Assembly (NCBI RefSeq): GCF_000507245.1
Contig: NC_023035.1
Location: 509,001 to 573,000 of the forward strand
Reading direction: 5' to 3'
DNA length: 64,000 nt
Source: Salinispira pacifica
Lineage (GTDB): Bacteria > Spirochaetota > Spirochaetia > DSM-27196 > Salinispiraceae
Shown: positions 1-64,000 of the stretch, in pieces
Numbering within the stretch: the first letter of the stretch is position 1
How the letters are laid out: each line of letters opens with the position of its first letter
Program-made: the position numbers and the translations under genes
Notes under the pieces: model-generated
Told to the model about the DNA's origin: nothing
Seen by the model: only the letters and a program-made list of their open reading frames with translations
Databases searched by the model: none

Positions 1-1
1 G

Positions 2-631
2 GGGCTGTTCGTTGCCATATATCTCAGTGAATATGCACCGCCGAATGTAAAATCTGTACTGAAACCGATTCTTGAAATACTGGCAGGCGTGCCCACTGTT
101 GTGTACGGGTATTTTGCCCTGACCTTCATGACACCCCTGTTGAAGTCCATATTCGGCGCCGAGGTGGTGAATATCTACAATACTGCCTCTGCGGGAATAG
201 TTATGGGGATTCTTATTCTTCCCCTGATTGCTTCCATGACCGAAGACGCACTCAGTGCCGTTCCCGACAGTCTCCGACAGGCCGCCCACGGCCTGGGTGC
301 AACAAAAATGGAAACATCCATTCAAATCGTGGTGCCCGCAGCAATCTCCGGGATTGCCGCAGCCTTCATCGTGGGTATTTCCAGGGCAATCGGCGAGACC
401 ATGATTGTGGCTCTGGCGGCAGGGGCCGGTCCCAACTTCACATTCAACCCCTTTGAGGCCGCAGAAACCCTTACAGGGTATATTGTCCGGATCAGCGGGG
501 GAGATGTGAGTTATAACACCATTGACTACAACAGCATTTTTGCCCTGGGACTCCTGTTGTTTGTATTCACGCTGATTCTGAATATTATCTCCCGGCAAAT
601 CGTGAAACGATATCGTGAGGTCTACGAATAA
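2..631 (+). CDS. pstC: Phosphate ABC transporter permease PstC (5' truncated by window edge)
   Basis: Inner-membrane permease subunit of the high-affinity phosphate importer PstSCAB. The open frame runs in from the left edge, so only the C-terminal 209 residues are visible. They hold several hydrophobic segments and the cytoplasmic EAA-type loop ([18 protein letters not shown]) that docks on the ATPase, as is usual for the BPD_transp_1 family. Gene order pstC-pstA-pstB-phoU supports PstC over other permeases. The stop codon overlaps the pstA start by one base (TAATG), so translation is probably coupled. The phosphate-binding protein PstS would be expected just left of the window. Confidence 0.95.
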
Positions 632-1926
632 TGAGCAGTATGTTTTCAACACCCCGTGACATCGCAGCGGAAAACCGGGCGAAGGATAAGGGCCTGCGGC
701 AGCGGACCCGGATGGGCTATATCTGGCAGGGAATTTTTTACCTAGCCACCACCATCGCCATTCTGGCTCTTGTCACCCTTATTCTGAATATCATTGACAG
801 TGCATTCGGCTATGTTGCGGTGCAGAACACTGTGGAGCCGGCGGCGCTGGTGGAACAGGTTCAGCCCGGAAGCGATACCCCGCTGCACGATCTGGAAAAA
901 GCGGACCTCTTAACAATTCTCAATGAAAATGTCCGCAGAGGACTTTTACGGGCCATGAATGCCGATCAGCCCCTTGTAGACAGAAGCCAGAAAGAACTGG
1001 CACGGCTGGTGGTTGACCGGGTTGTAGAACCCCGGGTTGAGAAAAGCTGGCATCTGTGGGAATCCCTCACCGCACGGGACGAAATACGGGCCTGGGTTGA
1101 TGAGAATCTTCCCGACGGCTGGATACAGTTCAGGTCCTGGGTAAACGTTGAATTTCTTTCCAAGGATTTATCCAACGTACCTGAGAGAGCAGGAATCAGG
1201 ACGCCGATAATGGGCTCGGTAATGGTTATTCTCATAACCATTTTGTTCTCTTTCCCGGTTGGGGTGGGATCGGCCCTTTATCTGGAAGAATTTGCCCCGG
1301 ATAACCGGCTGAACCGGTTCATTCAGGTGAATATTTATAATCTTTCGGGAGTTCCTTCGATTATTTACGGACTTCTGGGGCTGGCGGTGTTCGTCAGGAT
1401 TCTGGAGCCCATCACATCCGGAGCAATTTTCGGAGCGATTGAGGATCATTCCACTGCCAACGGCAGAACCATTCTTTCAGCGGGTCTTACTCTGGGGCTT
1501 CTCATTCTGCCCATCATCATTATCAACGCCCAGGAAGCAATAAGGGCGGTGCCCAAGAGTCTGCGGGATTCAGCCTTCGGGCTGGGTGCAACCCGCTGGC
1601 AGACCGTCTGGCACCACGTACTCCCTGCATCAATGGACAGAATTCTCACGGGAACCATCATTGCGGTGAGCAGGGCCCTGGGGGAAACCGCTCCTCTGGT
1701 GGTTGTGGGGGCTTCAGCATTTCTGACCAGAGATCCCTCTTCCATTTTCGATAAGTTCACCACCCTGCCGATCATGATATACCGCTGGACGGCATATCCC
1801 CAGGCTGAATTCCGGAATCTTGCCGCCGGAGCAATTATTGTTCTGCTTGTGGTACTCCTTTCATTGAATGCAGGAGCCATCATCATGCGGGACAGAATCA
1901 GTAAAAAAAGGAGAATGGGTAAATGA
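631..1926 (+). CDS. pstA: Phosphate ABC transporter permease PstA with large N-terminal periplasmic insert
   Basis: Second membrane subunit of the Pst phosphate importer. At 431 residues it is much longer than the usual ~280-300. The extra length is a stretch of about 125 residues between the first membrane helix (about 38-60) and the permease core (from about 190). This matches the extended PstA forms that carry a DUF3333-like N-terminal region. The core has the EAA loop ([20 protein letters not shown]) and a Gly/Pro-rich first core segment. The start overlaps the pstC stop and the stop overlaps the pstB start by 4 bases (ATGA). The insert is polar and acidic and is probably extracytoplasmic; its role is unknown. 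Confidence 0.94.
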
Positions 1927-2708
1927 GTACTCAGCTTGAAAACCAGGATATCGAACTGCGCACCGATAACCTGAACATTTATTATGATACATTCCGCGCG
2001 GTGACAGATATCAATCTGGAGATCCCCCGGGAGCAGGTTACTGCCTTTATCGGACCTTCGGGCTGCGGAAAATCCACGGTCCTTCGCAGTATTAACCGTA
2101 TGAATGAACTTATACCCGGAACCCGCACAGAGGGTACAATTCACTTCAGGGGAGTGGATATCTATGCCGACAAGGTGGATCCGGTGGAGGTGCGCCGACA
2201 CATCGGAATGGTGTTTCAGAAGCCCAACCCATTTCCCAAAAGCATATACGATAATATCGCCTGGGGTGCAAAGATCAACGGGTTCACCGGAGATATGGAT
2301 GAGCTGGTGGAAACCAGCCTCCAGCAGGCGGCCTTGTGGAACGAAGTGAAGGATAAGCTGAAGCAGAATGCTCTGCGTCTCTCCGGCGGGCAGCAGCAGC
2401 GTCTCTGTATAGCCCGCGCCATCGCCATTAAACCTCACATTATTCTCATGGATGAACCGGCTTCCGCACTGGATCCCATATCCACCACCAAGATTGAGGA
2501 TCTGATCAATGAGCTGAAACAGGATTACACCATTGTAATCGTTACCCATAACATGCAGCAGGCTGCCCGGGTAAGCGATAAAACAGCATTTTTCCTTGTG
2601 GATGAGAACCGCTCAGGATATCTTGTTGAATATGGGAAGACTGATGAGATCTTTTTCAATCCGAAAAACAAGGAAACCGAAGACTACATTTCGGGACGGT
2701 TCGGCTGA
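1923..2708 (+). CDS. pstB: Phosphate ABC transporter ATP-binding protein PstB
   Basis: Cytoplasmic ATPase that powers phosphate import through PstC/PstA. At 261 residues it has the family's normal length. Walker A is GPSGCGKS (44-51), the ABC signature is LSGGQQQR, and Walker B is [13 protein letters not shown], followed by the switch histidine in VTHNMQQA. The loop NRMNELIPG after the first strand and the short helical insert are typical of PstB rather than other ABC ATPases. It overlaps pstA by 4 bases and is followed 59 bases later by phoU, so the four genes very likely form one transcript. Confidence 0.97.
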
Positions 2709-2767
2709 TCAGGGCATATCAGTAACGGGAAATAAGCACAGAGCGTATATTCTGCCGGAGGTGCAGC

Positions 2768-3424
2768 ATGCAGTGGCGTGAAAAATTCCGCAATGAATTA
2801 AAGACACTGAACGACAAAATCTATTCCATGGCGGCCATCACCGTGGATCTGCTCAGGGACGGTCTGACGGCTATTCAGGAGAAGGATACCCGCCTTGCTG
2901 CCAAGGTGATCGAAGAAGATAAAATGGTGGACGCCCTTCAGGGCGAGATTGAAGATCTTGCGGCCATGCTCATTGCAATGGAGCAGCCGGTTGCAGGCGA
3001 TCTCCGTGAAATCGTCAGTGCCATCAAAATTGTATCCAGTATCGAACGGATCGCAGACCATGCAAAGCATCTGGCAGAGGGTACCGAACGGATATCCGAC
3101 GCAGGAAGAAAGCAGTTTCTGCCGGTAATTGTACAGATGGCGGAGCAGGGTATAGATATGCTGGAAACCGCAGTCAAAGCCTATCTGGACAATGATGCCG
3201 AGCTCGCCCAGTCGGTGGCGGCCAAGGATGAAAAGATCGATTCGCTGAAAAAGGAACTCACCGTACGGATCCTTGAGTTCATGAAATCCAGTCCGGAAAA
3301 TGTGGAAGAGGGGGCAAGTTTTCTCTTCCTCAACCGGTTTATGGAGCGGATGGGCGACCATGTGACAAATGTATGCGAATGGGTGTATTTTACTCACACA
3401 GGGAATCACATCGATCTGAACTGA
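2768..3424 (+). CDS. phoU: Phosphate signalling/uptake regulator PhoU
   Basis: PhoU is a cytoplasmic all-helical protein that links the Pst transporter to the phosphate two-component system and restrains phosphate uptake. The 218 residues contain the two repeated three-helix PhoU units with the metal-coordinating E/D patterns (for example EEDKMVDALQGEIEDLA and the repeat AKDEKIDSLKKEL). A good ribosome-binding site (GGAGGTG) precedes the ATG. It closes the pst cluster and is followed 46 bases later by a response regulator, the usual place for phoB-type genes. Confidence 0.95.
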   Translation: MQWREKFRNELKTLNDKIYSMAAITVDLLRDGLTAIQEKDTRLAAKVIEEDKMVDALQGEIEDLAAMLIAMEQPVAGDLREIVSAIKIVSSIERIADHAKHLAEGTERISDAGRKQFLPVIVQMAEQGIDMLETAVKAYLDNDAELAQSVAAKDEKIDSLKKELTVRILEFMKSSPENVEEGASFLFLNRFMERMGDHVTNVCEWVYFTHTGNHIDLN

Positions 3425-3470
3425 AAAGCAGCCATGACCACACATCTGACATTGATTCCCGGGAGAAAAG

Positions 3471-4172
3471 ATGCAGGAAACGGTCCTGATAGTTGAGGAT
3501 GACCGGTCAATTGCCGCTTCCGTCAGCACAGGTCTGGAGCTGGAAGGCTTTCGGACCATCCAATGCGGTTCTGCAGAAGATGCTCTTACAATTCTTCCGG
3601 TTCATCATATAGATATAGCACTTCTCGATATCCGTCTCCCCGGAATGGACGGGCTGAATTTGTGCAGAACTCTCAGGGAGCAGGGGCATACGTTTCCCGT
3701 GATCATGCTTACCGCCAGGGACGAAGAGTTGGATAAAGTTCTCGGCCTGGAAATGGGGGCAGACGATTACATGGTTAAACCCTATGGATACCGGGAACTT
3801 CTCAGTAGAATCCGGGCCCAGCTTCGCAGGGCTACCCGATACAGCAGTTCGGATTCGGAAGGTGAGCTGGTGGATTTTGGACAGGCGCGAGTTGATTTTC
3901 TTGCCCGAAGAGCTTTCCGGGATGGCCGGGAAATAGATATTACACCGGTGGAATTCCGTATCATGCTGGTCTTCAAAGATCACGAGAATCAATCTCTCAG
4001 CCGCCAGCAGATTATTGATGCTGTGTGGGGGCAGGATTTTTTTCTGGAAGACCCCAGGACTGTAGATGTTCATATCAGGCATCTGCGCGAGAAACTGGAG
4101 ACAGACCCATCATCTCCCCGGCACATTCAAACCGTCCGGGGGCACGGTTACCGCTTTATTAAGAATCCTTAA
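3471..4172 (+). CDS. OmpR/PhoB-family response regulator
   Basis: DNA-binding response regulator of 233 residues. The receiver domain (about 3-118) has the acidic pair D10/D11, phospho-acceptor D53 (LLDIRLPG), the switch threonine in MLTARD and the conserved lysine in VKPYGY. The C-terminal winged helix (about 135-231) ends with the family pattern VDVHIRHLREKL...VRGHGYRF. Its position right after phoU suggests a PhoB role. However, the cognate kinase lies beyond a PDZ-protein gene and has a Met/His-rich sensor, so a metal or envelope signal is also possible. I therefore give no symbol. Confidence 0.93.
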   Translation: MQETVLIVEDDRSIAASVSTGLELEGFRTIQCGSAEDALTILPVHHIDIALLDIRLPGMDGLNLCRTLREQGHTFPVIMLTARDEELDKVLGLEMGADDYMVKPYGYRELLSRIRAQLRRATRYSSSDSEGELVDFGQARVDFLARRAFRDGREIDITPVEFRIMLVFKDHENQSLSRQQIIDAVWGQDFFLEDPRTVDVHIRHLREKLETDPSSPRHIQTVRGHGYRFIKNP

Positions 4173-4212
4173 TATTCACACAACGAGAGAATAATGGCCG
4201 GGGGTTAGATTT

Positions 4213-4242
4213 ATATCAGATTAACGAGAGGAGGTCTGATAT
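4213..4242 (+). promoter_or_regulatory. Hairpin holding the ribosome-binding site in its loop
   Basis: Perfect 8-bp inverted repeat (ATATCAGA at 4213-4220, TCTGATAT at 4235-4242). The 14-base loop carries the Shine-Dalgarno sequence GAGGAGG, and the right arm runs into the ATG of the PDZ gene at 4241. In RNA this could modulate translation start. The structure is read from sequence; regulation is inference. Confidence 0.45.
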
Positions 4243-4813
4243 GACCAAGACACACAAAAGACTGGCAGTGACTGGAGTTGTTCTCATGTTCGCTCTGATT
4301 CCGGCAGCACTGTTTGCCAATGGAAACCAGGAAGCCGGACAGTACTCCCAAGCCTGGGGTCCCGGATACCGGGCAGAAGTTCCTGTAGCTGATGGATGGC
4401 ATGGGAGAGGCATGGGAATCCATGTACTCGAAGTCCTGCAGGAATCCGCGGCAGATGCAGCCGGCCTTCAAGCCGGTGATGTGATCATCGCCGTCAACGG
4501 AGAGTACATCTATGAGGTTCTTTCAGATGGAACCCTTGCAGATCTGAATGCAGGGGAAATGCTGACGTTGAACGTCATGAGGTTCCGGGAAGATGATTCT
4601 CAATATATGATGCCCGAAGAACTGATTATTGACCTTGAAGTTGGACAGGGAGCAAATGGCGAGCCCCGGATCGGGATCAGCTATAGCATTCCCGGCGGAA
4701 TGTATGGCAGAGGTCCTGCAGGTCACGGTATGATGGGGGCCCGGAGAAACGGAAATCCCGGCGGTCGCGGCTATGCCCGGGGATTGAATGATCCTTCCGC
4801 TCAGTCATTTTAA
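4241..4813 (+). CDS. Exported PDZ-domain protein with Met/Gly/His-rich tail
   Basis: A protein of 190 residues with a clear signal peptide: basic start, hydrophobic segment about 9-25, cleavage near LFA-NGNQEA. The mature protein is a single PDZ-like domain (about 45-140), with the carboxylate-loop region MGIHVLEV and the pattern AGLQAGDVIIAVNG. It ends in a Gly/Met/His/Arg-rich tail (GMYGRGPAGHGMMGARRNG). No protease domain is present, so it is not a DegP-type enzyme. It lies between the response regulator and the sensor kinase, whose extracytoplasmic region carries a similar HGMGMM motif. An accessory sensing or metal-binding role is therefore plausible but inferred. A strong GAGGAGG ribosome-binding site sets the start. 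Confidence 0.8.
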   Translation: MTKTHKRLAVTGVVLMFALIPAALFANGNQEAGQYSQAWGPGYRAEVPVADGWHGRGMGIHVLEVLQESAADAAGLQAGDVIIAVNGEYIYEVLSDGTLADLNAGEMLTLNVMRFREDDSQYMMPEELIIDLEVGQGANGEPRIGISYSIPGGMYGRGPAGHGMMGARRNGNPGGRGYARGLNDPSAQSF

Positions 4814-4851
4814 TCAATAATGAACTAATGGCGGAAGAACGGCAATAGAAT

Positions 4852-6513
4852 ATGAAGATGATCCATCGGATTCAGACAAAACTGTTTTTCATTTTTCTCA
4901 TACTGGCCTTGCTCACCCTTGGGGTGAGCGGGCTTGTGTTTTTTACTTCATATAATTCCCTGCTTTACCGGAGTGAAGCCAGAGGCCTTGAAAGATATCT
5001 GATAGAAGCGGGGCAGGTGGTTTCCCAGGGCATAGAGGGTAATCGTTGGCTTGGACTCAACCAGAACATGAGGGAGCGTTTGGCCGGGCTAAGCAGATTC
5101 GGTCGGATAAGGGTCAGTTTGCTGGATTCCCGGGGTGAATTGATCGATGATTTTTCTCCTGCCGCCCCGGATTCATTATGGAGTGAAGATGTGCAAATCC
5201 CCCTGCCCGGGGATTTTCCCCGGCCTGCTCCCGGGGTCGGAACTTCGAACCGGGATAATGCTCGTCACGGGATGGGGATGATGTCCGGAGAATCCATGAT
5301 GCGCATGGAACATCCAAATCCGATGGCAGCCGGTCGTCTCTTCCCGGGAGAGAATTCAATTGGAATTCAGGGGCATGTGGGGGGAATTACCGTTCAGGTA
5401 TTTCGGGATACCCGGAGCGGATCGGCCCTGCTGATGCTTGCATCCAGAGGCTATATAATTGCAATGCTATTTGCAGCTGGAGCCGCAGCGGGCGTATCGT
5501 ATCTGTTCGGCTCCAAAATCAGCGGTCCGGTGAAGGAGCTACGCGATGCTGCAGTTCTGATGGCACAAGGTAATTATCAGGTTCGTGCCGTTGTACGAGG
5601 GGCGGATGAAATTGCTCAGCTGACCGACAGTTTTAATCATTTGGCGGCTGAACAGGAGCGCAGAATAGGGGAGCTTCAACAGGAGCGGGACAGTCTACAG
5701 CGCTTCCTTATGGATGCCAGTCATGAGTTACGTACACCCCTTACATCTCTGCTTACAAGTTCGGAGATATTGCTGGAGAAGGCTCCGAATACCGATGCCA
5801 GACTGAAAAAACTTCAGAATGAAAACCATGAGTCAATACTCCGGTTAAAGGAACTTGTTGACAGGCTTCTCTCCATGAGCAGAATCCAGGCAGGACTGGA
5901 TTCACTTGAGCCTGCTGAATACAGTCTTGAACAATTATGCAAGGCTCCTTTCAGGGAAACCGCATCTTCCTCTGTGACCTTGTATATTATTGATCCTGAT
6001 TTCACTGTGTTTGCAGATAAGCTGCGTTTTGGCCAGGTTTTGCGAAACCTTATTGAAAATGCCGTGCATGCGGGAAGTAAAAATATTTATATATCGGCGT
6101 TCCGATCAGAGGATGACTCCGAATCTCTTATTACCGTGTTGGATGACGGGCCTGGTATTCCTGAGGAAATGCAGGGAGAGATTCTTCATCCTTTCATCCG
6201 GGGTGAGGGCTCCACCGGGCTTGGAATAGGGCTGTCAATATGCAGCGATATTGTCCGGCGTCAAGGCGGGACGCTTTCATTAACCTCACCCGTCTCTGAA
6301 GTTATCCATGTTTTTCCCGACGGGGCATTGCCAATGTATCGGGTCGATGCTGAAAAAGCTGACGACATGAAAGCTGACGACATGAAAATAGAAGAAACGA
6401 ACACCGGAAAAATACTATTGAGGGAATTTCTTGCCTCATTGTCAATAAAACGGGGAAGCGCGGCAGTAGTCAAACTGCCTGCTTCCCCTGTGAAGAAACC
6501 GGATTCAGTCTGA
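4852..6513 (+). CDS. Sensor histidine kinase with Met-rich periplasmic domain and an insertion in the ATPase domain
   Basis: Membrane two-component kinase of 553 residues. Helix 1 is about 10-32. The extracytoplasmic domain (about 33-198) contains a Met/His-rich stretch (HGMGMMSGESMMRMEH). Helix 2 is about 200-220, followed by HAMP (about 222-275). The HisKA phospho-acceptor is H291 (FLMDASHELRTPLTSL). The ATPase domain has N box LRNLIENAVHAG, G1 DDGPGIP and G2 GLGIGLSI. The normal last strand of the ATPase fold appears displaced: SLTSPVSE is followed by some 50 unexpected residues, including ADDMKADDMK, before GSAAVVKLP. It probably pairs with the regulator at 3471. Its 3' end overlaps wrbA (opposite strand) by 9 bases. 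Confidence 0.9.
   Translation: MKMIHRIQTKLFFIFLILALLTLGVSGLVFFTSYNSLLYRSEARGLERYLIEAGQVVSQGIEGNRWLGLNQNMRERLAGLSRFGRIRVSLLDSRGELIDDFSPAAPDSLWSEDVQIPLPGDFPRPAPGVGTSNRDNARHGMGMMSGESMMRMEHPNPMAAGRLFPGENSIGIQGHVGGITVQVFRDTRSGSALLMLASRGYIIAMLFAAGAAAGVSYLFGSKISGPVKELRDAAVLMAQGNYQVRAVVRGADEIAQLTDSFNHLAAEQERRIGELQQERDSLQRFLMDASHELRTPLTSLLTSSEILLEKAPNTDARLKKLQNENHESILRLKELVDRLLSMSRIQAGLDSLEPAEYSLEQLCKAPFRETASSSVTLYIIDPDFTVFADKLRFGQVLRNLIENAVHAGSKNIYISAFRSEDDSESLITVLDDGPGIPEEMQGEILHPFIRGEGSTGLGIGLSICSDIVRRQGGTLSLTSPVSEVIHVFPDGALPMYRVDAEKADDMKADDMKIEETNTGKILLREFLASLSIKRGSAAVVKLPASPVKKPDSV
6358..6387 (+). repeat. Two tandem 15-base repeats in the kinase gene
   Basis: GCTGACGACATGAAA occurs twice back to back (6358-6372 and 6373-6387), in frame, coding ADDMK twice inside the unusual insertion near the C terminus of the sensor kinase. 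It looks like a recent slippage duplication. Confidence 0.85.
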
Positions 6514-7113
6514 CAGTTTTCCCGCCAGCTGAGCGGTCCGTTTTCCCTGAAATCTTGCTGCAGCCAGTTCATTTTCGCTTGGCATTCTGGATCCGTCACC
6601 CGCCGCAATTGTTCCTGCTCCATAGGGGCTTCCGCCGGTGATTTCATCCACCCGCATCTGTCCCTGAAATGTATAGGGAAGACCTGCAACCACCATTCCC
6701 TGATGGAAAAAGAAACGGTGAATGGTTGAAATGGCAGTCTCATGGCCTCCATGCTGGGTTGCGGTACCCACCATTGCGCTTCCCACCTTGCCTTCCAGGC
6801 TCTGGCCGGCCCACTGTCCCCCTGTCTGGTCCAGAATGTTCTGTACCTGACCGGGAACTGTTCCGTATCTGGTGGCGGAAACAAGAATAAAACCGTCGGC
6901 GTCCCCGAAATCCCGGGGGGTCAACTCCGGTACGTCTGCAAAAGCTTTCTGAGCTTCAAGCGCACCCATCTGCTCCAGCACTTCTGCAGGAATGGTTTCC
7001 GGAAAGCGCTTCAACTCAACTTCTCCCCCTGCTTCCTTCACACCTTCAGCCGCGGCTTTCGCCATGAGATAATTATGTCCGTATGTAGAGTAAAAAAATA
7101 CCTTAATTTTCAT
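6505..7113 (-). CDS. wrbA: WrbA-type NAD(P)H:quinone oxidoreductase
   Basis: FMN flavoprotein of 202 residues that reduces quinones by two electrons, avoiding semiquinone radicals. It has the flavodoxin-like start KVFFYSTYGHNYLMAKAAAEG, the conserved SATRYGTVPGQVQNILDQTG loop and the FMN-contacting GTATQHGGHE segment. The family signature GLPYTFQG...GGSPYGAGT follows. Length is normal for WrbA. The start overlaps the end of the upstream marR gene by 11 bases, so the two form an operon that the MarR protein probably represses. The C terminus overlaps the convergent kinase gene by 9 bases. Confidence 0.95.
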   Translation of the reverse strand: MKIKVFFYSTYGHNYLMAKAAAEGVKEAGGEVELKRFPETIPAEVLEQMGALEAQKAFADVPELTPRDFGDADGFILVSATRYGTVPGQVQNILDQTGGQWAGQSLEGKVGSAMVGTATQHGGHETAISTIHRFFFHQGMVVAGLPYTFQGQMRVDEITGGSPYGAGTIAAGDGSRMPSENELAAARFQGKRTAQLAGKLSD

Positions 7114-7567
7114 CCTTGTCTCCTTGTAATCCCAGTTTTTTTGTAAGCCTGATCAAGTCTTCAAGCTCTTCATTGCTTAGATGATCCGTGGACCGCCGTA
7201 TACCCTCCGCAACTCTGGGAAAGAGCAGTTGTATCATCTCTGTTCCTTTGTCAGTCAGGGAGATATTTGTGCTTCTACGGTCCAGTGGATCGGGAACCCT
7301 GTCCACCAGCTCTTTGTTAACCAGCTGTTGAACCACAACGGAAATATTCCCCCGGGATTTCAGAATTTTCCTGCTGACCGTGCACTGGTTCATTGCACCC
7401 CCAAAGTACAATGCCTCCAGCACGGCAAATTCAGTTTCAGAAATCTTGCCCTCCAGGGGTTCGTATCTGAAGGCGTCTCTGTGAAGACTGTTTGTTGCCT
7501 TGGTCAGCGTGGTAAACAGTTTCAACGCCCGTTCACGGCGTTGATTGGGGCTATCTTGTGAGCTCAT
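7103..7567 (-). CDS. MarR-family transcriptional regulator (wrbA operon)
   Basis: Winged-helix repressor of 154 residues. Recognition and wing region: TVSRKILKSRGNISVVVQQL followed by the MarR hallmark VDRVPDPLDRRSTNISLTDKG, with dimerisation helices at both ends. MarR proteins paired with quinone reductases often sense electrophiles or quinones; that is inference here. A single cysteine (MNQCTVSR) near the DNA-binding domain could be a redox sensor. No ribosome-binding site is seen. A perfect 42-base palindrome lies 8 bases upstream of the ATG and is the probable operator for autoregulation. Confidence 0.92.
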   Translation of the reverse strand: MSSQDSPNQRRERALKLFTTLTKATNSLHRDAFRYEPLEGKISETEFAVLEALYFGGAMNQCTVSRKILKSRGNISVVVQQLVNKELVDRVPDPLDRRSTNISLTDKGTEMIQLLFPRVAEGIRRSTDHLSNEELEDLIRLTKKLGLQGDKDEN

Positions 7568-7575
7568 AAAAACAA

Positions 7576-7617
7576 TTTAGTAACAAATAGTTTAGAAGTA
7601 AACTATTTGTTACTAAA
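7576..7617. promoter_or_regulatory. Perfect 42-base palindrome, probable MarR operator
   Basis: Two 19-base arms (7576-7594 and 7599-7617) are exact reverse complements with a 4-base spacer (GAAG). Each arm contains AGTAACAAATAGTTTA. The AT-rich composition, lack of a T-tract and position just upstream of marR-wrbA fit a repressor operator rather than a terminator. The length would fit two MarR dimers. Confidence 0.75.
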
Positions 7618-7724
7618 ATAATCAGAATATTTGGACGAGCATCGTAAGGGCGTTTTTATGGATTTTTAAGATGTATTTAAACAAATATGATTTTTCGAAA
7701 TTGTCACATATACAGCATTTTTCC

Positions 7725-7753
7725 TTGAGAGAACCATAGCCGGCGAGTATACT
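7725..7753 (+). promoter_or_regulatory. Sigma70-type promoter of the diguanylate cyclase gene
   Basis: -35 TTGAGA (7725-7730), 17-base spacer, -10 TATACT (7748-7753). Transcription should start near 7760, giving a leader of about 13 bases before the ATG at 7773. Read by eye only. Confidence 0.55.
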
Positions 7754-7772
7754 AGTTGAAGGTATACCGAAA

Positions 7773-10700
7773 ATGGATAATCAATTAAAAACATTAGGCC
7801 CGCTACTGAGAACCCTCTGGAACGAATTGCGGAAAGGAAAAGGTACCATGCTTTTCTGTCAGGCTGATGACCAGGGGACGCTGGCACAAGCTCTGCTCAG
7901 CCGTCTCCACGGTTTCGGCGAAGAGGAAAAGCCCAGATTTTTTCATTATTCATTTCCGGGCTACAACCCCAAGCCCTATGCACCCTTCCTGGATATCTGC
8001 AGAGATGAACTCAGCGAACACGAAAGCGGCGAAATTGCACAATTTCTTGACCATCATGGAGTGTACCACTACCACAAAGGCGTGCTGGCCGAATACCTGA
8101 GCAGCGGGACGGCCATCCGGCGGGAGGATCTGCTGCCTGAGGAACTGGATTATGAGTCCTACCGGATGCAGCGATCAATCTGGGATCTGCTAAACGGGCT
8201 GTTTAGCGATCAGCCTCTGGTGGTTGTGGTGGATAATGCCCAGTTTCTTCCCAAATCCACTCTGCGCCTGCTGAAAATGGTGCTTCGCAGCTCAATGAAC
8301 GTCCCCTTCCTCGGCATATTCATTGCTCCTGAAATTGTCCAGAGCATCACCGATGCCGAAGACTCACCTTGGAACAGAATTCTTGAAGTGGCCGATCAGC
8401 AGGGTCTGGTGCTGAATTTCCCGGGTGTTGGGCGGGGAGATCATTATCAAAGCAGCCGCACACCCTACCGGCAGATCCTGGACGACCCCCAGTTTTATGA
8501 CGGCATTAACGCCTATAACATGTTGGCCCTGGATGATGCGGAAACCATTTTCCGCTCATTCATTGACCTTCAGCTGTATCATCGGGCTCTTCCCAGGGTG
8601 CGGTATCAGGTATGGAAGTTCCTGGGTCTTATAGATCTTCATCGCGGGTATCATGATGCAGCAAGAAGGAATTTTGAGAATGCACTGAGCATAGCCCAGC
8701 AAAGCGATGAAGATCAGCAGCTCTCGGAGGTGTATCAGATGCTCGGATCGGCGTATCTGGGCCTGGCAAACCTTCCCTACGCCCAGAAGATGGCCAAACT
8801 TGCCAGGCGCTTTGCCGAGGCTGCAGGGGATGAGAGCCGCCTCTTTCGGGCTCATTTCCTGTCGGTACTCATAGAGGATCATCTTCACCCTGATGATGTG
8901 AACAGCGTACGTCCTTCGTTCGATACCGCCGTGGAATTAGCCGAAAAGCAGGGGCTGGAGAATTCCTATACCTTCCTCAAATCCATGATGTACGGGGTGA
9001 ACCGCGCCATGGAGGATGGCAGCTTCAGCACCCGCAGCTATCCGGCCCTTACGATTCCCAGAAAACGGGACAACACACGCCGTCAGGCCAATACACTCCA
9101 CTCGGTGGGCATGGCATTCATTTCCCGAGGTGAGCGGGAAAAAGTGTTGGCAAACTATCGGAAGAGCAAACGATTGAAGCTGGGAATGCTGAATAACGAT
9201 GAACCGGCTACAACCTACAACGGTATCGGGTTTTTCCATCTCTATGACGGTGATTACCGGAAATCCTTCAATAATTTCAAGGCTGCTCTGGAACTCCTTG
9301 AGGGGGGCAGGGCCTACCGGGAAGTTGCCATGACACTCTATAATCTGGGGCTGCTCTCCTTTCTTGCGATGAAATATGATGACGGGGTGTATTATACAGA
9401 TCAATGTCTGAACATCATGAAAATTCTGAAAATAGAAGATCTTTCCTTTCATTCCCGGCCGGGGATCATGGTGCTCCTTGGGCTGAATCTGTTGAAGGCC
9501 GGAAATACCGTCCGCTCCTGGCAGGTCCGGGTCCAGGTGGAACTTGAGCAGGGCGGGCTGACATCCAGCAAATATGAGGAGAAATTTTTCTTCCGCATAT
9601 TTCAGGCCCTTCATCAGCGGGAGGAGGGACAATATCATGAGGCTCTGCAGCATTTTCAATCGGCAGAAGAAGCCCTGCTCATGGAGCCCAATAATACCAG
9701 CTACCTTCATCCCCTGTTTTATCTGGAATTTGGTGATATGTATCTGCTGCTGAACCGCAGAACCGAGGCCAAAGACCTCTATGAACGCTGTGCGGACCAG
9801 GCTTCCCTCATATCCAATCAGACCTATGAGCGTATGGCTCGAATCAGACTGGAAACCATGATAGTGGAGCCTCCTCCCAGGGAGCTCCTTCTGCGCAAGT
9901 CCAGGCTCGATTGTGAATGGGCAATCCAGGGCGCCAGAATGCAGAATAATCTGAACAATCTGAAGAAACGTCTGGAAGATATCAATCAGATTAACATGCT
10001 GTTCGGAATTATCAGTGAAGAAGAAGGTGAGTCTGATCTGATTCAGAATGTCATGGATCTGCTGTTCTCATACTTTGAGCTGGATTTTGAGGTGCTTCTG
10101 TATTTCAGCCGGAAACGCAACCGTTATCAGCAGCGCTATATCAGAGAGAAATCTCCCATAGAGAAGAACGAGCAGTTCACTGCCCTTATCCAGCATCTGG
10201 GGGAATTTCCTGATCCGGTTCGTTTCACCCAGTCAGTGGATTTGAACCGCTTTTCCCCGCTGATGGATAACTACGGAGGGGTGCTGAGCATCTCGGTGAA
10301 TCCCCGCAGCGATACTCAGGGGCTCATCGTATTCTTCACCAGAGCCGGTGAATCCCGGATCCGTCCGGAACTTCTGCAGCTTTTCAGCATTGTGAGCCAG
10401 CAGTTCGGTCTGGCCCTGGAGCGGTTGAACCAGAAACAGACCATCATGCTTCAGAATGAAGAGCTGAAAGGAAAAAACGACCTGCTGAGAAAGTCCTCCA
10501 CCACCGATTATCTGACGAATCTGGGAAACCGGGCCGCCCTCTACGATACGCTGGAAAGCGAGATTTCACGGTATGAGCGGTATAACCGGAACGGGAAAAA
10601 GCATCTGGCCCTTCTATTCATTGATCTGGATAATTTCAAGTTTTTCAACGACACCTACGGTCATGCAGCAGGAGATGCGCTGCTGATCCAGGTATCCCGT

Positions 10701-11042
10701 ACCATTACCACTGTCATCCGTCAGATTGATACGGCCTTCCGCTACGGTGGTGATGAATTTGTGGTGGTGCTCCCCGAGACCGATGAACAGGGAGCCGGTG
10801 AGCTGGGACAGAGAATTATCCGTGAGATCGAAGGAAATGAATCCTACCGGAATCATCTGAAGGAAATTCTGGGTCGAAGCATATCTGTTCCTGAGGGAAA
10901 GCAGCTCTCCTGTTCAATCGGCATCGCCGCAACCTCACGTCTCCCTGAAGAGTCCAGGGACGTGGACGGATTCCTGAACCTTGCGGACAAAGCTCTGTAT
11001 CAGGCGAAAATGCTGGGAAAACACCGCTATTACCTTGCCTAA
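7773..11042 (+). CDS. TPR-GAF-GGDEF diguanylate cyclase with degenerate ATPase-like N terminus
   Basis: Large cytoplasmic signalling protein of 1089 residues with no membrane helix. Residues 1-230 resemble the ATPase module of MalT/AAA-type regulators: a Walker-B-like strand PLVVVVDNAQFLP is present but no P-loop is seen. A helical TPR-like region follows (about 240-700), then a coiled coil, a GAF-like domain (about 735-880) and the GGDEF domain (from about 905). The active-site motif is GGDEF at 992-996 (RYGGDEFVVVLPE). RQID lies five residues before it, fitting the RxxD product-inhibition site. It therefore should make cyclic di-GMP under feedback control. The signal input is unknown. Confidence 0.88.
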   Translation: MDNQLKTLGPLLRTLWNELRKGKGTMLFCQADDQGTLAQALLSRLHGFGEEEKPRFFHYSFPGYNPKPYAPFLDICRDELSEHESGEIAQFLDHHGVYHYHKGVLAEYLSSGTAIRREDLLPEELDYESYRMQRSIWDLLNGLFSDQPLVVVVDNAQFLPKSTLRLLKMVLRSSMNVPFLGIFIAPEIVQSITDAEDSPWNRILEVADQQGLVLNFPGVGRGDHYQSSRTPYRQILDDPQFYDGINAYNMLALDDAETIFRSFIDLQLYHRALPRVRYQVWKFLGLIDLHRGYHDAARRNFENALSIAQQSDEDQQLSEVYQMLGSAYLGLANLPYAQKMAKLARRFAEAAGDESRLFRAHFLSVLIEDHLHPDDVNSVRPSFDTAVELAEKQGLENSYTFLKSMMYGVNRAMEDGSFSTRSYPALTIPRKRDNTRRQANTLHSVGMAFISRGEREKVLANYRKSKRLKLGMLNNDEPATTYNGIGFFHLYDGDYRKSFNNFKAALELLEGGRAYREVAMTLYNLGLLSFLAMKYDDGVYYTDQCLNIMKILKIEDLSFHSRPGIMVLLGLNLLKAGNTVRSWQVRVQVELEQGGLTSSKYEEKFFFRIFQALHQREEGQYHEALQHFQSAEEALLMEPNNTSYLHPLFYLEFGDMYLLLNRRTEAKDLYERCADQASLISNQTYERMARIRLETMIVEPPPRELLLRKSRLDCEWAIQGARMQNNLNNLKKRLEDINQINMLFGIISEEEGESDLIQNVMDLLFSYFELDFEVLLYFSRKRNRYQQRYIREKSPIEKNEQFTALIQHLGEFPDPVRFTQSVDLNRFSPLMDNYGGVLSISVNPRSDTQGLIVFFTRAGESRIRPELLQLFSIVSQQFGLALERLNQKQTIMLQNEELKGKNDLLRKSSTTDYLTNLGNRAALYDTLESEISRYERYNRNGKKHLALLFIDLDNFKFFNDTYGHAAGDALLIQVSRTITTVIRQIDTAFRYGGDEFVVVLPETDEQGAGELGQRIIREIEGNESYRNHLKEILGRSISVPEGKQLSCSIGIAATSRLPEESRDVDGFLNLADKALYQAKMLGKHRYYLA

Positions 11043-11073
11043 AATCCCAGGCTGCGGGTATCTTCATTCACAC

Positions 11074-12303
11074 ATGAAATACGAAAAACCCTTCACAAAT
11101 GCCCTCCAGGGAGGCGATAAAGCTTTCCGGGAAATGAAAAATTTCAGCAAGACAGCGCCCATCTTCGAAACATCGGTTTTCAGTTTTGATTCTCTGGAAG
11201 ATGTGGATGCCTATCTCAACGGCGATCCGGACATGTACATGTACAGCCGTCTCGACAATCCCAACAACCGGCAGCTGGAAACCAGACTTGCAGCTCTTGA
11301 ATCGGCGGAATCTGCCGTTGTCAGTTCAAGCGGGATGGCGGCCGTGTTCGCAGCGGTTATGGGGCTCATGAAGGCCGGAGGAGCAGTCTCCTCCGGTACA
11401 CGGATTGTCACTTCCCGGTATCTGTACGGAGGCACCCGGTCTCTGTTCTTCCAGGAGCTGGTACCCCTGGGCTTCACCATCGTGGAAGTTGACAGCGAAT
11501 CGCCGGATGCCGTGCTGGAAGCCCTGAATGAGAGTCCCCGGGACTGCCTGAATATTCTGTACTGGGAAACCGTGAGCAATCCGGGAATGAAAGCAGCAGA
11601 CATCCGCAAGTTAACCGAAGCGGCGCATGCTTCCAAACCGGGAAAAGGAGAGGACGGATGCGGCCTGGAAATTCTGGTTGACAACACCTTTCTTTCCCCG
11701 GCGCTGTTCCGCCCTCTTGAACATGGGGCTGATGCGGTGCTCCACAGTACCACGAAATATCTGAACGGTCACAGCGATGCCACCGGCGGAGCGGTTCTTT
11801 CCCGGGAAGAGGTTGTGGAGCATGCACGGAAAGCGGTAATCAATTTCGGTTCCCAGCTCAGCCCCTTTGAATCCTGGCTCACCCTTCGGGGACTTCAAAC
11901 CCTTCCCATGAGAATGGAGCGTCACAGCTCCAATGCTCTGGATATCGCCGCACGGCTGAAAGAGCTTCCTGAAGTGTACAATGTATGCTATCCGGGGCTG
12001 GATTCGCTCCGTGACAGCTTTCCGCTGGGTGCGGGAGGGATGCTGAGTTTTGACCTTGAGAGCAGTGCAGCAGCCGGCAGGTTTATCCGGGGGTTGAACA
12101 TGATCAGCTTCTCCCCATCTCTTGCGGGACTGCAGACCACAGTCAGCTACCCTGCCAGTACCAGCCACCGCAACCAGAGCGATGAGATGCTAAGATCCCA
12201 GGGAATCAGCCGTTCCACCATCAGACTCTCCGTAGGATTGGAAGATCCGGACGACATTTTTCAGGATATCCAGCAGGCATTGAAAGGAGGCGAGGATGTT
12301 TGA
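11074..12303 (+). CDS. PLP-dependent trans-sulfuration enzyme (cystathionine gamma-synthase / methionine gamma-lyase family)
   Basis: Cytoplasmic fold-type I PLP enzyme of 409 residues acting on homoserine- or sulfur-amino-acid substrates. Visible family features are the N-terminal substrate loop (MYMYSRLDNPNNRQLETRLA), SSSGMAAV for phosphate binding, and DNTFLSPALFRPLEHGAD. The PLP lysine is in HSTTKYLNGHSD. The C-terminal pattern RLSVGLEDPDD is also typical. Whether it is a synthase, gamma-lyase or beta-lyase cannot be told from sequence alone. I chose the ATG at 11074; an upstream in-frame start at 10981 would overlap the previous gene and adds residues foreign to the family. The stop overlaps the next gene by 8 bases. 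Confidence 0.88.
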   Translation: MKYEKPFTNALQGGDKAFREMKNFSKTAPIFETSVFSFDSLEDVDAYLNGDPDMYMYSRLDNPNNRQLETRLAALESAESAVVSSSGMAAVFAAVMGLMKAGGAVSSGTRIVTSRYLYGGTRSLFFQELVPLGFTIVEVDSESPDAVLEALNESPRDCLNILYWETVSNPGMKAADIRKLTEAAHASKPGKGEDGCGLEILVDNTFLSPALFRPLEHGADAVLHSTTKYLNGHSDATGGAVLSREEVVEHARKAVINFGSQLSPFESWLTLRGLQTLPMRMERHSSNALDIAARLKELPEVYNVCYPGLDSLRDSFPLGAGGMLSFDLESSAAAGRFIRGLNMISFSPSLAGLQTTVSYPASTSHRNQSDEMLRSQGISRSTIRLSVGLEDPDDIFQDIQQALKGGEDV

Positions 12304-12799
12304 ACAATTGAACATTGAAGTACAGAATGCCGAGGTGGATTATCCTCTGCTGAAGGCCCAGGCCGTTGAGATTGTGAAGGGTGAACCTGACCTCATTGCC
12401 AATCTGTCCAACATTTCTGCATTGATATATCACAGCCTGGGCCGGATCAACTGGGCGGGGTTCTATATCTGGAAGCCGGAGGATCAGCAGCTGGTGTTGG
12501 GCCCCTTCCAGGGCAAACCGGCCTGTGTCCGCATTGCCCCCGGATCCGGTGTGTGCGGAGCCGCATACAGCAGCGGCACGACCCAGCGGGTGAAAGACGT
12601 TGAGGCCTTTCCCGGCCACATTGCATGCGATTCCGCCAGTAAATCGGAGATTGTCATCCCCCTGGTTCATGATTCCACAGTGTGGGGGGTGCTGGATATC
12701 GACAGTCCCGAGCTGAACCGATTCGATGAGAAGGATCAGGAAGGTCTGGAAGCCCTGGCCGCAGTTATTTCTCAACTGTATGGGCACAACGGAATGTGA
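12296..12799 (+). CDS. msrC: Free methionine-(R)-sulfoxide reductase (GAF-type)
   Basis: Single GAF-domain enzyme of 167 residues that reduces free methionine-R-sulfoxide in the cytoplasm with thioredoxin. The three family cysteines are visible in PACVRI, GVCGAA and HIACDSAS, together with INWAGFYIW, LGPFQGKPAC and the C-terminal VLDIDSPELNRF. An excellent ribosome-binding site (AAAGGAGG) lies before the ATG, which overlaps the end of the PLP-enzyme gene. Linkage to a sulfur amino acid enzyme and a SulP transporter suggests a methionine/sulfur module. Confidence 0.9.
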   Translation: MFEQLNIEVQNAEVDYPLLKAQAVEIVKGEPDLIANLSNISALIYHSLGRINWAGFYIWKPEDQQLVLGPFQGKPACVRIAPGSGVCGAAYSSGTTQRVKDVEAFPGHIACDSASKSEIVIPLVHDSTVWGVLDIDSPELNRFDEKDQEGLEALAAVISQLYGHNGM

Positions 12800-14472
12800 T
12801 GTCCCCCAAGGTGAACCGCCTCCTGCCGGAGCAGGGCAGATGGCCGGCGGATCTGCTGGCCGCTCTCAGTCTCATGGTGCTGCTCATCCCCCAGGCCATG
12901 GCCCAGTCCTCCCTTGCGGGGATGCCGCCGGTGTACGGGCTGTTCACCGCCGCAGCTGCTCTTACCGCTGGGGGGCTGATGGGCCACCTTCACCGGTTCT
13001 CCGGGGGGCCCACCTCCCTTACAGCCCTCACCATCGCCGCTGTTATCGGCGGGTCGGCCCAGCCCGGAAGCCTGGCGTATTTCCAGATGGTAATGATTCT
13101 TGCCCTCATGGTGGGCGTATTCAGAATCGTCCTGGGACTGCTGAAATTCTCCTTTTTCGCCAACCTTATATCTCATCCTGCAGCATCGGGATTTACCAGC
13201 GCTGCGGCCCTTCTGATTATTTTTTCAGTGCTGGGAAATCACAATTGGCGGCATATCCCCACACTTCTGGTCGGCTCAGGATTCATTCTGCTCAGCTTGA
13301 TCATCAAGCGTCGCGGTGCAGCTGTACTCAGCCTGGTGATTCCCATGCTTCTGTTTACCGCAGCTGCACTGATCGGCGGATATGAGGATGGAGGGGGTGA
13401 ACTTCTGGGCCGGGTTGAGTTCAGAGTTCCCCGGGTGCATCTTCTGGCGACAGAATTGTCCGTCCGGGAATTTTTCTCCATGGCAGTAGAGCTGATTCCC
13501 GCCGCTTTGCTGGTGACAACCGTGAGTCTTATGGAAATGTTCGCGGTGAGCAGCCACCTGGTACGCAATGCCCCTCAGCGCATGAACCTTGACCGGGAAC
13601 TGATCTCTCAGGGGGCGGGAGCCCTGGGAGCCGCCCTGGCAGGGACGTTTCCCGGCAGTGCATCGTTCGCCCGTTCCGCCCTCCTCGAGCATCAGCATGT
13701 ATCTTCCAGATTCAGCAACCTGACCGCCGGAATCCTGGTTATTCCCCTGGCATTTCTCTGCGGTCCGATCCTGGCCTCCATGCCCAGGGTCATACTGGGG
13801 GGGATTATCATAGTCTCGGTGATTCGGGTAATCAGGCCGGAAAGTCTCAGGGATGCATGGCGCAGTTCCTGGCTGGATGCCTTGGTGTGGCTGGCCGCCT
13901 TCGGCACCACCCTCATCTCTGCTCCGAATATATATTTCGGAATTATCGTTCCGGTTCTTCTTCAGCTGATGATATTTGTCCTGAGGCGTATGCGCCCAAG
14001 GGTGGTCATACTGGGCAGACACGGGGACGGGAGGCTCCGGGATGCTCTGCATCTTTCCCTGCCCCTTCCCCGGCATATTCTGGCAATTCGGCTGGATAGT
14101 TCGCTCCATTTCGCAAATCAGGAATACGTTATTCAAAGAGTTCTGGACAGAATCAAAGAGATGCCCCGGGTTGAGCATCTGATTATTTCCGCTGAAGGAA
14201 TGCATTACATTGATGAAAGCGGTGCACAGGGCCTGTTGGACCTGGCGGAGTATTGCCGTTCCCGCTCCATTCAGCCCTGGATTGCGGGAATCAAGCTGCC
14301 TGCGCTGCAGGTGCTTTGCCGGAGAGAAGTACTTATCGATGATCCCGGGGCCAAGGACGAACATCCCTACCGGTACGCCCGGGACATGAAGCTTGCACTG
14401 GATGAAGTCTATGGAGATCTGAACCGACGGGGGATTGTCGAAACCGTGGATATCCGCAGCCCGGCTGAATGA
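12799..14472 (+). CDS. SulP-family anion transporter with C-terminal STAS domain
   Basis: Integral membrane transporter of 557 residues, of the SLC26/SulP family that moves sulfate, bicarbonate or other anions. The hydrophobic core (about 10-400) starts with LAALSLMVLLIPQAMAQSSL, the conserved SulP first helix region. It contains MEMFAVSSHL and the family pattern GAGALGAALAGTFPGSASFA. A cytoplasmic STAS domain (about 425-530; HLIISAEGMHYIDESGAQGL) closes it. ATG 12799 overlaps the upstream stop by one base; a GTG three bases earlier is an alternative. The substrate is not determined; sulfate is favoured only by context. Confidence 0.9.
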   Translation: MSPKVNRLLPEQGRWPADLLAALSLMVLLIPQAMAQSSLAGMPPVYGLFTAAAALTAGGLMGHLHRFSGGPTSLTALTIAAVIGGSAQPGSLAYFQMVMILALMVGVFRIVLGLLKFSFFANLISHPAASGFTSAAALLIIFSVLGNHNWRHIPTLLVGSGFILLSLIIKRRGAAVLSLVIPMLLFTAAALIGGYEDGGGELLGRVEFRVPRVHLLATELSVREFFSMAVELIPAALLVTTVSLMEMFAVSSHLVRNAPQRMNLDRELISQGAGALGAALAGTFPGSASFARSALLEHQHVSSRFSNLTAGILVIPLAFLCGPILASMPRVILGGIIIVSVIRVIRPESLRDAWRSSWLDALVWLAAFGTTLISAPNIYFGIIVPVLLQLMIFVLRRMRPRVVILGRHGDGRLRDALHLSLPLPRHILAIRLDSSLHFANQEYVIQRVLDRIKEMPRVEHLIISAEGMHYIDESGAQGLLDLAEYCRSRSIQPWIAGIKLPALQVLCRREVLIDDPGAKDEHPYRYARDMKLALDEVYGDLNRRGIVETVDIRSPAE

Positions 14473-14516
14473 ATCAGCCCGTTTTCAGGTCGGCTCCGCC
14501 CCTTGAAATTGAACTG

Positions 14517-14649
14517 CAGTGCACCAAAGCTTGTGAAAAATATATCTTTCGAAAATTACGACCGTACTGATGGTGTAGGGCCTTTTTAAGGCACTATATA
14601 CGTCGGTTTTTGTTGAAAAAGGCAGTGCTTCACAAGCTTCCGAGCACTG
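14517..14649. repeat. 133-bp element with 21-bp imperfect inverted ends
   Basis: Left end 14517-14537 and right end 14629-14649 are reverse complements at 18 of 21 positions, including an uninterrupted AAGCTTGTGAA / TTCACAAGCTT. The interior is AT-rich, has a small GCC(TTTTTAA)GGC-type hairpin, and no coding potential is evident. No clear target duplication is seen. It could be a small MITE-like remnant or a long RNA stem in the 3' region of the SulP gene. Confidence 0.5.
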
Positions 14650-14655
14650 TAAAAA

Positions 14656-14690
14656 AAACGGGGACGCCTCACTGTGAGACGTCCCCGTTT
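14656..14690. terminator. Bidirectional terminator hairpin between convergent genes
   Basis: AAACGGGGACG (14656-14666) pairs with CGTCCCCGTTT (14680-14690), extended inward by CTCAC/GTGAG. A run of A on the left and T on the right makes it usable on both strands. It separates the SulP gene (+) from the CoA-disulfide reductase gene (-). Confidence 0.8.
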
Positions 14691-14766
14691 ACCGCTCCGG
14701 GGGATTACAGCGGCCTCTCAAGCCCGCTCCCCCCGGTAATTCTGCGATCACTTCGGCATAGGCCGT

Positions 14767-16776
14767 TTATGCCCGGGCCATCATGTCGTGGAGGCCGCCG
14801 CCGTTTTCCACATTGCTGAAACCCATCTGGGAGAGTATTCTCTGCCCGTATGAGGACCGTGCGCCGGAGGCACAGTAGAGAGTAATTTCCCGGTCCTTTG
14901 CTCCCAGTTCTTCGGCTCTGTTGGGAAGCTCATCCAGGGGGATATTCACTGCGTCGGGGAATGCACCCATGTTGAACTCCTGGGGTGTTCGAACATCCAC
15001 AACAATGGGGCCGCTTTCCGAAAGCTCGGTCTCGCCGCCGGCTTCTTCGGCTTCTTCACTGTGTCCCTGTTCCAGCTCTTCAATGGAGCGTTTCTCCACC
15101 GGAAAAAGGCCGACTTTCAGGGCTGTGAATTCTGCCGCCCGCTGCTGACGCTCCAGGGAAATATAGCCGCCGCTGAGATTGTACAGCTTCTCAAAGCCTT
15201 CGGCCGCCATCATCCTCAGGGCTACATGACCCTTTTGTCCGTCGTCGCTGATCAGAAGAATGGTCTGATCTTTTGGAATTTCATCGATGTGCTCCCTCAG
15301 CAGGTTCTGACTGAGGTTGGTGCTTCCCAGCAGGTTCGCCTTGTTGAAGCTGATTGGATCTCTCAGATCTATGGCGATGGGCTGATGCTCCTTGGCGAAT
15401 TCTTCCAGATCCTGGGCCAGCACAGAGGGGCTGAACCCGCTGAGGTGGTTGTTTGCCGTGAATGCCGCCATGTTCACCGGACCATTGGGGCTGTTGAACG
15501 GAGGAGCGTATGCAAGATCCAGCTCTTCCAGATCATTCAGGGTAAGACCGCCTGCTATGGCTGTGGCGATTACATCGAGACGCTTATCGATACCGACCCT
15601 TCCGGCTGCCTGGGCTCCGAGAATCTTCCCGTCATCCTTGTTGAATATCAGCATGAGGCTGACCTTTTCGGAACCGGGGTAGTAGGCGGTGTGACTCGCT
15701 TTGTGTACAACCACCGCATCGGCATTAATGCCCGCCGCCCGTGCATTTTTCAGATTCAGTCCCGTGGAACCGGCAATTGCGCTGAACAGCTTCACGATAC
15801 TTGCGCCGCCGGCACCGCTGTAGCGTTTGCTGCCGCCCAGGGCGTTTTCGGCTGCCAGCCGTCCCTGTCTGTTTGCCGGTCCGGCAAGGGGAATTCTCAC
15901 CTTCTTACCCATCACCTTGTGTTCGATTTCCAGCATATCGCCTGCGGCAAAAATCCGATCATCATTGGTCTGAAGCCTGTCATTCACCAGAAGTCCTCCG
16001 GCTTCCCCCAGCTCAAGGCCTGAATCCTTTGCCAGCTTCAGTGTGGGTTTTACTCCCACGGACAGGAGAATCATATCGGCTTCCAGCTTGCTTCCGTTAT
16101 CAATATATGCGGTGTTTCCGTCTATTTTTTCGAGGGAACTTCCCAGGTGCAGTTTAACTCCGAAATCCTGCAGTTCCTTGCTCAGAAATCCGGCGAACTC
16201 CGCCTCCAGATTGGGCATTACCTGTGGAAGACGCTCAACCAGCTGAACCTTCATGCCGCGTTTTGCCAGGGCTTCAACCATCTCAAGTCCGATAAATCCG
16301 CCCCCCACAACCACTGCGGATCGGGGATTACTTTTATTAATGAACTCGTCTATGGAATCCATATCGTCCAGAGTCCAGAGCTGGAACACATTGTTCTGCT
16401 GTACACCGGGGATGGGAGGAACGATGGGTTTTCCTCCCTGTGCCAGGATGAGTGAATCGTACTCAAATTCCTGTTCGCTTCCATCGTTTCGGTTTTTGGT
16501 CAGCACCTTTCGGTTTTCACGGTCCAGAGACACGGCTTCGGTGGCCGTATGCACCTTTACCCGGTATTGATCATGGAAGGTTTCCGGGCTTGCGAGAATG
16601 AGGGATGAACGGTTTTCAATATCCCCGCCCAGATAATACGGGAGTCCGCAATTCGCAAACGAAACATCATCACCAGCTTCCAGGAGAGTGATTTCTGCTT
16701 CTCCATCCAGTCTTCGTGCCCGGGCAGCCGCAGTGGCCCCCGCAGCAACTCCGCCTATAATGACAATTTTTTTCAT
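14767..16776 (-). CDS. CoA-disulfide reductase fused to two rhodanese domains
   Basis: FAD/NAD(P)H disulfide reductase of 669 residues. Residues 1-445 are the CoADR core: FAD site IIGGVAAGATAAARARR, catalytic C43 in SFANCGLPYYLGG, NAD site VVGGGFIGLEMVEAL and FAD-binding IFAAGDM. The first rhodanese-like domain (about 455-555) has lost its catalytic cysteine (LISDDGQKGH where YCxxGxRG is expected). After an acidic linker, a second rhodanese (about 590-669) is intact with Cys in LYCASGARSSYG. Such fusions reduce CoA disulfides or persulfides and polysulfides. Length exceeds the usual ~550-570 by the extra rhodanese. The start has a good AGGAG site. Confidence 0.93.
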   Translation of the reverse strand: MKKIVIIGGVAAGATAAARARRLDGEAEITLLEAGDDVSFANCGLPYYLGGDIENRSSLILASPETFHDQYRVKVHTATEAVSLDRENRKVLTKNRNDGSEQEFEYDSLILAQGGKPIVPPIPGVQQNNVFQLWTLDDMDSIDEFINKSNPRSAVVVGGGFIGLEMVEALAKRGMKVQLVERLPQVMPNLEAEFAGFLSKELQDFGVKLHLGSSLEKIDGNTAYIDNGSKLEADMILLSVGVKPTLKLAKDSGLELGEAGGLLVNDRLQTNDDRIFAAGDMLEIEHKVMGKKVRIPLAGPANRQGRLAAENALGGSKRYSGAGGASIVKLFSAIAGSTGLNLKNARAAGINADAVVVHKASHTAYYPGSEKVSLMLIFNKDDGKILGAQAAGRVGIDKRLDVIATAIAGGLTLNDLEELDLAYAPPFNSPNGPVNMAAFTANNHLSGFSPSVLAQDLEEFAKEHQPIAIDLRDPISFNKANLLGSTNLSQNLLREHIDEIPKDQTILLISDDGQKGHVALRMMAAEGFEKLYNLSGGYISLERQQRAAEFTALKVGLFPVEKRSIEELEQGHSEEAEEAGGETELSESGPIVVDVRTPQEFNMGAFPDAVNIPLDELPNRAEELGAKDREITLYCASGARSSYGQRILSQMGFSNVENGGGLHDMMARA

Positions 16777-16801
16777 ATGTATCTCCTATTATATATAAAA
16801 A

Positions 16802-16830
16802 TATATATATAAAAATAAGTTTATAGTCAA
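16802..16830 (-). promoter_or_regulatory. Putative promoter of the CoA-disulfide reductase gene
   Basis: On the minus strand: -35 TTGACT (plus positions 16825-16830), 17-base spacer, -10 TATATA (16802-16807), inside a very AT-rich stretch just before the gene. The exact -10 is uncertain because TATA steps repeat here. Confidence 0.45.
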
Positions 16831-16898
16831 GTCCGATACACAGGAAGCGGGGACTTCTGCTTGAATTAGCCCGGAAAACCCCGTATCATGTTGTTCAA

Positions 16899-18656
16899 AT
16901 GAAACGGGCAATGTACTTTGCTGTGCTCTGGATGATTCTCCTGCCGGCCTTGTTGGCAGCAGATACTGATCGGTTGGCCCGGGAAAGTAAAAAAAATACA
17001 GAAATACTGATACTCCATTCCTACAGCCAGAGTTTCTCCTGGACAGAGACGATCAATCGCGGGCTGATTGAAGGCAGTTCAGACAGGGATTACAGTCTCT
17101 GGTTCGAGTATATGGATGCAAAGCGGTTTAACTCTCCGGAATATCTTGAACAGCTCTACGACATGTTCAGCTATAAATTCAGCGGTGCAGAATTTGATCT
17201 GGTGGTCACTTCTGATAATCTGGCCTATGAGTTTTTTATGGATCACCGCAGCAGCCTATTCAACAACGCTCCGGCTCTCTCCATCGGCTTGAATGAGCAG
17301 CCTGGCGTCCGGGCGGAAAATGTCCGGTATATTATCGAGCGAAATGATTACCGGAAGAACATCGATCTGGCGCTCACCGCCCATCCGGATGCCCGGAACA
17401 TTCATATCATCATAGACCAGACTCTTACAGGGAGCATTATCAGAGAGCAGCTGGAAGATCTTTCCGGCGAATACACTCAGGAATTCAACTGGATTGATTC
17501 GGGAGATCTCGAAGAGCTGACCCGAAAGATTAAAGCCGTACATCCCCGTGACGTTATCGTGTATGTGCTGTATTTTTATGATGGCGAGAAGCCTGTGAAC
17601 AATGATCGGATCCTCAACCGTCTCGCATCAGTCAGTCCGGTACCCATCTACAGTTTCTGGTCTTTTGCAATTCCAGAAGGTGCACTTGGCGGCTATGTGT
17701 ATGACGGCTACCTTCTGGGAAGATTCAGCTCGCATGTTCTGGAAAGCATCTGGCAAAATGGAGAACCAGACCAATGGCAGGGTCTGGTAAACCAGCCCAT
17801 GGCCGGATATCAGGTGGACTTTCCAACCGCCCGGCGGTATGGATTGGATAAGCAGGATTTTCCCCGGGATACCCTGTTTTTGCGGGAGCCCGAAGGATTC
17901 TTTCAGAAACATGCACGGGTGCTGGGAGTTTCTTCGGTGATCATTCTTGTCCTGGTTCTTCTGATTATCCTTATACAAATCAACCTTCAGAGACATAAAG
18001 CCTTGAACCGGTACAACTCAGCCATGGTGAAAACACAGAAAGAAGTGATGCACAACCTGAGCATCGTAATTGAGCGCCGATCCAGTGAGACCGCCGAGCA
18101 CTTGAACCGGATCACTGGTCTTTCCACCTTTATCGCACAGCATCTGGGGCTGAGCCAGGATCAGATAGATTCCCTTCATCTGGGTGCTTCATTGCATGAT
18201 GTGGGAAAGGTTGGTATTTCCGACACCATTTTGAAAAAAGCCGGTCCCTTAACTCCTCCCGAAATGGCGGAAATCCGGACCCATCCCAGGAAAGGCTATG
18301 AAATCCTCAAGGACAGCGAGAACGAATACATCCGTACCGCTGCAATTATTGCCCTTGAACACCATGAATGCTGGGACGGTTCGGGATATCCCGACGGAAA
18401 ACAGGGTGAAGAGATTCATATTCTTGCCCGGATTGTAACCATGTGCGACGTGGTGGATGCTTTGCTCAGCGAGCGAAGCTATAAGCCTGCCTGGTCCACC
18501 ATTCGGGTACGGGATTATGTGCTGGAGCAGAATGGGAAACTGTTCGATCCGGCGATAGCTGAGTTTGTGCTTGCGAATTGGCAGGAGTTTCTTTCGATTT
18601 GGGAGGCCGGCGGTGATAAAGTATCTCTCAAGCATGCGGTCCAGGCCCTGGATTAA
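16899..18656 (+). CDS. Membrane receptor with ABC-substrate-binding-like sensor and HD-GYP phosphodiesterase
   Basis: A protein of 585 residues. A signal peptide (about 1-20) is followed by a periplasmic region (about 25-335) starting EILILHSYSQSFSW, similar to ABC substrate-binding-like sensor domains. One membrane helix lies at about 345-367 (VSSVIILVLVLLIILIQI). The HD-GYP domain spans about 385-575 with HDVGK at 433-437 and HHECWDGSGYP at 488-498, both catalytic motifs intact. It should hydrolyse cyclic di-GMP under control of a periplasmic ligand. It is followed 42 bases later by a MarR regulator on the same strand. Confidence 0.9.
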   Translation: MKRAMYFAVLWMILLPALLAADTDRLARESKKNTEILILHSYSQSFSWTETINRGLIEGSSDRDYSLWFEYMDAKRFNSPEYLEQLYDMFSYKFSGAEFDLVVTSDNLAYEFFMDHRSSLFNNAPALSIGLNEQPGVRAENVRYIIERNDYRKNIDLALTAHPDARNIHIIIDQTLTGSIIREQLEDLSGEYTQEFNWIDSGDLEELTRKIKAVHPRDVIVYVLYFYDGEKPVNNDRILNRLASVSPVPIYSFWSFAIPEGALGGYVYDGYLLGRFSSHVLESIWQNGEPDQWQGLVNQPMAGYQVDFPTARRYGLDKQDFPRDTLFLREPEGFFQKHARVLGVSSVIILVLVLLIILIQINLQRHKALNRYNSAMVKTQKEVMHNLSIVIERRSSETAEHLNRITGLSTFIAQHLGLSQDQIDSLHLGASLHDVGKVGISDTILKKAGPLTPPEMAEIRTHPRKGYEILKDSENEYIRTAAIIALEHHECWDGSGYPDGKQGEEIHILARIVTMCDVVDALLSERSYKPAWSTIRVRDYVLEQNGKLFDPAIAEFVLANWQEFLSIWEAGGDKVSLKHAVQALD

Positions 18657-18698
18657 AAACCGTTTTGCCAGGCGTGAAATAAAGCGTATATTGTAATC

Positions 18699-19184
18699 AT
18701 GTCAAAAGATACAGCCGAAAACACAGCCCCGAATACAGCGGATTCCGGTGCTCTTTCACCTGAGCTTGTACCGGAAAACTGCATAGCGTTTAATATCGGA
18801 CGTGCCTACCGGGCGGTTCTCCGCCGCTACGAGCAGGCTTTTAAAGCTGCAGATATTACCACCATGCAGTACGGACTTCTCGTCCACACGGCGATACTTG
18901 AACCAGCTTCGGGAATAGAAATCAGTCAGTCCAGCGGTCACGATCCCAGCACTCTATCACGCACGTTGGCTTATATGGAGGAAGCAGGGTACATCCGGGG
19001 GGTGAAGCCTGTTGCCGGTGACCGCCGAAAACGGGTCTACAGCCTCACATCCGCCGGCCGGTCCAAACTGAATGAAGCTCTCCCCCTCTGGGAGCAGGTG
19101 CAGAAGGAAATTCTTCTTGAGATTGGTGAAGAACAATGGGTCGAAGGCTTGAAATCACTGAAAAAAATACAGCAGATTAATTAA
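18699..19184 (+). CDS. MarR-family transcriptional regulator
   Basis: Winged-helix regulator of 161 residues with the typical MarR wing pattern RGVKPVAGDRRKRVYSLTSAG and recognition helix SGHDPSTLSRTLAYMEEAGY. A 25-residue Asn/Thr/Ala-rich N-terminal tail precedes the fold and is probably disordered. No ribosome-binding site is evident before the ATG. The target is unknown; the downstream DUF547/DUF3179 genes are candidates. Confidence 0.85.
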   Translation: MSKDTAENTAPNTADSGALSPELVPENCIAFNIGRAYRAVLRRYEQAFKAADITTMQYGLLVHTAILEPASGIEISQSSGHDPSTLSRTLAYMEEAGYIRGVKPVAGDRRKRVYSLTSAGRSKLNEALPLWEQVQKEILLEIGEEQWVEGLKSLKKIQQIN

Positions 19185-19294
19185 ACTTGTAGATACATGC
19201 AAAATTCCTTAGTATTTTAGCAAGGAACGGCCAAGAGGATTACTATTAATCCAATGTTCCTGCCGTTGAAAACCGGATAAACCGGGAGGTGTGT

Positions 19295-20122
19295 ATGTAT
19301 CTGTGTAAACCTGATATCCGTATAATTTTTCTGGGAGCAGTGTATGCTCTCCTGGTAACTGCGGGACTTGCCGCCGCTCCACAGGCCGAGCTTTGGCCCC
19401 GCTGGGAAGCCCATGACCCTGGATCCACCCAGCAGCTTGATCACGGTCAATGGGATGATTTTCTGGATCAGAATCTTGATACGGATACAGCAGACGGAAT
19501 ACACCGCATGAGATACGGCGACGTATCCCTTGTACAGCGGGAAGAGCTGGACGCCTACCTGGAATATCTTGCCTCACAGCGGGTAAGCGGTATGAACCGG
19601 AACGAGCAGTTCGCCTACTGGGTGAACCTGTACAACGCCCTGACGGTGAACCTGATCCTGGAGCAGTATCCTGTGGATAGTATCCGGGATATTTCCAAAC
19701 CATGGGATACGCCGTTGATCAGCATTGAGGGAATAGAACTCACACTGAACGATATTGAGCATCGGATTCTGCGTCCCATCTGGGATGACCCGAGAATACA
19801 CTATGCGGTGAATTGCGCCAGCATGGGCTGTCCCAATCTCCAGCCCCGGGCCTTCACTTCGGATAACAATGAAAGGCTGCTTGAAAAGGCCGCCACAGAG
19901 TATATCAATCATCCCCGGGGGGCCGATTTCAGCGGGCGAAATCCCCGTCTGTCCAGCATCTACAACTGGTATCAGGAGGATTTTGAGAATTCGGTTGAGG
20001 GAGTTTTGGATCATATAACTGATTATGCGGAAGGGATGACTCTTGACGGAGCTCAGGACTACATCAGCCGCGGATACCCCGGCAGGATCAGATATGATTA
20101 TGACTGGAGCCTGAATGAGTAA
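19295..20122 (+). CDS. Exported DUF547-domain protein
   Basis: A protein of 275 residues with a signal peptide (hydrophobic about 8-25, cleavage near GLAAA). The DUF547 domain (about 80-220) is recognised by NEQFAYWVNLYNALTV and HYAVNCASMGCPNL, the latter with two cysteines. The domain's biochemical function is not established. The ATG at 19295 sits 6 bases after GGGAGG and is preferred to a GTG six bases upstream. The stop overlaps the ATG of the DUF3179 gene by 8 bases, so the two are translated together. Confidence 0.85.
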   Translation: MYLCKPDIRIIFLGAVYALLVTAGLAAAPQAELWPRWEAHDPGSTQQLDHGQWDDFLDQNLDTDTADGIHRMRYGDVSLVQREELDAYLEYLASQRVSGMNRNEQFAYWVNLYNALTVNLILEQYPVDSIRDISKPWDTPLISIEGIELTLNDIEHRILRPIWDDPRIHYAVNCASMGCPNLQPRAFTSDNNERLLEKAATEYINHPRGADFSGRNPRLSSIYNWYQEDFENSVEGVLDHITDYAEGMTLDGAQDYISRGYPGRIRYDYDWSLNE

Positions 20123-21377
20123 TACGGGCATACATTCCGCTTCCCGCATCATAAGAAAATACAGCGGCTTTGTCCTGGTGATTTGGCTGCTTCTCAGCTC
20201 AGGTATCTTCCATATTGCATCTCAGCCCGCAACTGCAACCCTTGAGTCGGAATTCAGTACAGATTTTACGTTGCGCAGCATAGATTTGGATGAAATCAGG
20301 TCAGGAGGACCTCCCAAAGACGGCATACCCGCCATTGATTCTCCTGAGTTTTCACGATTGGAAGAAAATTCTCCGGGTCTGACGGATAATGAGATGGTTA
20401 TTGCGGTTTCCATGGAGGGCGTACACAAAATCTATCCTCTCAGAATTTTAATCTGGCATGAAATTGTGAACGACACAATTGCCGGTACTCCCATTGCTGT
20501 AACCTGGTGCCCCCTTTGTAATTCTGCTCTGGTTTTTAATCGGCGCATTTCCCATGAAGGTCGCTCCCTGGTCCTGGATTTCGGCACCACGGGAAGATTG
20601 CGATATTCCAATCTACTGATGTATGACAGACAAACTGAAACATGGTGGCAGCAGGGAAGCGGCAGAGCCTTGATTGGAAAGCATACAGGTACACAGCTTG
20701 AAATACTTCCTTCCACAGTTATGAGTTTCAAAAATGCTTCCAGGGTCTATTCCGGGGGGATGGTTCTCAAGTCCCCGGAAGACTCTGCCAGGGCATACGG
20801 AATGAATCCGTACAGAGGGTATGAAGATTCATCCATGCCACTGCTGTATAACGGTCCGGATTTCCCCGGGGATCAACCGCCTATGCTTGACCGTGCGGTG
20901 GTGGTTCACAATGCAGGAGAGAATCCTGTGACCATTGGATATGCCAGGCTAAGGGCCGAGCCCTTCATGGAGCTGAACTCAGCGGATAATACGGTGTATC
21001 TGATCTATGATCCGGACGCCCGAAGTCCCTTGGACCGGGGAAGGGTAAATACCGGCCGTCAAGTGGGTACTGCCAATGCATTTCTGGACAAAACCACTGA
21101 AGGGCGGAAGGTTGATCTTCAGCTTCTCACGCTGAATGCTCTCGATTCAGCCACAGATTCAGAAGGCATCTCATCTGATCAGCTGCAAGAGTATGCTCTC
21201 AATGACGGTAGACTAATATTTGATCGGTTGAGCTCCACTATATTCGATGCCAATGGACTGGGGGTAATGGGACCTCTGACTGGATCACGTCTGAGTCCGG
21301 GAGTATCGGTCCAGCATTTCTGGTTCTCTGCGACGATCTTTGCCGGGAATGAAGGGCAAAACGGCCTTTTTCCATGA
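20115..21377 (+). CDS. Exported DUF3179-domain protein
   Basis: A protein of 420 residues with an N-terminal membrane anchor or signal (about 15-38). Most of the rest matches the DUF3179 pattern: IYPLRILIWHEIVNDTIAG, then VTWCPLCNSALVFNR with a CxxC pair, then FGTTGRLRYSNLLMYDRQTE and TWWQQGSGRALIG. The function of this family is unknown; the CPLC motif could bind metal or act in thiol chemistry. It overlaps the DUF547 gene by 8 bases and is followed about 100 bases later by a TVP38 membrane protein. Confidence 0.88.
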   Translation: MSNTGIHSASRIIRKYSGFVLVIWLLLSSGIFHIASQPATATLESEFSTDFTLRSIDLDEIRSGGPPKDGIPAIDSPEFSRLEENSPGLTDNEMVIAVSMEGVHKIYPLRILIWHEIVNDTIAGTPIAVTWCPLCNSALVFNRRISHEGRSLVLDFGTTGRLRYSNLLMYDRQTETWWQQGSGRALIGKHTGTQLEILPSTVMSFKNASRVYSGGMVLKSPEDSARAYGMNPYRGYEDSSMPLLYNGPDFPGDQPPMLDRAVVVHNAGENPVTIGYARLRAEPFMELNSADNTVYLIYDPDARSPLDRGRVNTGRQVGTANAFLDKTTEGRKVDLQLLTLNALDSATDSEGISSDQLQEYALNDGRLIFDRLSSTIFDANGLGVMGPLTGSRLSPGVSVQHFWFSATIFAGNEGQNGLFP

Positions 21378-21478
21378 AGGTATGAAATACCGATGAACAC
21401 GCATGCTCAATTGAGGAAACAGATAACAGAGAGTTCTTTCCGCATATGTACGGCACACAAGCTAACCGAGGAGAAACG

Positions 21479-22261
21479 ATGAAACGGGGAAAACTGATTG
21501 CACTTATTCTGGCTGCAGGAGCGGTAATTGCAGCGGCAGTGATATTTGATCTGCCTTCTTTGATCATGCAGGGGTTGGATTGGATTTCGGATCTTGGCTG
21601 GGTGGGGGCAATTGTATATGTGCTTCTCTACATTGCTCTCACTGTGGCATTAATTCCGGGAAGCATTATTACCCTTGCGGGAGGATTTATATTCGGTCTT
21701 GGGTATGGAACCGCCCTTGTGAGTCTGGGATCTACGGTTGGAGCGTCACTTGCGTTTCTGTTCGGCCGCTTTTTATTCAGAAACTGGGTGAGCAGACAGA
21801 TGGAAGGCCGCCCCAAGTTCGCAGCAATTGACCGGGCCGTGGCCCATGAAGGCTGGAAGATTGTCTTTCTTACCCGTCTTTCGCCCCTTTTCCCGTTCTC
21901 ACTTCAAAACTATGCATACGGAATTACCGGGGTGCGATTTCTCCCCTACGTTCTCTCCTCATGGATCGGCATGCTGCCGGGGACGGTGATGTGGGTGTAT
22001 TTCGGCTCTCTTGCGGGGAATATTACCGAAGTGGCGGCAGGAGTCTCCTCCGATACCATTGAGCAGGCGGGGGCGGCATGGCTCCAAACCCTGATAAACG
22101 GGCTGGGACTGGCGGCAACGGTGGCGGTAACCATATTTATTACCCGTCTCGCCAGGAAGGCGCTGAAAAAACATATGTCTTCAGAAGATTCTCCCGCCGG
22201 AAATGACACAGATTCACAGACTGATTCCCGGACTCACGGAGAGTCCGGGGAGCAACCCTGA
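21479..22261 (+). CDS. TVP38/TMEM64-family (DedA-like) membrane protein
   Basis: Integral membrane protein of 260 residues with about five hydrophobic segments. The SNARE-associated/DedA family features are PGSIITLAGGFIFGLGYG (re-entrant loop), ASLAFLFGRFLFR and the arginine-bearing FLTRLSPLFPFSLQNYAYG. Related proteins act as lipid scramblases or flippases; the substrate here is unknown. The start is placed at ATG 21479 because GAGGAGAAACG precedes it; an ATG at 21446 lacks a ribosome-binding site. The tail is charged (Ser/Asp/Thr-rich). Confidence 0.88.
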   Translation: MKRGKLIALILAAGAVIAAAVIFDLPSLIMQGLDWISDLGWVGAIVYVLLYIALTVALIPGSIITLAGGFIFGLGYGTALVSLGSTVGASLAFLFGRFLFRNWVSRQMEGRPKFAAIDRAVAHEGWKIVFLTRLSPLFPFSLQNYAYGITGVRFLPYVLSSWIGMLPGTVMWVYFGSLAGNITEVAAGVSSDTIEQAGAAWLQTLINGLGLAATVAVTIFITRLARKALKKHMSSEDSPAGNDTDSQTDSRTHGESGEQP

Positions 22262-22289
22262 ACTCCGGGTGTTATGGGGCTGGATAATA

Positions 22290-24416
22290 TCAGGCCGGGT
22301 GTTCAATGAGGCGGAAATCCGCCTTTTGTTCTTCCACCGAAACCCGGTTGATCCGAACCTTCACCGGATCCCCCAGCCGGAGAACGGCTTTCCGTTTTTC
22401 ACCTTTCAGCTGATAATTTTCTCCATCGAAAATGTAATGGTCATCCTTCATATCAGATATATGCACCAGTCCGTCAATCATAAAATCCTTCAGCTGAACG
22501 AAGAGTCCGAATGATGTAACCCCGGTGATGATTCCTTCATGATCTTCACCGAGATGGTCTTTGAGAAACTGCATGGACTTGATCCTGATGTATTCCCGTT
22601 CCACATCTGTGGCCGTGCTTTCCGCCTCAGAGGCGTGATTGCAGAGCCTTTGCAGCTCGTTTTTCCGCTTCTTGGCTTCTGCTTCCGAAAGGCTGATGCC
22701 GGTGCGGCCGTATTCCTTCAACAGACGGTGCACCAGCAGGTCGGGGTATCTGCGAATCGGGGAGGTGAAGTGGGTGTATGCGTCAAATGCCAGACCGAAA
22801 TGGCCCTGATTCTCCACGCTGTATACCGCCTTGGTCATGGATCTCAGTGCAACCTTTTCAATCAGGTCCTTGAACTCCAGGTTTTCAATAATTGAAAGAA
22901 GCTTTCTATAGTCTTCGCTCTCCAGTTCATCTTCCGGGATCCGGTAATTGATTCCCTGGGCTTTGAGAAGATTGAGAAATGTCCGGGCGTCCTCCGCTTC
23001 GGGACGCTGATGGATCCGGTATACAAAGGGGAGGGAACCGATTTTCTCGATATGCCGGGCAACAGTGCGGTTTGCCGTGAGCATGCATTCCTCAACCAGG
23101 CGGTGTGCATCAAGCCGCCTGGACGGTTCTATGCTTTCGGGGGTTCCATCCTCATTCAGACTGATAACCGGGACTGACGCATTAAAATCGATGCTTCCGG
23201 TTTCTTCCCTCTGCCTGCGCAGCAGAAGACTTACTGCCTGCAGAAGATGAATGGTTTTCCCCAGAGGGTCATATCCGCCGTTCAGGATTTCCTCAACCTG
23301 CTCGTAGGTGAAGCGGCGATCGCTTTTGATGATGCTTTCCTGAATGCGGTAGCTCAGGACCTCGCCTCTGCTGCTCACCGTCATGATCACACTGAATGCC
23401 GGACGGTCAACACCGGGTTTCAGACTGCATAAATCATTGGCCAGACGCTCAGGAAGCATGGTGGCCACATGGTTCAGCAGATATATGCTGGTGCTGCGTT
23501 TAGCGGCTTCTTCATCAATTTTGCTTCCGGGAGCTACAAAGTGGCTTACGTCGGCTATGTGTACCGCCAGTTCAAACATTCCCCCGGGAAGCTGCTTCAA
23601 TGAAATGGCATCATCAAAATCTTTTGCACTTTCCGGGTCGATGGTGAATGTCAGCTGTTTCCGGAAATCCAGCCGGTTTTTCTTCAGCTTGCGCATATTG
23701 GGCTGGGGAATGTTCTGAGCTATGCGGTTCAGTTCGGCCGGATACTCATAGGGCAGGTCCCGGGAACGAAGGACCATCTGGACATCCACCCCCGGTGCAT
23801 CGGGATATCCGATTACTTCGCCAATGGTGCCGTCCCGGCTGACCACAACTACCTGGCCGCTGCGGGCCTGACCCGGATTTTTCACTTCGATGGGGCGGGT
23901 GAGACTGTCATCTTCGGGAATAACCCTGGGCTTCCCGTCTTTCCGGGTGTAGAGCCCCACAAATTCCCGCCTGCCCTCTTTGAGTATGGACTCTACACGG
24001 CCGATGGGGTTCTTGCCCCGGGGGCGGGACTCGATGCGGACACGCACCGTATCTCCGTCCATTGCTTTCCCCACATTGTCCAGGGGAATAAAGATATCCT
24101 GACCCTCCGGGACAATAAGGAACCCGAAACCCCTGTTATGAAGGGAAATGATGCCTTCTGCATTGCTTCCCCGGGGACCTGATCCACTGCCGGATGGGGC
24201 TGGAGTCGGTTTTCCAGAAGAGCTCCTGCTTGAACTGCCGCGGCTTGGACTGTTCTTGCCGGAACTGCTGCGGCCTGCACTGCTGCGGTTGCCCCGTGAT
24301 TTTTCAGGCCGGGCATCCTTGGCCGTCTTTTTCTGTTCGCTCTTTGATCTCTGGGTGTTTGCCGGTGTTTTTCCGGTTTTCTGTTCTGATGTGTTCTTTT
24401 TGGGTTTGTTGGTCAT
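22290..24416 (-). CDS. rnr: Ribonuclease R
   Basis: 3'-5' exoribonuclease of 708 residues that degrades structured RNA. Residues 1-85 are a Lys/Ser/Gly-rich disordered extension. Cold-shock-like OB domains follow (about 90-225), then the RNB catalytic domain (about 260-585) with metal-binding acidic residues in TIDPESAKDFDDAISL. A C-terminal S1 domain (about 625-705; GIITGVTSFGLFVQL) completes it. The ATG at 24416 follows AGAGAGC; a longer frame upstream adds residues unlike any RNase R. It lies 88 bases downstream of a methyltransferase gene on the same strand. Confidence 0.96.
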   Translation of the reverse strand: MTNKPKKNTSEQKTGKTPANTQRSKSEQKKTAKDARPEKSRGNRSSAGRSSSGKNSPSRGSSSRSSSGKPTPAPSGSGSGPRGSNAEGIISLHNRGFGFLIVPEGQDIFIPLDNVGKAMDGDTVRVRIESRPRGKNPIGRVESILKEGRREFVGLYTRKDGKPRVIPEDDSLTRPIEVKNPGQARSGQVVVVSRDGTIGEVIGYPDAPGVDVQMVLRSRDLPYEYPAELNRIAQNIPQPNMRKLKKNRLDFRKQLTFTIDPESAKDFDDAISLKQLPGGMFELAVHIADVSHFVAPGSKIDEEAAKRSTSIYLLNHVATMLPERLANDLCSLKPGVDRPAFSVIMTVSSRGEVLSYRIQESIIKSDRRFTYEQVEEILNGGYDPLGKTIHLLQAVSLLLRRQREETGSIDFNASVPVISLNEDGTPESIEPSRRLDAHRLVEECMLTANRTVARHIEKIGSLPFVYRIHQRPEAEDARTFLNLLKAQGINYRIPEDELESEDYRKLLSIIENLEFKDLIEKVALRSMTKAVYSVENQGHFGLAFDAYTHFTSPIRRYPDLLVHRLLKEYGRTGISLSEAEAKKRKNELQRLCNHASEAESTATDVEREYIRIKSMQFLKDHLGEDHEGIITGVTSFGLFVQLKDFMIDGLVHISDMKDDHYIFDGENYQLKGEKRKAVLRLGDPVKVRINRVSVEEQKADFRLIEHPA

Positions 24417-24504
24417 ATGCTCTCTAATAATTCTGTATATACAACAGTATAGTTTATCATGCGGTGAAAATTCACAGCTATGGTGTTGGTGCGGTATCGG
24501 AGGT

Positions 24505-25152
24505 TCAGCCTTGTAGGAGAATCTGCGATTTTGAATCGCAGCGAAGAAGGGTGAAACCGAAGCTGTCTGCAATGTACTCCCAGCTGCGGCAACTGTAAAA
24601 CACAAGGTGGGTGCTGTCGTTAATATACCACCACGTGAGCGGCTGATCAATGGTATCGCTGAGGCGGGTTACCACATAGATCAGACCGCCGCTTCGGAGA
24701 AGGTTTTTCATTCGACGGAATTCATTCCCCGGTCTGGCGAAGTGTTCTGCAGCTTCACAGCAGATAATCCGGTGGTATGGAGCTGATTCCAGCGTATTAT
24801 GGCCGTAGACGGGATCCCAGCAGTCCGCCCGGACACCCTGTTCCCTGAGCATCCGTGCCAGAACTTCCTCTTCACCGCCCCCGTAATCCAACACGTTGCA
24901 TCCATCCAGGCTGCCCATCCATTGAACCGCCCCTTGAAGGATCTTTGTCAGATATTCCCGGTACCGGGAATTTTCGTACTGGTTATTGTGTGTGGCGTAT
25001 CTTTGAATTTCTTCCTCACCAGTAGGGTGCTGATATTCGGGCACATGGATGCAATCGCAGAATCTGCAGCGGTAAAAATCCCGATGGGCGTGTTCAACAT
25101 TTCGGGCGCCCAGGTGTACCGTGTCGGAGGAGTTGCAGAGAGGACAGTTCAT
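24505..25152 (-). CDS. SAM-dependent methyltransferase with N-terminal zinc-ribbon
   Basis: Cytoplasmic protein of 215 residues. It opens with a four-cysteine ribbon (MNCPLCNSS ... FYRCRFCDC) and continues into a class I methyltransferase fold with SAM-binding NVLDYGGGEEEVLARML and the acidic second strand DCWDPVYG. HRIICCEAAEHFARPGNEF corresponds to motif II/III. The start at 25152 is chosen so that the zinc-ribbon begins the protein; a longer frame would run into the divergent gene. The substrate is unknown. Zinc-ribbon methyltransferases of this type often modify sugars or lipids. Confidence 0.82.
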   Translation of the reverse strand: MNCPLCNSSDTVHLGARNVEHAHRDFYRCRFCDCIHVPEYQHPTGEEEIQRYATHNNQYENSRYREYLTKILQGAVQWMGSLDGCNVLDYGGGEEEVLARMLREQGVRADCWDPVYGHNTLESAPYHRIICCEAAEHFARPGNEFRRMKNLLRSGGLIYVVTRLSDTIDQPLTWWYINDSTHLVFYSCRSWEYIADSFGFTLLRCDSKSQILLQG

Positions 25153-25226
25153 CCTGTCAGCATATCCGTTCAAGGCTGAAGTGCAAAGCCTTTCAAGCCC
25201 ATATGAGCCCCTGCCGATGTAGTAGT

Positions 25227-26000
25227 ATGGCAAAGAATCTATTTCCCGGGGTTTCCCGGTTGAGAACACAGCGTGCACGGAAATTTCTGCAGCGGCAGGG
25301 ATATCTGGTTGAACCCCTCAGCAGCCTGTTGCAGGACGCACCGGCGGAATTCACAGCCCACTGGGATCGGGTTCGTCCCTATACTCTTACATCTCCCGAA
25401 CGGGGGCTGGGGTTGTATACGGCGGTTGAGCATCTGTGCCGGCACGACATTCCCGGCGATATTGTGGAATGCGGCGTATACAAAGGCGGCTCCAGCATGC
25501 TGGCAGCCCTGGCTCTTCTGGAACACAATCCCCGGCCAGAGCGGATGATCTGGCTTTATGATACCTTCAGCGGGATGACAGAGCCCGGTGAGCACGATGC
25601 AATTGCCGTCAGCGGACAGGCGGCAGCGGAACGGTTTTCCCCCGGCTGGTGGGAAGCTGGACTGGAAGAGGTCCGAAAGGCCATGAGCCTCACAGGCTAT
25701 CCAGAGGATCAGCTGAAGTTTGTTCCGGGAGATGTTATGGAGACCCTTGGGGAATCAACTCCCCAAAAGATTGCCCTTCTTCGCCTGGATACCGACTGGT
25801 ATGAATCCACCCGCCGTGAGCTGGAGATTCTCTACCCGCTGGTAAGCCCCGGGGGATTTATCATTATTGATGACTACGGTCATTTCACCGGCGCGAAAAA
25901 AGCGGTGGACGAATATTTCGGAAAATCCGGCGACGGGGCTCACCCCTACCTGCATCGTTTGGATTACACCGGTAGAATGTTCCGGAAGCCGCCGCTCTGA
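25227..26000 (+). CDS. TylF/MycF-type O-methyltransferase
   Basis: Macrocin-O-methyltransferase family, 257 residues, metal- and SAM-dependent. Visible motifs are IVECGVYKGGSSMLAALAL (SAM loop), WLYDTFSGMTEP, and the acidic metal-binding stretch LLRLDTDWYESTRRELEILY followed by GGFIIIDDYGHFTGAKKAVDEYF. It probably methylates a sugar or glycan hydroxyl. ATG 25227 is taken as start; another ATG at 25203 adds eight residues and neither has a clear ribosome-binding site. It is divergent from the neighbouring methyltransferase, so the pair may serve one glycan-modifying job (inference). Confidence 0.86.
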   Translation: MAKNLFPGVSRLRTQRARKFLQRQGYLVEPLSSLLQDAPAEFTAHWDRVRPYTLTSPERGLGLYTAVEHLCRHDIPGDIVECGVYKGGSSMLAALALLEHNPRPERMIWLYDTFSGMTEPGEHDAIAVSGQAAAERFSPGWWEAGLEEVRKAMSLTGYPEDQLKFVPGDVMETLGESTPQKIALLRLDTDWYESTRRELEILYPLVSPGGFIIIDDYGHFTGAKKAVDEYFGKSGDGAHPYLHRLDYTGRMFRKPPL

Positions 26001-26231
26001 GCCTCCATGGGAATCGGCTCGCAGCCAAGAATGCGACCCGGGATGGAGATGGCGCTGCCGCCCGGCTCGGGTCCTGGAGCGGAGGCGGGATAGGGGGCTC
26101 CGGGTGAATTCAGGCCTATGTCCTGCCTGCTCCGGCACCGGCACTGGCTCCGGCGGAGTTCCTGTGCAGTGAGGGGAGAAGGCGGCCAAACCCTTCTCAT
26201 GCATGGACTTTTCCTGTAGTATGCCCGGGCT

Positions 26232-27851
26232 ATGACAACCACCACCAAAGCCGGCGCGGAACTCGCCCGGGAAATAGAAAAACGGCGTACCTTCGCCATT
26301 ATCAGCCACCCCGATGCTGGAAAAACCACTCTCACGGAAAAACTTCTGCTCTACGGGGGCAGTATCCGTGAGGCCGGTGCAGTGAAATCCAACAAAATTG
26401 ACCGGGGAGCCACATCCGACTTCATGGAAATTGAGCGCCAGCGGGGTATCTCCGTTGCCACCTCGGTGATGAGTTTTGAGTACGGCGGCAAAATCATCAA
26501 TATTCTGGACACACCCGGCCATAAGGACTTCGCAGAAGATACCTACCGCACCCTCACGGCCGTGGACAGTGTAATCCTGGTGGTTGACTCGGTGAAGGGT
26601 GTAGAGGAACAGACCGAACGGCTTATGGAAGTGTGCCGGATGCGCAATACGCCGGTGATTGTTTTTATTAACAAGCTCGACCGTGAAGGCCGGAACCCTC
26701 TGGAACTCATGGATATTATCGAAGAAAAGCTGTCCATCTCTGTGCGGCCTCTCACCTGGCCGGTGAACCGGGGAGACCGGTTCAAGGGGGTGTACAACCT
26801 GGTGGAGCAGAATCTCTACCTTTTCCGTCCCGGAAAAACCAGTATTGAAGAAGACCGCATACTGATCGAAAATCTTGAGGACCCCAGACTCCCGAAGGAA
26901 GTAGGGGAAGAGGACAGCACCCAGCTGAAAGAAGATGTGGAACTGATTGAGGCCGCCTACGGCGATTTTGACCGGGATGCATATTTGTCCGGGGATCTTG
27001 CCCCGGTATTCTTCGGTTCGGCCCTGAACAATTTCGGGGTGCGTGAACTGCTGGAAACCTTCCTGGATATTTCTCCCGCACCCCGGGCCCGGGAGACGGA
27101 CATCCGGACTGTGGCTGCTGATGAAAGCAAGTTTTCCGGTTTTGTTTTTAAAATTCATGCCAACCTGGATCCCAAGCATAGAAACCGCATTGCGTTCATG
27201 AGGGTGTGCAGCGGAACCTTTCAGCGGAACACCATGTTTCATCATGTGCGGGCGGGGAAATCCATCCGCTTCAATAATCCCTACAGCTTTATGGCATCCA
27301 AAAAGGATGTGGTGGATTCGGCATATCCGGGAGATGTGGTGGGGCTCTATGACCGGGGAGATCTGAAGATCGGGGACACGCTGACAACCGGCGAGCAGTT
27401 CATGTATCAGGGAATTCCCAGTTTTTCCCCCGAGGTTTTTCAGGAGCTCACCAATACCGACCCCATGAAGAGCAAGCAGTTGGAAAAGGGAATCCGGCAG
27501 CTTACCGAAGAGGGGTTGGCCCAGCTGTTCATACAGGATCAGGGCAGGCGGAAAATTGTGGGGACCGTGGGGAATCTTCAGTTTGATGTAATTCAGTACC
27601 GGCTGCTCAATGAATACGGAGCCAGCTGCCGCTTCACTCCTCTGAATTTTGCCCGGGCGTGCTGGCTCACCAGCCCGGACCGGAAAAAGCTGGACAGATT
27701 TGTGGAATCTCAGCGGCGCAGAATAGCCATGGACAAGGATGAAAACCCGGTGTATTTCGCCGAAAGCGAGTGGGATCTGAATTATATGAGGCGGGAATAT
27801 CCTGATATTGATTTCCACTTCACCAGCGAGTTTAAACTCCAGCGTGATTAA
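26232..27851 (+). CDS. prfC: Peptide chain release factor 3
   Basis: Translational GTPase RF3, 539 residues, which recycles RF1/RF2 from the ribosome. G1 is [15 protein letters not shown], the switch region is [13 protein letters not shown]3 is DTPGHKDF and G4 is NKLDREG. The RF3-specific C-terminal part contains GAVQ-type [14 protein letters not shown]. Full-length and well conserved. The gene stands alone after a 231-base gap in which I see no gene or clear signal. Confidence 0.97.
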
Positions 27852-27976
27852 TAGTCCGGGGAAAAGCAGCTCCCGGGTCGGCGGGGATACACGTGCGTCT
27901 GCACTCTGACCGGCGGGAAAGAGCCGTCTGACCCCCGGAATAGCTTCCGGTGCGGCTAAAATCGCCGCCGGGGCAT

Positions 27977-28597
27977 TCAGATTTCCGGATCTGTTTTGCG
28001 GATCTTATTCATCAGTTCGCCGGTTCCGTTGCCTCCTGCAACCACCGAGCGCATGGTTTCCTCAAACCCTGTGTCCAGGAAGTCCACACGATCTTCAGTT
28101 ACATGGAACACCAATCCGTTGGTGGGGTTGGGACTTGTGGGAACAAAGGCGGTATAGAAGCCTTTTTCCACATGGTGATCGGTAATGAATGCGGTCATCA
28201 TAGTCTCATTATCGTAGGGGCGGATAAGTGCGGGGCGGGTGAACATCTCATTCCTCTCGGTATTGAAAAACGGTTTTGCCGCCTCTCTGAGAAGGTTGTA
28301 TCCCGGAACCCGCCGCAGGATATGACGCTCAAGCCGGTTGTGGATGAAATTCCCGAACTTGGTTTTTACGATCAAACCAATGACAAAACATCCCGCCAAT
28401 ATGAGTATCACGGCGATTGCCGATGCCAGACTTACCGAAATTTCCAGCCATTCATTTATTTTCAATGCCACCGGCAGGACTGCCTGGGATACCAGCCGGA
28501 ACAGCCAGGTGAAGAAAAAGAATAGAACGGCCAGGGGAAAAATCACCGCCACTCCGCCGATGAAAATTGTAGAAATAAACCTGCTCAGTCGTTTCAT
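27977..28597 (-). CDS. DUF502-family membrane protein
   Basis: A protein of 206 residues with two N-terminal membrane helices (about 8-32 and 50-75; the second contains ILILAGCFVIGLIV). A soluble domain follows with the family patterns RVPGYNLLREAAKPFF and GFYTAFVPTSPNPTNG. The function of DUF502 proteins is not established. The start at 28597 (MKRLSRF) follows GAGGCAGAGAC; an in-frame ATG 21 bases upstream is less likely. A small hairpin (CCGGAA/TTCCGG, 27935-27950) lies beyond its end toward prfC. Confidence 0.87.
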   Translation of the reverse strand: MKRLSRFISTIFIGGVAVIFPLAVLFFFFTWLFRLVSQAVLPVALKINEWLEISVSLASAIAVILILAGCFVIGLIVKTKFGNFIHNRLERHILRRVPGYNLLREAAKPFFNTERNEMFTRPALIRPYDNETMMTAFITDHHVEKGFYTAFVPTSPNPTNGLVFHVTEDRVDFLDTGFEETMRSVVAGGNGTGELMNKIRKTDPEI

Positions 28598-28671
28598 GTC
28601 TCTGCCTCCCGCATACATGGTGCCCCAAAGACGGGAAAAAAGCCACTGCAGAAAAGTTGTTGATAAAAATA

Positions 28672-29496
28672 TCAGCTGATCAAAGGCAGCGGGCTGGGTT
28701 CCGGATCGTCCCAGGGAAAGCTCTCAAAATTTCCGTAATGAAAGCTCAGCAGGGTTCCGTTTTTCCGGCTTTTTTCCATCCGGGCTCGTAAATCCGGGGA
28801 ATTCCGGGGCAGCAGTCCGTCCAGGGCAGGCGAACCCTTCTGTTTTGTCAGGGGAAGGGCATAAGCCCAGCGGCTGCCGTCCCCCACCACCCAAATACCC
28901 GGAAACCCCAGACGGAATTTCATCAGGTCTCTGTGCTTTGGGGTGATAGTTTCGGGCAGTTCCATGAGCAGATGGTTTTCCAGTCCCGAGAACCGGGATG
29001 GCATTTCGGTGAGGGTCGGCGGACATGGTTGTCCCGGGCCCTTCAGTTCCCTCATAATTTCCATGGAACGCTCCCATGGGGGAGTTCTGTACAGCCGGTT
29101 CGTATCATCAAAAATACTTGCATCCCTGAGGGCGGCAATACGGGAGGGGCTGAGCTGAATCTGAAGGGAATTGATCCGGGAGGCAAAACTGTGGGTGTAC
29201 CAGCATTTGCTTGCCAGGTAATCCTTACATTCCTGGGGCTGCTGTTCGCTGTTATGAATCCGGCATTGACCGCTGAGGGAATCCAGGAAGCGGCAGTCGC
29301 TCCGGTAATACAGGGTAAGCCCGCCCTTGGCTCGCATGGTGACAAGATAATTCGGTTCTTCTGCCAGACTGCCGAGACGGGAAAAGTCCTCGGGAGATTC
29401 CGCATCCAGACTGCTTACCGGCATGTTTTTACAACAGGCAGTTGAAGTGCAGACCGAACAGGGGGATTGCTGCCAGCCGGTGCTTGGTGTGATCAT
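28672..29496 (-). CDS. YkgJ-family cysteine-cluster protein
   Basis: A protein of 274 residues. The N-terminal ~105 residues carry the conserved cysteine set of the YkgJ / CxxCxxCC family (CSVCTSTACC ... CRFL ... CRIHN ... PQECKDYL), thought to bind a metal or an Fe-S cluster. The C-terminal ~165 residues match no domain I recognise. The upstream gene is an EAL protein on the same strand 123 bases away. Its function is unknown. Confidence 0.78.
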   Translation of the reverse strand: MITPSTGWQQSPCSVCTSTACCKNMPVSSLDAESPEDFSRLGSLAEEPNYLVTMRAKGGLTLYYRSDCRFLDSLSGQCRIHNSEQQPQECKDYLASKCWYTHSFASRINSLQIQLSPSRIAALRDASIFDDTNRLYRTPPWERSMEIMRELKGPGQPCPPTLTEMPSRFSGLENHLLMELPETITPKHRDLMKFRLGFPGIWVVGDGSRWAYALPLTKQKGSPALDGLLPRNSPDLRARMEKSRKNGTLLSFHYGNFESFPWDDPEPSPLPLIS

Positions 29497-29619
29497 TGGG
29501 GTATGTACCTCGAAAATGAAATTGGATTGGCAGGGACTGATTAATCAGATGCGCAGATTGAAAGATAATAGACGGATAGCCCGGCATACGGCAAGTACCG
29601 GGGGGCCTTCTTTCAGGAA

Positions 29620-30657
29620 CTATTCCTGGGGTTTTCCGAAGAGAAATCCCTGCACCAGATCCACACCCAGGTTTTTTACCCAGCGGTAATCATCCTCGTC
29701 CTCCACTCCTTCGGCAATGGTGGTGATTTTCATCTGGCGGGACAGTTCAATAATGCTTTTCAGAATACTCTGTTTAAAGGTATCGCTGCTCACACCCATC
29801 ACCATATCCATATCAAGTTTCACAATATCCGGATGGAGCTGGTGAAGCAGATTCAACGAGCTGTAGCCCGAACCCAGATCATCCAGAGCAACCTGAAATC
29901 CGTTGGATCGGTAGAAATCAACGATTTCAAGCATGCGGGGAATATCCCGGATGTAGTCGCTTTCCACCAGCTCAAATACGATGTCTTCCGGTCGGAACTG
30001 GGTGGCTTCGATTGCTTCCATGGTGGTTTTGAGGCAATAATCCGGGCTGTAAATGGATGTGGGATTGAAGTTGATAAACAGCTTCTCCTTCAGTCTCTTT
30101 TCGGAAGCCCGGTTTACAGCGGAAATTCTTGCTTCCCGATCCAGATAAAACAGCAGGTCCGCCTTCCGGGCCACCGAGAATATAATGCCCGGGTTCACAG
30201 AATTTCCATCACGGTCCACCCCTCTGAGAAGCACTTCCCTGCCGTAAATGATCTCCGGGTTTTCTGCATTTCTGATGGGGTGAAACACATGGCGCAACCG
30301 CCGCTCCCTCAGCATATCCAGAAGCCAGTTACCTTCAAGCCGGGAAAAAATGCTCAAAAGGCTTTCCATGTGTATGAGGTCATGAATGGTGGGCTCACGC
30401 TCGGGGGGAACAAAAAGCGCTTTGGTTCCGGATAACTCTGCGTCGGTAAAATCAGTGCGATGATTTTCCATGACCTGGGCAATCTGTTCCCTGCTGACCC
30501 GGGCGGAGAAGAGCCCGTCCGACTCATGAAGGGCGGCGCCGGTATCGCTGAAAGCCTTTTCCAGTTTATCTCCGGTAAGAGCTATGGCCGGAGAAAGATA
30601 CAGGACGCCGCTGGGAATCATTGTTTCAGGTAGAATTTCGCATCTGCTGCATTTCAT
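29620..30657 (-). CDS. EAL-domain cyclic-di-GMP phosphodiesterase
   Basis: Cytoplasmic protein of 345 residues. The N-terminal ~95 residues are of unknown fold. The EAL domain (about 100-340) keeps the catalytic set: EVLLRG in place of EALLR, NFNP, ELVESD, ALDDLGSGYSS, KLDMD, AEGVE and QGFLFG. It is therefore predicted to hydrolyse cyclic di-GMP. It diverges from the chemoreceptor gene at 30875 across a 217-base region. No ribosome-binding site is visible at the ATG, which lies directly beside an AT-rich TATATA stretch, so a short or absent leader is possible. Confidence 0.9.
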   Translation of the reverse strand: MKCSRCEILPETMIPSGVLYLSPAIALTGDKLEKAFSDTGAALHESDGLFSARVSREQIAQVMENHRTDFTDAELSGTKALFVPPEREPTIHDLIHMESLLSIFSRLEGNWLLDMLRERRLRHVFHPIRNAENPEIIYGREVLLRGVDRDGNSVNPGIIFSVARKADLLFYLDREARISAVNRASEKRLKEKLFINFNPTSIYSPDYCLKTTMEAIEATQFRPEDIVFELVESDYIRDIPRMLEIVDFYRSNGFQVALDDLGSGYSSLNLLHQLHPDIVKLDMDMVMGVSSDTFKQSILKSIIELSRQMKITTIAEGVEDEDDYRWVKNLGVDLVQGFLFGKPQE

Positions 30658-30783
30658 ATAATATAATAATTATGGATTGATTTTTGGATGTCAAGCCGCC
30701 TCTGTTGCTGTGTGGCTGTCGCCACGGGCCGTGTTGGTGCACTGTATGAGATTGTTGATTTTCCCTGTTTCGTAGCGAATTCC

Positions 30784-30811
30784 TTGGTATACGGCACAAT
30801 TTCATTATACT
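30784..30811 (+). promoter_or_regulatory. Putative promoter of the chemoreceptor gene
   Basis: TTGGTA (30784-30789), 16-base spacer, TATACT (30806-30811). Transcription would start near 30818, just ahead of the terminator-like hairpin at 30833. No flagellar sigma28-type sequence was seen. Confidence 0.4.
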
Positions 30812-30832
30812 TGTATTGGTACCCGAACATCA

Positions 30833-30857
30833 CCGGGAACTTACCCGGCTTTTTTTT
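30833..30857 (+). terminator. Terminator-like hairpin in the chemoreceptor leader
   Basis: CCGGG (30833-30837), 6-base loop, CCCGG (30844-30848), then C and eight T. It points toward the chemoreceptor gene and ends 17 bases before its ATG, with the ribosome-binding site beyond it. No plus-strand gene lies upstream for about 3 kb, so it cannot be the end of one. Attenuation or a small RNA end is possible. Confidence 0.6.
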
Positions 30858-30874
30858 ATCGAAGGAAGATATCT

Positions 30875-32791
30875 ATGGCCAAGCGAACCAAAACCTTATC
30901 ATTCAAGATTACCATTCTCATTCTCATTATCACCCTTGTGACATTCATGATCATGTCATTGATTCTGGAAGCCACCGTCCGCCGGATTATCACCAATGAG
31001 AAACGTGCACAATTCACCTTCCGGGCGGAGATGCTCATGGAAATAATTGAGGACGGCTATGTTGAGTATACCCGTGAGCTCCAGGAGATTCAGCGCTCCC
31101 AGCGTGCTGAACGGGCGGAACTCCTGGAGTCGGGATCGGGCAGTGATCAGCTGGTTAATCTTGCCCGGGAATCCCGGAGTGCGATTCTCTCCAGAATCCG
31201 GCAGCAGTATTACGAAAGCGACATTCTTCAAGATGATGATGTATTGCCCTTCATTCTTGATCAGCAGAGGACGGTACTTCTGCATCCCCGGCTGCCTGAG
31301 GGGAGCCGGGAGTTGGCCTATGAAAGCTATATTCAGGATGCCCAGGCCGAGTCGGACGGGAACCGGGACTTCACACGGAACGGTGAGCTGTGGTGGACGC
31401 TTTATCGGAGCGAACCTAACTGGGGCTGGACGGTGTTTTATGAGGTGCCCCACAGTCAGAAATTTGCCGCATTGAACAGTTTCCGGGTCACCGGAATCCT
31501 GGTAATGCTGGCAGGATTTTTTCTGATTGCCGTCCTGGTTGCCGTGTTTAACAGACGGGCATTACGTCCCCTGCTGCAGGTGAAGCAAAGCATCGTTGAA
31601 ATTGCCGACGGAGGAGGCGATCTCACCCGGCAGCTTGAGGTGAAAACCCAGGATGAGGTTGGTGAGCTTTCTTCCGAGTTCAACCGTTTTATCGCATCCC
31701 TGAGAAATATTGTTTCCAGTATCAAGATTCTCAGCAGCCAAACCGGGGATATCCGCACTGATCTGAATGCCAATACTGAAGAGACCGCCGGCTCAATCAG
31801 TCAGATTTCAGCCACCATTCACAACATGATGAAGCAGATGGAGCGGCTGAAGGAAAATATCGGTGGTGCGGTGCAGTCCCTTGGGGATATCAGCAATTCT
31901 GTGAATACCAATTCACGTATAACCCAGGAGCAGGCATCCATGGTTGAGGAGTCCGTTGCCTCGGTAAACGAGATGATCGCATCGATCAATAATGTTGCCG
32001 AAATTGTACAGGCAAAATCGGAATCCAGCGGGGTCCTGGTGGACACCGCCAGAGAAGGGGGAAAGCAGGTTGAGGTGATGGGGCAGACATTTCAACAGGG
32101 AGTTGCGCAGAAGATCGAAAGCATCCAGGAATTTCTGGATGTAATAAATGGAATATCCTCCCAGATCAATCTGCTTTCCATGAATGCCGCCATTGAAGCA
32201 GCTCATGCGGGAGAACACGGCAGAGGCTTTGCCGTTGTTGCAGAGGAGATTCGAAGACTTGCCGAGCAGACCTCCTCCAATACCAAACGCATCGGAGGCA
32301 GCATTAAAGAAATTATCCAGGCGATCTCGGATACCCGGGTGCAGGTTGAGCAAACCGGTGATGCGTTTGACCAGATAAATTCCCACATTGAAGATGTGTA
32401 CAGTGCATTCAAGGAAATCCATCAAAGTACAGAAGAGCTTTCTGTGGGAGGCCGGGAAATTCTCACTGCCATGTCCCAGCTCAGTGAAGGCTCGGGAGAG
32501 CTGCAGGAGCAGTCTGCGGATATTCATGACAAGACCAGGAACATCGACTCTCTTATGCAGGAAGTGGACAATTATGCCGGAGAGATGCTTCAGGGTATGA
32601 GTGAAATATCTTCCGGAAGCGGCGAGATAACCGGGGCCATGGAATATCTGAACAACCTGAGCAGCGAATTGGGGGTCAAGAGCAATGCACTGGAAGAGCA
32701 GATTACAAGATTTAAAACAGATTCCGAGGATGATTCTGCCTCAGGTTCTGCCTCAGATTCTGCCTCAGATTCTGAGCACAGTGAGGAGTGA
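30875..32791 (+). CDS. Methyl-accepting chemotaxis protein
   Basis: Transmembrane chemoreceptor of 638 residues. Helix 1 is about 10-32, followed by a periplasmic sensor (about 33-200) with a dCache/sCache-like [14 protein letters not shown] region. Helix 2 is about 205-227, then HAMP (about 228-280). A long cytoplasmic signalling coiled coil contains the CheA/CheW-contacting hairpin tip [20 protein letters not shown]. The last ~20 residues are an Asp/Ser/Ala-rich repeat with no recognisable CheR-binding pentapeptide. The ATG follows GAAGGAAG. The ligand is unknown. Confidence 0.95.
32732..32779 (+). repeat. Four tandem 12-base repeats at the chemoreceptor 3' end
   Basis: GATTCTGCCTCA, GGTTCTGCCTCA, GATTCTGCCTCA and a partial fourth unit run in frame, coding Asp/Gly-Ser-Ala-Ser repeats at the C terminus of the chemoreceptor. 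Confidence 0.85.
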
Positions 32792-32845
32792 AGCCATCCC
32801 CATACTCAGAGTGGTCTCCTGATTCTCATGAACCAGCACCATAGT

Positions 32846-32865
32846 TCCGCTTACGGAGTTTTTTT
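32846..32865 (+). terminator. Weak terminator after the chemoreceptor gene
   Basis: TCCG CTTA CGGA (32846-32857) followed by G and seven T on the plus strand. The stem is short. It overlaps the stop codon of the convergent DtxR-type gene. Confidence 0.4.
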
Positions 32866-33420
32866 CCCGAATGGTAATTTCCGTGCCGGGAAACAGCCCC
32901 GTTCCCCGAGGAACTCCAGGAACTCCCTGCTGTCATGGTTGACCCGCATGATCCGAGCCCGTTCCTGAGTATTCAGAGCACTGAGAGGCATGCCGTCCTG
33001 ACTTGAAATATTCCCGTCAGCTGCGGGGATGGGATCGCCGTGGGGGTCGGTGGAGGGATGCCCCAGAATTTCATCAATCCGCTCAATAAGTCGGTCGCTG
33101 AAGGCGTGCTCCAGTATTTCCGCCTCATCGTGCACCAGCTGCCATTCCAGTCCAAGTACCTCAACCAGAAAAAGCTCGATCAGCCGGTGTCTTCGCACCA
33201 TCTTCAGTGCAAGCTCCCTGCCCCGTGGAGTAAGTTTTACCCCGGACCGTGGAAGGTACTCCACAAGCTTCTCTTCGCTGAGGCTTTTCATCATGGAGGT
33301 GACGGTTCCCGGTGTGACCTGCATAAGAGATGCCAGTTCGCCCGGCTTTACCAGACTGACGCCGGATTTTTCCGAGGCGGAATATATGTTTTTCAGATAA
33401 TCTTCAGTAGTGCTGCTCAC
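32851..33420 (-). CDS. DtxR/MntR-family metal-dependent repressor
   Basis: A protein of 189 residues starting SSTTEDYLKNIYSASEKSG, a classic DtxR-family N terminus. The winged helix contains VTPGTVTSMMKSLSEEKLVEY. The metal-binding/dimerisation part contains RHRLIELFLVEVLGL, HDEAEILEHAFSDRLIERID and HPSTDPHGDPIP, matching the metal ligands of MntR/TroR-type proteins. The GTG at 33420 is chosen because AGGAAG lies 7 bases before it; in-frame ATGs upstream lack a site. No SirA-like third domain is present. Manganese or iron is the likely effector. Confidence 0.88.
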   Translation of the reverse strand: MSSTTEDYLKNIYSASEKSGVSLVKPGELASLMQVTPGTVTSMMKSLSEEKLVEYLPRSGVKLTPRGRELALKMVRRHRLIELFLVEVLGLEWQLVHDEAEILEHAFSDRLIERIDEILGHPSTDPHGDPIPAADGNISSQDGMPLSALNTQERARIMRVNHDSREFLEFLGERGCFPARKLPFGKKTP

Positions 33421-33588
33421 GGATACTTCCTGTGTTGTTCTCTCATGTTTTCCGGATACGTTGTGAACGTACATGGAAATGCGGCATAGCATATGCGCAT
33501 ACAGACAAAGCCCTCATACCTTCAGACAAAGCCCTTATAGATGATCTCCTGAATTCCATGTAGCCGGAAACTCGCCCCCCGCACATGT

Positions 33589-34293
33589 TTAGTATATCAC
33601 CGTCCAGTAACTGTCATCCTGAATATTGCAGTCCACATCCGCCCGGATTTCGCCGCTGGCCTCTGCCATTTCCGGAAAGCTCATGGTTTTCGGCGGATTA
33701 ATTTCCAGGCTGCGGATCCCGTGGCTGGTAAAACGTCTGCTGTTTTGTTCCGCTGAGTCCATCAGTATCCGGTATACATGTTCCGCAAGCCGCTCACCTT
33801 CATCACCTGGAGGGGCATACACGGCAAGGGAGCCTTTGATGCTGCCGTTGATTATCTCCCCTTCTTCTGTGAGGCTGCAATGGTCTTTCTGCAGTATGGG
33901 GATCACCAGCGGCACAAGGGGAGCGATCTGTTGACTGGAAAAATACGCTTCCATACGTTCCGGTGCGTGCTCGACCGAACTTACGATAAAGCCGGCATAC
34001 CTACGGAATGGTTTGAGTTCAAAGGTTGATGTCTGCTCTTTATTGAAGATGATTTGGGATATCCAGTTGCTCTCCCGTGACACTTCCCGGTGATACAGCC
34101 CGCTGTGACCGTGAAATATAATACTGTCGAAGTCCACTCCGGGCATGGAAAAGGAAAATGAGCGGCCCCCCTGAAGGTTCATCCTTCTCTTGGGTTCCTG
34201 AATGCGAAATTCGGGATTATCCAGTAAAAAGCCACGGATCCGGTTTGCAAAATTGAGTATCACTTCGGGTTCGGTTTCGCTGGTAAGGAACAT
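33589..34293 (-). CDS. Hypothetical protein, no family recognised
   Basis: A protein of 234 residues, apparently soluble, with no signal peptide or membrane helix. Aromatic and charged residues are spread evenly as in a folded globular protein. Patterns such as SIIFHGHSGLYHREVSRES and SLAVYAPPGDEGERLAEHVY match nothing I know. The ATG follows GAGGATG at a fair distance. It stands between a DtxR-type regulator gene (same strand, downstream) and a divergent HAD hydrolase gene. Confidence 0.65.
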   Translation of the reverse strand: MFLTSETEPEVILNFANRIRGFLLDNPEFRIQEPKRRMNLQGGRSFSFSMPGVDFDSIIFHGHSGLYHREVSRESNWISQIIFNKEQTSTFELKPFRRYAGFIVSSVEHAPERMEAYFSSQQIAPLVPLVIPILQKDHCSLTEEGEIINGSIKGSLAVYAPPGDEGERLAEHVYRILMDSAEQNSRRFTSHGIRSLEINPPKTMSFPEMAEASGEIRADVDCNIQDDSYWTVIY

Positions 34294-34453
34294 GAGATCA
34301 TCCTCGCTGGTATTGTTAGCCTGTATTGAATTATACCTGTGCCGGGTGGTGGATGCAATCAGTTTTTACATTTTGCACATCTCAGTGCTCGATGCTAAGG
34401 ATAAACGAAATTACGAAAGATTACGAATAACAAAGCAAAACAAAACTTTGTGG

Positions 34454-34482
34454 TAGACAACCTTTGTATTACCAGGTAATAT
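34454..34482 (+). promoter_or_regulatory. Sigma70-type promoter of the HAD hydrolase gene
   Basis: -35 TAGACA (34454-34459), 17-base spacer, -10 TAATAT (34477-34482), start near 34489. An AAGGAG ribosome-binding site follows directly. Confidence 0.55.
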
Positions 34483-34501
34483 TGCACAGTAAGGAGATCA
34501 T

Positions 34502-35398
34502 ATGACTGATATTCTGGAACGCATTCGTTCATTTGAGAAAACAAAGGACTTCTTTATCGGAATTGATTCTGACGGCTGCGTATTTGACAGCATGGGTGTG
34601 AAACACAAGGAGTGCTTTTGTCCGGCGTTTATCAATGTGATGAATCTTCAGGGTGTGAGCGATGCCGCCCGGGAGGTGTGGGAATTTGTCAATCTGTTTT
34701 CAAAAACCCGGGGAATCAACCGTTTTAAAGCCCTGATTCTCAGTCTGGATTTCCTCAGGGAACATCCGGAGGTGAAGAAACGGGGAGTTGAAGTCCCCCG
34801 AATGGACGCTCTCAGGGAGTGGACTGAACGAGAGTCCGCCCTGGGAATGTCGGGGCTGTTGAGAGAAATTGACGAGCACCCACATCCGGATCTTCTTCAG
34901 GCCAGAGACTGGTCCGAGGAGGTGAACCTGGCCGTGGGACGGATTGTAAGAAACCTGGCGCCCTTTCCCGCCGTGCCCGATGCACTGAAACAGATGGTCA
35001 GGCATGCGGATACCATGGTTGTGTCCCAGACCCCCGTGGCGAATATCGAACATGAATGGAAGGAAAACGGCATTCATGACTACGTACAGACCATTGCGGG
35101 GCAGGAGATGGGAAGCAAAGCTTTTCATTTGAAGACTGCCGCGTACGAAAGATACGAGCCTTCTTCAATACTGATGATCGGCGATGCACCGGGGGATTAT
35201 TCCGCCGCACAGGAAATCGGCGCCCTTTTTTATCCCATCATCCCCGGCGGCGAAGAGACCGCATGGCGCAGATTCGTGGATGAGGCTCTTCCGGCTTTTC
35301 TTGACGGAAAGTACAGAGGGGAGTACGAGAAGAGTCTTCTGGATGATTTTCACCGCAGCCTTCCTTCAACCCCCCATGGAATAATACATGATTTTTGA
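34502..35398 (+). CDS. HAD-superfamily hydrolase
   Basis: Cytoplasmic protein of 298 residues. HAD motif I is GIDSDGCVFDSMG (nucleophile Asp followed by DG), motif II is the Ser/Thr in TMVVSQTP, and motif III/IV is ILMIGDAPGDYSAA. A helical cap of about 120 residues lies between motifs I and II, as in C1-type HAD phosphatases. The substrate is unknown; the next gene codes 6-phosphogluconate dehydrogenase, so a sugar phosphate is conceivable. The start is fixed by AAGGAG and the promoter just upstream. Confidence 0.82.
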   Translation: MTDILERIRSFEKTKDFFIGIDSDGCVFDSMGVKHKECFCPAFINVMNLQGVSDAAREVWEFVNLFSKTRGINRFKALILSLDFLREHPEVKKRGVEVPRMDALREWTERESALGMSGLLREIDEHPHPDLLQARDWSEEVNLAVGRIVRNLAPFPAVPDALKQMVRHADTMVVSQTPVANIEHEWKENGIHDYVQTIAGQEMGSKAFHLKTAAYERYEPSSILMIGDAPGDYSAAQEIGALFYPIIPGGEETAWRRFVDEALPAFLDGKYRGEYEKSLLDDFHRSLPSTPHGIIHDF

Positions 35399-35582
35399 AA
35401 TATGCATATGTGAACTGTGGAGTGATGAAGTTTCAGCGGTACGTGGAAATCCGGGAAACTGCTTGAATTAACAGGAATATTCCGTATTTTCATCGGTAGA
35501 TCCGGATATGACCTGTGTGTACCCACGGTTTCCGGATGCCGGTGAAAGAAAACAAATGATGATGAAAAAACAGGAGAATGAT

Positions 35583-37037
35583 ATGTCAAAAGCTGATATC
35601 GGACTGATTGGTCTTGCAGTCATGGGGCAGAACCTGGTGCTGAACATGAACGATAACGGGTATGCGGTGGCAGTGTACAACCGGACATCCGGAAAAACCG
35701 AAGATTTCATAAACGGACCGGCGCAGGACAGGCCGGAAATTTTTCCGGCCTATGAATTGGAGGAATTTGTTTCCATGCTGAAACGCCCAAGGCGGGTCAT
35801 GCTGATGGTGAAAGCAGGTGAGGTTGTGGATAAATTTATCCAGGCCCTGCTTCCCCATCTTGAAAACGGTGACATTATCATTGACGGCGGCAACAGTCAT
35901 TTCCCTGATTCCAACCGCCGTACCCGGGAGCTGGAAGAGAAGGGAATCCTTTTTATCGGAACCGGTGTTTCCGGCGGCGAAGAGGGAGCCAGAAGAGGCC
36001 CCAGTATTATGCCCGGAGGAAATGAACATGCCTGGCGCTGGGTAAAACCCATATTTCAGGATATTTCGGCGAAGACCTCAGACGGTGAAGCCTGCTGCGA
36101 GTGGGTCGGCGATGCGGGTTCCGGACACTATGTGAAGATGGTTCATAACGGAATTGAATACGGCGACATGCAGCTGATCACCGAGGCGTACCAGTTGATG
36201 AAAGAAGGACTGGGGATGAATCATGATCAGCTTCATGAAACCTTCGCCCGATGGAACCAGGGACCTCTGGATTCATATCTCATAGAAATTACCCGGGACA
36301 TCATGGCCTTTCGGGATGAAAACGGAGAACCGCTGGTGGAAAAGATTCTGGATACCGCCGGCCAGAAAGGAACGGGGAAGTGGACGGGAATATCAGCCCT
36401 GGAGCTGGGGGTTCCGGTAACTCTCATTGGTGAAGCGGTGTTTTCCCGTACACTCTCTGCATTAAAGGATGAGCGGGTTCGGGCCTCGGAAAAGCTCAGC
36501 GGGCCGGACAGCCGATTTAACGGCGATGCGAAACAGTTTGTAGATGATCTGGAGCAGGCTCTGCTTTTTGCAAAAATTATCTCCTACACGCAAGGATTTA
36601 TGCTCATGAGGGAAGCCGCGGAAGAGAACGGCTGGAAGCTGAATTACGGTTCAATTGCCCTGATGTGGAGGGGGGGATGCATTATCCGTTCGGCATTCCT
36701 GGGGAAAATCAAGGACGCATACGATGCCAACCCCGGGCTCCCAAGTCTGCTCATGGACGATTACTTCAGGGATGTGGTGACCCGGACCCAGGGGGCGTTG
36801 AGACGGGTTCTGGCTCAGGCCATTCAGTTGGGAATCCCTGTGCCCACCCTGAGTACGGCCCTGGCATTTTTCGACGGATACCGGAGCGTACGGCTCCCTG
36901 CAAATCTTCTCCAGGCCCAGCGGGATTATTTCGGTGCCCACACCTATGAACGGGTAGACCGGGCCAGAGGTGAGTTTTTTCACACCAACTGGACCGGCAG
37001 CGGAGGGAATGTTTCCTCAGGGACCTACGATGCCTGA
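35583..37037 (+). CDS. gnd: 6-phosphogluconate dehydrogenase (decarboxylating)
   Basis: Oxidative pentose-phosphate enzyme of 484 residues that converts 6-phosphogluconate to ribulose-5-phosphate with NADP+. Visible features are the nucleotide-binding GLAVMGQNLVLNMND, substrate-binding GVSGGEEGARRGPSIMPGG, the catalytic lysine in GHYVKMVHNGIEYGDMQ and the C-terminal HTNWTGSGGN. The ATG at 35583 is chosen for its ACAGGAG site and match to the family N terminus. The stop overlaps the following DeoR-type regulator gene by 8 bases. Confidence 0.97.
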   Translation: MSKADIGLIGLAVMGQNLVLNMNDNGYAVAVYNRTSGKTEDFINGPAQDRPEIFPAYELEEFVSMLKRPRRVMLMVKAGEVVDKFIQALLPHLENGDIIIDGGNSHFPDSNRRTRELEEKGILFIGTGVSGGEEGARRGPSIMPGGNEHAWRWVKPIFQDISAKTSDGEACCEWVGDAGSGHYVKMVHNGIEYGDMQLITEAYQLMKEGLGMNHDQLHETFARWNQGPLDSYLIEITRDIMAFRDENGEPLVEKILDTAGQKGTGKWTGISALELGVPVTLIGEAVFSRTLSALKDERVRASEKLSGPDSRFNGDAKQFVDDLEQALLFAKIISYTQGFMLMREAAEENGWKLNYGSIALMWRGGCIIRSAFLGKIKDAYDANPGLPSLLMDDYFRDVVTRTQGALRRVLAQAIQLGIPVPTLSTALAFFDGYRSVRLPANLLQAQRDYFGAHTYERVDRARGEFFHTNWTGSGGNVSSGTYDA

Positions 37038-37821
37038 ATCAGCATCTTTGCAACCCAGACATGAAAGCATTATCCGTCTGTTACAGAGCTTCCGCCAAAT
37101 AACCGTGGCGGAGCTCACCCAGAGGCTGGGTGTATCTCAGGTGACCATTCGCAAGGATTTAACCCACCTGGAGGAGCAGGGGCTGGTACAGCGGACCCAC
37201 GGCTCGGCCCGGCTGGCACAGAACATCGGGGTTCTGCCCAGTGTCCAGGATCGGGCCACCAGTCATGCAGAGGAAAAGCAGGCCATTGTTCACCGGGCCC
37301 TGGAGCTGATTGCCGGGGATGATGCGGTGGCCATTGATGCGGGATCCACGAATTTGATGCTGGCAAGGGAGCTCTATGCGAAGCCTCTGAGGATATTTAC
37401 CAACAGTCTGGATATAGCCTCCAGCCTGCGCTCCTCCCTTTCCGTGAGCCTGACGCTTTCCGGCGGCAGCTTCCGGCGTGAAGCAGGCAGCTTTATCGGT
37501 CCCATTGCGGTGGAGGCTGTGGAAAAGCTCCGGTTTGATATTGCTCTCATCGGAGCCACCAGCTTTACAGCCAGGGGAGAATTTTTTACCCAGAACAGCA
37601 TTGAGGGATCGGTGAAGCAGGCGATGCTTCGGTCTGCAGCCCGAAGAGTTATCCTTGCGGATTCCTCCAAATTCAATGCCCGGGGATTCTCCAGGTTTGC
37701 AGCGTCCGGAGAAGTGGATCTTCTGATTACCGATGAGGGTTTTACCCAGGCGGATGCGCTGCGCCGGGAGGGTGTGGAAGTCCTGTTGGTTTCGCCGTAC
37801 TCTCCATCTTCGGAAATGTGA
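37030..37821 (+). CDS. DeoR-family transcriptional regulator
   Basis: Sugar-phosphate-responsive repressor of 263 residues. The N-terminal HTH is RQITVAELTQRLGVSQVTIRKDLTHLEEQGLVQRTHG, here the family's usual pattern. The C-terminal DeoR sensor domain contains DAGSTNLMLAREL and the ribose-phosphate-isomerase-like DIALIGATSFTARGEFFT...VILADSSKF. The ATG overlaps the gnd stop, so regulator and enzyme are co-translated. It probably senses a pentose-phosphate-pathway or related sugar phosphate. Confidence 0.92.
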   Translation: MPESASLQPRHESIIRLLQSFRQITVAELTQRLGVSQVTIRKDLTHLEEQGLVQRTHGSARLAQNIGVLPSVQDRATSHAEEKQAIVHRALELIAGDDAVAIDAGSTNLMLARELYAKPLRIFTNSLDIASSLRSSLSVSLTLSGGSFRREAGSFIGPIAVEAVEKLRFDIALIGATSFTARGEFFTQNSIEGSVKQAMLRSAARRVILADSSKFNARGFSRFAASGEVDLLITDEGFTQADALRREGVEVLLVSPYSPSSEM

Positions 37822-37918
37822 GGCAGTGCATCACTCATGGCGGCCGTAATCCCGCCGCTGCTCCCAGGGAAAATATGGTACATAGCGAAATAATCTTATT
37901 TGAGTTATAGTTGAATGT

Positions 37919-38344
37919 ATGTCCGGTTTTGCAGCTCATGGTGAATATCAAATAGTCGGTATCGGAAGAGTACTTGCAGTGAAAGTTTCCGGTTCCTGGA
38001 ATGCGGAGGGAGCGGAGCGCTACCGGAAGGAATTGGAGCACAGCCTCATTTCCATGGCCGAACAGCCCTTTGGTCATATTATTGATGTTCGGAAGTGGGA
38101 ACTTGCAACCCCCGAAGCTATGGCCATACTAAAACGTCCCCAGCCTGAAATTGCCCGGCGCAATAAGATTTTCAAAGCCCAGATTATACAGAAAGCATCC
38201 CTTCCCTCGCTGATATCCCTGAACACCATAGACCGGGAAGTGAAGGATATTTTTACCGTTTCCCGCTTCTCGGAGCTGAAGGACGATCTTCTTTGGAAAA
38301 TTCCAGATGCGGATATATCTGCGTTGGAGCAATTTTTTGCATAA
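37919..38344 (+). CDS. Small hypothetical protein, possibly STAS-like
   Basis: A protein of 141 residues with no signal peptide. The succession AVKVSGSWNAEGAERYRKELEH and FGHIIDVRKWELATPEAMAIL resembles STAS/SpoIIAA-like alpha-beta folds (strand, helix, strand, active-loop helix). I cannot assign a function. It has its own 97-base upstream gap after the DeoR-type gene. Confidence 0.65.
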   Translation: MSGFAAHGEYQIVGIGRVLAVKVSGSWNAEGAERYRKELEHSLISMAEQPFGHIIDVRKWELATPEAMAILKRPQPEIARRNKIFKAQIIQKASLPSLISLNTIDREVKDIFTVSRFSELKDDLLWKIPDADISALEQFFA

Positions 38345-38351
38345 AATTTTT

Positions 38352-38393
38352 CTCCGGAATAAATATTAGTTATATTCTAATAAAATTACGGAG
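38352..38393 (+). promoter_or_regulatory. AU-rich hairpin that could mask a ribosome-binding site
   Basis: CTCCG (38352-38356) pairs with CGGAG (38389-38393), which is part of the ribosome-binding site of the next gene. Inner pairs ATTAG (38365-38369) / CTAAT (38377-38381) strengthen the fold. It resembles a simple RNA thermometer, but a promoter inside the same AT-rich stretch would rule this out. Confidence 0.3.
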
Positions 38394-38401
38394 GGTATTA
38401 T

Positions 38402-38893
38402 ATGCAGCGAACAATAGCTCTTATTATTCTTTCAGTTTTTCTGATGTTTCATCTGAGTGCGTCCGAAGGCACATACGGTCCTGAAAGTGCTCAGGAACGA
38501 ATTCTCATCTCCTACGAACCCACCAGGTTTAAAAACCGGCTTCTGGATCAGCTCCTTGAGCGAATCAACACGGGAGATATGTATATACAGGTAACCGATC
38601 ACAGTTCCCGGGGACTGGAAGGCCTGCGGGCACAGGACTTTGATGCGGTTTTCATAACCAACAGCGGAGCCACCGCAAAGGTCAGACCCTGGGTAATTGA
38701 ATGGCTGAATGATAACGGAGGGAATCCGGAGAATGTGATTCTTCATACAACACAGATTACCGATTGGGAACCCAAGGTAGAAGTTGACTCGGTAACATCC
38801 GCCTCCTATACCAACAGAGGCGAAATCGAATCACTGGCAGAAGAATTTGTACGGGAAATACGAAGTAAACTCTCTGCAGGGGGAGGAGAATGA
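38402..38893 (+). CDS. Exported protein, flavodoxin-like fold suspected
   Basis: A protein of 163 residues with a signal peptide (hydrophobic about 4-18, cleavage near LSASEG). The mature part alternates strands and helices in flavodoxin order: ILISYEPTRFKNRLLDQLLERI, then DFDAVFITNSG, PWVIEWLND, VILHTT and a final helix SLAEEFVREI. The glycine/threonine FMN loop of true flavodoxins is absent. It overlaps the ferric-reductase-like gene by 4 bases, so it is probably an extracytoplasmic partner of that membrane enzyme. Family not recognised. Confidence 0.7.
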   Translation: MQRTIALIILSVFLMFHLSASEGTYGPESAQERILISYEPTRFKNRLLDQLLERINTGDMYIQVTDHSSRGLEGLRAQDFDAVFITNSGATAKVRPWVIEWLNDNGGNPENVILHTTQITDWEPKVEVDSVTSASYTNRGEIESLAEEFVREIRSKLSAGGGE

Positions 38894-40269
38894 GAGAACC
38901 CCGTTTCTCGCTGATGCGGGTGTTCCTTCCTCTGCTGGGAATTCTGTCGCCGCTTTTTCCCCTTTATGCATACTTCCGGGGAAATTTCTACAATGTTCTG
39001 GAACCGTTTTCCCTGGCCATGATTTTCGGAATTACTGCATATATCTATTTTCTGAATGTGCTGATAATTTCCACCAGAAAAAAGTTCCTGGACAGATACT
39101 TCGGCCACGACCGGGTGATGCAGTTCCACGGGTATATGGCAACGGCAGCATTTGTGTTTGCCGTGATTCACCGCCAGTTAAAGATTGCAGTATTTCCTGT
39201 TGTAAACCTCCAGACGCGTCTGGGAAACGCTGCATTCATAATTTTCCTGACACTCATAGCTGTGACGGTAATTATTATGGTGCCCGGATTAATCCACAGG
39301 TTTGCTCCATTTGCGAAACTGCGGAACTTCATCACCCGAAAACTGGGTCTGGATTACAGCATATTGAAGTTCTTCCACAATTTCCTGGTCCTGGCGGTGC
39401 TGTTGCTGAGCTTTCATGTGTTTCTTGCATCTTCCACCCAGGAAAGCTGGGGTCGGATCATCCTCATGGCTCTCTGGAGTCTCACTGCCCTGGTTTTCTG
39501 GCTGGATCATAAGCTGTTCCGCCCATTCCGTCTAAAGCGGATGAACAGTCGGGTTGAAAACATTAATCTTCTGGAGGGCGATATACGGGAGCTGTACATT
39601 CGGCCTCCGCAGAATTTTACATTTACCCCGGGACAATTTGTCTTTGTGGGTTTTCCCGGAAGCAAGGCAGGGAATGATGAACATCCGTATACAATTTCAT
39701 CTGCGCCAGGTGATTCAATACTGCGGATATCTGCGAAGAACCTGGGAAATTTCAGTAATTCTCTTCGCTTTCTGCAAGAGAATGATCCGGCTCTCATCGA
39801 TGGTCCCTACGGGCGGTTCTACCCTCCCCGGGACAGGGATGAAGAGCTGATATTCATTGCCGGAGGAATCGGGATTACGCCCCTGCTTTCCATTCTGAGA
39901 GACATGGCAGAATCAAAGCCATCCCGGGAACAGAAAATTGTTCTGTTTTGGGCGGTAAGGAGCCCCGAGGATTTGTGCTACCGGGAAGAAATCGTTGAGG
40001 CAGGAAAAAAAATCAACAGCATGAACCCCGGAATGTTTCATTTCGTCCCCGTTGTACAGACCCGGGGCTCACAGATCCCTGAGGCGGAGGAAGGATTTCT
40101 GACTCAGGAGATCATTCGTAATCATTGTGAAGCCCGTGATATGAAAATTCCCCATGCCCGGGTATATTTCTGTGGGCCGCCTGCCATGCGCAGATATCTT
40201 TTTCCGAAACTTCACCAACTGGGAATTCAGAGGAAGCATATTCATTTTGAAATGTTCTCCTTGGGATGA
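38890..40269 (+). CDS. Ferric-reductase-like membrane flavoprotein
   Basis: A protein of 459 residues. The N-terminal half has about six membrane helices with haem-ligand-type histidines (FGHDRVMQFHGYMATAAFVFAV, HRQLKIAV, FFHNFLVLAVLLLSFHVF). The C-terminal half is a ferredoxin-reductase-type domain: FAD site HPYTISSAPGD, NAD(P) site FIAGGIGITPLLSILRDM and the C-terminal VYFCGPPAMRRYL. It should carry electrons from NAD(P)H across the membrane to ferric iron or another acceptor. It shares 4 bases with the upstream exported-protein gene. Confidence 0.9.
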   Translation: MREPRFSLMRVFLPLLGILSPLFPLYAYFRGNFYNVLEPFSLAMIFGITAYIYFLNVLIISTRKKFLDRYFGHDRVMQFHGYMATAAFVFAVIHRQLKIAVFPVVNLQTRLGNAAFIIFLTLIAVTVIIMVPGLIHRFAPFAKLRNFITRKLGLDYSILKFFHNFLVLAVLLLSFHVFLASSTQESWGRIILMALWSLTALVFWLDHKLFRPFRLKRMNSRVENINLLEGDIRELYIRPPQNFTFTPGQFVFVGFPGSKAGNDEHPYTISSAPGDSILRISAKNLGNFSNSLRFLQENDPALIDGPYGRFYPPRDRDEELIFIAGGIGITPLLSILRDMAESKPSREQKIVLFWAVRSPEDLCYREEIVEAGKKINSMNPGMFHFVPVVQTRGSQIPEAEEGFLTQEIIRNHCEARDMKIPHARVYFCGPPAMRRYLFPKLHQLGIQRKHIHFEMFSLG

Positions 40270-40381
40270 ACAGCTTCCGGCGGTGATTCTGTGATTGTAT
40301 CCTCGGCGAAGATTGCTGGATGATCCTCCCGCAGATATAATGTAGATCCACTGCAGTGATGCATGATCAAAACGGGAGCAT

Positions 40382-41638
40382 ATGGAACAATACGCCAGGG
40401 GTGAAAAGACCAGCTACAACTATTACAAGGTATTGCGAAGCATATGGCTGCGTCACGGCATCAGCCGAATGGAACTGTGTGAACTTCTGGGACTGGATAA
40501 AGCCACAATCAGCACCATTGTGAACTCCCTCATACATCAAGACATGGTGTATGAGGTGCCCCGGTCAGCTCACGCTTCCAAGCCCGGCCGCCGTCCGGTA
40601 GGTTTGTCTGTTAATCCTGAATTCGGATGTGCGGTTGGAATTGAGCTTCATAGAGACGGGCTGCACTGTGTGGTAACGGATATGCATCATCGGGAAATTC
40701 TCACCCGGAGCCTCACTGCCAGACTGGAGCCGGAGAACATTCAGGGACTGGTTCGTCAGCTCTTGGATGAGCTACAGGCAGATAATGGGATTGAGCCTCA
40801 TCAGATTTTAGGCCTGGGCGTTTCGGTTCCGGGAGTGGTGAATCAGAAGGCGGGACTTATCAGCCATGCATCGGAGCTGGATATTCGGGATACAGCTTTT
40901 AATTTCCGCAGTGATGTTGAGAAGGCCCTGGGCATCTCCTGCATGCTATCAAACGATGCCAATGCCTGTGCCTCAGGCATTCTGACCAGTCACCGGAGTG
41001 AAGCCTACAGCAACTTTCTGTTCGTGTATTTTTCCTTCGAATCTCTCCGGGATACTATTCAGGGCGAAAATGATCACCTCAGCGTGGGGCTGGGTATAGT
41101 GATCAACGGTGCCCTCTACGACGGTCCCAACGGCACCGCCGGAGAATTTGTGGGGATGGGCGGAGGTTCGCCCCGGCGGGGACAGTTCAGCCTGAGTTCC
41201 CGGGAGCTTGATTCTTTCAAAGAAAATTATGAGGTGCGCCGGAAATTCCTGCATGAGCTGAGCGAGCACATCGGCTTTCTGGTGAACGTGTTCAATTTCA
41301 CCCAGGTGTTTATCGGCGGAGATCTGGAATATTTTGAAGATAACATTGCCGAGCTCACTCTGGCTGCGGCCAACGCACACTGGCCTTTTCAAACTCCGGT
41401 GGACTGCAATGTCACCATTCTTAAGGAACAACGGCATCTGCCGGCACGGGGTGCGGCGGGGATGCTGCTTGACAGCTTTTTTTCCGTTCCCGGTTTTGAG
41501 GACAGCGGATACTTCGATCTTCGAAGCCGGTTATTCCGCAGAAGGGAGCAGGGAAGCACCGGGAATAGTAACGGAGCACAGAGTAACGGCGGACAAAGTA
41601 ACGGCAGACAGGGTCACGGGGGGCGAAACGGCGTATGA
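40382..41638 (+). CDS. ROK-family transcriptional regulator
   Basis: A protein of 418 residues. The N-terminal winged HTH is ISRMELCELLGLDKATISTI (about 22-75). The ROK sugar-kinase-like domain (about 85-380) contains GLGVSVPGVVNQKAG, LSNDANACASGIL and NGALYDGPNGTAGEFVGMG. The usual zinc-binding cysteine cluster is not seen after the EFVGMG segment. A low-complexity tail of four pentapeptides (SNGAQ-like) ends the protein. The stop overlaps the BtuF-like gene by 4 bases. It probably responds to a sugar. Confidence 0.88.
   Translation: MEQYARGEKTSYNYYKVLRSIWLRHGISRMELCELLGLDKATISTIVNSLIHQDMVYEVPRSAHASKPGRRPVGLSVNPEFGCAVGIELHRDGLHCVVTDMHHREILTRSLTARLEPENIQGLVRQLLDELQADNGIEPHQILGLGVSVPGVVNQKAGLISHASELDIRDTAFNFRSDVEKALGISCMLSNDANACASGILTSHRSEAYSNFLFVYFSFESLRDTIQGENDHLSVGLGIVINGALYDGPNGTAGEFVGMGGGSPRRGQFSLSSRELDSFKENYEVRRKFLHELSEHIGFLVNVFNFTQVFIGGDLEYFEDNIAELTLAAANAHWPFQTPVDCNVTILKEQRHLPARGAAGMLLDSFFSVPGFEDSGYFDLRSRLFRRREQGSTGNSNGAQSNGGQSNGRQGHGGRNGV
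41567..41626 (+). repeat. Four tandem 15-base repeats at the ROK gene 3' end
   Basis: Units start at 41567, 41582, 41597 and 41612 (first unit AGTAACGGAGCACAG). They are in frame and code four SNGxQ-type pentapeptides at the C terminus, the last unit diverged. Confidence 0.85.
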
Positions 41639-42462
41639 AGATCAGCTGCCATGTATTGGATAATGAATTTGAGCTGGATGAAAAGCCCCGGAGAGTTGTG
41701 AGTCTCAACCCCGGATTCAGTGAGGCCATTGTTGAGATGGGTGCCGGTGACCGGCTGGCGGGAATTTCATCCTACTGTTCCCGGTTTATCAGTCCCGGGG
41801 AGGCCGTGGTGGCCGGGGACTATTTGAAGGCCGATCACCGGGTTTTGAAGGAGTTGGATCCGGATCTGATTCTCATCACCACGGGTGTACAGCTCCGGCT
41901 GGGCCGGGAACTGGTTCGCGCCGGGTATCCGGTGTACGCCCTGCCGCTTCCTTCCAGCTTTCACGGTATTCTGGAAAATATAATAAACATTTCCGCCCTC
42001 TGCGGAGTAACCGGGCTGGGCCGGGAGCTTGCCCGACGCCTGGAGGACTCGGCCCGGACGATTTCCGCTGCCACTCCCTGGGAACGGGATAACGCTCCCG
42101 GAGTGTACCCCGAATTATGGTTCGGGCTTCATCCCCGGAGCATAGGCGGGCGAAGCTACATTCACGACATTATCCGGATTGCAGGGGGACATCCCCTTGG
42201 AGTGGAGCTGGCTGACTCCTACACCATGCTTGATTTTGCACGGGTTGAACAATCCAGGCCCGGTATTTTTCTGGGCTTTCATGAACCTGAGTACCCCATG
42301 GATTTCCCGCTGGAGGCGGAAAAACGGGGCTGGAGCTGGCTTGAGCCCGGACAGATTATTGTGTCCACAACCGAAAAAGGGAAGAATATTATTCACGACG
42401 GACCCTCTCTGGTTCAAACTGCCTCATGGCTGCAGGAGCAGATGGTGAAGTCCCTGAACTGA
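41635..42462 (+). CDS. BtuF-like periplasmic-binding-fold protein without signal peptide
   Basis: A protein of 275 residues of the Peripla_BP_2 fold used by cobalamin and siderophore binding proteins. Features are PRRVVSLNPGFSEAIVEMGAGDRLAGIS, of which the strand-helix start is typical, then ELDPDLILITTG and the C-terminal VVSTT-type IIVSTTEKG. There is no signal peptide or lipobox, so it should stay in the cytoplasm unless the true start is missed; it begins inside the upstream gene with a 4-base overlap. Cytosolic homologues annotated as cobalamin-binding proteins are known. No permease or ATPase gene is nearby. Confidence 0.78.
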   Translation: MKISCHVLDNEFELDEKPRRVVSLNPGFSEAIVEMGAGDRLAGISSYCSRFISPGEAVVAGDYLKADHRVLKELDPDLILITTGVQLRLGRELVRAGYPVYALPLPSSFHGILENIINISALCGVTGLGRELARRLEDSARTISAATPWERDNAPGVYPELWFGLHPRSIGGRSYIHDIIRIAGGHPLGVELADSYTMLDFARVEQSRPGIFLGFHEPEYPMDFPLEAEKRGWSWLEPGQIIVSTTEKGKNIIHDGPSLVQTASWLQEQMVKSLN

Positions 42463-42518
42463 TCCCCGGTGAGCAGGTCTCCGGTGTACTGATCTCCAAT
42501 GAGCAGGTCTCCGGGTAA
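42459..42518 (+). repeat. Two tandem 30-base repeats at the stop codon of the BtuF-like gene
   Basis: Units 42459-42488 and 42489-42518 match at about 24 of 30 positions, sharing the run TGAGCAGGTCTCCGG. The first unit contains the gene's stop codon. Confidence 0.75.
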
Positions 42519-42562
42519 AACCGGGAAAAAACATCGCATGATTGTTTCCGTCGAAAAAAAAC

Positions 42563-42591
42563 TTGACGATTCATCCAGTAATAGATATTAT
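42563..42591 (+). promoter_or_regulatory. Sigma70-type promoter of the riboflavin operon
   Basis: -35 TTGACG (42563-42568), 17-base spacer, -10 TATTAT (42586-42591). Predicted start near 42598, right at the first paired strand of the FMN riboswitch, so the aptamer begins the transcript. Confidence 0.75.
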
Positions 42592-42595
42592 ATTA

Positions 42596-42740
42596 TCGAT
42601 TTTCAGGGCAGGGTGAGCCGTAAACTCGTTGAGTTCGGCGGCAATTCCTGACCGGCGGTGACAGCCCGCGACTCCTGCATGCAGGATTGAACCGGTGTAA
42701 TTCCGGTGCCGACGGTATAGTCCGGAGGGAAGAAAATCGA
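42596..42740 (+). ncRNA. FMN riboswitch (RFN element)
   Basis: Binds flavin mononucleotide and shuts down riboflavin synthesis. P1 is TCGATTTTC (42596-42604) with GAAAATCGA (42732-42740). Conserved core pieces are CAGGGCAGGGTG, GACCGGCGGTGACAGCCCGC, CCGGTGTAATTCCGG and GCCGACGGTATAGTCCGG. An extra hairpin (GCCG...AACTC GTT GAGTT CGGC) is inserted in the P2 loop, where only about five bases are usual. A terminator follows at 42813, fitting control by premature termination. Confidence 0.95.
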
Positions 42741-42812
42741 CCCGGGTCTGCAGCTTGCGGCCCCGGAACAATCGGGATCCTTCACAGGTTCCCAATCTTC
42801 CGAATGCATAGC

Positions 42813-42861
42813 CCTGAGTACTGTCTTTGTCTTGTGTGACAGAGTCGGCTCAGGTTTTTTT
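42813..42861 (+). terminator. Riboswitch-controlled intrinsic terminator
   Basis: CCTGAG (42813-42818) pairs with CTCAGG (42849-42854), with inner ACTGTC/GACAG pairing, followed by seven T (42855-42861). It lies 72 bases after the aptamer and 123 bases before the ribD start. Between them I see no gene. Confidence 0.85.
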
Positions 42862-42984
42862 ATGCACAAACGGAATTCACACGCGTTCTGGCTCCAATGC
42901 CTGCCACCGTGGGAGTTCCGTCTGCCCCGATCATCAGATTCTCCGGGGAGCTTTCCACGGCTCCCCATGATACAGGAGTTTCAG

Positions 42985-44100
42985 ATGAGAGATGAAACCT
43001 GGATGAGCAAGGCAATAGAACTTGCTGAGAGAGGGGGGCGGAATGTTTCCCCCAACCCCCGGGTGGGTGCTGTTATCGTTGAGAACGGAACGGTAATCGG
43101 TGAAGGCTACCATGCCCGGTACGGCGGCCCACATGCCGAACGGGCCGCAATAGATGACGCACGCAAACGCACCGGCCGTCACACATTTCCCCAAGCAACC
43201 ATGTACTGCACTCTTGAGCCCTGCTGCCACAGCGGCAGGGGAAAGCATCAGCCCCCCTGCACCGGCGCCATTCTGGAAGCGGAAATTGCCCGGGTAGTGA
43301 TCGGTCACCGGGATCCCAACCCGAAAGTAAACGGGAGAGGTGTTTCGGTTCTGGAATCGGCGGGCTGCAGAGTTGATCAGAATGTGATGAAACCCCGGGC
43401 CGCCGCACTGAACCCCGGTTTTATCCGCAGAATGAAAACCGGCAGACCCCACGTAACAGTCAAAATCGCCCAGAGTCTTGATGGACGAATAGCCGCAGCA
43501 TCGGGAGATTCAAAGTGGATTACCGGCAGTCAGGCCCGGGCTGAAGTTCACAGAATGAGGGCGGATCACGATGCCATCCTTGTGGGCTCAGGTACCGTTC
43601 TTCAGGATAATCCCCGCCTCACAGTACGTCACAGCAGCGGTCCGGATCCTCTGCGGATTGTTCTGGACGGCAGACTTCGCACTCCTGCAGACTATCGGGT
43701 TGCCGGAGCCGGAACGGTGTTTTTCTGCGGCATCCATGCAGATCCATCCAGGATCAGGGAAATGGAAGCTGCAGGAGCTCAGGTTCGGATTCATTCCGTC
43801 CATGACCGCTATCCATTGGAGGAAGTTCTGGATGAACTGGGAAGCATGGGGATCAATTCCCTTCTGGTTGAAGGGGGCTCGGGAATTTTCACAGATTTTC
43901 TGAGATACGGTTTGTATCAGCGGCTGGAGGTGTTTACCGCCCCGGTGATTCTGGGCTCAGGGGTGAATGCCCTGAATGACCTGGGGCAGGCCACCATGGC
44001 TGATGCCAGGCACTTCGTACATGCCAGCTGGCAGGATGCAGGTGACGGAAACATCCGTCTTACCGCCTATCCCGAGGAGGAAGCATGTTTACCGGACTGA
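42985..44100 (+). CDS. ribD: Bifunctional riboflavin deaminase/reductase RibD
   Basis: A protein of 371 residues catalysing deamination and then side-chain reduction of the pyrimidine intermediate of riboflavin synthesis. The N-terminal deaminase (about 1-145) has zinc ligands in GGPHAERAAIDDA and TLEPCCHSGRGKHQPPC. The C-terminal reductase (about 150-365) has KIAQSLDGRIAAASGDSKWI and LVEGGSGIFTDFL. ATG 42985 lies 7 bases after AGGAG; an in-frame ATG 18 bases upstream is possible. First gene of the riboflavin operon; it overlaps ribE by 16 bases. Confidence 0.96.
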   Translation: MRDETWMSKAIELAERGGRNVSPNPRVGAVIVENGTVIGEGYHARYGGPHAERAAIDDARKRTGRHTFPQATMYCTLEPCCHSGRGKHQPPCTGAILEAEIARVVIGHRDPNPKVNGRGVSVLESAGCRVDQNVMKPRAAALNPGFIRRMKTGRPHVTVKIAQSLDGRIAAASGDSKWITGSQARAEVHRMRADHDAILVGSGTVLQDNPRLTVRHSSGPDPLRIVLDGRLRTPADYRVAGAGTVFFCGIHADPSRIREMEAAGAQVRIHSVHDRYPLEEVLDELGSMGINSLLVEGGSGIFTDFLRYGLYQRLEVFTAPVILGSGVNALNDLGQATMADARHFVHASWQDAGDGNIRLTAYPEEEACLPD

Positions 44101-44807
44101 TTGAAGAGCTGGGAGTCATGCAATCACTGACCTCCATAGGTTCTGCCGGAGGGGACAAGGCAATGCGCTTGAGAATTTCCGCTCCGGGCATTGCACCGGA
44201 GCTCAAAATCGGAGATTCGGTGGCGGTGAACGGAGCCTGCCAGACGGTCACCGAATGTTCATCCGGGGATTTCACCGTGGAATGTCTGGGAGAAACCCTC
44301 ACAAAAACCAATCTGGGGAGTCTCTCCCGGGGACAGGCGGTGAATCTTGAACGGGCTCTCCGCATGGGAGACAGGTTTGACGGACATATGGTTCAGGGTC
44401 ATGTAAACGAGACGGCTTCGGTGGTCTCCATTGAGCAGAGGGGAACCAACAGGTATCTGAAGGTGCTGCTTTCTGACCAAGCAGCGGCAATGTGTATTCC
44501 TGAAGGCTCCATTGCCATCGACGGTATCAGCCTGACCATTGCCCTGTTGTATCCCCCCCGGTCCGGACATCAGGCTCTGGCGGTGAATGTGATACCCCAT
44601 ACCTGGGAGAACACTTCATTAAAACATCTTTCTCAAGGGAGCCGGGTGAACATTGAAACCGATATGATCGGCCGCTATGTGGCCCGCTTATTGGAACCCG
44701 CCCGGGTCTCCGGGGATCAGGAGAAAGAGAAAACCGGCAAAGGCAGACGGGCTGAAGCCGGCCGCAGGCTCTACGATCTGCTCACAGGAGGAAACGGCTA
44801 TGAATAA
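44085..44807 (+). CDS. ribE: Riboflavin synthase alpha chain
   Basis: A protein of 240 residues that dismutates two lumazine molecules to riboflavin. It opens with the signature MFTGLIEELG and has two lumazine-binding barrels, each with a VNGxCxTV-like turn (AVNGACQTVTE, and IDGISLTIA in the second). The trimer contact tail follows. About 30 extra charged residues (EKEKTGKGRRAEAGRR) extend the usual C terminus. It overlaps ribD by 16 and ribB by 8 bases. Confidence 0.95.
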   Translation: MFTGLIEELGVMQSLTSIGSAGGDKAMRLRISAPGIAPELKIGDSVAVNGACQTVTECSSGDFTVECLGETLTKTNLGSLSRGQAVNLERALRMGDRFDGHMVQGHVNETASVVSIEQRGTNRYLKVLLSDQAAAMCIPEGSIAIDGISLTIALLYPPRSGHQALAVNVIPHTWENTSLKHLSQGSRVNIETDMIGRYVARLLEPARVSGDQEKEKTGKGRRAEAGRRLYDLLTGGNGYE

Positions 44808-45555
44808 TATACCCGCAGCACTTCAGCGCATACAACACGGCGGAATGGTCCTGGTGGTTGATGATGAACATAGGGAAAACGAAGGGGATCTCATCGTCGC
44901 GTCGGAGTTTGCCGATGAACAGGCCATCGCATTTATGGCCATCCACGGCAGAGGACTTGTCTGCATGGCCATAGAACAGGATACGGCGTCCCGGCTGGAG
45001 CTTCCGCAGATGGTGGAGGATAACAGCGAGGGAATGAAGACCGCATTTACCGTGAGCGTTGATGCCAAGGCCGGCACCACTACGGGTATCTCTCCGGCGG
45101 ACCGGGCCCGGACCGTGCAGACGATTCTCAACCCCCGCAGCCGTCCGGATGATCTGCTGCGCCCGGGCCACCTGTTTCCCCTTGTGGCCCGCTCCGGAGG
45201 GGTGATGGAGCGCCCGGGGCATACCGAGGCGGCGGTGGATCTGGCCCGGCTGGCCGGACTCAAAGCTTCGGGGGTAATTTGCGAAGTCATGGATGATGAC
45301 GGCAGCATGGCCAGGCTCCCCAGGCTGAAGGAACTCGCCCGGGAATGGGATATCCCGCTGATCAGCATAGAGGATCTCATACGGCACCGGCAGGAAATCG
45401 AAAGCTCCCGGGCCGGGGACACGCGGACGAAGGGTCAGTGCGAAGGTGAACCGAATCAGCGGCCGGATCATGGACCGCAAGAGAGGATCAACGAGCCGCC
45501 GAAGGCTCAGCCCGGCATTCCCCCCGGTCAGTCAACACTCCACGGATTCCGCTGA
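44800..45555 (+). CDS. ribB: 3,4-dihydroxy-2-butanone 4-phosphate synthase RibB with long tail
   Basis: A protein of 251 residues. The catalytic part (about 1-205) has the acidic loop DDEHRENEGDLIVASEF, ISPADRARTV and GHTEAAVDLARLAGL, and ends with ISIEDLIRHRQEIE. It makes the four-carbon unit of riboflavin from ribulose-5-phosphate. The remaining ~45 residues are Gly/Pro/Gln/Arg-rich and match nothing. The ATG follows AGGAGG. ribA starts 21 bases after the stop in the -1 frame, and that frame is open back to 45450, so the pair may derive from a fused ribBA gene. Confidence 0.95.
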   Translation: MNNIPAALQRIQHGGMVLVVDDEHRENEGDLIVASEFADEQAIAFMAIHGRGLVCMAIEQDTASRLELPQMVEDNSEGMKTAFTVSVDAKAGTTTGISPADRARTVQTILNPRSRPDDLLRPGHLFPLVARSGGVMERPGHTEAAVDLARLAGLKASGVICEVMDDDGSMARLPRLKELAREWDIPLISIEDLIRHRQEIESSRAGDTRTKGQCEGEPNQRPDHGPQERINEPPKAQPGIPPGQSTLHGFR

Positions 45556-45575
45556 GCGCCGCCGCCAAGGCTTCC

Positions 45576-46166
45576 ATGCCTCTGGAGGCCGGAGAATTCC
45601 ACATTCTCGGTTTTCCGGGAAACGGAACGGATGAACCCGAGGCATTTGCGCTGGTACTGAATATGGATAATCATGAAGAGTTCAGCGAACCGCCTGTGGT
45701 GAGAATTCACTCCGAATGTCTTACCGGCGAGAGTCTGGGTTCTCTCCGCTGTGACTGCGGATATCAGCTGCAGGAAGCTCTCAGGCAGATCAAAAAAGAG
45801 GGCCGGGGCGTACTGGTGTATCTCCGGCAGGAAGGCCGGGGAATCGGGCTGATGAATAAAATTAAAGCCTATGAGCTTCAGGACCGGGGTGTGGACACCA
45901 TGGATGCCAACCTGATGCTGGGACATCCTGCGGATGCCCGGTCCTTTGTGCGGGGTGCGCACATCCTGCACGGCCTGGGGGTGGAACGCTGCCGCCTGCT
46001 TACAAATAATCCCGATAAAATACACGCACTGGAAAAGGCGGGAATTCGGGTGGATGCCCGCCTTCCCATTGAGAAACGGCCGGACCGCTACAGCCTGTCC
46101 TACATGCAGACCAAGCAGACGCGGTTCGGACATCTATACAGTTTTGCAGAGCCGGGAAATCCCTGA
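45576..46166 (+). CDS. ribA: GTP cyclohydrolase II RibA
   Basis: A protein of 196 residues that opens GTP, the first step of riboflavin synthesis. The zinc cysteines are in [18 protein letters not shown]. The active-site stretch [11 protein letters not shown] is followed by [26 protein letters not shown] and the closing [11 protein letters not shown]. Its N-terminal MPLEAGEF matches the point where the GTP cyclohydrolase part begins in RibBA fusions. No ribosome-binding site is clear before the ATG, consistent with coupling to ribB or with a broken fusion. Confidence 0.94.
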
Positions 46167-46227
46167 ACAGGTACTTCCGGCAAAATCACATATATATTAC
46201 CCGGCACAACGGGAAAAGGATGAACAC

Positions 46228-46740
46228 ATGAGTACAGAACAGTCAGCTTCAACAGAAATACGGCATTACGAGGCACAGTTGAATGCGGGAAGCAAACGTT
46301 TTGCAATAGTTTCTGGACGTTTCAATGATTTGATCAGTGACCGGCTGGTGGGAGGCGCGGTGGATTGTCTGCTGCGTCATGGCGCCGGGAAGCAGGAAAT
46401 CTCAATTGTGAAGGTGCCCGGAGCATTCGAGATCCCCCTGGTAGCACGCCGGCTGGCTCTTTCCGGGAAGTTTGATGCGGTCATCACCCTGGGAGCGGTG
46501 ATCCGGGGGGCAACCCCGCATTTTGAATATGTATCTGCCGAGGTTTCCAAGGGCGTAGCCTCAGTGGGGCTGGAAACCGGTGTACCGGTAATCTTCGGGG
46601 TGCTGACAACCAACAGCATCGATGAAGCCGTGGAGAGGGCCGGAACCAAGGCGGGCAATAAGGGCTGGGATGCGGCAATGTCCGCCATCGAAATGGCCGG
46701 ACTCATGGATATTCTCCCTCCGGCCCCCGAAAAATCCTGA
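46228..46740 (+). CDS. ribH: 6,7-dimethyl-8-ribityllumazine synthase
   Basis: A protein of 170 residues forming the lumazine precursor; homologues assemble into pentamers or capsids. Features are [51 protein letters not shown] and [17 protein letters not shown] Thr/Gln-rich N-terminal tail of about 20 residues precedes the fold. ATG 46228 follows AAGGA. It is the last gene of the riboswitch-led operon, completing the pathway. Confidence 0.96.
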
Positions 46741-46761
46741 GTTAAAGCGCCGGACAGGGCC

Positions 46762-46790
46762 CGGGGATGCCCGCAGGTGAGGCATCCCCG
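46762..46790. terminator. Strong hairpin between ribH and hcp
   Basis: CGGGGATGCC (46762-46771) pairs perfectly with GGCATCCCCG (46781-46790) around a 9-base loop. A second hairpin CCGCCTG/CAGGCGG follows at 46807-46824. Neither has a T-tract, but both lie between convergent genes and probably end transcription from either side. Confidence 0.55.
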
Positions 46791-46859
46791 TATTCCGGCC
46801 CGTTCTCCGCCTGCCCTCAGGCGGCTTCACATTTGCTCCGGCGGTTTCACATCTTCGAC

Positions 46860-48476
46860 TCAGTTTCCGGCCATGATGCTTTGTACATCTTCTTCCACCT
46901 CTCCGGTGGGTTTGATATTGAAGTTTTCCACCAGCACCTTGGCCACATTGGGTGAGAGGAAGGCGGGCAGGGTGGGCCCCAGTCGTATCCCTTTTACACC
47001 CAGGGACAGCAGGGCAAGGAGAACCGCCACCGCCTTCTGCTCATACCATGCAATATCGTATGAAATAGGCAGTTCGTTAATATCATCCAGACCGAATACC
47101 TCTTTCAGCTTCAATGCGATCAGCGCCAGGGAGTAGGAGTCATTGCACTGTCCCGCATCAAGGACCCGTGGAATGCCTGCGATATCCCCAAGATCCATTT
47201 TGTTGTATCGGTATTTGGCACAGCCGGCGGTGAGAATCACCGTGCTGTCCGGTAGAGTTTCGGCAACATCGCTGAAGTAGGACCTGCCTTTCTGACGTCC
47301 GTCGCAGCCGGCCATCACCACGAAGCGGGAAATGTCGCCGTTCTTTACCGCATCCACCACCTTGTCCGCAAGGGAGAGCACCTGGGCGTGGGCAAAACCT
47401 CCGGTAATCTCTCCATTCTCAATCTCTTGAGGCGCCTTGCATTCCAGGGCCCGAGTGATCAGGGGGGTGAAATCCTTCTTTCCGTCCACCTCTTCAATGT
47501 GGGGGATATCCGGATACCCCACCACGCCTGTGGTGAAAATTCTGTCCTTGTAGGCATCCCGTACGGGAACAATACAGTTGGTGGTCATGAGAATGGCTCC
47601 GTTGAAGGAATCAAACTCCTTGTCCTGTTTCCACCAGGCATTGCCGTAATTCCCGACGAAGTGATCATATTTCTTGAACCTGGGATAGTAGTGGGCGGGA
47701 AGCATTTCCGAATGGGTGTAAATGTCCACACCCGAGTCTTTGGTCTGCTCAAGCAGCTCTTCAAAATCCTTCAGATCGTGGCCCGATACCAGGATGCCCG
47801 GCCGGTTTCCAACACCGATATTCACTTTGGTGATTTCTGGATTTCCGTAGTGTTCGGTATTCGCGCCGTCCAGCAGGGCCATGGTTTTGACTGCTGTTTC
47901 GCCGGTCTTCAGGGTGAGGGCGATAAGCTTCTGCATATCCTGTTCGCTGAGCAGGCTGTCCAGGGTTGAGAGGAGGAAGGCCCAGATCTCATCGTTTTCA
48001 TGGTTGAGAACCGCAGCATGGGTTGCGTATGCACAGATGCCCTTCAGTCCGTAGGTGATCAGTTCTTTCAGGCTTCGGATGTCTTCGTCGGGTTCGGACA
48101 TGATACCGACTGCCCGGGCGTAGTTTTCCCATTCCGCTTCCCGGGCATTCCAGTTGGCAGCGCTGTGTTCTGCAGACGCTCCCCTGGCCTTCAGTTCCTC
48201 ACGTATGCTCAGGGCTTCCCTGATCATTTCCCGTATGCGGTCATTGTGGAAGTTGGCATTGGTAATGGTTGCAAAGAGAGCCCGGGCGCAGAATCTGGCC
48301 ACAGGACGGCTGTGATCATCGATTTCCTGACTGAGACTGCGGCTGAGGGCGCTCACACCCTTCAGGGTGAAAATCAGCAGATCCTGAAGCCCGGCGGTCT
48401 CGGGGGCTTTTCCGCATACTCCCCGGATGGTACATCCTTCGCCTTTGGCGGCTTCCTGACATTGGTAGCAAAACAT
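46860..48476 (-). CDS. hcp: Hybrid-cluster protein (hydroxylamine reductase)
   Basis: A protein of 538 residues with a [4Fe-4S] cluster and the hybrid Fe-S-O cluster; it reduces hydroxylamine and acts as an NO reductase in nitrosative stress. The N-terminal cysteines C3, C6, C15 and C21 fit the CX2CX8CX5C pattern of strictly anaerobic (class I-type) Hcp. Hybrid-cluster ligands are visible in [27 protein letters not shown] and [13 protein letters not shown] 48476 follows AAGGAG; an in-frame ATG upstream lies inside the regulator-binding palindrome and is unlikely. Confidence 0.96.
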
Positions 48477-48534
48477 GGTGGTCTCCTTGGGTACATGGTT
48501 TCCGGCTAAGGGCGCGGCGCCCAGCCGTATACCC

Positions 48535-48577
48535 AATCTACCCCCGGGTTCCGTGGGGTGCGGTAACATATGTTACC
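48535..48577 (-). promoter_or_regulatory. hcp promoter with Crp/Fnr-type palindrome
   Basis: GGTAACATATGTTACC at 48562-48577 is perfectly symmetric (18 bp with flanking C and G). On the minus strand a -10-like TAGATT (plus 48535-48540) is centred exactly 32 bp from the palindrome centre. This places the site at -41.5, the class II activator position, with a predicted start near 48528. Confidence 0.75.
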
Positions 48578-48596
48578 GGAAGGAGAAAAAAGCGGA

Positions 48597-49301
48597 TTAA
48601 TCGTTTTGACAGCTTTCGATAAGCGCGCTGCGGTTCTGAATTCTGTAAGAGCGCCCGCTGCGGGATATCAGCTCCTGATCAACCAGGTTGCCCATCACCC
48701 GGCTCAGGGAAGGACGGCTAACGCCGAAAAGCTCTGCCAGGGTTTCCATGGAGTAGGGTAGGTTCAGAAGTTTTCCCGGGCTGCGCTGGTCCAGCTCCAG
48801 GAGGTAGGTGCACAACTTCTCCCGGATGGTGTGGAATTTCATGAAGCGCAGTTTATCCGCCAGAAAGTGGATGCGGTTCCCTGCATCCTGAAGAAGTGTG
48901 CGAAGGAGCTTGGGATCTTCTCCGGCCATTTTGAGAAGCACGTCCCGGTGAATACTGATGGTGTGTGCGTCCACCACTGCGGTAAGGGAGACCGGTAGAT
49001 GGTTATCGTCTCCAAACAAAATGCCGGCGGCCACCGGACTGGGTGCATGGAGACTTTCAACCTTGAGAGTGTGCCCCTGGGCATCGCTGATTTCCGCGCT
49101 CAGTTCACCCTGAACAAGAATCATGAGGCTCGAATATTCATCCCCCCGCTGTGCAATCAGGTTCCCGCTTTCATGCCGCCGGGACGAGAAAGGATAACGG
49201 CGGAAAAGACGAGTCAGTTCATGGAGATGTAAATGGGAGAACAGTCCGCAGTCCTGAAGCTTTTCTGCAATTTCATCAGAAATAGTATCCGTTGGTAACA
49301 T
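48597..49301 (-). CDS. Crp/Fnr-family regulator, HcpR-like
   Basis: A protein of 234 residues with an N-terminal cyclic-nucleotide-binding-type beta barrel (about 20-125) and a C-terminal winged HTH with METLAELFGVSRPSLSRVMG. There is no Fnr-type N-terminal cysteine cluster, although C18 and a C-terminal cysteine exist. Flanking hcp and a ferredoxin gene, it fits the HcpR group that answers to nitric oxide, possibly with haem; ligand and name are inferred. Its ATG lies within the palindrome at 49294-49309, suggesting autoregulation and little or no leader. Confidence 0.88.
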   Translation of the reverse strand: MLPTDTISDEIAEKLQDCGLFSHLHLHELTRLFRRYPFSSRRHESGNLIAQRGDEYSSLMILVQGELSAEISDAQGHTLKVESLHAPSPVAAGILFGDDNHLPVSLTAVVDAHTISIHRDVLLKMAGEDPKLLRTLLQDAGNRIHFLADKLRFMKFHTIREKLCTYLLELDQRSPGKLLNLPYSMETLAELFGVSRPSLSRVMGNLVDQELISRSGRSYRIQNRSALIESCQND

Positions 49302-49336
49302 ATGCTACCGATCATATCATGGGCTGAGGGTAGAAT
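49294..49336 (+). promoter_or_regulatory. Ferredoxin-gene promoter with Crp/Fnr-type palindrome
   Basis: GGTAACATATGCTACC at 49294-49309 differs from the hcp site by one base. A -10-like TAGAAT (49331-49336) is centred 32 bp from its centre, the same geometry as at hcp, predicting a start near 49343. The site also covers the start codon of the divergent regulator gene, where binding could repress. Confidence 0.72.
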
Positions 49337-49361
49337 CGAGGCGTTAATCGGAGGTGTATAC

Positions 49362-50264
49362 ATGATACGTGATATTATCGAAATAGATGAAGATCTGTGC
49401 AACGGCTGCGGGGAATGCGTACCCGGCTGCCATGAGGGTGCGCTGCAGATTGTCGACGGAAAAGCACGGCTGATCAGCGAGCTGATGTGCGACGGTCTTG
49501 GAGCCTGCGTGGGACACTGCCCCACCGGAGCCATGACCGTGGTGAAAAAGGATGCTCCGGCCTACGATGAGGTGAGAGTAATGAAGGAAAATATTATTCC
49601 GGCGGGAATGAACACCATCCGTGCTCACCTCAGCCACCTCAGAGATCACGGGGAGCTGGACTTTCTGGCCCAGGCCATGGGAGTGCTGGCGGAAGCAGGC
49701 ATCAATCTGGAAATTGAGCAGGAAATGGGGCCGAAAATGGGCGCAGTGGGAAAATCCGGAGTTGAGGTACAGCATGACATGACCCCCGCCGGCGGAGGCT
49801 GTCCGGGATCGGCGGCCCGGACCCTCAGACAAAATGCGGCCACGTTTCAGAGTACTCCTGACAGCGGCAATGTTCCGGCTTCTTCCCAGCTTGCCCAGTG
49901 GCCGGTACAGCTGCATCTGCTGAACCCCTCCGCACCGTATCTGCGGAATGCCGACCTTCTGCTGGCGGCGGACTGCAGTGCATATGCGGTGGGAGATTTT
50001 CATCAGCGCTTTCTGAAAGGCAAGGCCCTGGCCATCGCCTGTCCCAAACTGGATCAGGGAATGGAATCATATCTTGAGAAACTGACCGCCATGATCGATT
50101 CAGCCGGAATCAATACCATCACTGTGCTGATGATGGAAGTTCCCTGCTGCGGAGGGCTGCTTCAAATTGCACAGGCCGCAGTATCCCGGGCCCGGCGGAA
50201 GGTTCCGGTAAAGAAAATGGTGGTTTCCATAGAGGGCGAACTGCTCGGCCAGGAATGGGTTTAA
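49362..50264 (+). CDS. Ferredoxin-domain protein associated with Hcp
   Basis: A protein of 300 residues. Residues 1-70 hold a two-cluster ferredoxin fold. The first motif CNGCGECVPGC is complete; the second, CDGLGACVGHC, has Leu where the second cysteine should be. The rest (about 100-295) has AADCSAYAVGDFH and IACPKLDQGMESY, plus EVPCCGG with a cysteine pair, as in the larger ferredoxin-like proteins commonly found beside hcp. It probably passes electrons to Hcp. The ATG at 49362 follows GGAGGTG; an ATG-less longer frame is unlikely. Its stop overlaps the convergent permease stop (TTAA). Confidence 0.88.
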   Translation: MIRDIIEIDEDLCNGCGECVPGCHEGALQIVDGKARLISELMCDGLGACVGHCPTGAMTVVKKDAPAYDEVRVMKENIIPAGMNTIRAHLSHLRDHGELDFLAQAMGVLAEAGINLEIEQEMGPKMGAVGKSGVEVQHDMTPAGGGCPGSAARTLRQNAATFQSTPDSGNVPASSQLAQWPVQLHLLNPSAPYLRNADLLLAADCSAYAVGDFHQRFLKGKALAIACPKLDQGMESYLEKLTAMIDSAGINTITVLMMEVPCCGGLLQIAQAAVSRARRKVPVKKMVVSIEGELLGQEWV

Positions 50265-51397
50265 ATCAGTTCCTGAATGTACTTTTTCTTCAGAAGCCGC
50301 CAGAACACCACAATAAAGGCGGTGAGGGGGATGGCCAGCATCATTCCGAACACTCCCCCCAGAGCGGTGCCCCAGAAAAATATTGAGAATATGATAAGAG
50401 CCGGGTGCAGCCCGGTTCTGTTTCCCATAATCCGGGGAGTAAGCAGATAGCTTTCTATGGCCTGGACGATTGCGAACACCAGCAGCACCAGAAGACCAAG
50501 ACCGATTCCTCCCCCTGAGCTGAACAATGCCATGGGAATGGCTACTGCCATGCCCAGCAGGCTTCCCAGGTAGGGGATAATATTCAAAAGTCCCAGTACA
50601 AAGCCGATAACCGCTCCGTAGGGAAGTCCCACCAGGGCGAAACCCAGGCCGAAGAGAATGCCCTGGAGAAGTGCAATGATAATCTGACCCCGGAAAAAGG
50701 TCAGAAGTATGCTGATGAACTGATCCGCAAGATACACCACATCCTTCCGGGTGCGTTTTTTCAGGAAGGGGAGAAACTTGTGAAGCATACGGATATCGAA
50801 GGGGGGTGCCAGGAGAAAAAATACCAGGTATACCGGCGTTACCAGCCATGCGAGAATATCTGTTATGGATGCCGCGAGCCCCTGGGCCGATCCGGTAATT
50901 GCGGTAGAGATGTTGTTCAGACTGCTGGAGAACAGGTCTCCGGGGTTGCTGAATACTTCGTCCAGCCGGCTTTCCAGCCCGATCTGCTCAAGTATGCTCT
51001 GTACACCGGCAAATAGACTCTGAACAGTTTCCCACATGCTGGGCAGGAGGGCAGATAGATCTTCAATGAGCCGGGGAATCTGATTCACCGCATACACGGT
51101 TCCCAGCCATATGAGGAGCCCCAGGGGAATCACCGCTGCAAGAAACAGCAGAATCAGGGCCGCAACCCGTGAACCCCGGCTGATTTTCATGAACAAATCG
51201 AAGACCGGCTGGAGCAGGAGGGCGAGAAACAGCGCCAGTACCGGGGGCATGAGCACCTGCTGAAACGCAGCCACAAAACGGGAAAGCCCCAGCAGGGCCA
51301 GTACTGCAGTGGCTATAATGCCCAGGGCTGCGGCCAGGGTGATGGCGGCGGTAATGGTTGTCTTTTGACGGGGACTGAATTTCAGCTGATCTGCCAA
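50261..51397 (-). CDS. AI-2E-family (PerM-like) membrane transporter
   Basis: Integral membrane protein of 378 residues with the family layout: two pairs of hydrophobic helices at the N terminus, a long amphipathic periplasmic stretch (about 120-210), then four to five C-terminal helices. The signature ALLQGILFGLGFALVGLPYG and the closing GTALGGVFGMMLAIPLTAF are visible. Family members export autoinducer-2 or act as Na+/H+ antiporters; the role here is open. The start codon is TTG (51397), preceded by AGAGGTG at good spacing. Confidence 0.9.
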   Translation of the reverse strand: MADQLKFSPRQKTTITAAITLAAALGIIATAVLALLGLSRFVAAFQQVLMPPVLALFLALLLQPVFDLFMKISRGSRVAALILLFLAAVIPLGLLIWLGTVYAVNQIPRLIEDLSALLPSMWETVQSLFAGVQSILEQIGLESRLDEVFSNPGDLFSSSLNNISTAITGSAQGLAASITDILAWLVTPVYLVFFLLAPPFDIRMLHKFLPFLKKRTRKDVVYLADQFISILLTFFRGQIIIALLQGILFGLGFALVGLPYGAVIGFVLGLLNIIPYLGSLLGMAVAIPMALFSSGGGIGLGLLVLLVFAIVQAIESYLLTPRIMGNRTGLHPALIIFSIFFWGTALGGVFGMMLAIPLTAFIVVFWRLLKKKYIQELI

Positions 51398-51606
51398 TTG
51401 TGCACCTCTATCGCATGGTCTTCATGGGTATGTTCCGGTTTCCCCGGAACTCGGGATTTTACTATATAATATATCATAGCCGCTTCAACGGAGAATGAGA
51501 AGCCTGAAATATGTTGAAAGCCGCTGCCCGGCCAATGCCGGGAATGGCTGCATGATGAAACGGCATACCCCCGCCGGCGGGGTGGAAAGATGTCTGAATT
51601 GAGAGT

Positions 51607-52686
51607 ATGAGAATGAAAGAACGGAAATCTGTTGAAAACATGGACCGCAGTTCCATGGTTCCCCCAAGTATGGACTATGAATATTTTCAGGGGGCTGAAA
51701 ACAAACCCTTTGAACCTGAAGCCCGGGAATTTTCCCCGGCAAATGCGTGGTGGCTGTCGGAGGCGTCCTTCCTTTCATACTGTCATCCGGGTTTTGCACG
51801 GATGGCGTTGAAGCTGGCTGGGTTCCCGGGTTTTCGGTTTTTCCAGGGGACGGGAACGGAATGCATGGTTGCCTGGAACGATGAAACGGTGATCACCGCA
51901 TTCCGGGGAACGGAAATGCGGAGCATTTCGTTTTTCTATGAGCTGATTACCGACCTGAATGCATTTCCCGTGGAGTTTGAGGGCGGTGGAAACGTCCACC
52001 GTGGCTTCCGGGATGCTCTTTATGAGATATGGGAAGATACGGAGGACGGTGAAGAAGGTCTGCAGTCATTTCTCAGGTCTTTGACCGGGGATGGGCCTGC
52101 AGCGGAAGATGCCGGCGTGGGAGTCGGCGGGCCCACCCCGAACAAGGACACCGGGCGCAGCCTCTGGTTGTGCGGTCACAGTCTGGGAGGTGCACTGGCG
52201 GCCCTGGCATTCACCCTGATACCCCGGGCGGCGGGCCTGTATATCTACGGTGCGCCGAGGATCGGCGACGGAGAGTTTGTCCGTCAATCGGAAGGCCGTC
52301 AGGTATTCCGGGTTGAGCATAAGCTTGACCCCATCCCCATGGTGCCCCCGGATCTTCCCAGAATCAATTTGAATTTCAGCGATCTGGGAACGCTGATCTA
52401 TATCGATGACAGGGGAGTGCTGAAATCTTCAAGGCCCCGCTTTTCGCTGGAGAAGGAAAAAGCGATGGTTCAAAAGATGTACCGGAGGCAGACAAAGCGG
52501 AGAAAAAACATCTCCGGGATCGCCAAAGGGTGGTGGCGCAGGCTGGTATCCCACTTTAAACGATCACGAAGGGAATGGTCGGCGTATTTATCTGCCCTGG
52601 AAAAAAAAGCGGGGATGGACATGAGTGATCACATGCCCATCCACTATGTGGTCAGTCTGTGGAACCATCTGCTGGATTCCGACTAG
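51607..52686 (+). CDS. Class 3 lipase family protein
   Basis: A protein of 359 residues, alpha/beta hydrolase of the Lipase_3 family. The nucleophile is S192 in CGHSLGGALAAL. The upstream oxyanion segment TAFRGTEMRSISFF, the helix start VHRGFRDALYE, and a downstream acidic/His pair (EHKLDPIPMVPP) fit the family. No signal peptide is seen, so it is probably cytoplasmic or peripheral. A Gly/Ala/Pro-rich insert (about 160-182) precedes the nucleophile, and the C-terminal 90 residues are very basic. The stop shares CTAG with the convergent DUF4956 gene. Confidence 0.85.
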   Translation: MRMKERKSVENMDRSSMVPPSMDYEYFQGAENKPFEPEAREFSPANAWWLSEASFLSYCHPGFARMALKLAGFPGFRFFQGTGTECMVAWNDETVITAFRGTEMRSISFFYELITDLNAFPVEFEGGGNVHRGFRDALYEIWEDTEDGEEGLQSFLRSLTGDGPAAEDAGVGVGGPTPNKDTGRSLWLCGHSLGGALAALAFTLIPRAAGLYIYGAPRIGDGEFVRQSEGRQVFRVEHKLDPIPMVPPDLPRINLNFSDLGTLIYIDDRGVLKSSRPRFSLEKEKAMVQKMYRRQTKRRKNISGIAKGWWRRLVSHFKRSRREWSAYLSALEKKAGMDMSDHMPIHYVVSLWNHLLDSD

Positions 52687-53141
52687 ACCTGCAGATTCTG
52701 TTCAGCTTCCTCTTCACTCTGACGTTTGATTTTCAGCTGCCAGGATATTGCTTCCATAAGATAAATGCTTCCCAGGATTGATATATTGGCCAGGAGAATT
52801 TCCAGTATATGGAGCCCGGAAGTGAGGGTTGAGTTCAGTACCCCGAGAATAATGGAGACGAACAGATATGTCATCTCTTTCATCGCGATGGGCCGGGTGC
52901 GGTAGCGCAGGACCGAAAGCACCGCAAAGATTCCGAATGCGAATGCGGTGTCTATCTGAACCCGGCTGAGAAAGCTGGCGGTGAAAAAAATCACAATATT
53001 GAATACCACGAAGCTGAAAAAACTTTTCCGTCGCCGGGAGTGTCGGAAAAAAATCAGAAACACCAGAACGGATATCACCGAAATATCAATCACAAATCGA
53101 AGCAGGAGCTGAAGAAACAGGGGATTGTCGTGGAAAAACAT
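52683..53141 (-). CDS. DUF4956 membrane protein
   Basis: Membrane protein of 152 residues with four hydrophobic segments. The family pattern AFAFGIFAVLSVLRYRTRPIAMKEMTYLF is split around the conserved RYRT...EMTYLF loop. DUF4956 proteins are regularly found beside CotH-type kinases and VTC-type polyphosphate polymerases. Here it is the gene just downstream of cotH (4-base gap), but no VTC gene is present in the window. Function unknown. Confidence 0.85.
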   Translation of the reverse strand: MFFHDNPLFLQLLLRFVIDISVISVLVFLIFFRHSRRRKSFFSFVVFNIVIFFTASFLSRVQIDTAFAFGIFAVLSVLRYRTRPIAMKEMTYLFVSIILGVLNSTLTSGLHILEILLANISILGSIYLMEAISWQLKIKRQSEEEAEQNLQV

Positions 53142-53145
53142 GGCT

Positions 53146-54693
53146 CTACTCCCCCTCCTGATCTATCAGTTCGGGATAGAGCCGGGAGATATCCTCCAGG
53201 GCGGTTTTTCTCCGTTGCCGGAAGAAGTTGATCCGATCCTCCTGCTCACTGAAACCCAGACTGTAGTCTTCAAACTGGGACCAGTCCGCAGTGTGGTCAC
53301 TGAGCTCCATGTTATCTCCGGTGTCGTTGGCAATATGTCCGCTGATCTCTTCCATCCAGGGGGTGATCCGCTGCAGCACCGCCCCGGCCGCGAGCAAACC
53401 GCCGTCCTCGTCCAGGAGTTCAAGAATATATTCGGCGTAGCGCTGCCGGTACTCGGGAACGTTCAGCACTCTCTGGAACAGAGGCCGGCTTCCCGGCTCC
53501 ACTGCATCAGGATTGAATATATCCATTTCGGCGGGATCCACCATGGCGGCGGTACCGAAGGTGTTATCCAAATCGTAGGGGATGTAGTGCCACCGCGAAT
53601 CCTCATCATTGTAGAGATAATAATTATTCTGATTGATCCAGTAGTCGTCCCAGCTGCCGATGAGAGTTCCCACCGCCGCTGCCCGGAGAAGGGTGTCCAC
53701 GGCGATGTGTTCTTCCGCCCAGGCGGGGAATTCGGCATTGCTGAGGGTGTTCAGCCGGGTAATGAAACGGGTGAACTCAGCCTTCGCCCGGTCCAGTTCG
53801 TCTTTGTTGGTTTTCAGATCATAGGGAAAGGAGATGCCGTTGTCCGGATCTTCCAGCCCCATTTTGTCAGAGGGATCCTGTTCATCAAGACCTGCGGGCC
53901 AGAGGCATTTCCACAAATCTCCGTCGTCATTTGAACCGTAGCGGTCTTTCAGCAGTTCCTTTTCGAAGGCTTCCATCAGCTGATACACGCCGTGGTAGGA
54001 AATAGAATCGTCGCCGGAAATGAGAAGGAAAAGACGCACATGGGTGCTTCGCTGAACTCCGGTAACCCCGAAATCTCTCATCAGTTCCAGGGCGAGGCGT
54101 TCCCGGATATAGCTGGGATCTCCGTTGGCCCGCTTGAGAATCAGGTTCTCCTGACCATGAAATTCCTGGTTAGTCTGATAGTCCATTTTCAGGCGGTAAT
54201 GAGCCTGGTTGTAATCCGGGTTGCCGCTGTTGTGCACCCGGGCGTTTTCCGGTTTGACCCTGCTGAAGGTGTTGCCCCGGATCCGCAGCCCGATCCCCGT
54301 GAGGCGGCGGCTGACTTCGCCGTCCAGGAAATACATTTCCCCGGCAATATACCGTTCATTCTGGGGGTTGGCATCGTAGTTGGAAAGCAGGAGGTTCCAC
54401 TGTGAGGGTTCAACCACCAGAAGAATGTCCCTGAGACCGTTCTCTCCGCCGGGTATTGCCTCATAGTCCCCGGTCTGAAAGAGATAGTCAGAGGGAAGAT
54501 CAAGGAGGTCGCCCTGAGCAGGCCGGGTGCCCTCCAGGAAGTCGGCAATGAGATCATCTGTTGAAATCCTGTTCTGAATCTCCGGTGAGCTGGCGCAGGA
54601 GCTCAGGAAAAAGAGCAGAACAAGAGAGAGGGTGAGGAACCCGGCCCTCCGAATCTGGTGAAAAAAGGCTGGAAGCTTATCATTTTCGTACAT
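53146..54693 (-). CDS. CotH-family protein kinase, lipoprotein
   Basis: A protein of 515 residues with a lipoprotein signal (hydrophobic about 17-31, lipobox LSSC) that should anchor it on the outside of a membrane. The CotH domain (about 85-420) shows RIRGNTFSRVKPENARVHN, YRLKMDY, LILKRANGDPSYIRERLA and HYIPYDLDNTFGT; CotH proteins are atypical secreted kinases. ATG 54693 is preferred; a GTG 60 bases upstream is possible. Pairing with DUF4956 suggests a cell-surface phosphorylation unit (inference). Confidence 0.87.
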   Translation of the reverse strand: MYENDKLPAFFHQIRRAGFLTLSLVLLFFLSSCASSPEIQNRISTDDLIADFLEGTRPAQGDLLDLPSDYLFQTGDYEAIPGGENGLRDILLVVEPSQWNLLLSNYDANPQNERYIAGEMYFLDGEVSRRLTGIGLRIRGNTFSRVKPENARVHNSGNPDYNQAHYRLKMDYQTNQEFHGQENLILKRANGDPSYIRERLALELMRDFGVTGVQRSTHVRLFLLISGDDSISYHGVYQLMEAFEKELLKDRYGSNDDGDLWKCLWPAGLDEQDPSDKMGLEDPDNGISFPYDLKTNKDELDRAKAEFTRFITRLNTLSNAEFPAWAEEHIAVDTLLRAAAVGTLIGSWDDYWINQNNYYLYNDEDSRWHYIPYDLDNTFGTAAMVDPAEMDIFNPDAVEPGSRPLFQRVLNVPEYRQRYAEYILELLDEDGGLLAAGAVLQRITPWMEEISGHIANDTGDNMELSDHTADWSQFEDYSLGFSEQEDRINFFRQRRKTALEDISRLYPELIDQEGE

Positions 54694-54779
54694 CAAACGA
54701 GTGTACCACGAATTACTATTCACGAGAGGAGAATATTTCAGGAATTTACTCACACGCCCATGGCCCGTATACTGTGTTC

Positions 54780-55844
54780 ATGAAGGATTCCCCGTTACAT
54801 GCAGACTATAGACCCCGGCCCGCAATCAGACGGATTCTGGTGGTGGGCGGCATAGCAGCAGAAATGGAACAGCTCCTTCCCTCGGTTCTGTCTGTTTTTT
54901 CCGGATATCGGCCTGAAGTTGACAGGGACGGCACCTCGGGATTGAGACAGCCGGAATTCCGCTTCTTCACTGAAGGAAGTCCCGGAAGCGGTGACTATGA
55001 CTGGGCGGACGCTCTGGCTGCGTTTCGTCCGCCCCCTTTGTTTGAGCCGGAAAAACTGAACTGGATTCATGCCCTGGGGGCGGGAGTGGAGGACTTTGTC
55101 TCCCGGCTGCAGGGGGTGGCCGGGAAGGACCGACCCATGCTCACCAGAACTACTTCGGTTTTCGGTCCCATCATCGCCGAATACTGCCTTGGTCATATCC
55201 TTGCGGACATGCAGAATCACCGGATCTATGCCCGCCAGCAGCAGCACAGGCAGTGGAAACAGCATTCTCCATGTCGTTTGGCCGATTCCCGGATATTTAT
55301 ATTAGGGGCTGGAGATATCGGGTCGGGAATCGCTTCAGTGTTTACCGGGATGGGATGCCGGGTCCGGGGACTTGCCAGGACGCCAGGTGCCCGGAAGGGC
55401 TTTGTTTCGGTCTATACACCGGAGGATCTGCGCTCCGGAAGTCCTCATGCAGAGGAGCTCGGCGAAGTGCTGGCCCGGGCGGATATCGTCATTAATATTC
55501 TTCCCCATACCGGAGAGACGGAAGGCTTCATGGATGAGGAGTTTGTGTCCCGTCTGGAGGGGGCACTGTTTATTAATGCGGGCAGAGGTTCGGTGATCCG
55601 GGAGGATCTTCTCCTGCAGGCACTGAATGCCGGAAAGATCCGCCGGGCAGTTCTTGATGTGTTTCCAAAGGAGCCCCTGCAGCTCCAATCCCCCCTGTGG
55701 AATAGAGAAGATGTGGTCATTACCCCCCATGTAGCCGGCCTTACCGGCGCCGAAGATGCACTGAGGGTTCTTTTCCAGCGGCTGGAGGCAGTTTCCCGGG
55801 GTGATATCCGTGAGTATGTGGTGGATATTCCCCGGGGATATTAA
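54780..55844 (+). CDS. D-isomer-specific 2-hydroxyacid dehydrogenase
   Basis: NAD(P)-dependent oxidoreductase of 354 residues. The nucleotide-binding domain has IFILGAGDIGSGIASVF. The family signatures NILPHTGETEGFMDEEFVS and INAGRGSVIREDLLLQAL follow, with the catalytic triad contained in GRGSVI, LDVFPKEPL (Glu) and ITPHVAG (His). An N-terminal 40-residue extension precedes the usual start of the catalytic domain. The substrate is not predictable. ATG 54780 is used rather than a GTG 6 bases upstream. Confidence 0.87.
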   Translation: MKDSPLHADYRPRPAIRRILVVGGIAAEMEQLLPSVLSVFSGYRPEVDRDGTSGLRQPEFRFFTEGSPGSGDYDWADALAAFRPPPLFEPEKLNWIHALGAGVEDFVSRLQGVAGKDRPMLTRTTSVFGPIIAEYCLGHILADMQNHRIYARQQQHRQWKQHSPCRLADSRIFILGAGDIGSGIASVFTGMGCRVRGLARTPGARKGFVSVYTPEDLRSGSPHAEELGEVLARADIVINILPHTGETEGFMDEEFVSRLEGALFINAGRGSVIREDLLLQALNAGKIRRAVLDVFPKEPLQLQSPLWNREDVVITPHVAGLTGAEDALRVLFQRLEAVSRGDIREYVVDIPRGY

Positions 55845-55861
55845 GAGCCGGGCCGGTACGA

Positions 55862-57715
55862 CTAGTTTCGGCCGCTCTTCTTTCGGGCTTCCGATCTCTT
55901 GCCGCCCCGTTTGCCGCCTTTTCTGCCGCTCCTGCCGCCGGAGGGTGCTGAACCGGAGCCGCTTTTTCGCCCGGATCCGGAGGAGACAATTTTGGCGGAA
56001 ATGGTTTTTCCCCGGTACTGATAGTTATCCAGGGCGCCTGCTACCATGGAGCTGTAGCGGGAATCCACCATCATATTGGAGCTGGCCGAATCAATATCGA
56101 TCCGTCCGATTTCTATGTGCCTGAGCTTGGTGGCTTCGTTCACCATTCCGATGATTTGGGGCGGAAGAACCTTGTCATTCCTGCCCACATTCACTGAGAT
56201 TATATCGAAGGATTCCGCCCGGGGACCGTCTTTGCTGAACGGCTTCTCCTTGCTTCCCCTTCGGCCGTCCCGCCTGTCATCCGATCTGCCGTCCCGGCGG
56301 TCCCGGCCGCCTCTGTCGGCATTATCTCTTCTGCCTCTGCCCCGTCTTCCGTCCCGGTCGTCGTATCTGCCCGACTCCCTGGCGTGCTCGCTGGGGTTGA
56401 GGTCGCCGGCATCCTTGTAGTAATCCAGGAAGCGGTTGAATTCCAGGGAAACAAAGTGTTTCAGCAATTCCTCCCGGTCCAGAGCTGCCAGTTTTTCCTC
56501 AATGATGGGCATGTATTTTGCAATCCTGCTTTCATCCACCTGGACGTTGTGAACCCGGTCCACCAGGTGCATTAGCTGATGTTCACAGATTTCCTGGCCG
56601 TCGGGCACCCGCATGCGGGCGATTGTGCCGTTCATGCTCCGTTCGATTCTGCGGATTTTGCCTTTTTCCTTCATGTTGATGATGGCCACAGAGTGTCCCG
56701 TTCTGCCGGCCCGTCCCGTCCGTCCGCTTCGGTGAACGTAGTTTTCCGGCTCATCCGGGAGGTCGTAATGAATTACATGGCTGAGATGGTCCACATCCAG
56801 GCCCCGGGCAGCAACATCGGTGGCTACCAGGATTTGGGTTCCGCCGTTCCGGAAGTTTTTCATCACCTGATCCCGCTGAGCCTGGGAAAGGTCGCCGTGG
56901 AGGGGAGCGGAATTATAGCCGTCCCGGATCAGGTGTTCTGCAATGTGCTGGGTGCTTGCCTTGGTTCGGCAGAATACGATTCCGTAAATTTCCGGGTGTG
57001 AATCCAGCAGGCGTTTCAATGCGTGGTATTTATCTTTGCTGTGTACCATGCAGTAATTGTGGCTGATGGTATCCGCACTGGCGTTTTTCGTGCCCACCTT
57101 CACTTCGCTGGGATTCTCCATGTAGGTGGCGGCAATCCGGGCTACTTCAGGCGGCATGGTTGCAGAAAGCAGAATAACCCGCTTGGCCGAAGGGGTTTGC
57201 TCCAAAATCTCATCCAGTTCCTGTTTGAACCCCATATTGAGCATGATGTCCGCTTCATCCAGAACCAGATTGGTAATATTGCCGATGTCTATCTTTTTCC
57301 GGCGAATCAGGTCCGCAAGGCGGCCGGGGGTGGCCACAACAATTTGCGAGCCCCTGCGCAGTTCCCGGATCTGATCGCTGATGCTTGCACCGCCGTATAC
57401 TGTGGTGATTCTGATGCCGGTGAGATTACGGCTGAATTTGTTCATTTCATCGCTGATCTGGAGAGCCAGTTCCCGGGTGGGGGAAAGAATCAGCGCCTGG
57501 GGAGTGGTTTCCTCTGCCCGGGCGACCTCCAGGAGGGGCAGGCCGAATGCTGCGGTTTTTCCCGTGCCGGTCTGTGCAAGTCCGATAAAATCCCGTGCGG
57601 GATGTTCCATCAGAAGAGGCAGGGCCTGCTGCTGAATTTCTGTGGGTTCAGTGAACCCCATATCTGTGAGTGCGCTGAGAATGCGCTCATCCAGTTGAAA
57701 ATCTGAAAACGTCAT
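55862..57715 (-). CDS. DEAD-box RNA helicase (DeaD/CsdA-like)
   Basis: ATP-dependent RNA helicase of 617 residues. Motifs are AQTGTGKTAA (I), PTRELALQ (Ia), VLDEADIML (II, DEAD), LLSATMP (III) and HRSGRTGRAGRTG (VI). C-terminal to the core lies an Arg/Asp/Gly-rich region (about 440-495), then a DbpA-type RNA-binding domain (about 500-580) and a second Gly/Arg/Lys-rich tail. This layout is that of ribosome-assembly and cold-shock helicases. AAGGAT precedes the ATG, within a long AT/GC-mixed leader. Confidence 0.94.
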   Translation of the reverse strand: MTFSDFQLDERILSALTDMGFTEPTEIQQQALPLLMEHPARDFIGLAQTGTGKTAAFGLPLLEVARAEETTPQALILSPTRELALQISDEMNKFSRNLTGIRITTVYGGASISDQIRELRRGSQIVVATPGRLADLIRRKKIDIGNITNLVLDEADIMLNMGFKQELDEILEQTPSAKRVILLSATMPPEVARIAATYMENPSEVKVGTKNASADTISHNYCMVHSKDKYHALKRLLDSHPEIYGIVFCRTKASTQHIAEHLIRDGYNSAPLHGDLSQAQRDQVMKNFRNGGTQILVATDVAARGLDVDHLSHVIHYDLPDEPENYVHRSGRTGRAGRTGHSVAIINMKEKGKIRRIERSMNGTIARMRVPDGQEICEHQLMHLVDRVHNVQVDESRIAKYMPIIEEKLAALDREELLKHFVSLEFNRFLDYYKDAGDLNPSEHARESGRYDDRDGRRGRGRRDNADRGGRDRRDGRSDDRRDGRRGSKEKPFSKDGPRAESFDIISVNVGRNDKVLPPQIIGMVNEATKLRHIEIGRIDIDSASSNMMVDSRYSSMVAGALDNYQYRGKTISAKIVSSGSGRKSGSGSAPSGGRSGRKGGKRGGKRSEARKKSGRN

Positions 57716-58097
57716 TATGTATCCTTCGCTACCTGACCACCAAATTTCTCCGCCGGATATGTATCCGAAGCGTATTCAGCCCGTATGGGCGTATCGGAGC
57801 TATCACATGCTGTCTGTAGATTGTAGATCAGGGAAGCATACATCTCAGGACATGCCCGCCGGCATTCCCGACTGCACATGGCGTGTGTCTGCACATGCTT
57901 TCAGAAAGAAACGTGATGGGAAAGTAATTGGTTATTTCCTCCGGCCCTTCTGCCGGAAGTCCGCAGAGTATTGCACATGACTGGACAAATGACCAGAGGC
58001 TGAGGCGGATTCCGGCCACAATATACGGGATTTTGCGCCGGAATACCGGATGTGCCGGGTCTCCATGGCCTGAAGAGGCGCAGCCCGGCAGAACCGG
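57716..58097. other. 382-base gap upstream of the helicase gene
   Basis: I see no convincing gene here. It probably holds the helicase promoter and 5' leader (minus strand) and the end of the carbohydrate operon. The only structure noted is an inverted repeat ATTCCGGC (58009-58016) / GCCGGAAT (58037-58044) without a T-tract, possibly a weak terminator for the esterase gene. Confidence 0.5.
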
Positions 58098-59075
58098 TCA
58101 GGATTCATATCCGCAGAGAAAGGAGAAAATTCTGTCCCGGGCGCCGGGAAGATTTTCATGGGCAAAGTCGGGATATATGCAATGTTCTTTGGGGGATTCG
58201 ATGCGGTTGAACACTGCGAACTGGCCGGAAGGCGGGCAGATGGTGTCGGTCAGACCGGTAAACATGAGGGTATCCGCCTTGATCCGGGAGGCGAAGTTCT
58301 GCAGGTCGATATAGCCCAGCGCGGTGAAAAACTCTTCCTCCCGGCTGTGCAGGGGATCACGGTGCCGGAAATAATCATGAATCCCTTCATACGCGTCCCG
58401 GGCCAGATCAATTTCCCACACCCTCCGGTAATCGCAGAGGAAGGGGTATACCGCTGCCGCCCGCTGAATCTCCGGGCGCACCGCTGCCGCCGCCAGGGTC
58501 AGCGCTCCCCCCTGACTCCAACCGCTGGCCGAAATTCGCCCCTGATCAACTCCCTCAAGTGCACCCACCGCATCGGCGAACACTCCGCTGTTGAGAAAGA
58601 GATTCACATAGTAGAGTGCCCGGGGATCGCCTGCCATGGCATCCTCAACCCCCCGGACAATATGTCCCTGCAGGGTGCTGCCCTTCCCCCGGAGAACATC
58701 CTCCGACTCCCCTCCCTGTCCGGGACAGTCCAGGGCGGCGACGGTTTTCCCCTCCATAACGAAGGGCAGATAATCCACCCAGTCGGAGCTCTCCATGCTG
58801 TATCCGTGAAAAAACAGCAGTGCCGAACCGTCGCCGCCGTTTTTCGGCCGCAGCAGCTTGGCATGGTGCCTGCCGCCGGAAACACCCCGTAAATAGAGGT
58901 GAAAGCAATCCGCAGCCGAGCTTGAAAATCCGGCAGATGCAATTTCAGCCCGGGCATCATGATTCCTGGATTCTTTGATGGAGGCATCCCAGAATTTATG
59001 AAAATCGGCGGGAACGGGGCCGGAACCCCGGTAACTCTGCAGTTCCTCCAGCGGCATGTCGAAGGTCAGCGGCAT
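58098..59075 (-). CDS. Acetyl xylan esterase / cephalosporin-C deacetylase family esterase
   Basis: Alpha/beta hydrolase of the AXE1 family, 325 residues, which removes acetyl groups from xylan-type or other oligosaccharides. The nucleophile is in ASGWSQGGALTLAAA. The family N-terminal DFHKFWDAS, LLFFHGYSMESSDW (oxyanion) and the closing FTGLTDTICPPSGQFAVFN with YPDFAHE (His) are visible. There is no signal peptide, so it acts on imported sugars. It is the last gene of a minus-strand operon with an AGE epimerase, FAD oxidoreductase and LacI regulator, and is preceded by AAGGAG. Confidence 0.9.
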   Translation of the reverse strand: MPLTFDMPLEELQSYRGSGPVPADFHKFWDASIKESRNHDARAEIASAGFSSSAADCFHLYLRGVSGGRHHAKLLRPKNGGDGSALLFFHGYSMESSDWVDYLPFVMEGKTVAALDCPGQGGESEDVLRGKGSTLQGHIVRGVEDAMAGDPRALYYVNLFLNSGVFADAVGALEGVDQGRISASGWSQGGALTLAAAAVRPEIQRAAAVYPFLCDYRRVWEIDLARDAYEGIHDYFRHRDPLHSREEEFFTALGYIDLQNFASRIKADTLMFTGLTDTICPPSGQFAVFNRIESPKEHCIYPDFAHENLPGARDRIFSFLCGYES

Positions 59076-59127
59076 GGTGTGCTCCTTAAAACGGAATAGG
59101 CGGGTCTCAAGACCTTTGGAAACCCGT

Positions 59128-60483
59128 TTACTCAGTATGATGCAGGCGGCGGATCAAATTCCATCCCCACATCTGCATTCGCGGAATGTGGAAGGGGCCT
59201 TTGAACATATTTCCTTTCAGATCAGTGGAAATGCTTCCGTCGAAATTCAGGTACCCGAACCACTCTCCGTGCTCCCTGTCGGGGAAACGGGTATCAATCC
59301 AGCTATCCAGCATATGAAAGCGCTGAGCGTGCAGGGGATCGCCGGTGAGCAGGAAGGCATAGAGCAGGGCAATACTTGCCTCGTTGTGGGGCCACCAGAA
59401 TTTCATGTTGTGCCAGTATTCAAAGGGAGGATGACCGTGAAGGTCTGCAAAATAGCACAGGCCACCGTGTTTCTCATCCCAGCCGATATTCCACATCCAG
59501 TTGAGAATTCTGACTCCCAGCTCAATCAGCATATCCGCCTGAGGGGGTGAGCTGTCCTTCGGCTTCGTTTCTGCCCTCCCAGCTGCGCCCTTATCTGTTG
59601 CCGTATCTGCGGCCTGATCTGTCCCCTGAGCTCCTGATCCGGGGCTGGCGGGAGCAAAATGCATTCCCCCGTGGCCGGATTTCAGGTAATCGGCCTCACG
59701 GAGGATAAACCATGCCGCCTCAATGCTGTGTCCCGGGTTGATAAGCCGTCCCTCAAAATGTTCGTCCTGAAGGGATCCGTCGGCGTTGCACTGTTCCACA
59801 ACAGCTTCAAATTCCGGACGGACAAAATTGGTCTGAATTATGCTGATATTTTCCCGGATGAGCCGGGTGCAGAATTCGATCTCTTCAGAGGTATCCGAGC
59901 CGAGAATCAGAAACGCTTCCCTGAGCTCCTGGGCTACGTTGATCTCTATCATCGGCTGTGCCAGTCCCAGGCTGGAACGGGTGGCGGGGTCCACTTTGGG
60001 ATTGCCCCGGTTCGGATCCCTCAGATAATTCAGAGTGGATCTGAATAAGCGGTATGCATCATCAAGCAGGGCCGGATCGTTTTTGGCAATGGCCAGTGAT
60101 GATCTGGCAATAACAGAAAAGAATTCGCTGAATGAATAGCGGCGCTTGATAAGTTTCCTGCCGTCCCGTGTGACCCGGAACAGCATTCTTCCGTCTGAGT
60201 CGAAACAGTGCCGGTCGGAAAAGGTTATGCAGGATTCCGCCGCCTGCAGAAGGGCGGCATCTTTCCGGCCCCCCGCGAGATAGGCGTTTGCCATTGTCCA
60301 GCCGGCCCGTCCCTGGAACCAGACGGATTTATCGCTTTCAATGATCTTTCCCGTTCTGTCCAGTCCGGTCATGAACCCGCCGTATGTTGTATCCAGTCCA
60401 TGTTTCATCCAAAAGGGGATGCAATCGTCCAGCAATTGAGTTCTGTATGCTTCCCCCCTGCTCAAAGGAATAGGCTGTTCCAT
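59128..60483 (-). CDS. AGE-family sugar 2-epimerase/isomerase
   Basis: (alpha/alpha)6-barrel protein of 451 residues of the N-acylglucosamine 2-epimerase family, which includes cellobiose 2-epimerase and mannose isomerase. Features are YGGFMTGLDRTGK, WFQGRAGWTMANAY, the catalytic-His regions NPGHSIEAAWFIL and KFWWPHNEASIALLYAF, and WFGYLNFDG. A low-complexity insert of about 40 residues (Ala/Gly/Asp/Thr-rich, about 280-320) interrupts the barrel. It overlaps the upstream FAD oxidoreductase gene by 22 bases and has a good AGGAG site. Confidence 0.9.
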   Translation of the reverse strand: MEQPIPLSRGEAYRTQLLDDCIPFWMKHGLDTTYGGFMTGLDRTGKIIESDKSVWFQGRAGWTMANAYLAGGRKDAALLQAAESCITFSDRHCFDSDGRMLFRVTRDGRKLIKRRYSFSEFFSVIARSSLAIAKNDPALLDDAYRLFRSTLNYLRDPNRGNPKVDPATRSSLGLAQPMIEINVAQELREAFLILGSDTSEEIEFCTRLIRENISIIQTNFVRPEFEAVVEQCNADGSLQDEHFEGRLINPGHSIEAAWFILREADYLKSGHGGMHFAPASPGSGAQGTDQAADTATDKGAAGRAETKPKDSSPPQADMLIELGVRILNWMWNIGWDEKHGGLCYFADLHGHPPFEYWHNMKFWWPHNEASIALLYAFLLTGDPLHAQRFHMLDSWIDTRFPDREHGEWFGYLNFDGSISTDLKGNMFKGPFHIPRMQMWGWNLIRRLHHTE

Positions 60484-62006
60484 GGTATCTCCTTTTTAAA
60501 CAAGCTATCCGGATTATCCACATAACCGCGGTTTGCCCAGTTAACGCTTTCTCTTCTCAGAATTCCCCCTCCGGTGAGAAGAACCTTTTGTATCTTTTTG
60601 AATCGGTTGTCGTCCGGGGCAAGGTTGTGGGAAGGCATAAGATAGACGCCCCCGTCCAGAAGTTCCGACTGGAGCTCACGGACGTTGATCTGCGCCGGAG
60701 TGGTGTTCTGCCGTACACATAATGCCGCCGCCGCCCCTGCGGCCTGCCCCGCCTGCATCACCACAGGCTGAAGTCTGGTGCAGCCGTTTACCAGTCCGCT
60801 TACCGAAACCGATTTCTCCGCCGCAAGAATGTTGACTCCGTCCCTTGGAATCAGGGAGCCGTAGGGCAGGGAAAACGGGGGGATCCGGGGAAACCGGATC
60901 TCCGGATCATCCGGATCCTGACTGCGGTGGTGATCCAGGGGATAATCTCCCGATGCGATGGCAAAGGTGGTGAGGGGGCTCGAATCAGGTTCCAGAATAT
61001 CATTGAGGGCAAGGGTCTGAAGTCCGTAAATCCGTTTTGATTCCCGAATATAAGGGATGAGGGCCAGTCCCGGCGTATAATCATTAGTTTCTGTCAGCGG
61101 GTAGATATGCTCTGCGGGAACGATTTCTCCGGATATCAGCTGGCTGTTGATCAGTTTTATGAGTCTCAAAGTTTTTTCCCTGGCTCTTCGAAACATATCC
61201 GGCCGGGCCCCGGGGGAAAAATAATCACCATACAGATCGTTTCCGGCAATGGGCCAGTTCAGCATGTAATACTTGCCCGGTAGCTTCCCGTAATTAAGAA
61301 AGCGTTCCCAGGATATTTCCGGATTCCCCAAAAGACCGGCGAACTCACCGCTCAGGACTGACGAAGGGGAGGTGTGGGAGAACTCAAGTTCGCCCTTTGC
61401 TTCCAGGGTTGCAGTCCAGGTGAGATCCTGGGGATGTTTCAGGGGATGTTCCGGGCCGATGGATTCTCCATAGGCCGTTCTCCCCTCCAGTCCCCCGTGC
61501 CACTCAAGGCCCGCCATCTCCACCGAATCGCCGAATTCATCCGCAAGAATTAGGGTCTCAGGCCGGAGAAGACAGCTTTGGCCGTCACTGCCGGTGAACT
61601 GAATGCTGGCGATGCGAATCCGGCCCTGTTCGCTGACCTGTTCCATGGAGTCGATGCTGCAGCCGGTATGCAGCTGAATTCCGGGCTCTGCTTCCAGCAT
61701 GGAACGCAGAATGTTCTCCGCCGTCCGGGGATTGAACTGGGTGTTGCTGACCCACCCGGTTTCCAGAGCCCCGGGACCGCCGTAATGTTCCCGGAGTCTG
61801 CTGCGGAACTCACCCCAGAGGCCCGAGGGCAGCTCATGGTTTCCGTCTATGGCGCTCACTCCCGCAGCGCTGAGCATACCGCCCACCCAGGGCCCCTCCT
61901 CCAGAATGTGAACCCTGCACCCCATGCGGGCGGCCTGAATTGCGGCGGCAACCCCGGAGGCTGAGCCCCCTATCACGGCAATATCTGTTTGCATCTGTTG
62001 TTTCAT
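60462..62006 (-). CDS. FAD-dependent oxidoreductase (glycan-locus type)
   Basis: A protein of 514 residues of the FAD_oxidored family (PF12831-like). The Rossmann start is DIAVIGGSASGVAAAIQAA, with VHILEEGPWVGGML next to it. The C-terminal GVNILAAEKSVSVSGLVNGCTRLQP and AGAAAALCVRQN segments are typical. Family members are common in polysaccharide-utilisation clusters but their substrates are mostly unknown. GAGGT precedes the ATG. It lies between the LacI and AGE genes in the same operon. Confidence 0.87.
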   Translation of the reverse strand: MKQQMQTDIAVIGGSASGVAAAIQAARMGCRVHILEEGPWVGGMLSAAGVSAIDGNHELPSGLWGEFRSRLREHYGGPGALETGWVSNTQFNPRTAENILRSMLEAEPGIQLHTGCSIDSMEQVSEQGRIRIASIQFTGSDGQSCLLRPETLILADEFGDSVEMAGLEWHGGLEGRTAYGESIGPEHPLKHPQDLTWTATLEAKGELEFSHTSPSSVLSGEFAGLLGNPEISWERFLNYGKLPGKYYMLNWPIAGNDLYGDYFSPGARPDMFRRAREKTLRLIKLINSQLISGEIVPAEHIYPLTETNDYTPGLALIPYIRESKRIYGLQTLALNDILEPDSSPLTTFAIASGDYPLDHHRSQDPDDPEIRFPRIPPFSLPYGSLIPRDGVNILAAEKSVSVSGLVNGCTRLQPVVMQAGQAAGAAAALCVRQNTTPAQINVRELQSELLDGGVYLMPSHNLAPDDNRFKKIQKVLLTGGGILRRESVNWANRGYVDNPDSLFKKEIPWNSLFL

Positions 62007-62097
62007 GAGCCGGTACCTCGATTACTCGTAGTTTTGATCCTCTGTGCTGAGTGCCCCGTGCTTTCAGGGATGTGGATGATCGGCATGAACTGCGGGC

Positions 62098-63129
62098 TCA
62101 GCCGGGAGATGCGGTGGTCTGCCGGATAACCAGCCGGGGTTCCAGGATTCTGTTTTCGCAATCTCCGCCGCCCATTCGGATTTTCAGCATGTCGAAGGCC
62201 TGTAGCCCGATTTCCCGTTTGGGCTGGGCGACGGTGGTAAGGGGGTACACGATCTGGTTGCCGGCGATGCTCAAATCGTCGTAGCCGATTACAGAAATAG
62301 TTTCCGGAATCTGTCTGCCCGTTTCCAGACATGCCCTGATGCTTCCGATGGCCGCATAGTCTGTGGGTGATACGATGGCGGTTATATCCGGTCTGCGCTT
62401 GAGCAGTTCACGGGTTGCTTCGTAGCCGCCTTGAATTGTCTGATCGCAGGCCTGACTGTACTCGTCGATATCCAGGCGGATGCCTGACTGGATCAGCGCC
62501 TTCATGTATCCGGCATATCTGTCTTCAATCTCGCTGTAATGCAGCCGGTTGGATTTGAGAAATCCGATTTTTTCATGGCCGAGTTCCATCAGGTGTCTGG
62601 TGGCAAGATATCCGCCCCGGGTGTTATCCACCCCGATAAAGGGAAGTGATGATTGTTCGATTCTGGTCATAACCTGAACTGTGGGAATGCCCTGAGACTC
62701 CAGAGATCTGAACAGTTCGATTTCCCGGTAATCCGGGGCGCAGAGAATACCGTCCACTCCCCGGTTGATCATTCGCATAAGTGCGGGACGCTCATCCTTT
62801 TCATCCAGAAGGTTGGCGTTTCCCAGGAGCATATCATATTCAAACTCGTTGCATTTCTCTTCAATGCCGCTGATGATGTCATTGAAAAAACTGACGTTGG
62901 CATAGGGGAAGAGGGCTCCCAGCAAATAGCTGCGGTTCTGCACCAGGCCCCTGGCGGCGGTGTTGGGCCGGTAGTTCAACTCCTTGGCAACCCGGCGGAT
63001 TTTTTCCTGGGTTGCCGGTGATACCCTGCCGGTTCCGTTTAATGCGGAGGATACGGCTCTGGGACTGACTCCAACACGAGAGGCAATATCTTTCAGGGTG
63101 CTTCGTTTCGTGTTTTGAGAAGCCTGCAT
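62098..63129 (-). CDS. LacI-family transcriptional repressor
   Basis: A protein of 343 residues. The N-terminal HTH is TLKDIASRVGVSPRAVSSALNGTGRVSP with hinge helix region NYRPNTAARGLVQ. The sugar-binding domain (about 65-335) contains GIPTVQVMTR, FIGVDNTRGGYLATRHLMELGH and ISVIGYDDLSIAG. It probably represses the ABC-importer gene at 63344, whose start carries a perfect palindrome of LacI type, and perhaps itself through a weaker copy at 63147. AGGAGT precedes the ATG. Confidence 0.94.
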   Translation of the reverse strand: MQASQNTKRSTLKDIASRVGVSPRAVSSALNGTGRVSPATQEKIRRVAKELNYRPNTAARGLVQNRSYLLGALFPYANVSFFNDIISGIEEKCNEFEYDMLLGNANLLDEKDERPALMRMINRGVDGILCAPDYREIELFRSLESQGIPTVQVMTRIEQSSLPFIGVDNTRGGYLATRHLMELGHEKIGFLKSNRLHYSEIEDRYAGYMKALIQSGIRLDIDEYSQACDQTIQGGYEATRELLKRRPDITAIVSPTDYAAIGSIRACLETGRQIPETISVIGYDDLSIAGNQIVYPLTTVAQPKREIGLQAFDMLKIRMGGGDCENRILEPRLVIRQTTASPG

Positions 63130-63146
63130 GGTGTACTCCTGATGTT

Positions 63147-63164
63147 TGGTTCAACGATTAACTA
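63147..63164. promoter_or_regulatory. Degenerate LacI-type operator near the lacI start
   Basis: TGGTTCAAC/GATTAACTA keeps the TTCAACG core of the operator at 63308 and matches itself at 6 of 9 dyad positions. It lies 18 bases upstream of the lacI-type ATG, a likely autoregulatory site. Confidence 0.5.
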
Positions 63165-63277
63165 GGCGAATTATAGAACTATCATGGTGAGAGGTCAAAC
63201 AATTTCGCCGATATCCGGCGAAATGTGGGGGTAAAGCCGAAAATTCCCCTAAAATCCCGGGATTTCATAAAAAAATC

Positions 63278-63306
63278 TTGACATGGATCATAACTGCTTC
63301 TACCAT
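63278..63306 (+). promoter_or_regulatory. Sigma70-type promoter of the sugar-binding protein gene
   Basis: Consensus -35 TTGACA (63278-63283), 17-base spacer, -10 TACCAT (63301-63306). Start near 63313, inside the adjacent operator. Confidence 0.7.
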
Positions 63307-63307
63307 T

Positions 63308-63325
63308 TGATTCAACGTTGAATCA
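63308..63325 (+). promoter_or_regulatory. LacI-family operator overlapping the transcription start
   Basis: TGATTCAACGTTGAATCA is a perfect 18-base palindrome with the central CG typical of LacI operators. It begins one base after the -10 hexamer, so binding should block transcription. Confidence 0.8.
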
Positions 63326-63343
63326 CTCAAAGAGGAGAGCGAT

Positions 63344-64000
63344 ATGAAGAAGATCCTTATAGGATGTGTATTGTTGCTGGCAGCCGCCATGATTTTTGCC
63401 GAGGGCGGTCAGGAAAGCGGTTCAGGTGAATCCGGGGCTTCGGTGGATGAAGCTGCGGAAATTACATTCTGGACAATGAGCCTTGCTCCGCGTTTTAATG
63501 ACTATCTGAACGGTGTCATTTCTGATTTCGAAGCGGCCAACCCCAATGTAACAGTAAACTGGGTCGATGTGCCCTGGGGCGATATGGAAACCAAAATTCT
63601 CACCGCCGCGGCAAGTGACACTCTTCCCGATGTGGCGAACCTGAACCTTCCGTTCAGTCAAAAACTTGCACAGAACGACCTGCTAGTGGATATGTCCGAC
63701 CAGGCTTCGGATGTGCAGGGCAGATTTTTTGAAGGCACTTGGAATGCCAGCAGCTACGGAGATACAATCTTCGCCCTTCCCTGGTACATTACCAGCAATA
63801 TGGTGTATTACAACAAAGCTCTTTTTGAGGAAGCCGGACTCGATTCCGCAGATCCCCCAGAGAGCTTTGACGAACTGCTTGAGTATGCCCGGGAAATCAA
63901 AGAAAGCACCGGCGCATACGGCTATATGACCTTCTTTAATGATCAGTTTATTATGGAAGAGCTGGAACGAATGGGCATACGGCTTTTCAATGAGGATTTC
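63344..64000 (+). CDS. ABC sugar transporter substrate-binding protein (3' truncated by window edge)
   Basis: The first 219 residues are visible; the frame is open to the window end. A signal peptide (hydrophobic about 4-19) is followed by the mature start EGGQESGSG, a form frequent in spirochaetal binding proteins, with no lipobox cysteine. The rest fits the extracellular solute-binding family 1: ITFWTMSLAPRFNDYL, FEAANPNVTVNWVDVPW, ILTAAASDTLPDVANLN and ITSNMVYYNKALFEEAGL. It should bind an oligosaccharide and hand it to a permease pair coded further right. The ribosome-binding site is GAGGAGAG. Confidence 0.92.
   Translation, partial: MKKILIGCVLLLAAAMIFAEGGQESGSGESGASVDEAAEITFWTMSLAPRFNDYLNGVISDFEAANPNVTVNWVDVPWGDMETKILTAAASDTLPDVANLNLPFSQKLAQNDLLVDMSDQASDVQGRFFEGTWNASSYGDTIFALPWYITSNMVYYNKALFEEAGLDSADPPESFDELLEYAREIKESTGAYGYMTFFNDQFIMEELERMGIRLFNEDF

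Follow-up and report, generated by a model that had tools for sequence, protein, structure and literature searches.

The 64,000-nucleotide stretch of the Salinispira pacifica genome analysed here (the window; the genome is a single contig of 3,782,798 bp) contains a pst operon whose last gene, phoU, is followed on the same strand by three genes. These encode an OmpR/PhoB-type response regulator (RR), an exported protein with one PDZ domain and a sensor histidine kinase (HK). The features are listed in Table 1. phoU is the 5′ neighbour of this trio in S. pacifica and lies outside the module in other genomes.

Table 1. Genes and sequence features of the phoU–trio region (window positions).
Feature	Position	Strand	Basis
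phoU	2768..3424	+	TIGR02135, 193.8 bits, above cut-off
OmpR/PhoB-type response regulator (RR)	3471..4172	+	Pfam Response_reg and Trans_reg_C
Predicted operator, four half-sites	4159..4194	+	complete in 12 of 15 loci, 8 invariant free columns
Operator half-sites	TTAA 4159-4162, TTAA 4169-4172, ACAA 4180-4183, ATAA 4191-4194	+	aligned columns
Predicted -10 box TAGATT of the pdz-hk promoter	4206..4211	+	TAnnnT at +48..53 in 12 of 12 aligned sites
Exported one-PDZ protein	4241..4813	+	PF00595/PF17820 above cut-off, no protease domain (Pfam)
WHGRGMGIH, PDZ domain entry	4397..4423	+	sequence, Pfam, alignment
GHGMMGARRNG, Gly/Met/Arg-rich tail of the PDZ protein	4721..4753	+	sequence, homologue comparison
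Sensor histidine kinase (HK)	4852..6513	+	Pfam, hydropathy, alignment with five related kinases
HGMGMMSGESMMRMEH, Met/His cluster in the extracytoplasmic HK sensor domain	5266..5313	+	shuffles, homologue comparison

RR belongs to the OmpR/PhoB class by its Response_reg (98.2 bits) and Trans_reg_C (92 bits) domains and is 47–55% identical to five related regulators. HK possesses two transmembrane segments, an extracytoplasmic sensor domain that is poorly conserved among the aligned kinases, and HAMP, HisKA and HATPase_c domains. All three genes, as well as the three Met/His stretches, are found where the initial annotation had placed them. It was mistaken, however, in having the PDZ protein end in GHGMMGARRNG, which is followed by 19 further residues. 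The motif it saw as shared by the PDZ protein and HK did not withstand comparison with relatives, and the position next to phosphate genes was seen in no other genome examined, as described below.

The PDZ protein begins with a signal peptide at approximately residues 1–26 (judged by eye) and scores above the gathering thresholds of both PF00595 (35.3 versus 23.2 bits) and PF17820 (34.5 versus 27). The Pfam PDZ match begins at residue 57, and WHGRGMGIH continues into the first PDZ strand, where GIHVLEV is aligned to GIVITQV. Pfam returned no trypsin or other protease domain for this protein and no CpxP/Spy (LTXXQ) fold; up to an E-value of 0.1 it matches just PDZ or PDZ-like families. A profile built from five of the PDZ proteins has the PDZ region of DegQ and DegP as its best match (4a8a, 3.6e-24). 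Given this match and the missing protease domain, the PDZ protein resembles an HtrA protease reduced to its substrate-binding half. Across the module, the number of PDZ units per PDZ protein ranges from one to three (counted by eye), with Gly-, Met- and Arg-rich linkers. An AlphaFold model of the S. pacifica protein computed from one sequence reached a pLDDT of 45, too poor to use.

The module in relatives and its position beside phoU

The initial annotation had suggested looking for the regulator-PDZ-kinase order away from pst. RR and PDZ profiles were searched over 394 genomes of the class and the loci then read (genomes are denoted here by G numbers and families by f numbers). The order, on one strand, is kept in 12 loci (G000, G001, G002, G047, G048, G073, G074, G093, G124, G182, G242 and G247) that are spread over five spirochaete families, f1, f10, f11, f17 and f40. 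The module is divided between two contigs in G109, and in G003 a PDZ gene lies beside the kinase, truncated by the contig end. Two further genomes, G054 and G112, have RR and HK without an adjacent PDZ gene; a PDZ homologue is encoded on another contig, and a second exported PDZ protein adjoins a different kinase. Because RR and HK are kept in these two genomes, the kinase can manage without a neighbouring PDZ gene. The gene upstream of RR varies and includes phoU, an acyl-CoA ligase-like gene, a TetR-like regulator and others (names assigned by eye).

In a midpoint-rooted tree the regulators of the module cluster, but a long-branch set from f34 falls among them, and support within f1 is low (0.128). 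Scanning the genome contigs with the regulator alignment yielded at least 80 regulators at 34–45% identity, one of which was used in the tree.

The location of the trio raises the question of whether it is simply the PhoB-PhoR pair of the neighbouring pst operon with a PDZ accessory. RR begins 46 bp after phoU with no forward terminator-like site in the gap, and PhoB is the top NCBIfam model for RR, albeit below its cut-off. Nevertheless, we regard phosphate regulation as extremely improbable. The chromosome has another phoU, at 968187-968810, with genes for a PhoB-like regulator and a PhoR-like kinase after it. Together they form a separate phoU-phoB-phoR operon that spans 965.6–968.8 kb, and the same order is repeated in G001 and G002. 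This other regulator is also the better PhoB candidate, with 244.9 bits against 217.8 for RR, both below the cut-off of 296.2. The presence of a separate phoU-phoB-phoR operon in S. pacifica and two relatives therefore argues that the trio is not PhoBR, in agreement with the initial annotation, which had doubted that RR is the phosphate regulator.

Moreover, no phoU was found on the trio's contig in nine other module genomes (G001, G002, G047, G048, G074, G093, G124, G182 and G242), and the pst operon of G002, which has similar upstream neighbours (by eye), has no trio after phoU. The placement after phoU is thus peculiar to the S. pacifica lineage among those examined: the trio does stand beside the phosphate operon in S. 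pacifica, but in no other genome examined.

A predicted operator at the module and at htrA genes

The gap between the RR and PDZ genes contains a repeated TTAAGAAATCTTAA-like sequence. It is laid out as xxAA half-sites at +1, +11, +22 and +33 with a TAnnnT box at +48, and its second half-site overlaps the RR stop codon in S. pacifica and likewise in G001. The core, TTAA-N6-TTAA, occurs once each in 12 of 15 loci, or 12 of the 13 with a PDZ gene, always in the RR-PDZ gap (in G109 it precedes the PDZ gene where the contig begins), and no further copy was found in the 195,920 bp of the 15 loci, the window included. When the sites are aligned without gaps on this core, eight of the 64 other columns are invariant (7, 24, 25, 35, 36, 48, 49 and 53). 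Shuffling the rows left at most one invariant column in 20,000 trials, and anchoring the alignment at random or on the PDZ start codon left none; these controls ignore relatedness, the rows of G073 and G093 sharing 63 of 72 columns. G182 retains the trio with a degenerate element (TTACGAAATCTTGA), and the element was not found at G054 and G112, both of which are without an adjacent PDZ gene.

AA steps spaced by 10–11 bp over several repeats, together with a fixed -10 box, are a pattern of OmpR-family regulators. PhoB of PhoB-PhoR, itself of this family, has tandem 11-bp direct repeats upstream of a -10 box, and the way the last half-site of the element is placed ahead of its -10 box resembles PhoB-type activation. 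The trio differs from PhoB-PhoR in that S. pacifica has the better PhoBR candidate elsewhere in its genome. From the layout of the half-sites and the -10 box, we predict that the element is an operator for RR. It could instead be an RNA hairpin or the site of a different protein, given that TTAAG-N4-CTTAA is able to pair as RNA and that binding of RR is a prediction, but we consider this quite unlikely. The AA steps are conserved at 10–11 bp over four repeats with a fixed -10 box, and the element is missing from the two RR-HK loci without an adjacent PDZ gene. The sole Rfam match over positions 3000–7000 is a non-significant one to mir-23, located elsewhere (5116–5226). Scans with promoter and terminator consensus sequences returned matches at chance level only.

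By eye and with a simple repeat scan, no conserved element was seen upstream of the RR gene. RR may therefore be expressed from whichever gene precedes it, phoU in this case, so that phosphate status could alter the supply of the regulator and not be the signal.

The predicted operator is rare in the genome. TTAAG-N4-CTTAA has a single match in the 3.78 Mb of S. pacifica, at the trio, versus nine for the reversed control pattern; G001 and G002 each have one match besides that at the trio, and G003 has none. A longer pattern, allowing up to three mismatches, matched nowhere in S. pacifica except at the trio, where it fits without a mismatch; its control gave one forward and two reverse matches. 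We also built a sequence-only model, R1, from 12 element sites; it missed the degenerate site of G182. The trio is the best R1 match in 12 of 16 genomes searched (in G000, R1 scored 150 of the 504 first-look candidates, and the mismatch-pattern search covered the whole genome). Over the 394 genomes, R1 gave 14 matches at E-values up to 0.001, comprising the 12 source genomes, by construction, and two weak ones, in G252 and G359. We also scanned 25 loci that contain pho operons, PDZ homologues or regulators paralogous or related to RR; R1 matched in a single one, the S. pacifica trio region, and the remaining 24 were negative. The RR profile had also matched in G040, G131, G141, G149, G159 and G167, where no R1 match lies within roughly 1.5 kb of the RR-profile matches.

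Secondary R1 matches in f40 lie directly upstream of genes for HtrA/Do proteases; when 30 htrA-type loci were scanned with R1, the four matches were all in f40. A weight matrix revealed the full element before six of six Do-type htrA genes of f40, two each in G124, G242 and G247, all of which match TIGR02037 end to end, from positions 2–3 to 431–432, at 406 bits or more. A seventh f40 gene, G242:C83 (353.8 bits), is truncated by a contig end and stands outside the six. The six sites score 23.5–31.6 bits, whereas the null, 20,000 overlapping windows drawn from 15 loci of f40, reaches at most -4.2. When the matrix is built solely on the nine trio sites of f1, f10 and f11, it still gives the f40 htrA sites 12.7–25.5 bits, versus a null maximum of -10.2, and gives the three f40 trio sites -3.4 to 9.9; no htrA site went into either matrix. 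A shorter HtrA-like gene of f40, G124:C112, has no site. In G182 a variant precedes one htrA gene at 5.7 bits, at about the 99th percentile of the null, which is only suggestive of a real site.

In f1, f10 and f11 we examined eight Do-type htrA genes, S. pacifica included, and at none of them does a site stand out (-21.3 to 0.4 bits), the highest score, in G093, being equalled by 25 of 2,933 null windows. Because of this, the link to htrA for S. pacifica is carried over from f40, and judging from its sites the S. pacifica system may control only itself. In other genomes, weaker secondary R1 matches lie near genes for Fer4_5, DUF4405 and DUF2202 proteins and for a sigma factor, and since these adjoin genes of other kinds, the regulon may not be restricted to proteases.

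Met/His clusters and metal sensing

From Met/His clusters common to the PDZ protein and HK, the initial annotation had suggested that the trio may be a periplasmic sensor of metal or of the envelope. On the metal reading, the trio would be a copper or silver sensor: the clusters of the PDZ tail and of HK would bind the metal, which the PDZ protein would pass on to HK. The HK cluster is indeed far from chance. It has eight Met and His per 16 residues, a density reached by none of 20,000 shuffles of HK, and the second-best count among 54 non-overlapping open reading frames of the window (120 aa or more) is five. In G047 and G048, moreover, a ZIP-like permease (identified by eye) is encoded at a distance of a few genes from the module, past genes on the opposite strand.

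However, the cluster is missing from the 15 homologous kinases, whose best 16-residue counts range from one to five compared to eight in S. pacifica; the highest, five, belongs to G003, a member of the same family. Likewise, the Met/His content of the S. pacifica PDZ protein is ordinary among its homologues: its best 11-residue stretch holds three Met and His, versus one to four in the other PDZ proteins examined, and its His content is 2.1%, versus 0.2–2.4%. A motif common to both proteins is thus not conserved, an outcome that the initial annotation itself had named as refuting its proposal. Models for the heavy-metal two-component systems CusRS, CopRS and SilRS were also tried and fall under their cut-offs (TIGR01386, 89.9 versus 292.55 bits; TIGR01387, 177.2 versus 279.2). 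No metal-handling protein was found among the six window proteins scanned against Pfam. With the predicted operator located at htrA genes in f40, we consider a copper or silver sensor very unlikely.

A candidate monitor of envelope protein quality

That the operator of the module also precedes htrA protease genes in f40 makes an envelope sensor the best reading of the locus. This part of the earlier interpretation is supported, together with its regulator distinct from PhoB and its gene order independent of pst, while its metal sensing does not. We think it likely that the trio monitors envelope protein quality as a two-component system under its own control, with the PDZ protein as a feedback or sensing partner. 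HK would sense an extracytoplasmic signal and phosphorylate RR, which would then bind the row of four half-sites immediately ahead of the pdz-hk -10 box and activate this promoter. In f40, RR probably activates the htrA proteases as well. The probable role of the PDZ protein is to bind misfolded envelope proteins by their exposed ends or loops and to adjust HK; in its simplest form it would be a feedback damper that substrates titrate away, as proposed for CpxP and CpxA. The PDZ protein may also present the signal to HK, as the initial annotation had suggested. The architecture of the module and the precedents of CpxP, DegS and CssRS/CutRS suggest the sensing step, the binding of RR to the element and the contact between the PDZ protein and HK.

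We tentatively entertain a more specific role, in which the protease-less HtrA-type PDZ protein is the dedicated peptide-reading subunit of HK, made from RR's own four-half-site promoter. It would bind the exposed ends of unfolded envelope proteins as DegS does and signal to a kinase, with no cutting of an anti-sigma factor, and the single strict operator in S. pacifica would make the PDZ protein itself the main output. A variant within the envelope-stress reading holds that the PDZ protein is merely an output, such as a periplasmic holdase or an adaptor for other proteases, that makes no contact with HK, the kinase sensing alone as has been proposed for CutS. Under this variant pdz would sit behind a predicted regulator-dependent promoter like any target; RR and HK do occur without a neighbouring PDZ gene in G054 and G112, and pdz-hk is the only strict target in S. 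pacifica. We find it rather unlikely, as 12 loci spread over five families have retained the PDZ gene in its place between the other two and, in the same G054 and G112, another exported PDZ protein adjoins a different kinase.

One close likeness to the trio as we read it is CpxA-CpxR of E. coli, a two-component system for envelope-protein stress that, in the excerpted account of PMC6737893, controls degP/htrA and has the periplasmic CpxP as a strong target in its own right. Both would be envelope-stress systems with a periplasmic partner that is also a target, and in f40 the element stands before htrA genes. They differ in that CpxP is Spy-like whereas the partner in the trio is a PDZ protein, that RR and HK score far below the CpxR and CpxA cut-offs (149.6 versus 341 and 97.6 versus 486 bits, respectively), and that no site was found at the S. 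pacifica htrA.

The protease that cuts the kinase VgrS of Xanthomonas is reportedly the PDZ protein Prc, and we know of no regulator-PDZ-kinase operon for VgrS. Control of this histidine kinase by proteolysis is described in an excerpt of PMC6237974; unlike in the trio, the sensor itself gets cut. Two-component systems that control htrA-family genes also include CssRS of Bacillus, where htrB is likely part of the cssRS operon, and CutRS of Streptomyces (PMC12802291, in excerpt). HtrB is a quality-control protease, whereas the neighbour in the trio has PDZ only and no trypsin domain, and the CutR motif given there, TAWATAAA, is unlike the trio element (PMC12802291).

In the DegS-RseA-sigma E pathway, as outlined in the excerpted PMC6737893, a periplasmic PDZ domain reads the ends of unfolded outer-membrane proteins to set off a stress response, in this case through a protease cascade and a sigma factor, without a kinase. 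In searches of open-access PMC papers, by title and opening abstract lines, we found no description of an envelope-stress two-component system of spirochaetes, nor of one with a protease-less PDZ partner. If the PDZ protein steers HK, the trio would join PDZ-based reading of unfolded proteins, as in DegS, to the kinase-based reading of CpxA. The predicted operator and -10 box together span just 53 bp (4159–4211), a length that allows direct assays of binding and activation, and the small size of the PDZ protein suits it to peptide-binding screens.

The kinase and a second PDZ pairing

Ahead of its last strand, the C-terminus of the window kinase carries a long insertion that contains a KADDMKADDMK repeat. 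In an alignment, this insertion was missing from all five of the other kinases. Elsewhere, two genomes whose regulator–kinase loci have no adjacent PDZ gene (G054 and G112) encode, as judged by eye, a second exported single-PDZ protein ahead of another kinase and an NtrC-like regulator. This is an independent PDZ–kinase pairing.

Neighboring genes and the Do-type htrA

In two genomes, the module has a gene for a ZIP-like metal permease (recognized by eye) only a few genes away. In the window, a perfect inverted repeat of 19 pairs, which on the minus strand has a T-rich tail, stands immediately ahead of the start of the MarR gene. The Do-type htrA of the S. pacifica genome is either broken or mis-sequenced, since its reading is split across two overlapping frames.

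Weak element-like sites at other genes

Weak sites resembling the element (the predicted operator and −10 box) were found in three f10 genomes (L253, L257 and L248; E 0.1–0.73) close to the same membrane protein gene, which in L253 is Fer4_5 by Pfam. Two f10 genomes have such sites at what is apparently one locus (L242 and L255); the site in L255 is followed by the gene of a DUF4405 membrane protein. Similar sites precede the gene of an exported DUF2202 protein (E 0.022) and, in G124 (L254), that of a sigma-70-family factor (E 0.13). Two weak matches of the element model fall in other spirochaete families.

Coordinates of the features
Feature	Genome	Locus	Position
Kinase insertion	Window		6280-6480
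Inverted repeat	Window		7576-7617
Second PDZ–kinase pairing	G054	L111	4061-7458
Second PDZ–kinase pairing	G112	L114	3418-6909
ZIP-like permease gene	G048	L030	9818-10696
ZIP-like permease gene	G047	L044	9398-9943
Do-type htrA	G000 (S. pacifica)	L282	C1:1983029-1984284
DUF2202 protein with site	G074	L244	1501-2111
Weak model match	G252		C1:4325857
Weak model match	G359		C2:64096

Follow-up and report, generated by a model that had tools for sequence, protein, structure and literature searches.

HcpR2-type operators at a fixed distance from -10-like hexamers before hcp and frdX in Salinispira pacifica and related genomes

In Salinispira pacifica, two near-identical palindromes flank the gene of an HcpR2-type Crp/Fnr regulator, each centered at the same distance from a -10-like hexamer facing hcp or the ferredoxin gene frdX, and this layout recurs in related genomes. 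We consider it very likely that an HcpR2 dimer activates hcp, frdX, and a hemerythrin gene elsewhere in the genome from position -41.5 under nitrosative stress and also limits its own synthesis. The window is the whole stretch of DNA that was analyzed (64,000 nucleotides; positions 509,001 to 573,000 of NC_023035.1), and all coordinates below are its own unless a genome position is given. Its relevant features are the following:

46860..48476, minus strand: hcp, hybrid cluster protein (hydroxylamine reductase family), 538 aa; NCBIfam PRK05290.1 E=1.5e-246 and TIGR01703 E=5.5e-225, Pfam Prismane E=1.6e-171
48535..48540, minus strand: -10-like hexamer TAGATT facing hcp; 32.0 bp from the palindrome, centre to centre
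48562..48577, no strand: HcpR2-type operator GGTAACATATGTTACC, a perfect palindrome before hcp that fits the consensus GTAACnnnnGTTAC quoted from PMC1274295
48597..49301, minus strand: hcpR, HcpR2-type Crp/Fnr-family regulator, 234 aa, recognition helix VSRPSLSRV; assigned from Pfam, solved relatives and R196/P197
49294..49309, no strand: HcpR2-type operator GGTAACATATGCTACC between hcpR and frdX; the hcpR start codon (49299-49301, minus strand) lies inside it
49311..49316, minus strand: candidate -10 for hcpR, TATGAT preceded by TGA (extended -10)
49331..49336, plus strand: -10-like hexamer TAGAAT facing frdX; 32.0 bp from the palindrome, centre to centre
49362..50264, plus strand: frdX, two-[4Fe-4S]-type ferredoxin protein, 300 aa; Pfam Fer4 domains

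The initial annotation had described two matching palindromes, and both were found where it placed them, 16 bp long and one base apart. With up to three mismatches allowed, the window has no further matches, and shuffled sequence gave a mean of 0.31 matches, with the observed four strand-matches reached in 1 of 100 shuffles. Across the whole 3.78-Mb genome, only one further match to the 16-mer was detected at up to one mismatch (G000:C1:653941-653956). The shorter consensus GTAACnnnnGTTAC with a free spacer has four perfect sites in the genome, which is about the chance level, and one of them lies inside an RHS-like coding sequence, so it was rejected as too weak for a stand-alone search. These four sites are what would speak for the palindromes and hexamers being accidental or non-functional, but the full 16-mer together with its spacing is far above chance and precedes the same genes throughout the class, a conservation that contradicts this idea and leaves it scarcely credible. 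The flanks of the operators, in the window and in relatives, are not alike: the promoter-proximal side nearly always continues with G, often GA (GTTACCGA), and the distal side does not, making the element asymmetric beyond its palindrome.

The distance from each palindrome to the hexamer in the direction of its gene, given as 32 bp in the initial annotation, was measured as 32.0 bp for both TAGATT and TAGAAT. The frequency of TAnnnT hexamers in the window is about 0.0075 per position, which makes a coincidence of two at one pre-set offset unlikely. In the class II promoters of E. coli CRP and FNR, the activator site lies at -41.5. If the two hexamers are indeed -10 elements, the 32.0-bp spacing would place both operators at that same position.

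The spacing was also found well beyond this locus. Among 23 regulator loci carrying the site, a set of relatives that includes the window's own locus, a TAnnnT in the divergent direction stands at exactly 32 bp in 14 and at 33 bp in four, every other offset is used three times at most, and the regulator's direction has no peak. A search of 248 genomes of the class for the operator combined with TAnnnT returned 35 composites at the 32-bp spacing (in 32 genomes) versus two at 37 bp. As these two sets overlap and some members are close kin, the counts are not fully independent. Over the composite, one class member, G118, is identical to Spirochaetales bacterium MAG2, indicating that the window most likely belongs to the class Spirochaetia. 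Of 11 hcp loci in named genomes with an upstream motif, 9 have TAnnnT at exactly 32 bp, from an Aminicenantes, several Clostridia, the deltaproteobacterium ML8_F1, and a Spirochaetales MAG. Judged by these comparisons, the 32-bp layout of operator and -10 is real and general, extending across several phyla. Loss of the palindrome from orthologous loci, which the initial annotation had named as one outcome that would speak against its reading, did not occur; the palindrome recurs in relatives, and both the class II geometry and the HcpR-type regulon proposed there hold up in related genomes.

A dimer at this position could in principle switch its targets off instead of on. The same regulator on the same operators might repress hcp and frdX until NO or nitrite releases them, and an HcpR2 from Desulfovibrio, which shares the name but is a different protein, has been modelled as an hcp repressor (PMC5701242); the operator lying over the regulator's ATG likewise looks repressive for hcpR. 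We regard repression of hcp and frdX as unlikely, as the 32-bp spacing kept in dozens of promoters covers the -35 region and not the -10 or +1, which is the place of a class II activator. Moreover, the -35 regions of the hcp and frdX promoters (CCGCAC and CCGATC) are unlike TTGACA, as expected for activator-dependent promoters. HcpR activates hcp in Porphyromonas gingivalis (PMC12750200), and disruption of hcpR in Clostridioides difficile lowers hcp and frdX (PMC12915319). With activation as the preferred reading, both palindromes would serve as operators of the adjacent HcpR2-type regulator, and the active regulator would sit as a dimer on each site at -41.5, acting as a class II activator leftwards for hcp and rightwards for frdX.

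The identity of the regulator and the motif it is expected to bind agree with each other. The hcpR product has the Crp/Fnr architecture, with Pfam HTH_Crp_2 (E=3e-16) and cNMP_binding domains, its best solved-structure relatives are 1o5l (E=1e-23) and P. gingivalis HcpR 9day (E=2e-15), and its gene is co-localized with hcp, with about 20 bp between its end and the operator that precedes hcp. The consensus had seemed to match no described HcpR motif when it was first noted, but it corresponds to GTAACnnnnGTTAC, described for HcpR2 in 2005 (Rodionov 2005, PMC1274295). In that article, the motif is reported from Clostridium, Bacteroides, Thermotogales, and Treponema denticola and is tied to a change of residue 181 in the recognition helix from Glu to Pro, giving an Arg180/Pro181 pair. 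This signature is present in the window regulator as R196 and P197 in SRPSLSR, and when the protein is aligned with 23 relatives, the Arg is shared by all and the Pro by nearly all. A comparison of motif and residue was made on hcp loci that were fetched by the Hcp protein and without reference to the motif: a perfect site was found at seven of the eight loci with an R-P regulator nearby and at none of the 17 where residue 181 is E or S. Taken together, the published motif, the R-P signature, and this comparison of loci indicate that the initial annotation was wrong on this point. The regulator itself had been rejected as a query for relatives, since scanning with the single protein gave no confirmed ones and the alignment was too diverse for scanning, and hcp was used in its place.

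The genome encodes two other proteins above the HTH_Crp_2 cut-off, and either might in theory be the one that binds the palindromes. However, their recognition helices (TQETLSR and SIEKTSD) lack the R-P pair that accompanies GTAACnnnnGTTAC, and the sites flank hcpR itself as well as its orthologues, making such an assignment highly improbable.

The signal perceived by HcpR2 is presumably NO or nitrite stress, and we are less sure of this than of the promoter layout. The only cysteines of the regulator are Cys18, Cys164, and Cys231, with no N-terminal cluster, and an FNR-type cysteine motif is absent from the protein. Met68, the heme ligand of P. gingivalis HcpR, corresponds to Ile71 in the window regulator, and the relatives carry I, V, L, F, or M there. 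As no column of their sensor domain holds His, Cys, or Met in at least 50% of relatives either, NO sensing by heme is uncertain for the window regulator.

The genes behind the operators form a consistent set. The hcp gene is full-length and single-copy in the genome, and frdX, divergent from hcpR, has orthologues of 48-58% identity that stand behind HcpR2 sites in relatives. The third, near-perfect genome site (G000:C1:653941-653956) precedes a DUF2249/hemerythrin-like/PAS/DUF1858 gene, with a TAGTAT at exactly 32 bp, centre to centre; this gene too would be activated by the regulator. Its Hemerythrin and DUF2249 matches fall just below the Pfam cut-offs; one relative encodes a clearer DUF438-hemerythrin-PAS protein, divergent from hcpR. 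When 30 composite loci were examined, an hcp, frdX, hemerythrin/PAS, ferredoxin, or flavodiiron gene was found behind 27: hcp directly behind the -10 in 15 and as the second gene in one, frdX in seven, a DUF438/hemerythrin/PAS gene in one, a small ferredoxin with hcpR divergent in two, and a flavodiiron-type protein in one. The remainder comprised one composite beside hcp on its other side and two without a recognized gene.

Several of these loci carry further features. The flavodiiron-type protein (ODP and flavodoxin domains; L155, genome G068) behind its operator/-10 composite suggests that the regulon of that genome includes an NO reductase. At six loci (L029, L031, L032, L140, L143 with frdX, and L144 with the DUF438-hemerythrin gene), a distance of 41-42 bp between operator centre and start codon puts the latter at the predicted +1, and HcpR-dependent mRNAs there would be leaderless. 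By contrast, the window's frdX has a predicted leader of about 19 nt with GGAGG. A perfect GTAACAGATGTTAC at G000:C1:3639413-3639426 (L047:2914-2927) lies 32 bp from a TATCTT, and 6 nt beyond that hexamer comes the ATG that begins a methyltransferase gene; the outer G/C bases are missing from this site, which could be a chance match.

The operator between hcpR and frdX also takes in the beginning of the regulator gene. As had been noted initially, the site covers the regulator's ATG, where the coding strand reads CAT followed directly by ATGTTACC. An in-frame TAG lies two codons upstream, also inside the palindrome, and there is no other ATG, GTG, or TTG before the conserved region of hcpR, leaving 49299-49301 as the sole usable start. 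The same ATGTTAC start inside the operator was found in seven relatives (L019, L020, L021, L024, L027, L030, and L035), whose proteins begin with Met-Leu. As the operator holds the start codon, a dimer bound there should hold back hcpR transcription, so that the dimer on the frdX side would also limit hcpR and provide negative autoregulation; we find hcpR autorepression plausible on this arrangement. A broader idea is that the HcpR2 operator GTAACATATGTTAC doubles as a translation start: an in-frame stop (TAA/TAG), the ATG, and the opening Met-Leu codons would all come from it. A single DNA element would then fix outward activation from -41.5, self-limitation, and the protein's N-terminus, and selection would have held this fusion across an order of spirochaetes; we offer it tentatively, at somewhat less than an even chance.

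The promoter of hcpR itself appears less uniform. In the window, the extended -10-like TGATATGAT adjoins the operator and would put the +1 inside it, and no conservation of an extended -10 of this type was found in relatives. A single fixed -10 for the regulator was considered and rejected: besides the operator's own TAACAT/TATCAT, the sole repeated offset is 33 (eight loci), and the hexamer there, in the regulator's direction, is in most cases the target's -10 read on the other strand. The hcp -10 at L020, L024, L027, and L030 is TATTCTA. Its complement includes TAGAAT, which might act as the -10 of the divergent regulator, and a bidirectional promoter shared by hcp and the regulator is possible at these loci.

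What this analysis adds is the fixed -41.5 layout across phyla, the wider regulon in Salinispira pacifica, and the conserved start codon embedded in an operator. The HcpR literature we found gives motifs but not general promoter geometry, and the way in which HcpR2 probably works, by class II activation from -41.5, could be fixed in several phyla from sequence alone. The operator with a -10 at 32 bp also allows stricter genome-wide target calling, with few false hits returned besides hcp, frdX, hemerythrin/PAS, and flavodiiron genes, and through it a hemerythrin/PAS gene of unassigned role is putatively linked to the nitrosative-stress response of Salinispira pacifica.

These promoters share the site-to-(-10) spacing of class II promoters served by CRP and FNR in E. 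coli; the half-site differs, and the geometry here is known from sequence. The HcpR1-type HcpR of Desulfovibrio and other deltaproteobacteria (PMC545781) likewise has hcp and frdX as targets, which in the window are predicted, but it uses the motifs TGTGA-n6-TCACA or TTGAC-n4-GTCAA and different recognition-helix residues. The P. gingivalis HcpR (PDB 9day, 6np6; PMC12750200) is a homologous Crp-fold regulator that controls hcp under NO, and it differs in its heme ligand Met68 (Ile71 here) and, according to PMC1274295, in having Gln at 181 and another motif. By its motif GTAACnnnnGTTAC, Pro181, a regulator beside hcp, and hcp as core target, the system belongs to the known HcpR2 regulon, of which T. 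denticola is a member (PMC1274295). The passages of that article that we consulted give neither a spacing to the -10 nor a start codon inside the operator, and its T. denticola list consists of hcp only, whereas in Salinispira pacifica frdX and the hemerythrin/PAS gene are predicted to belong to it as well.
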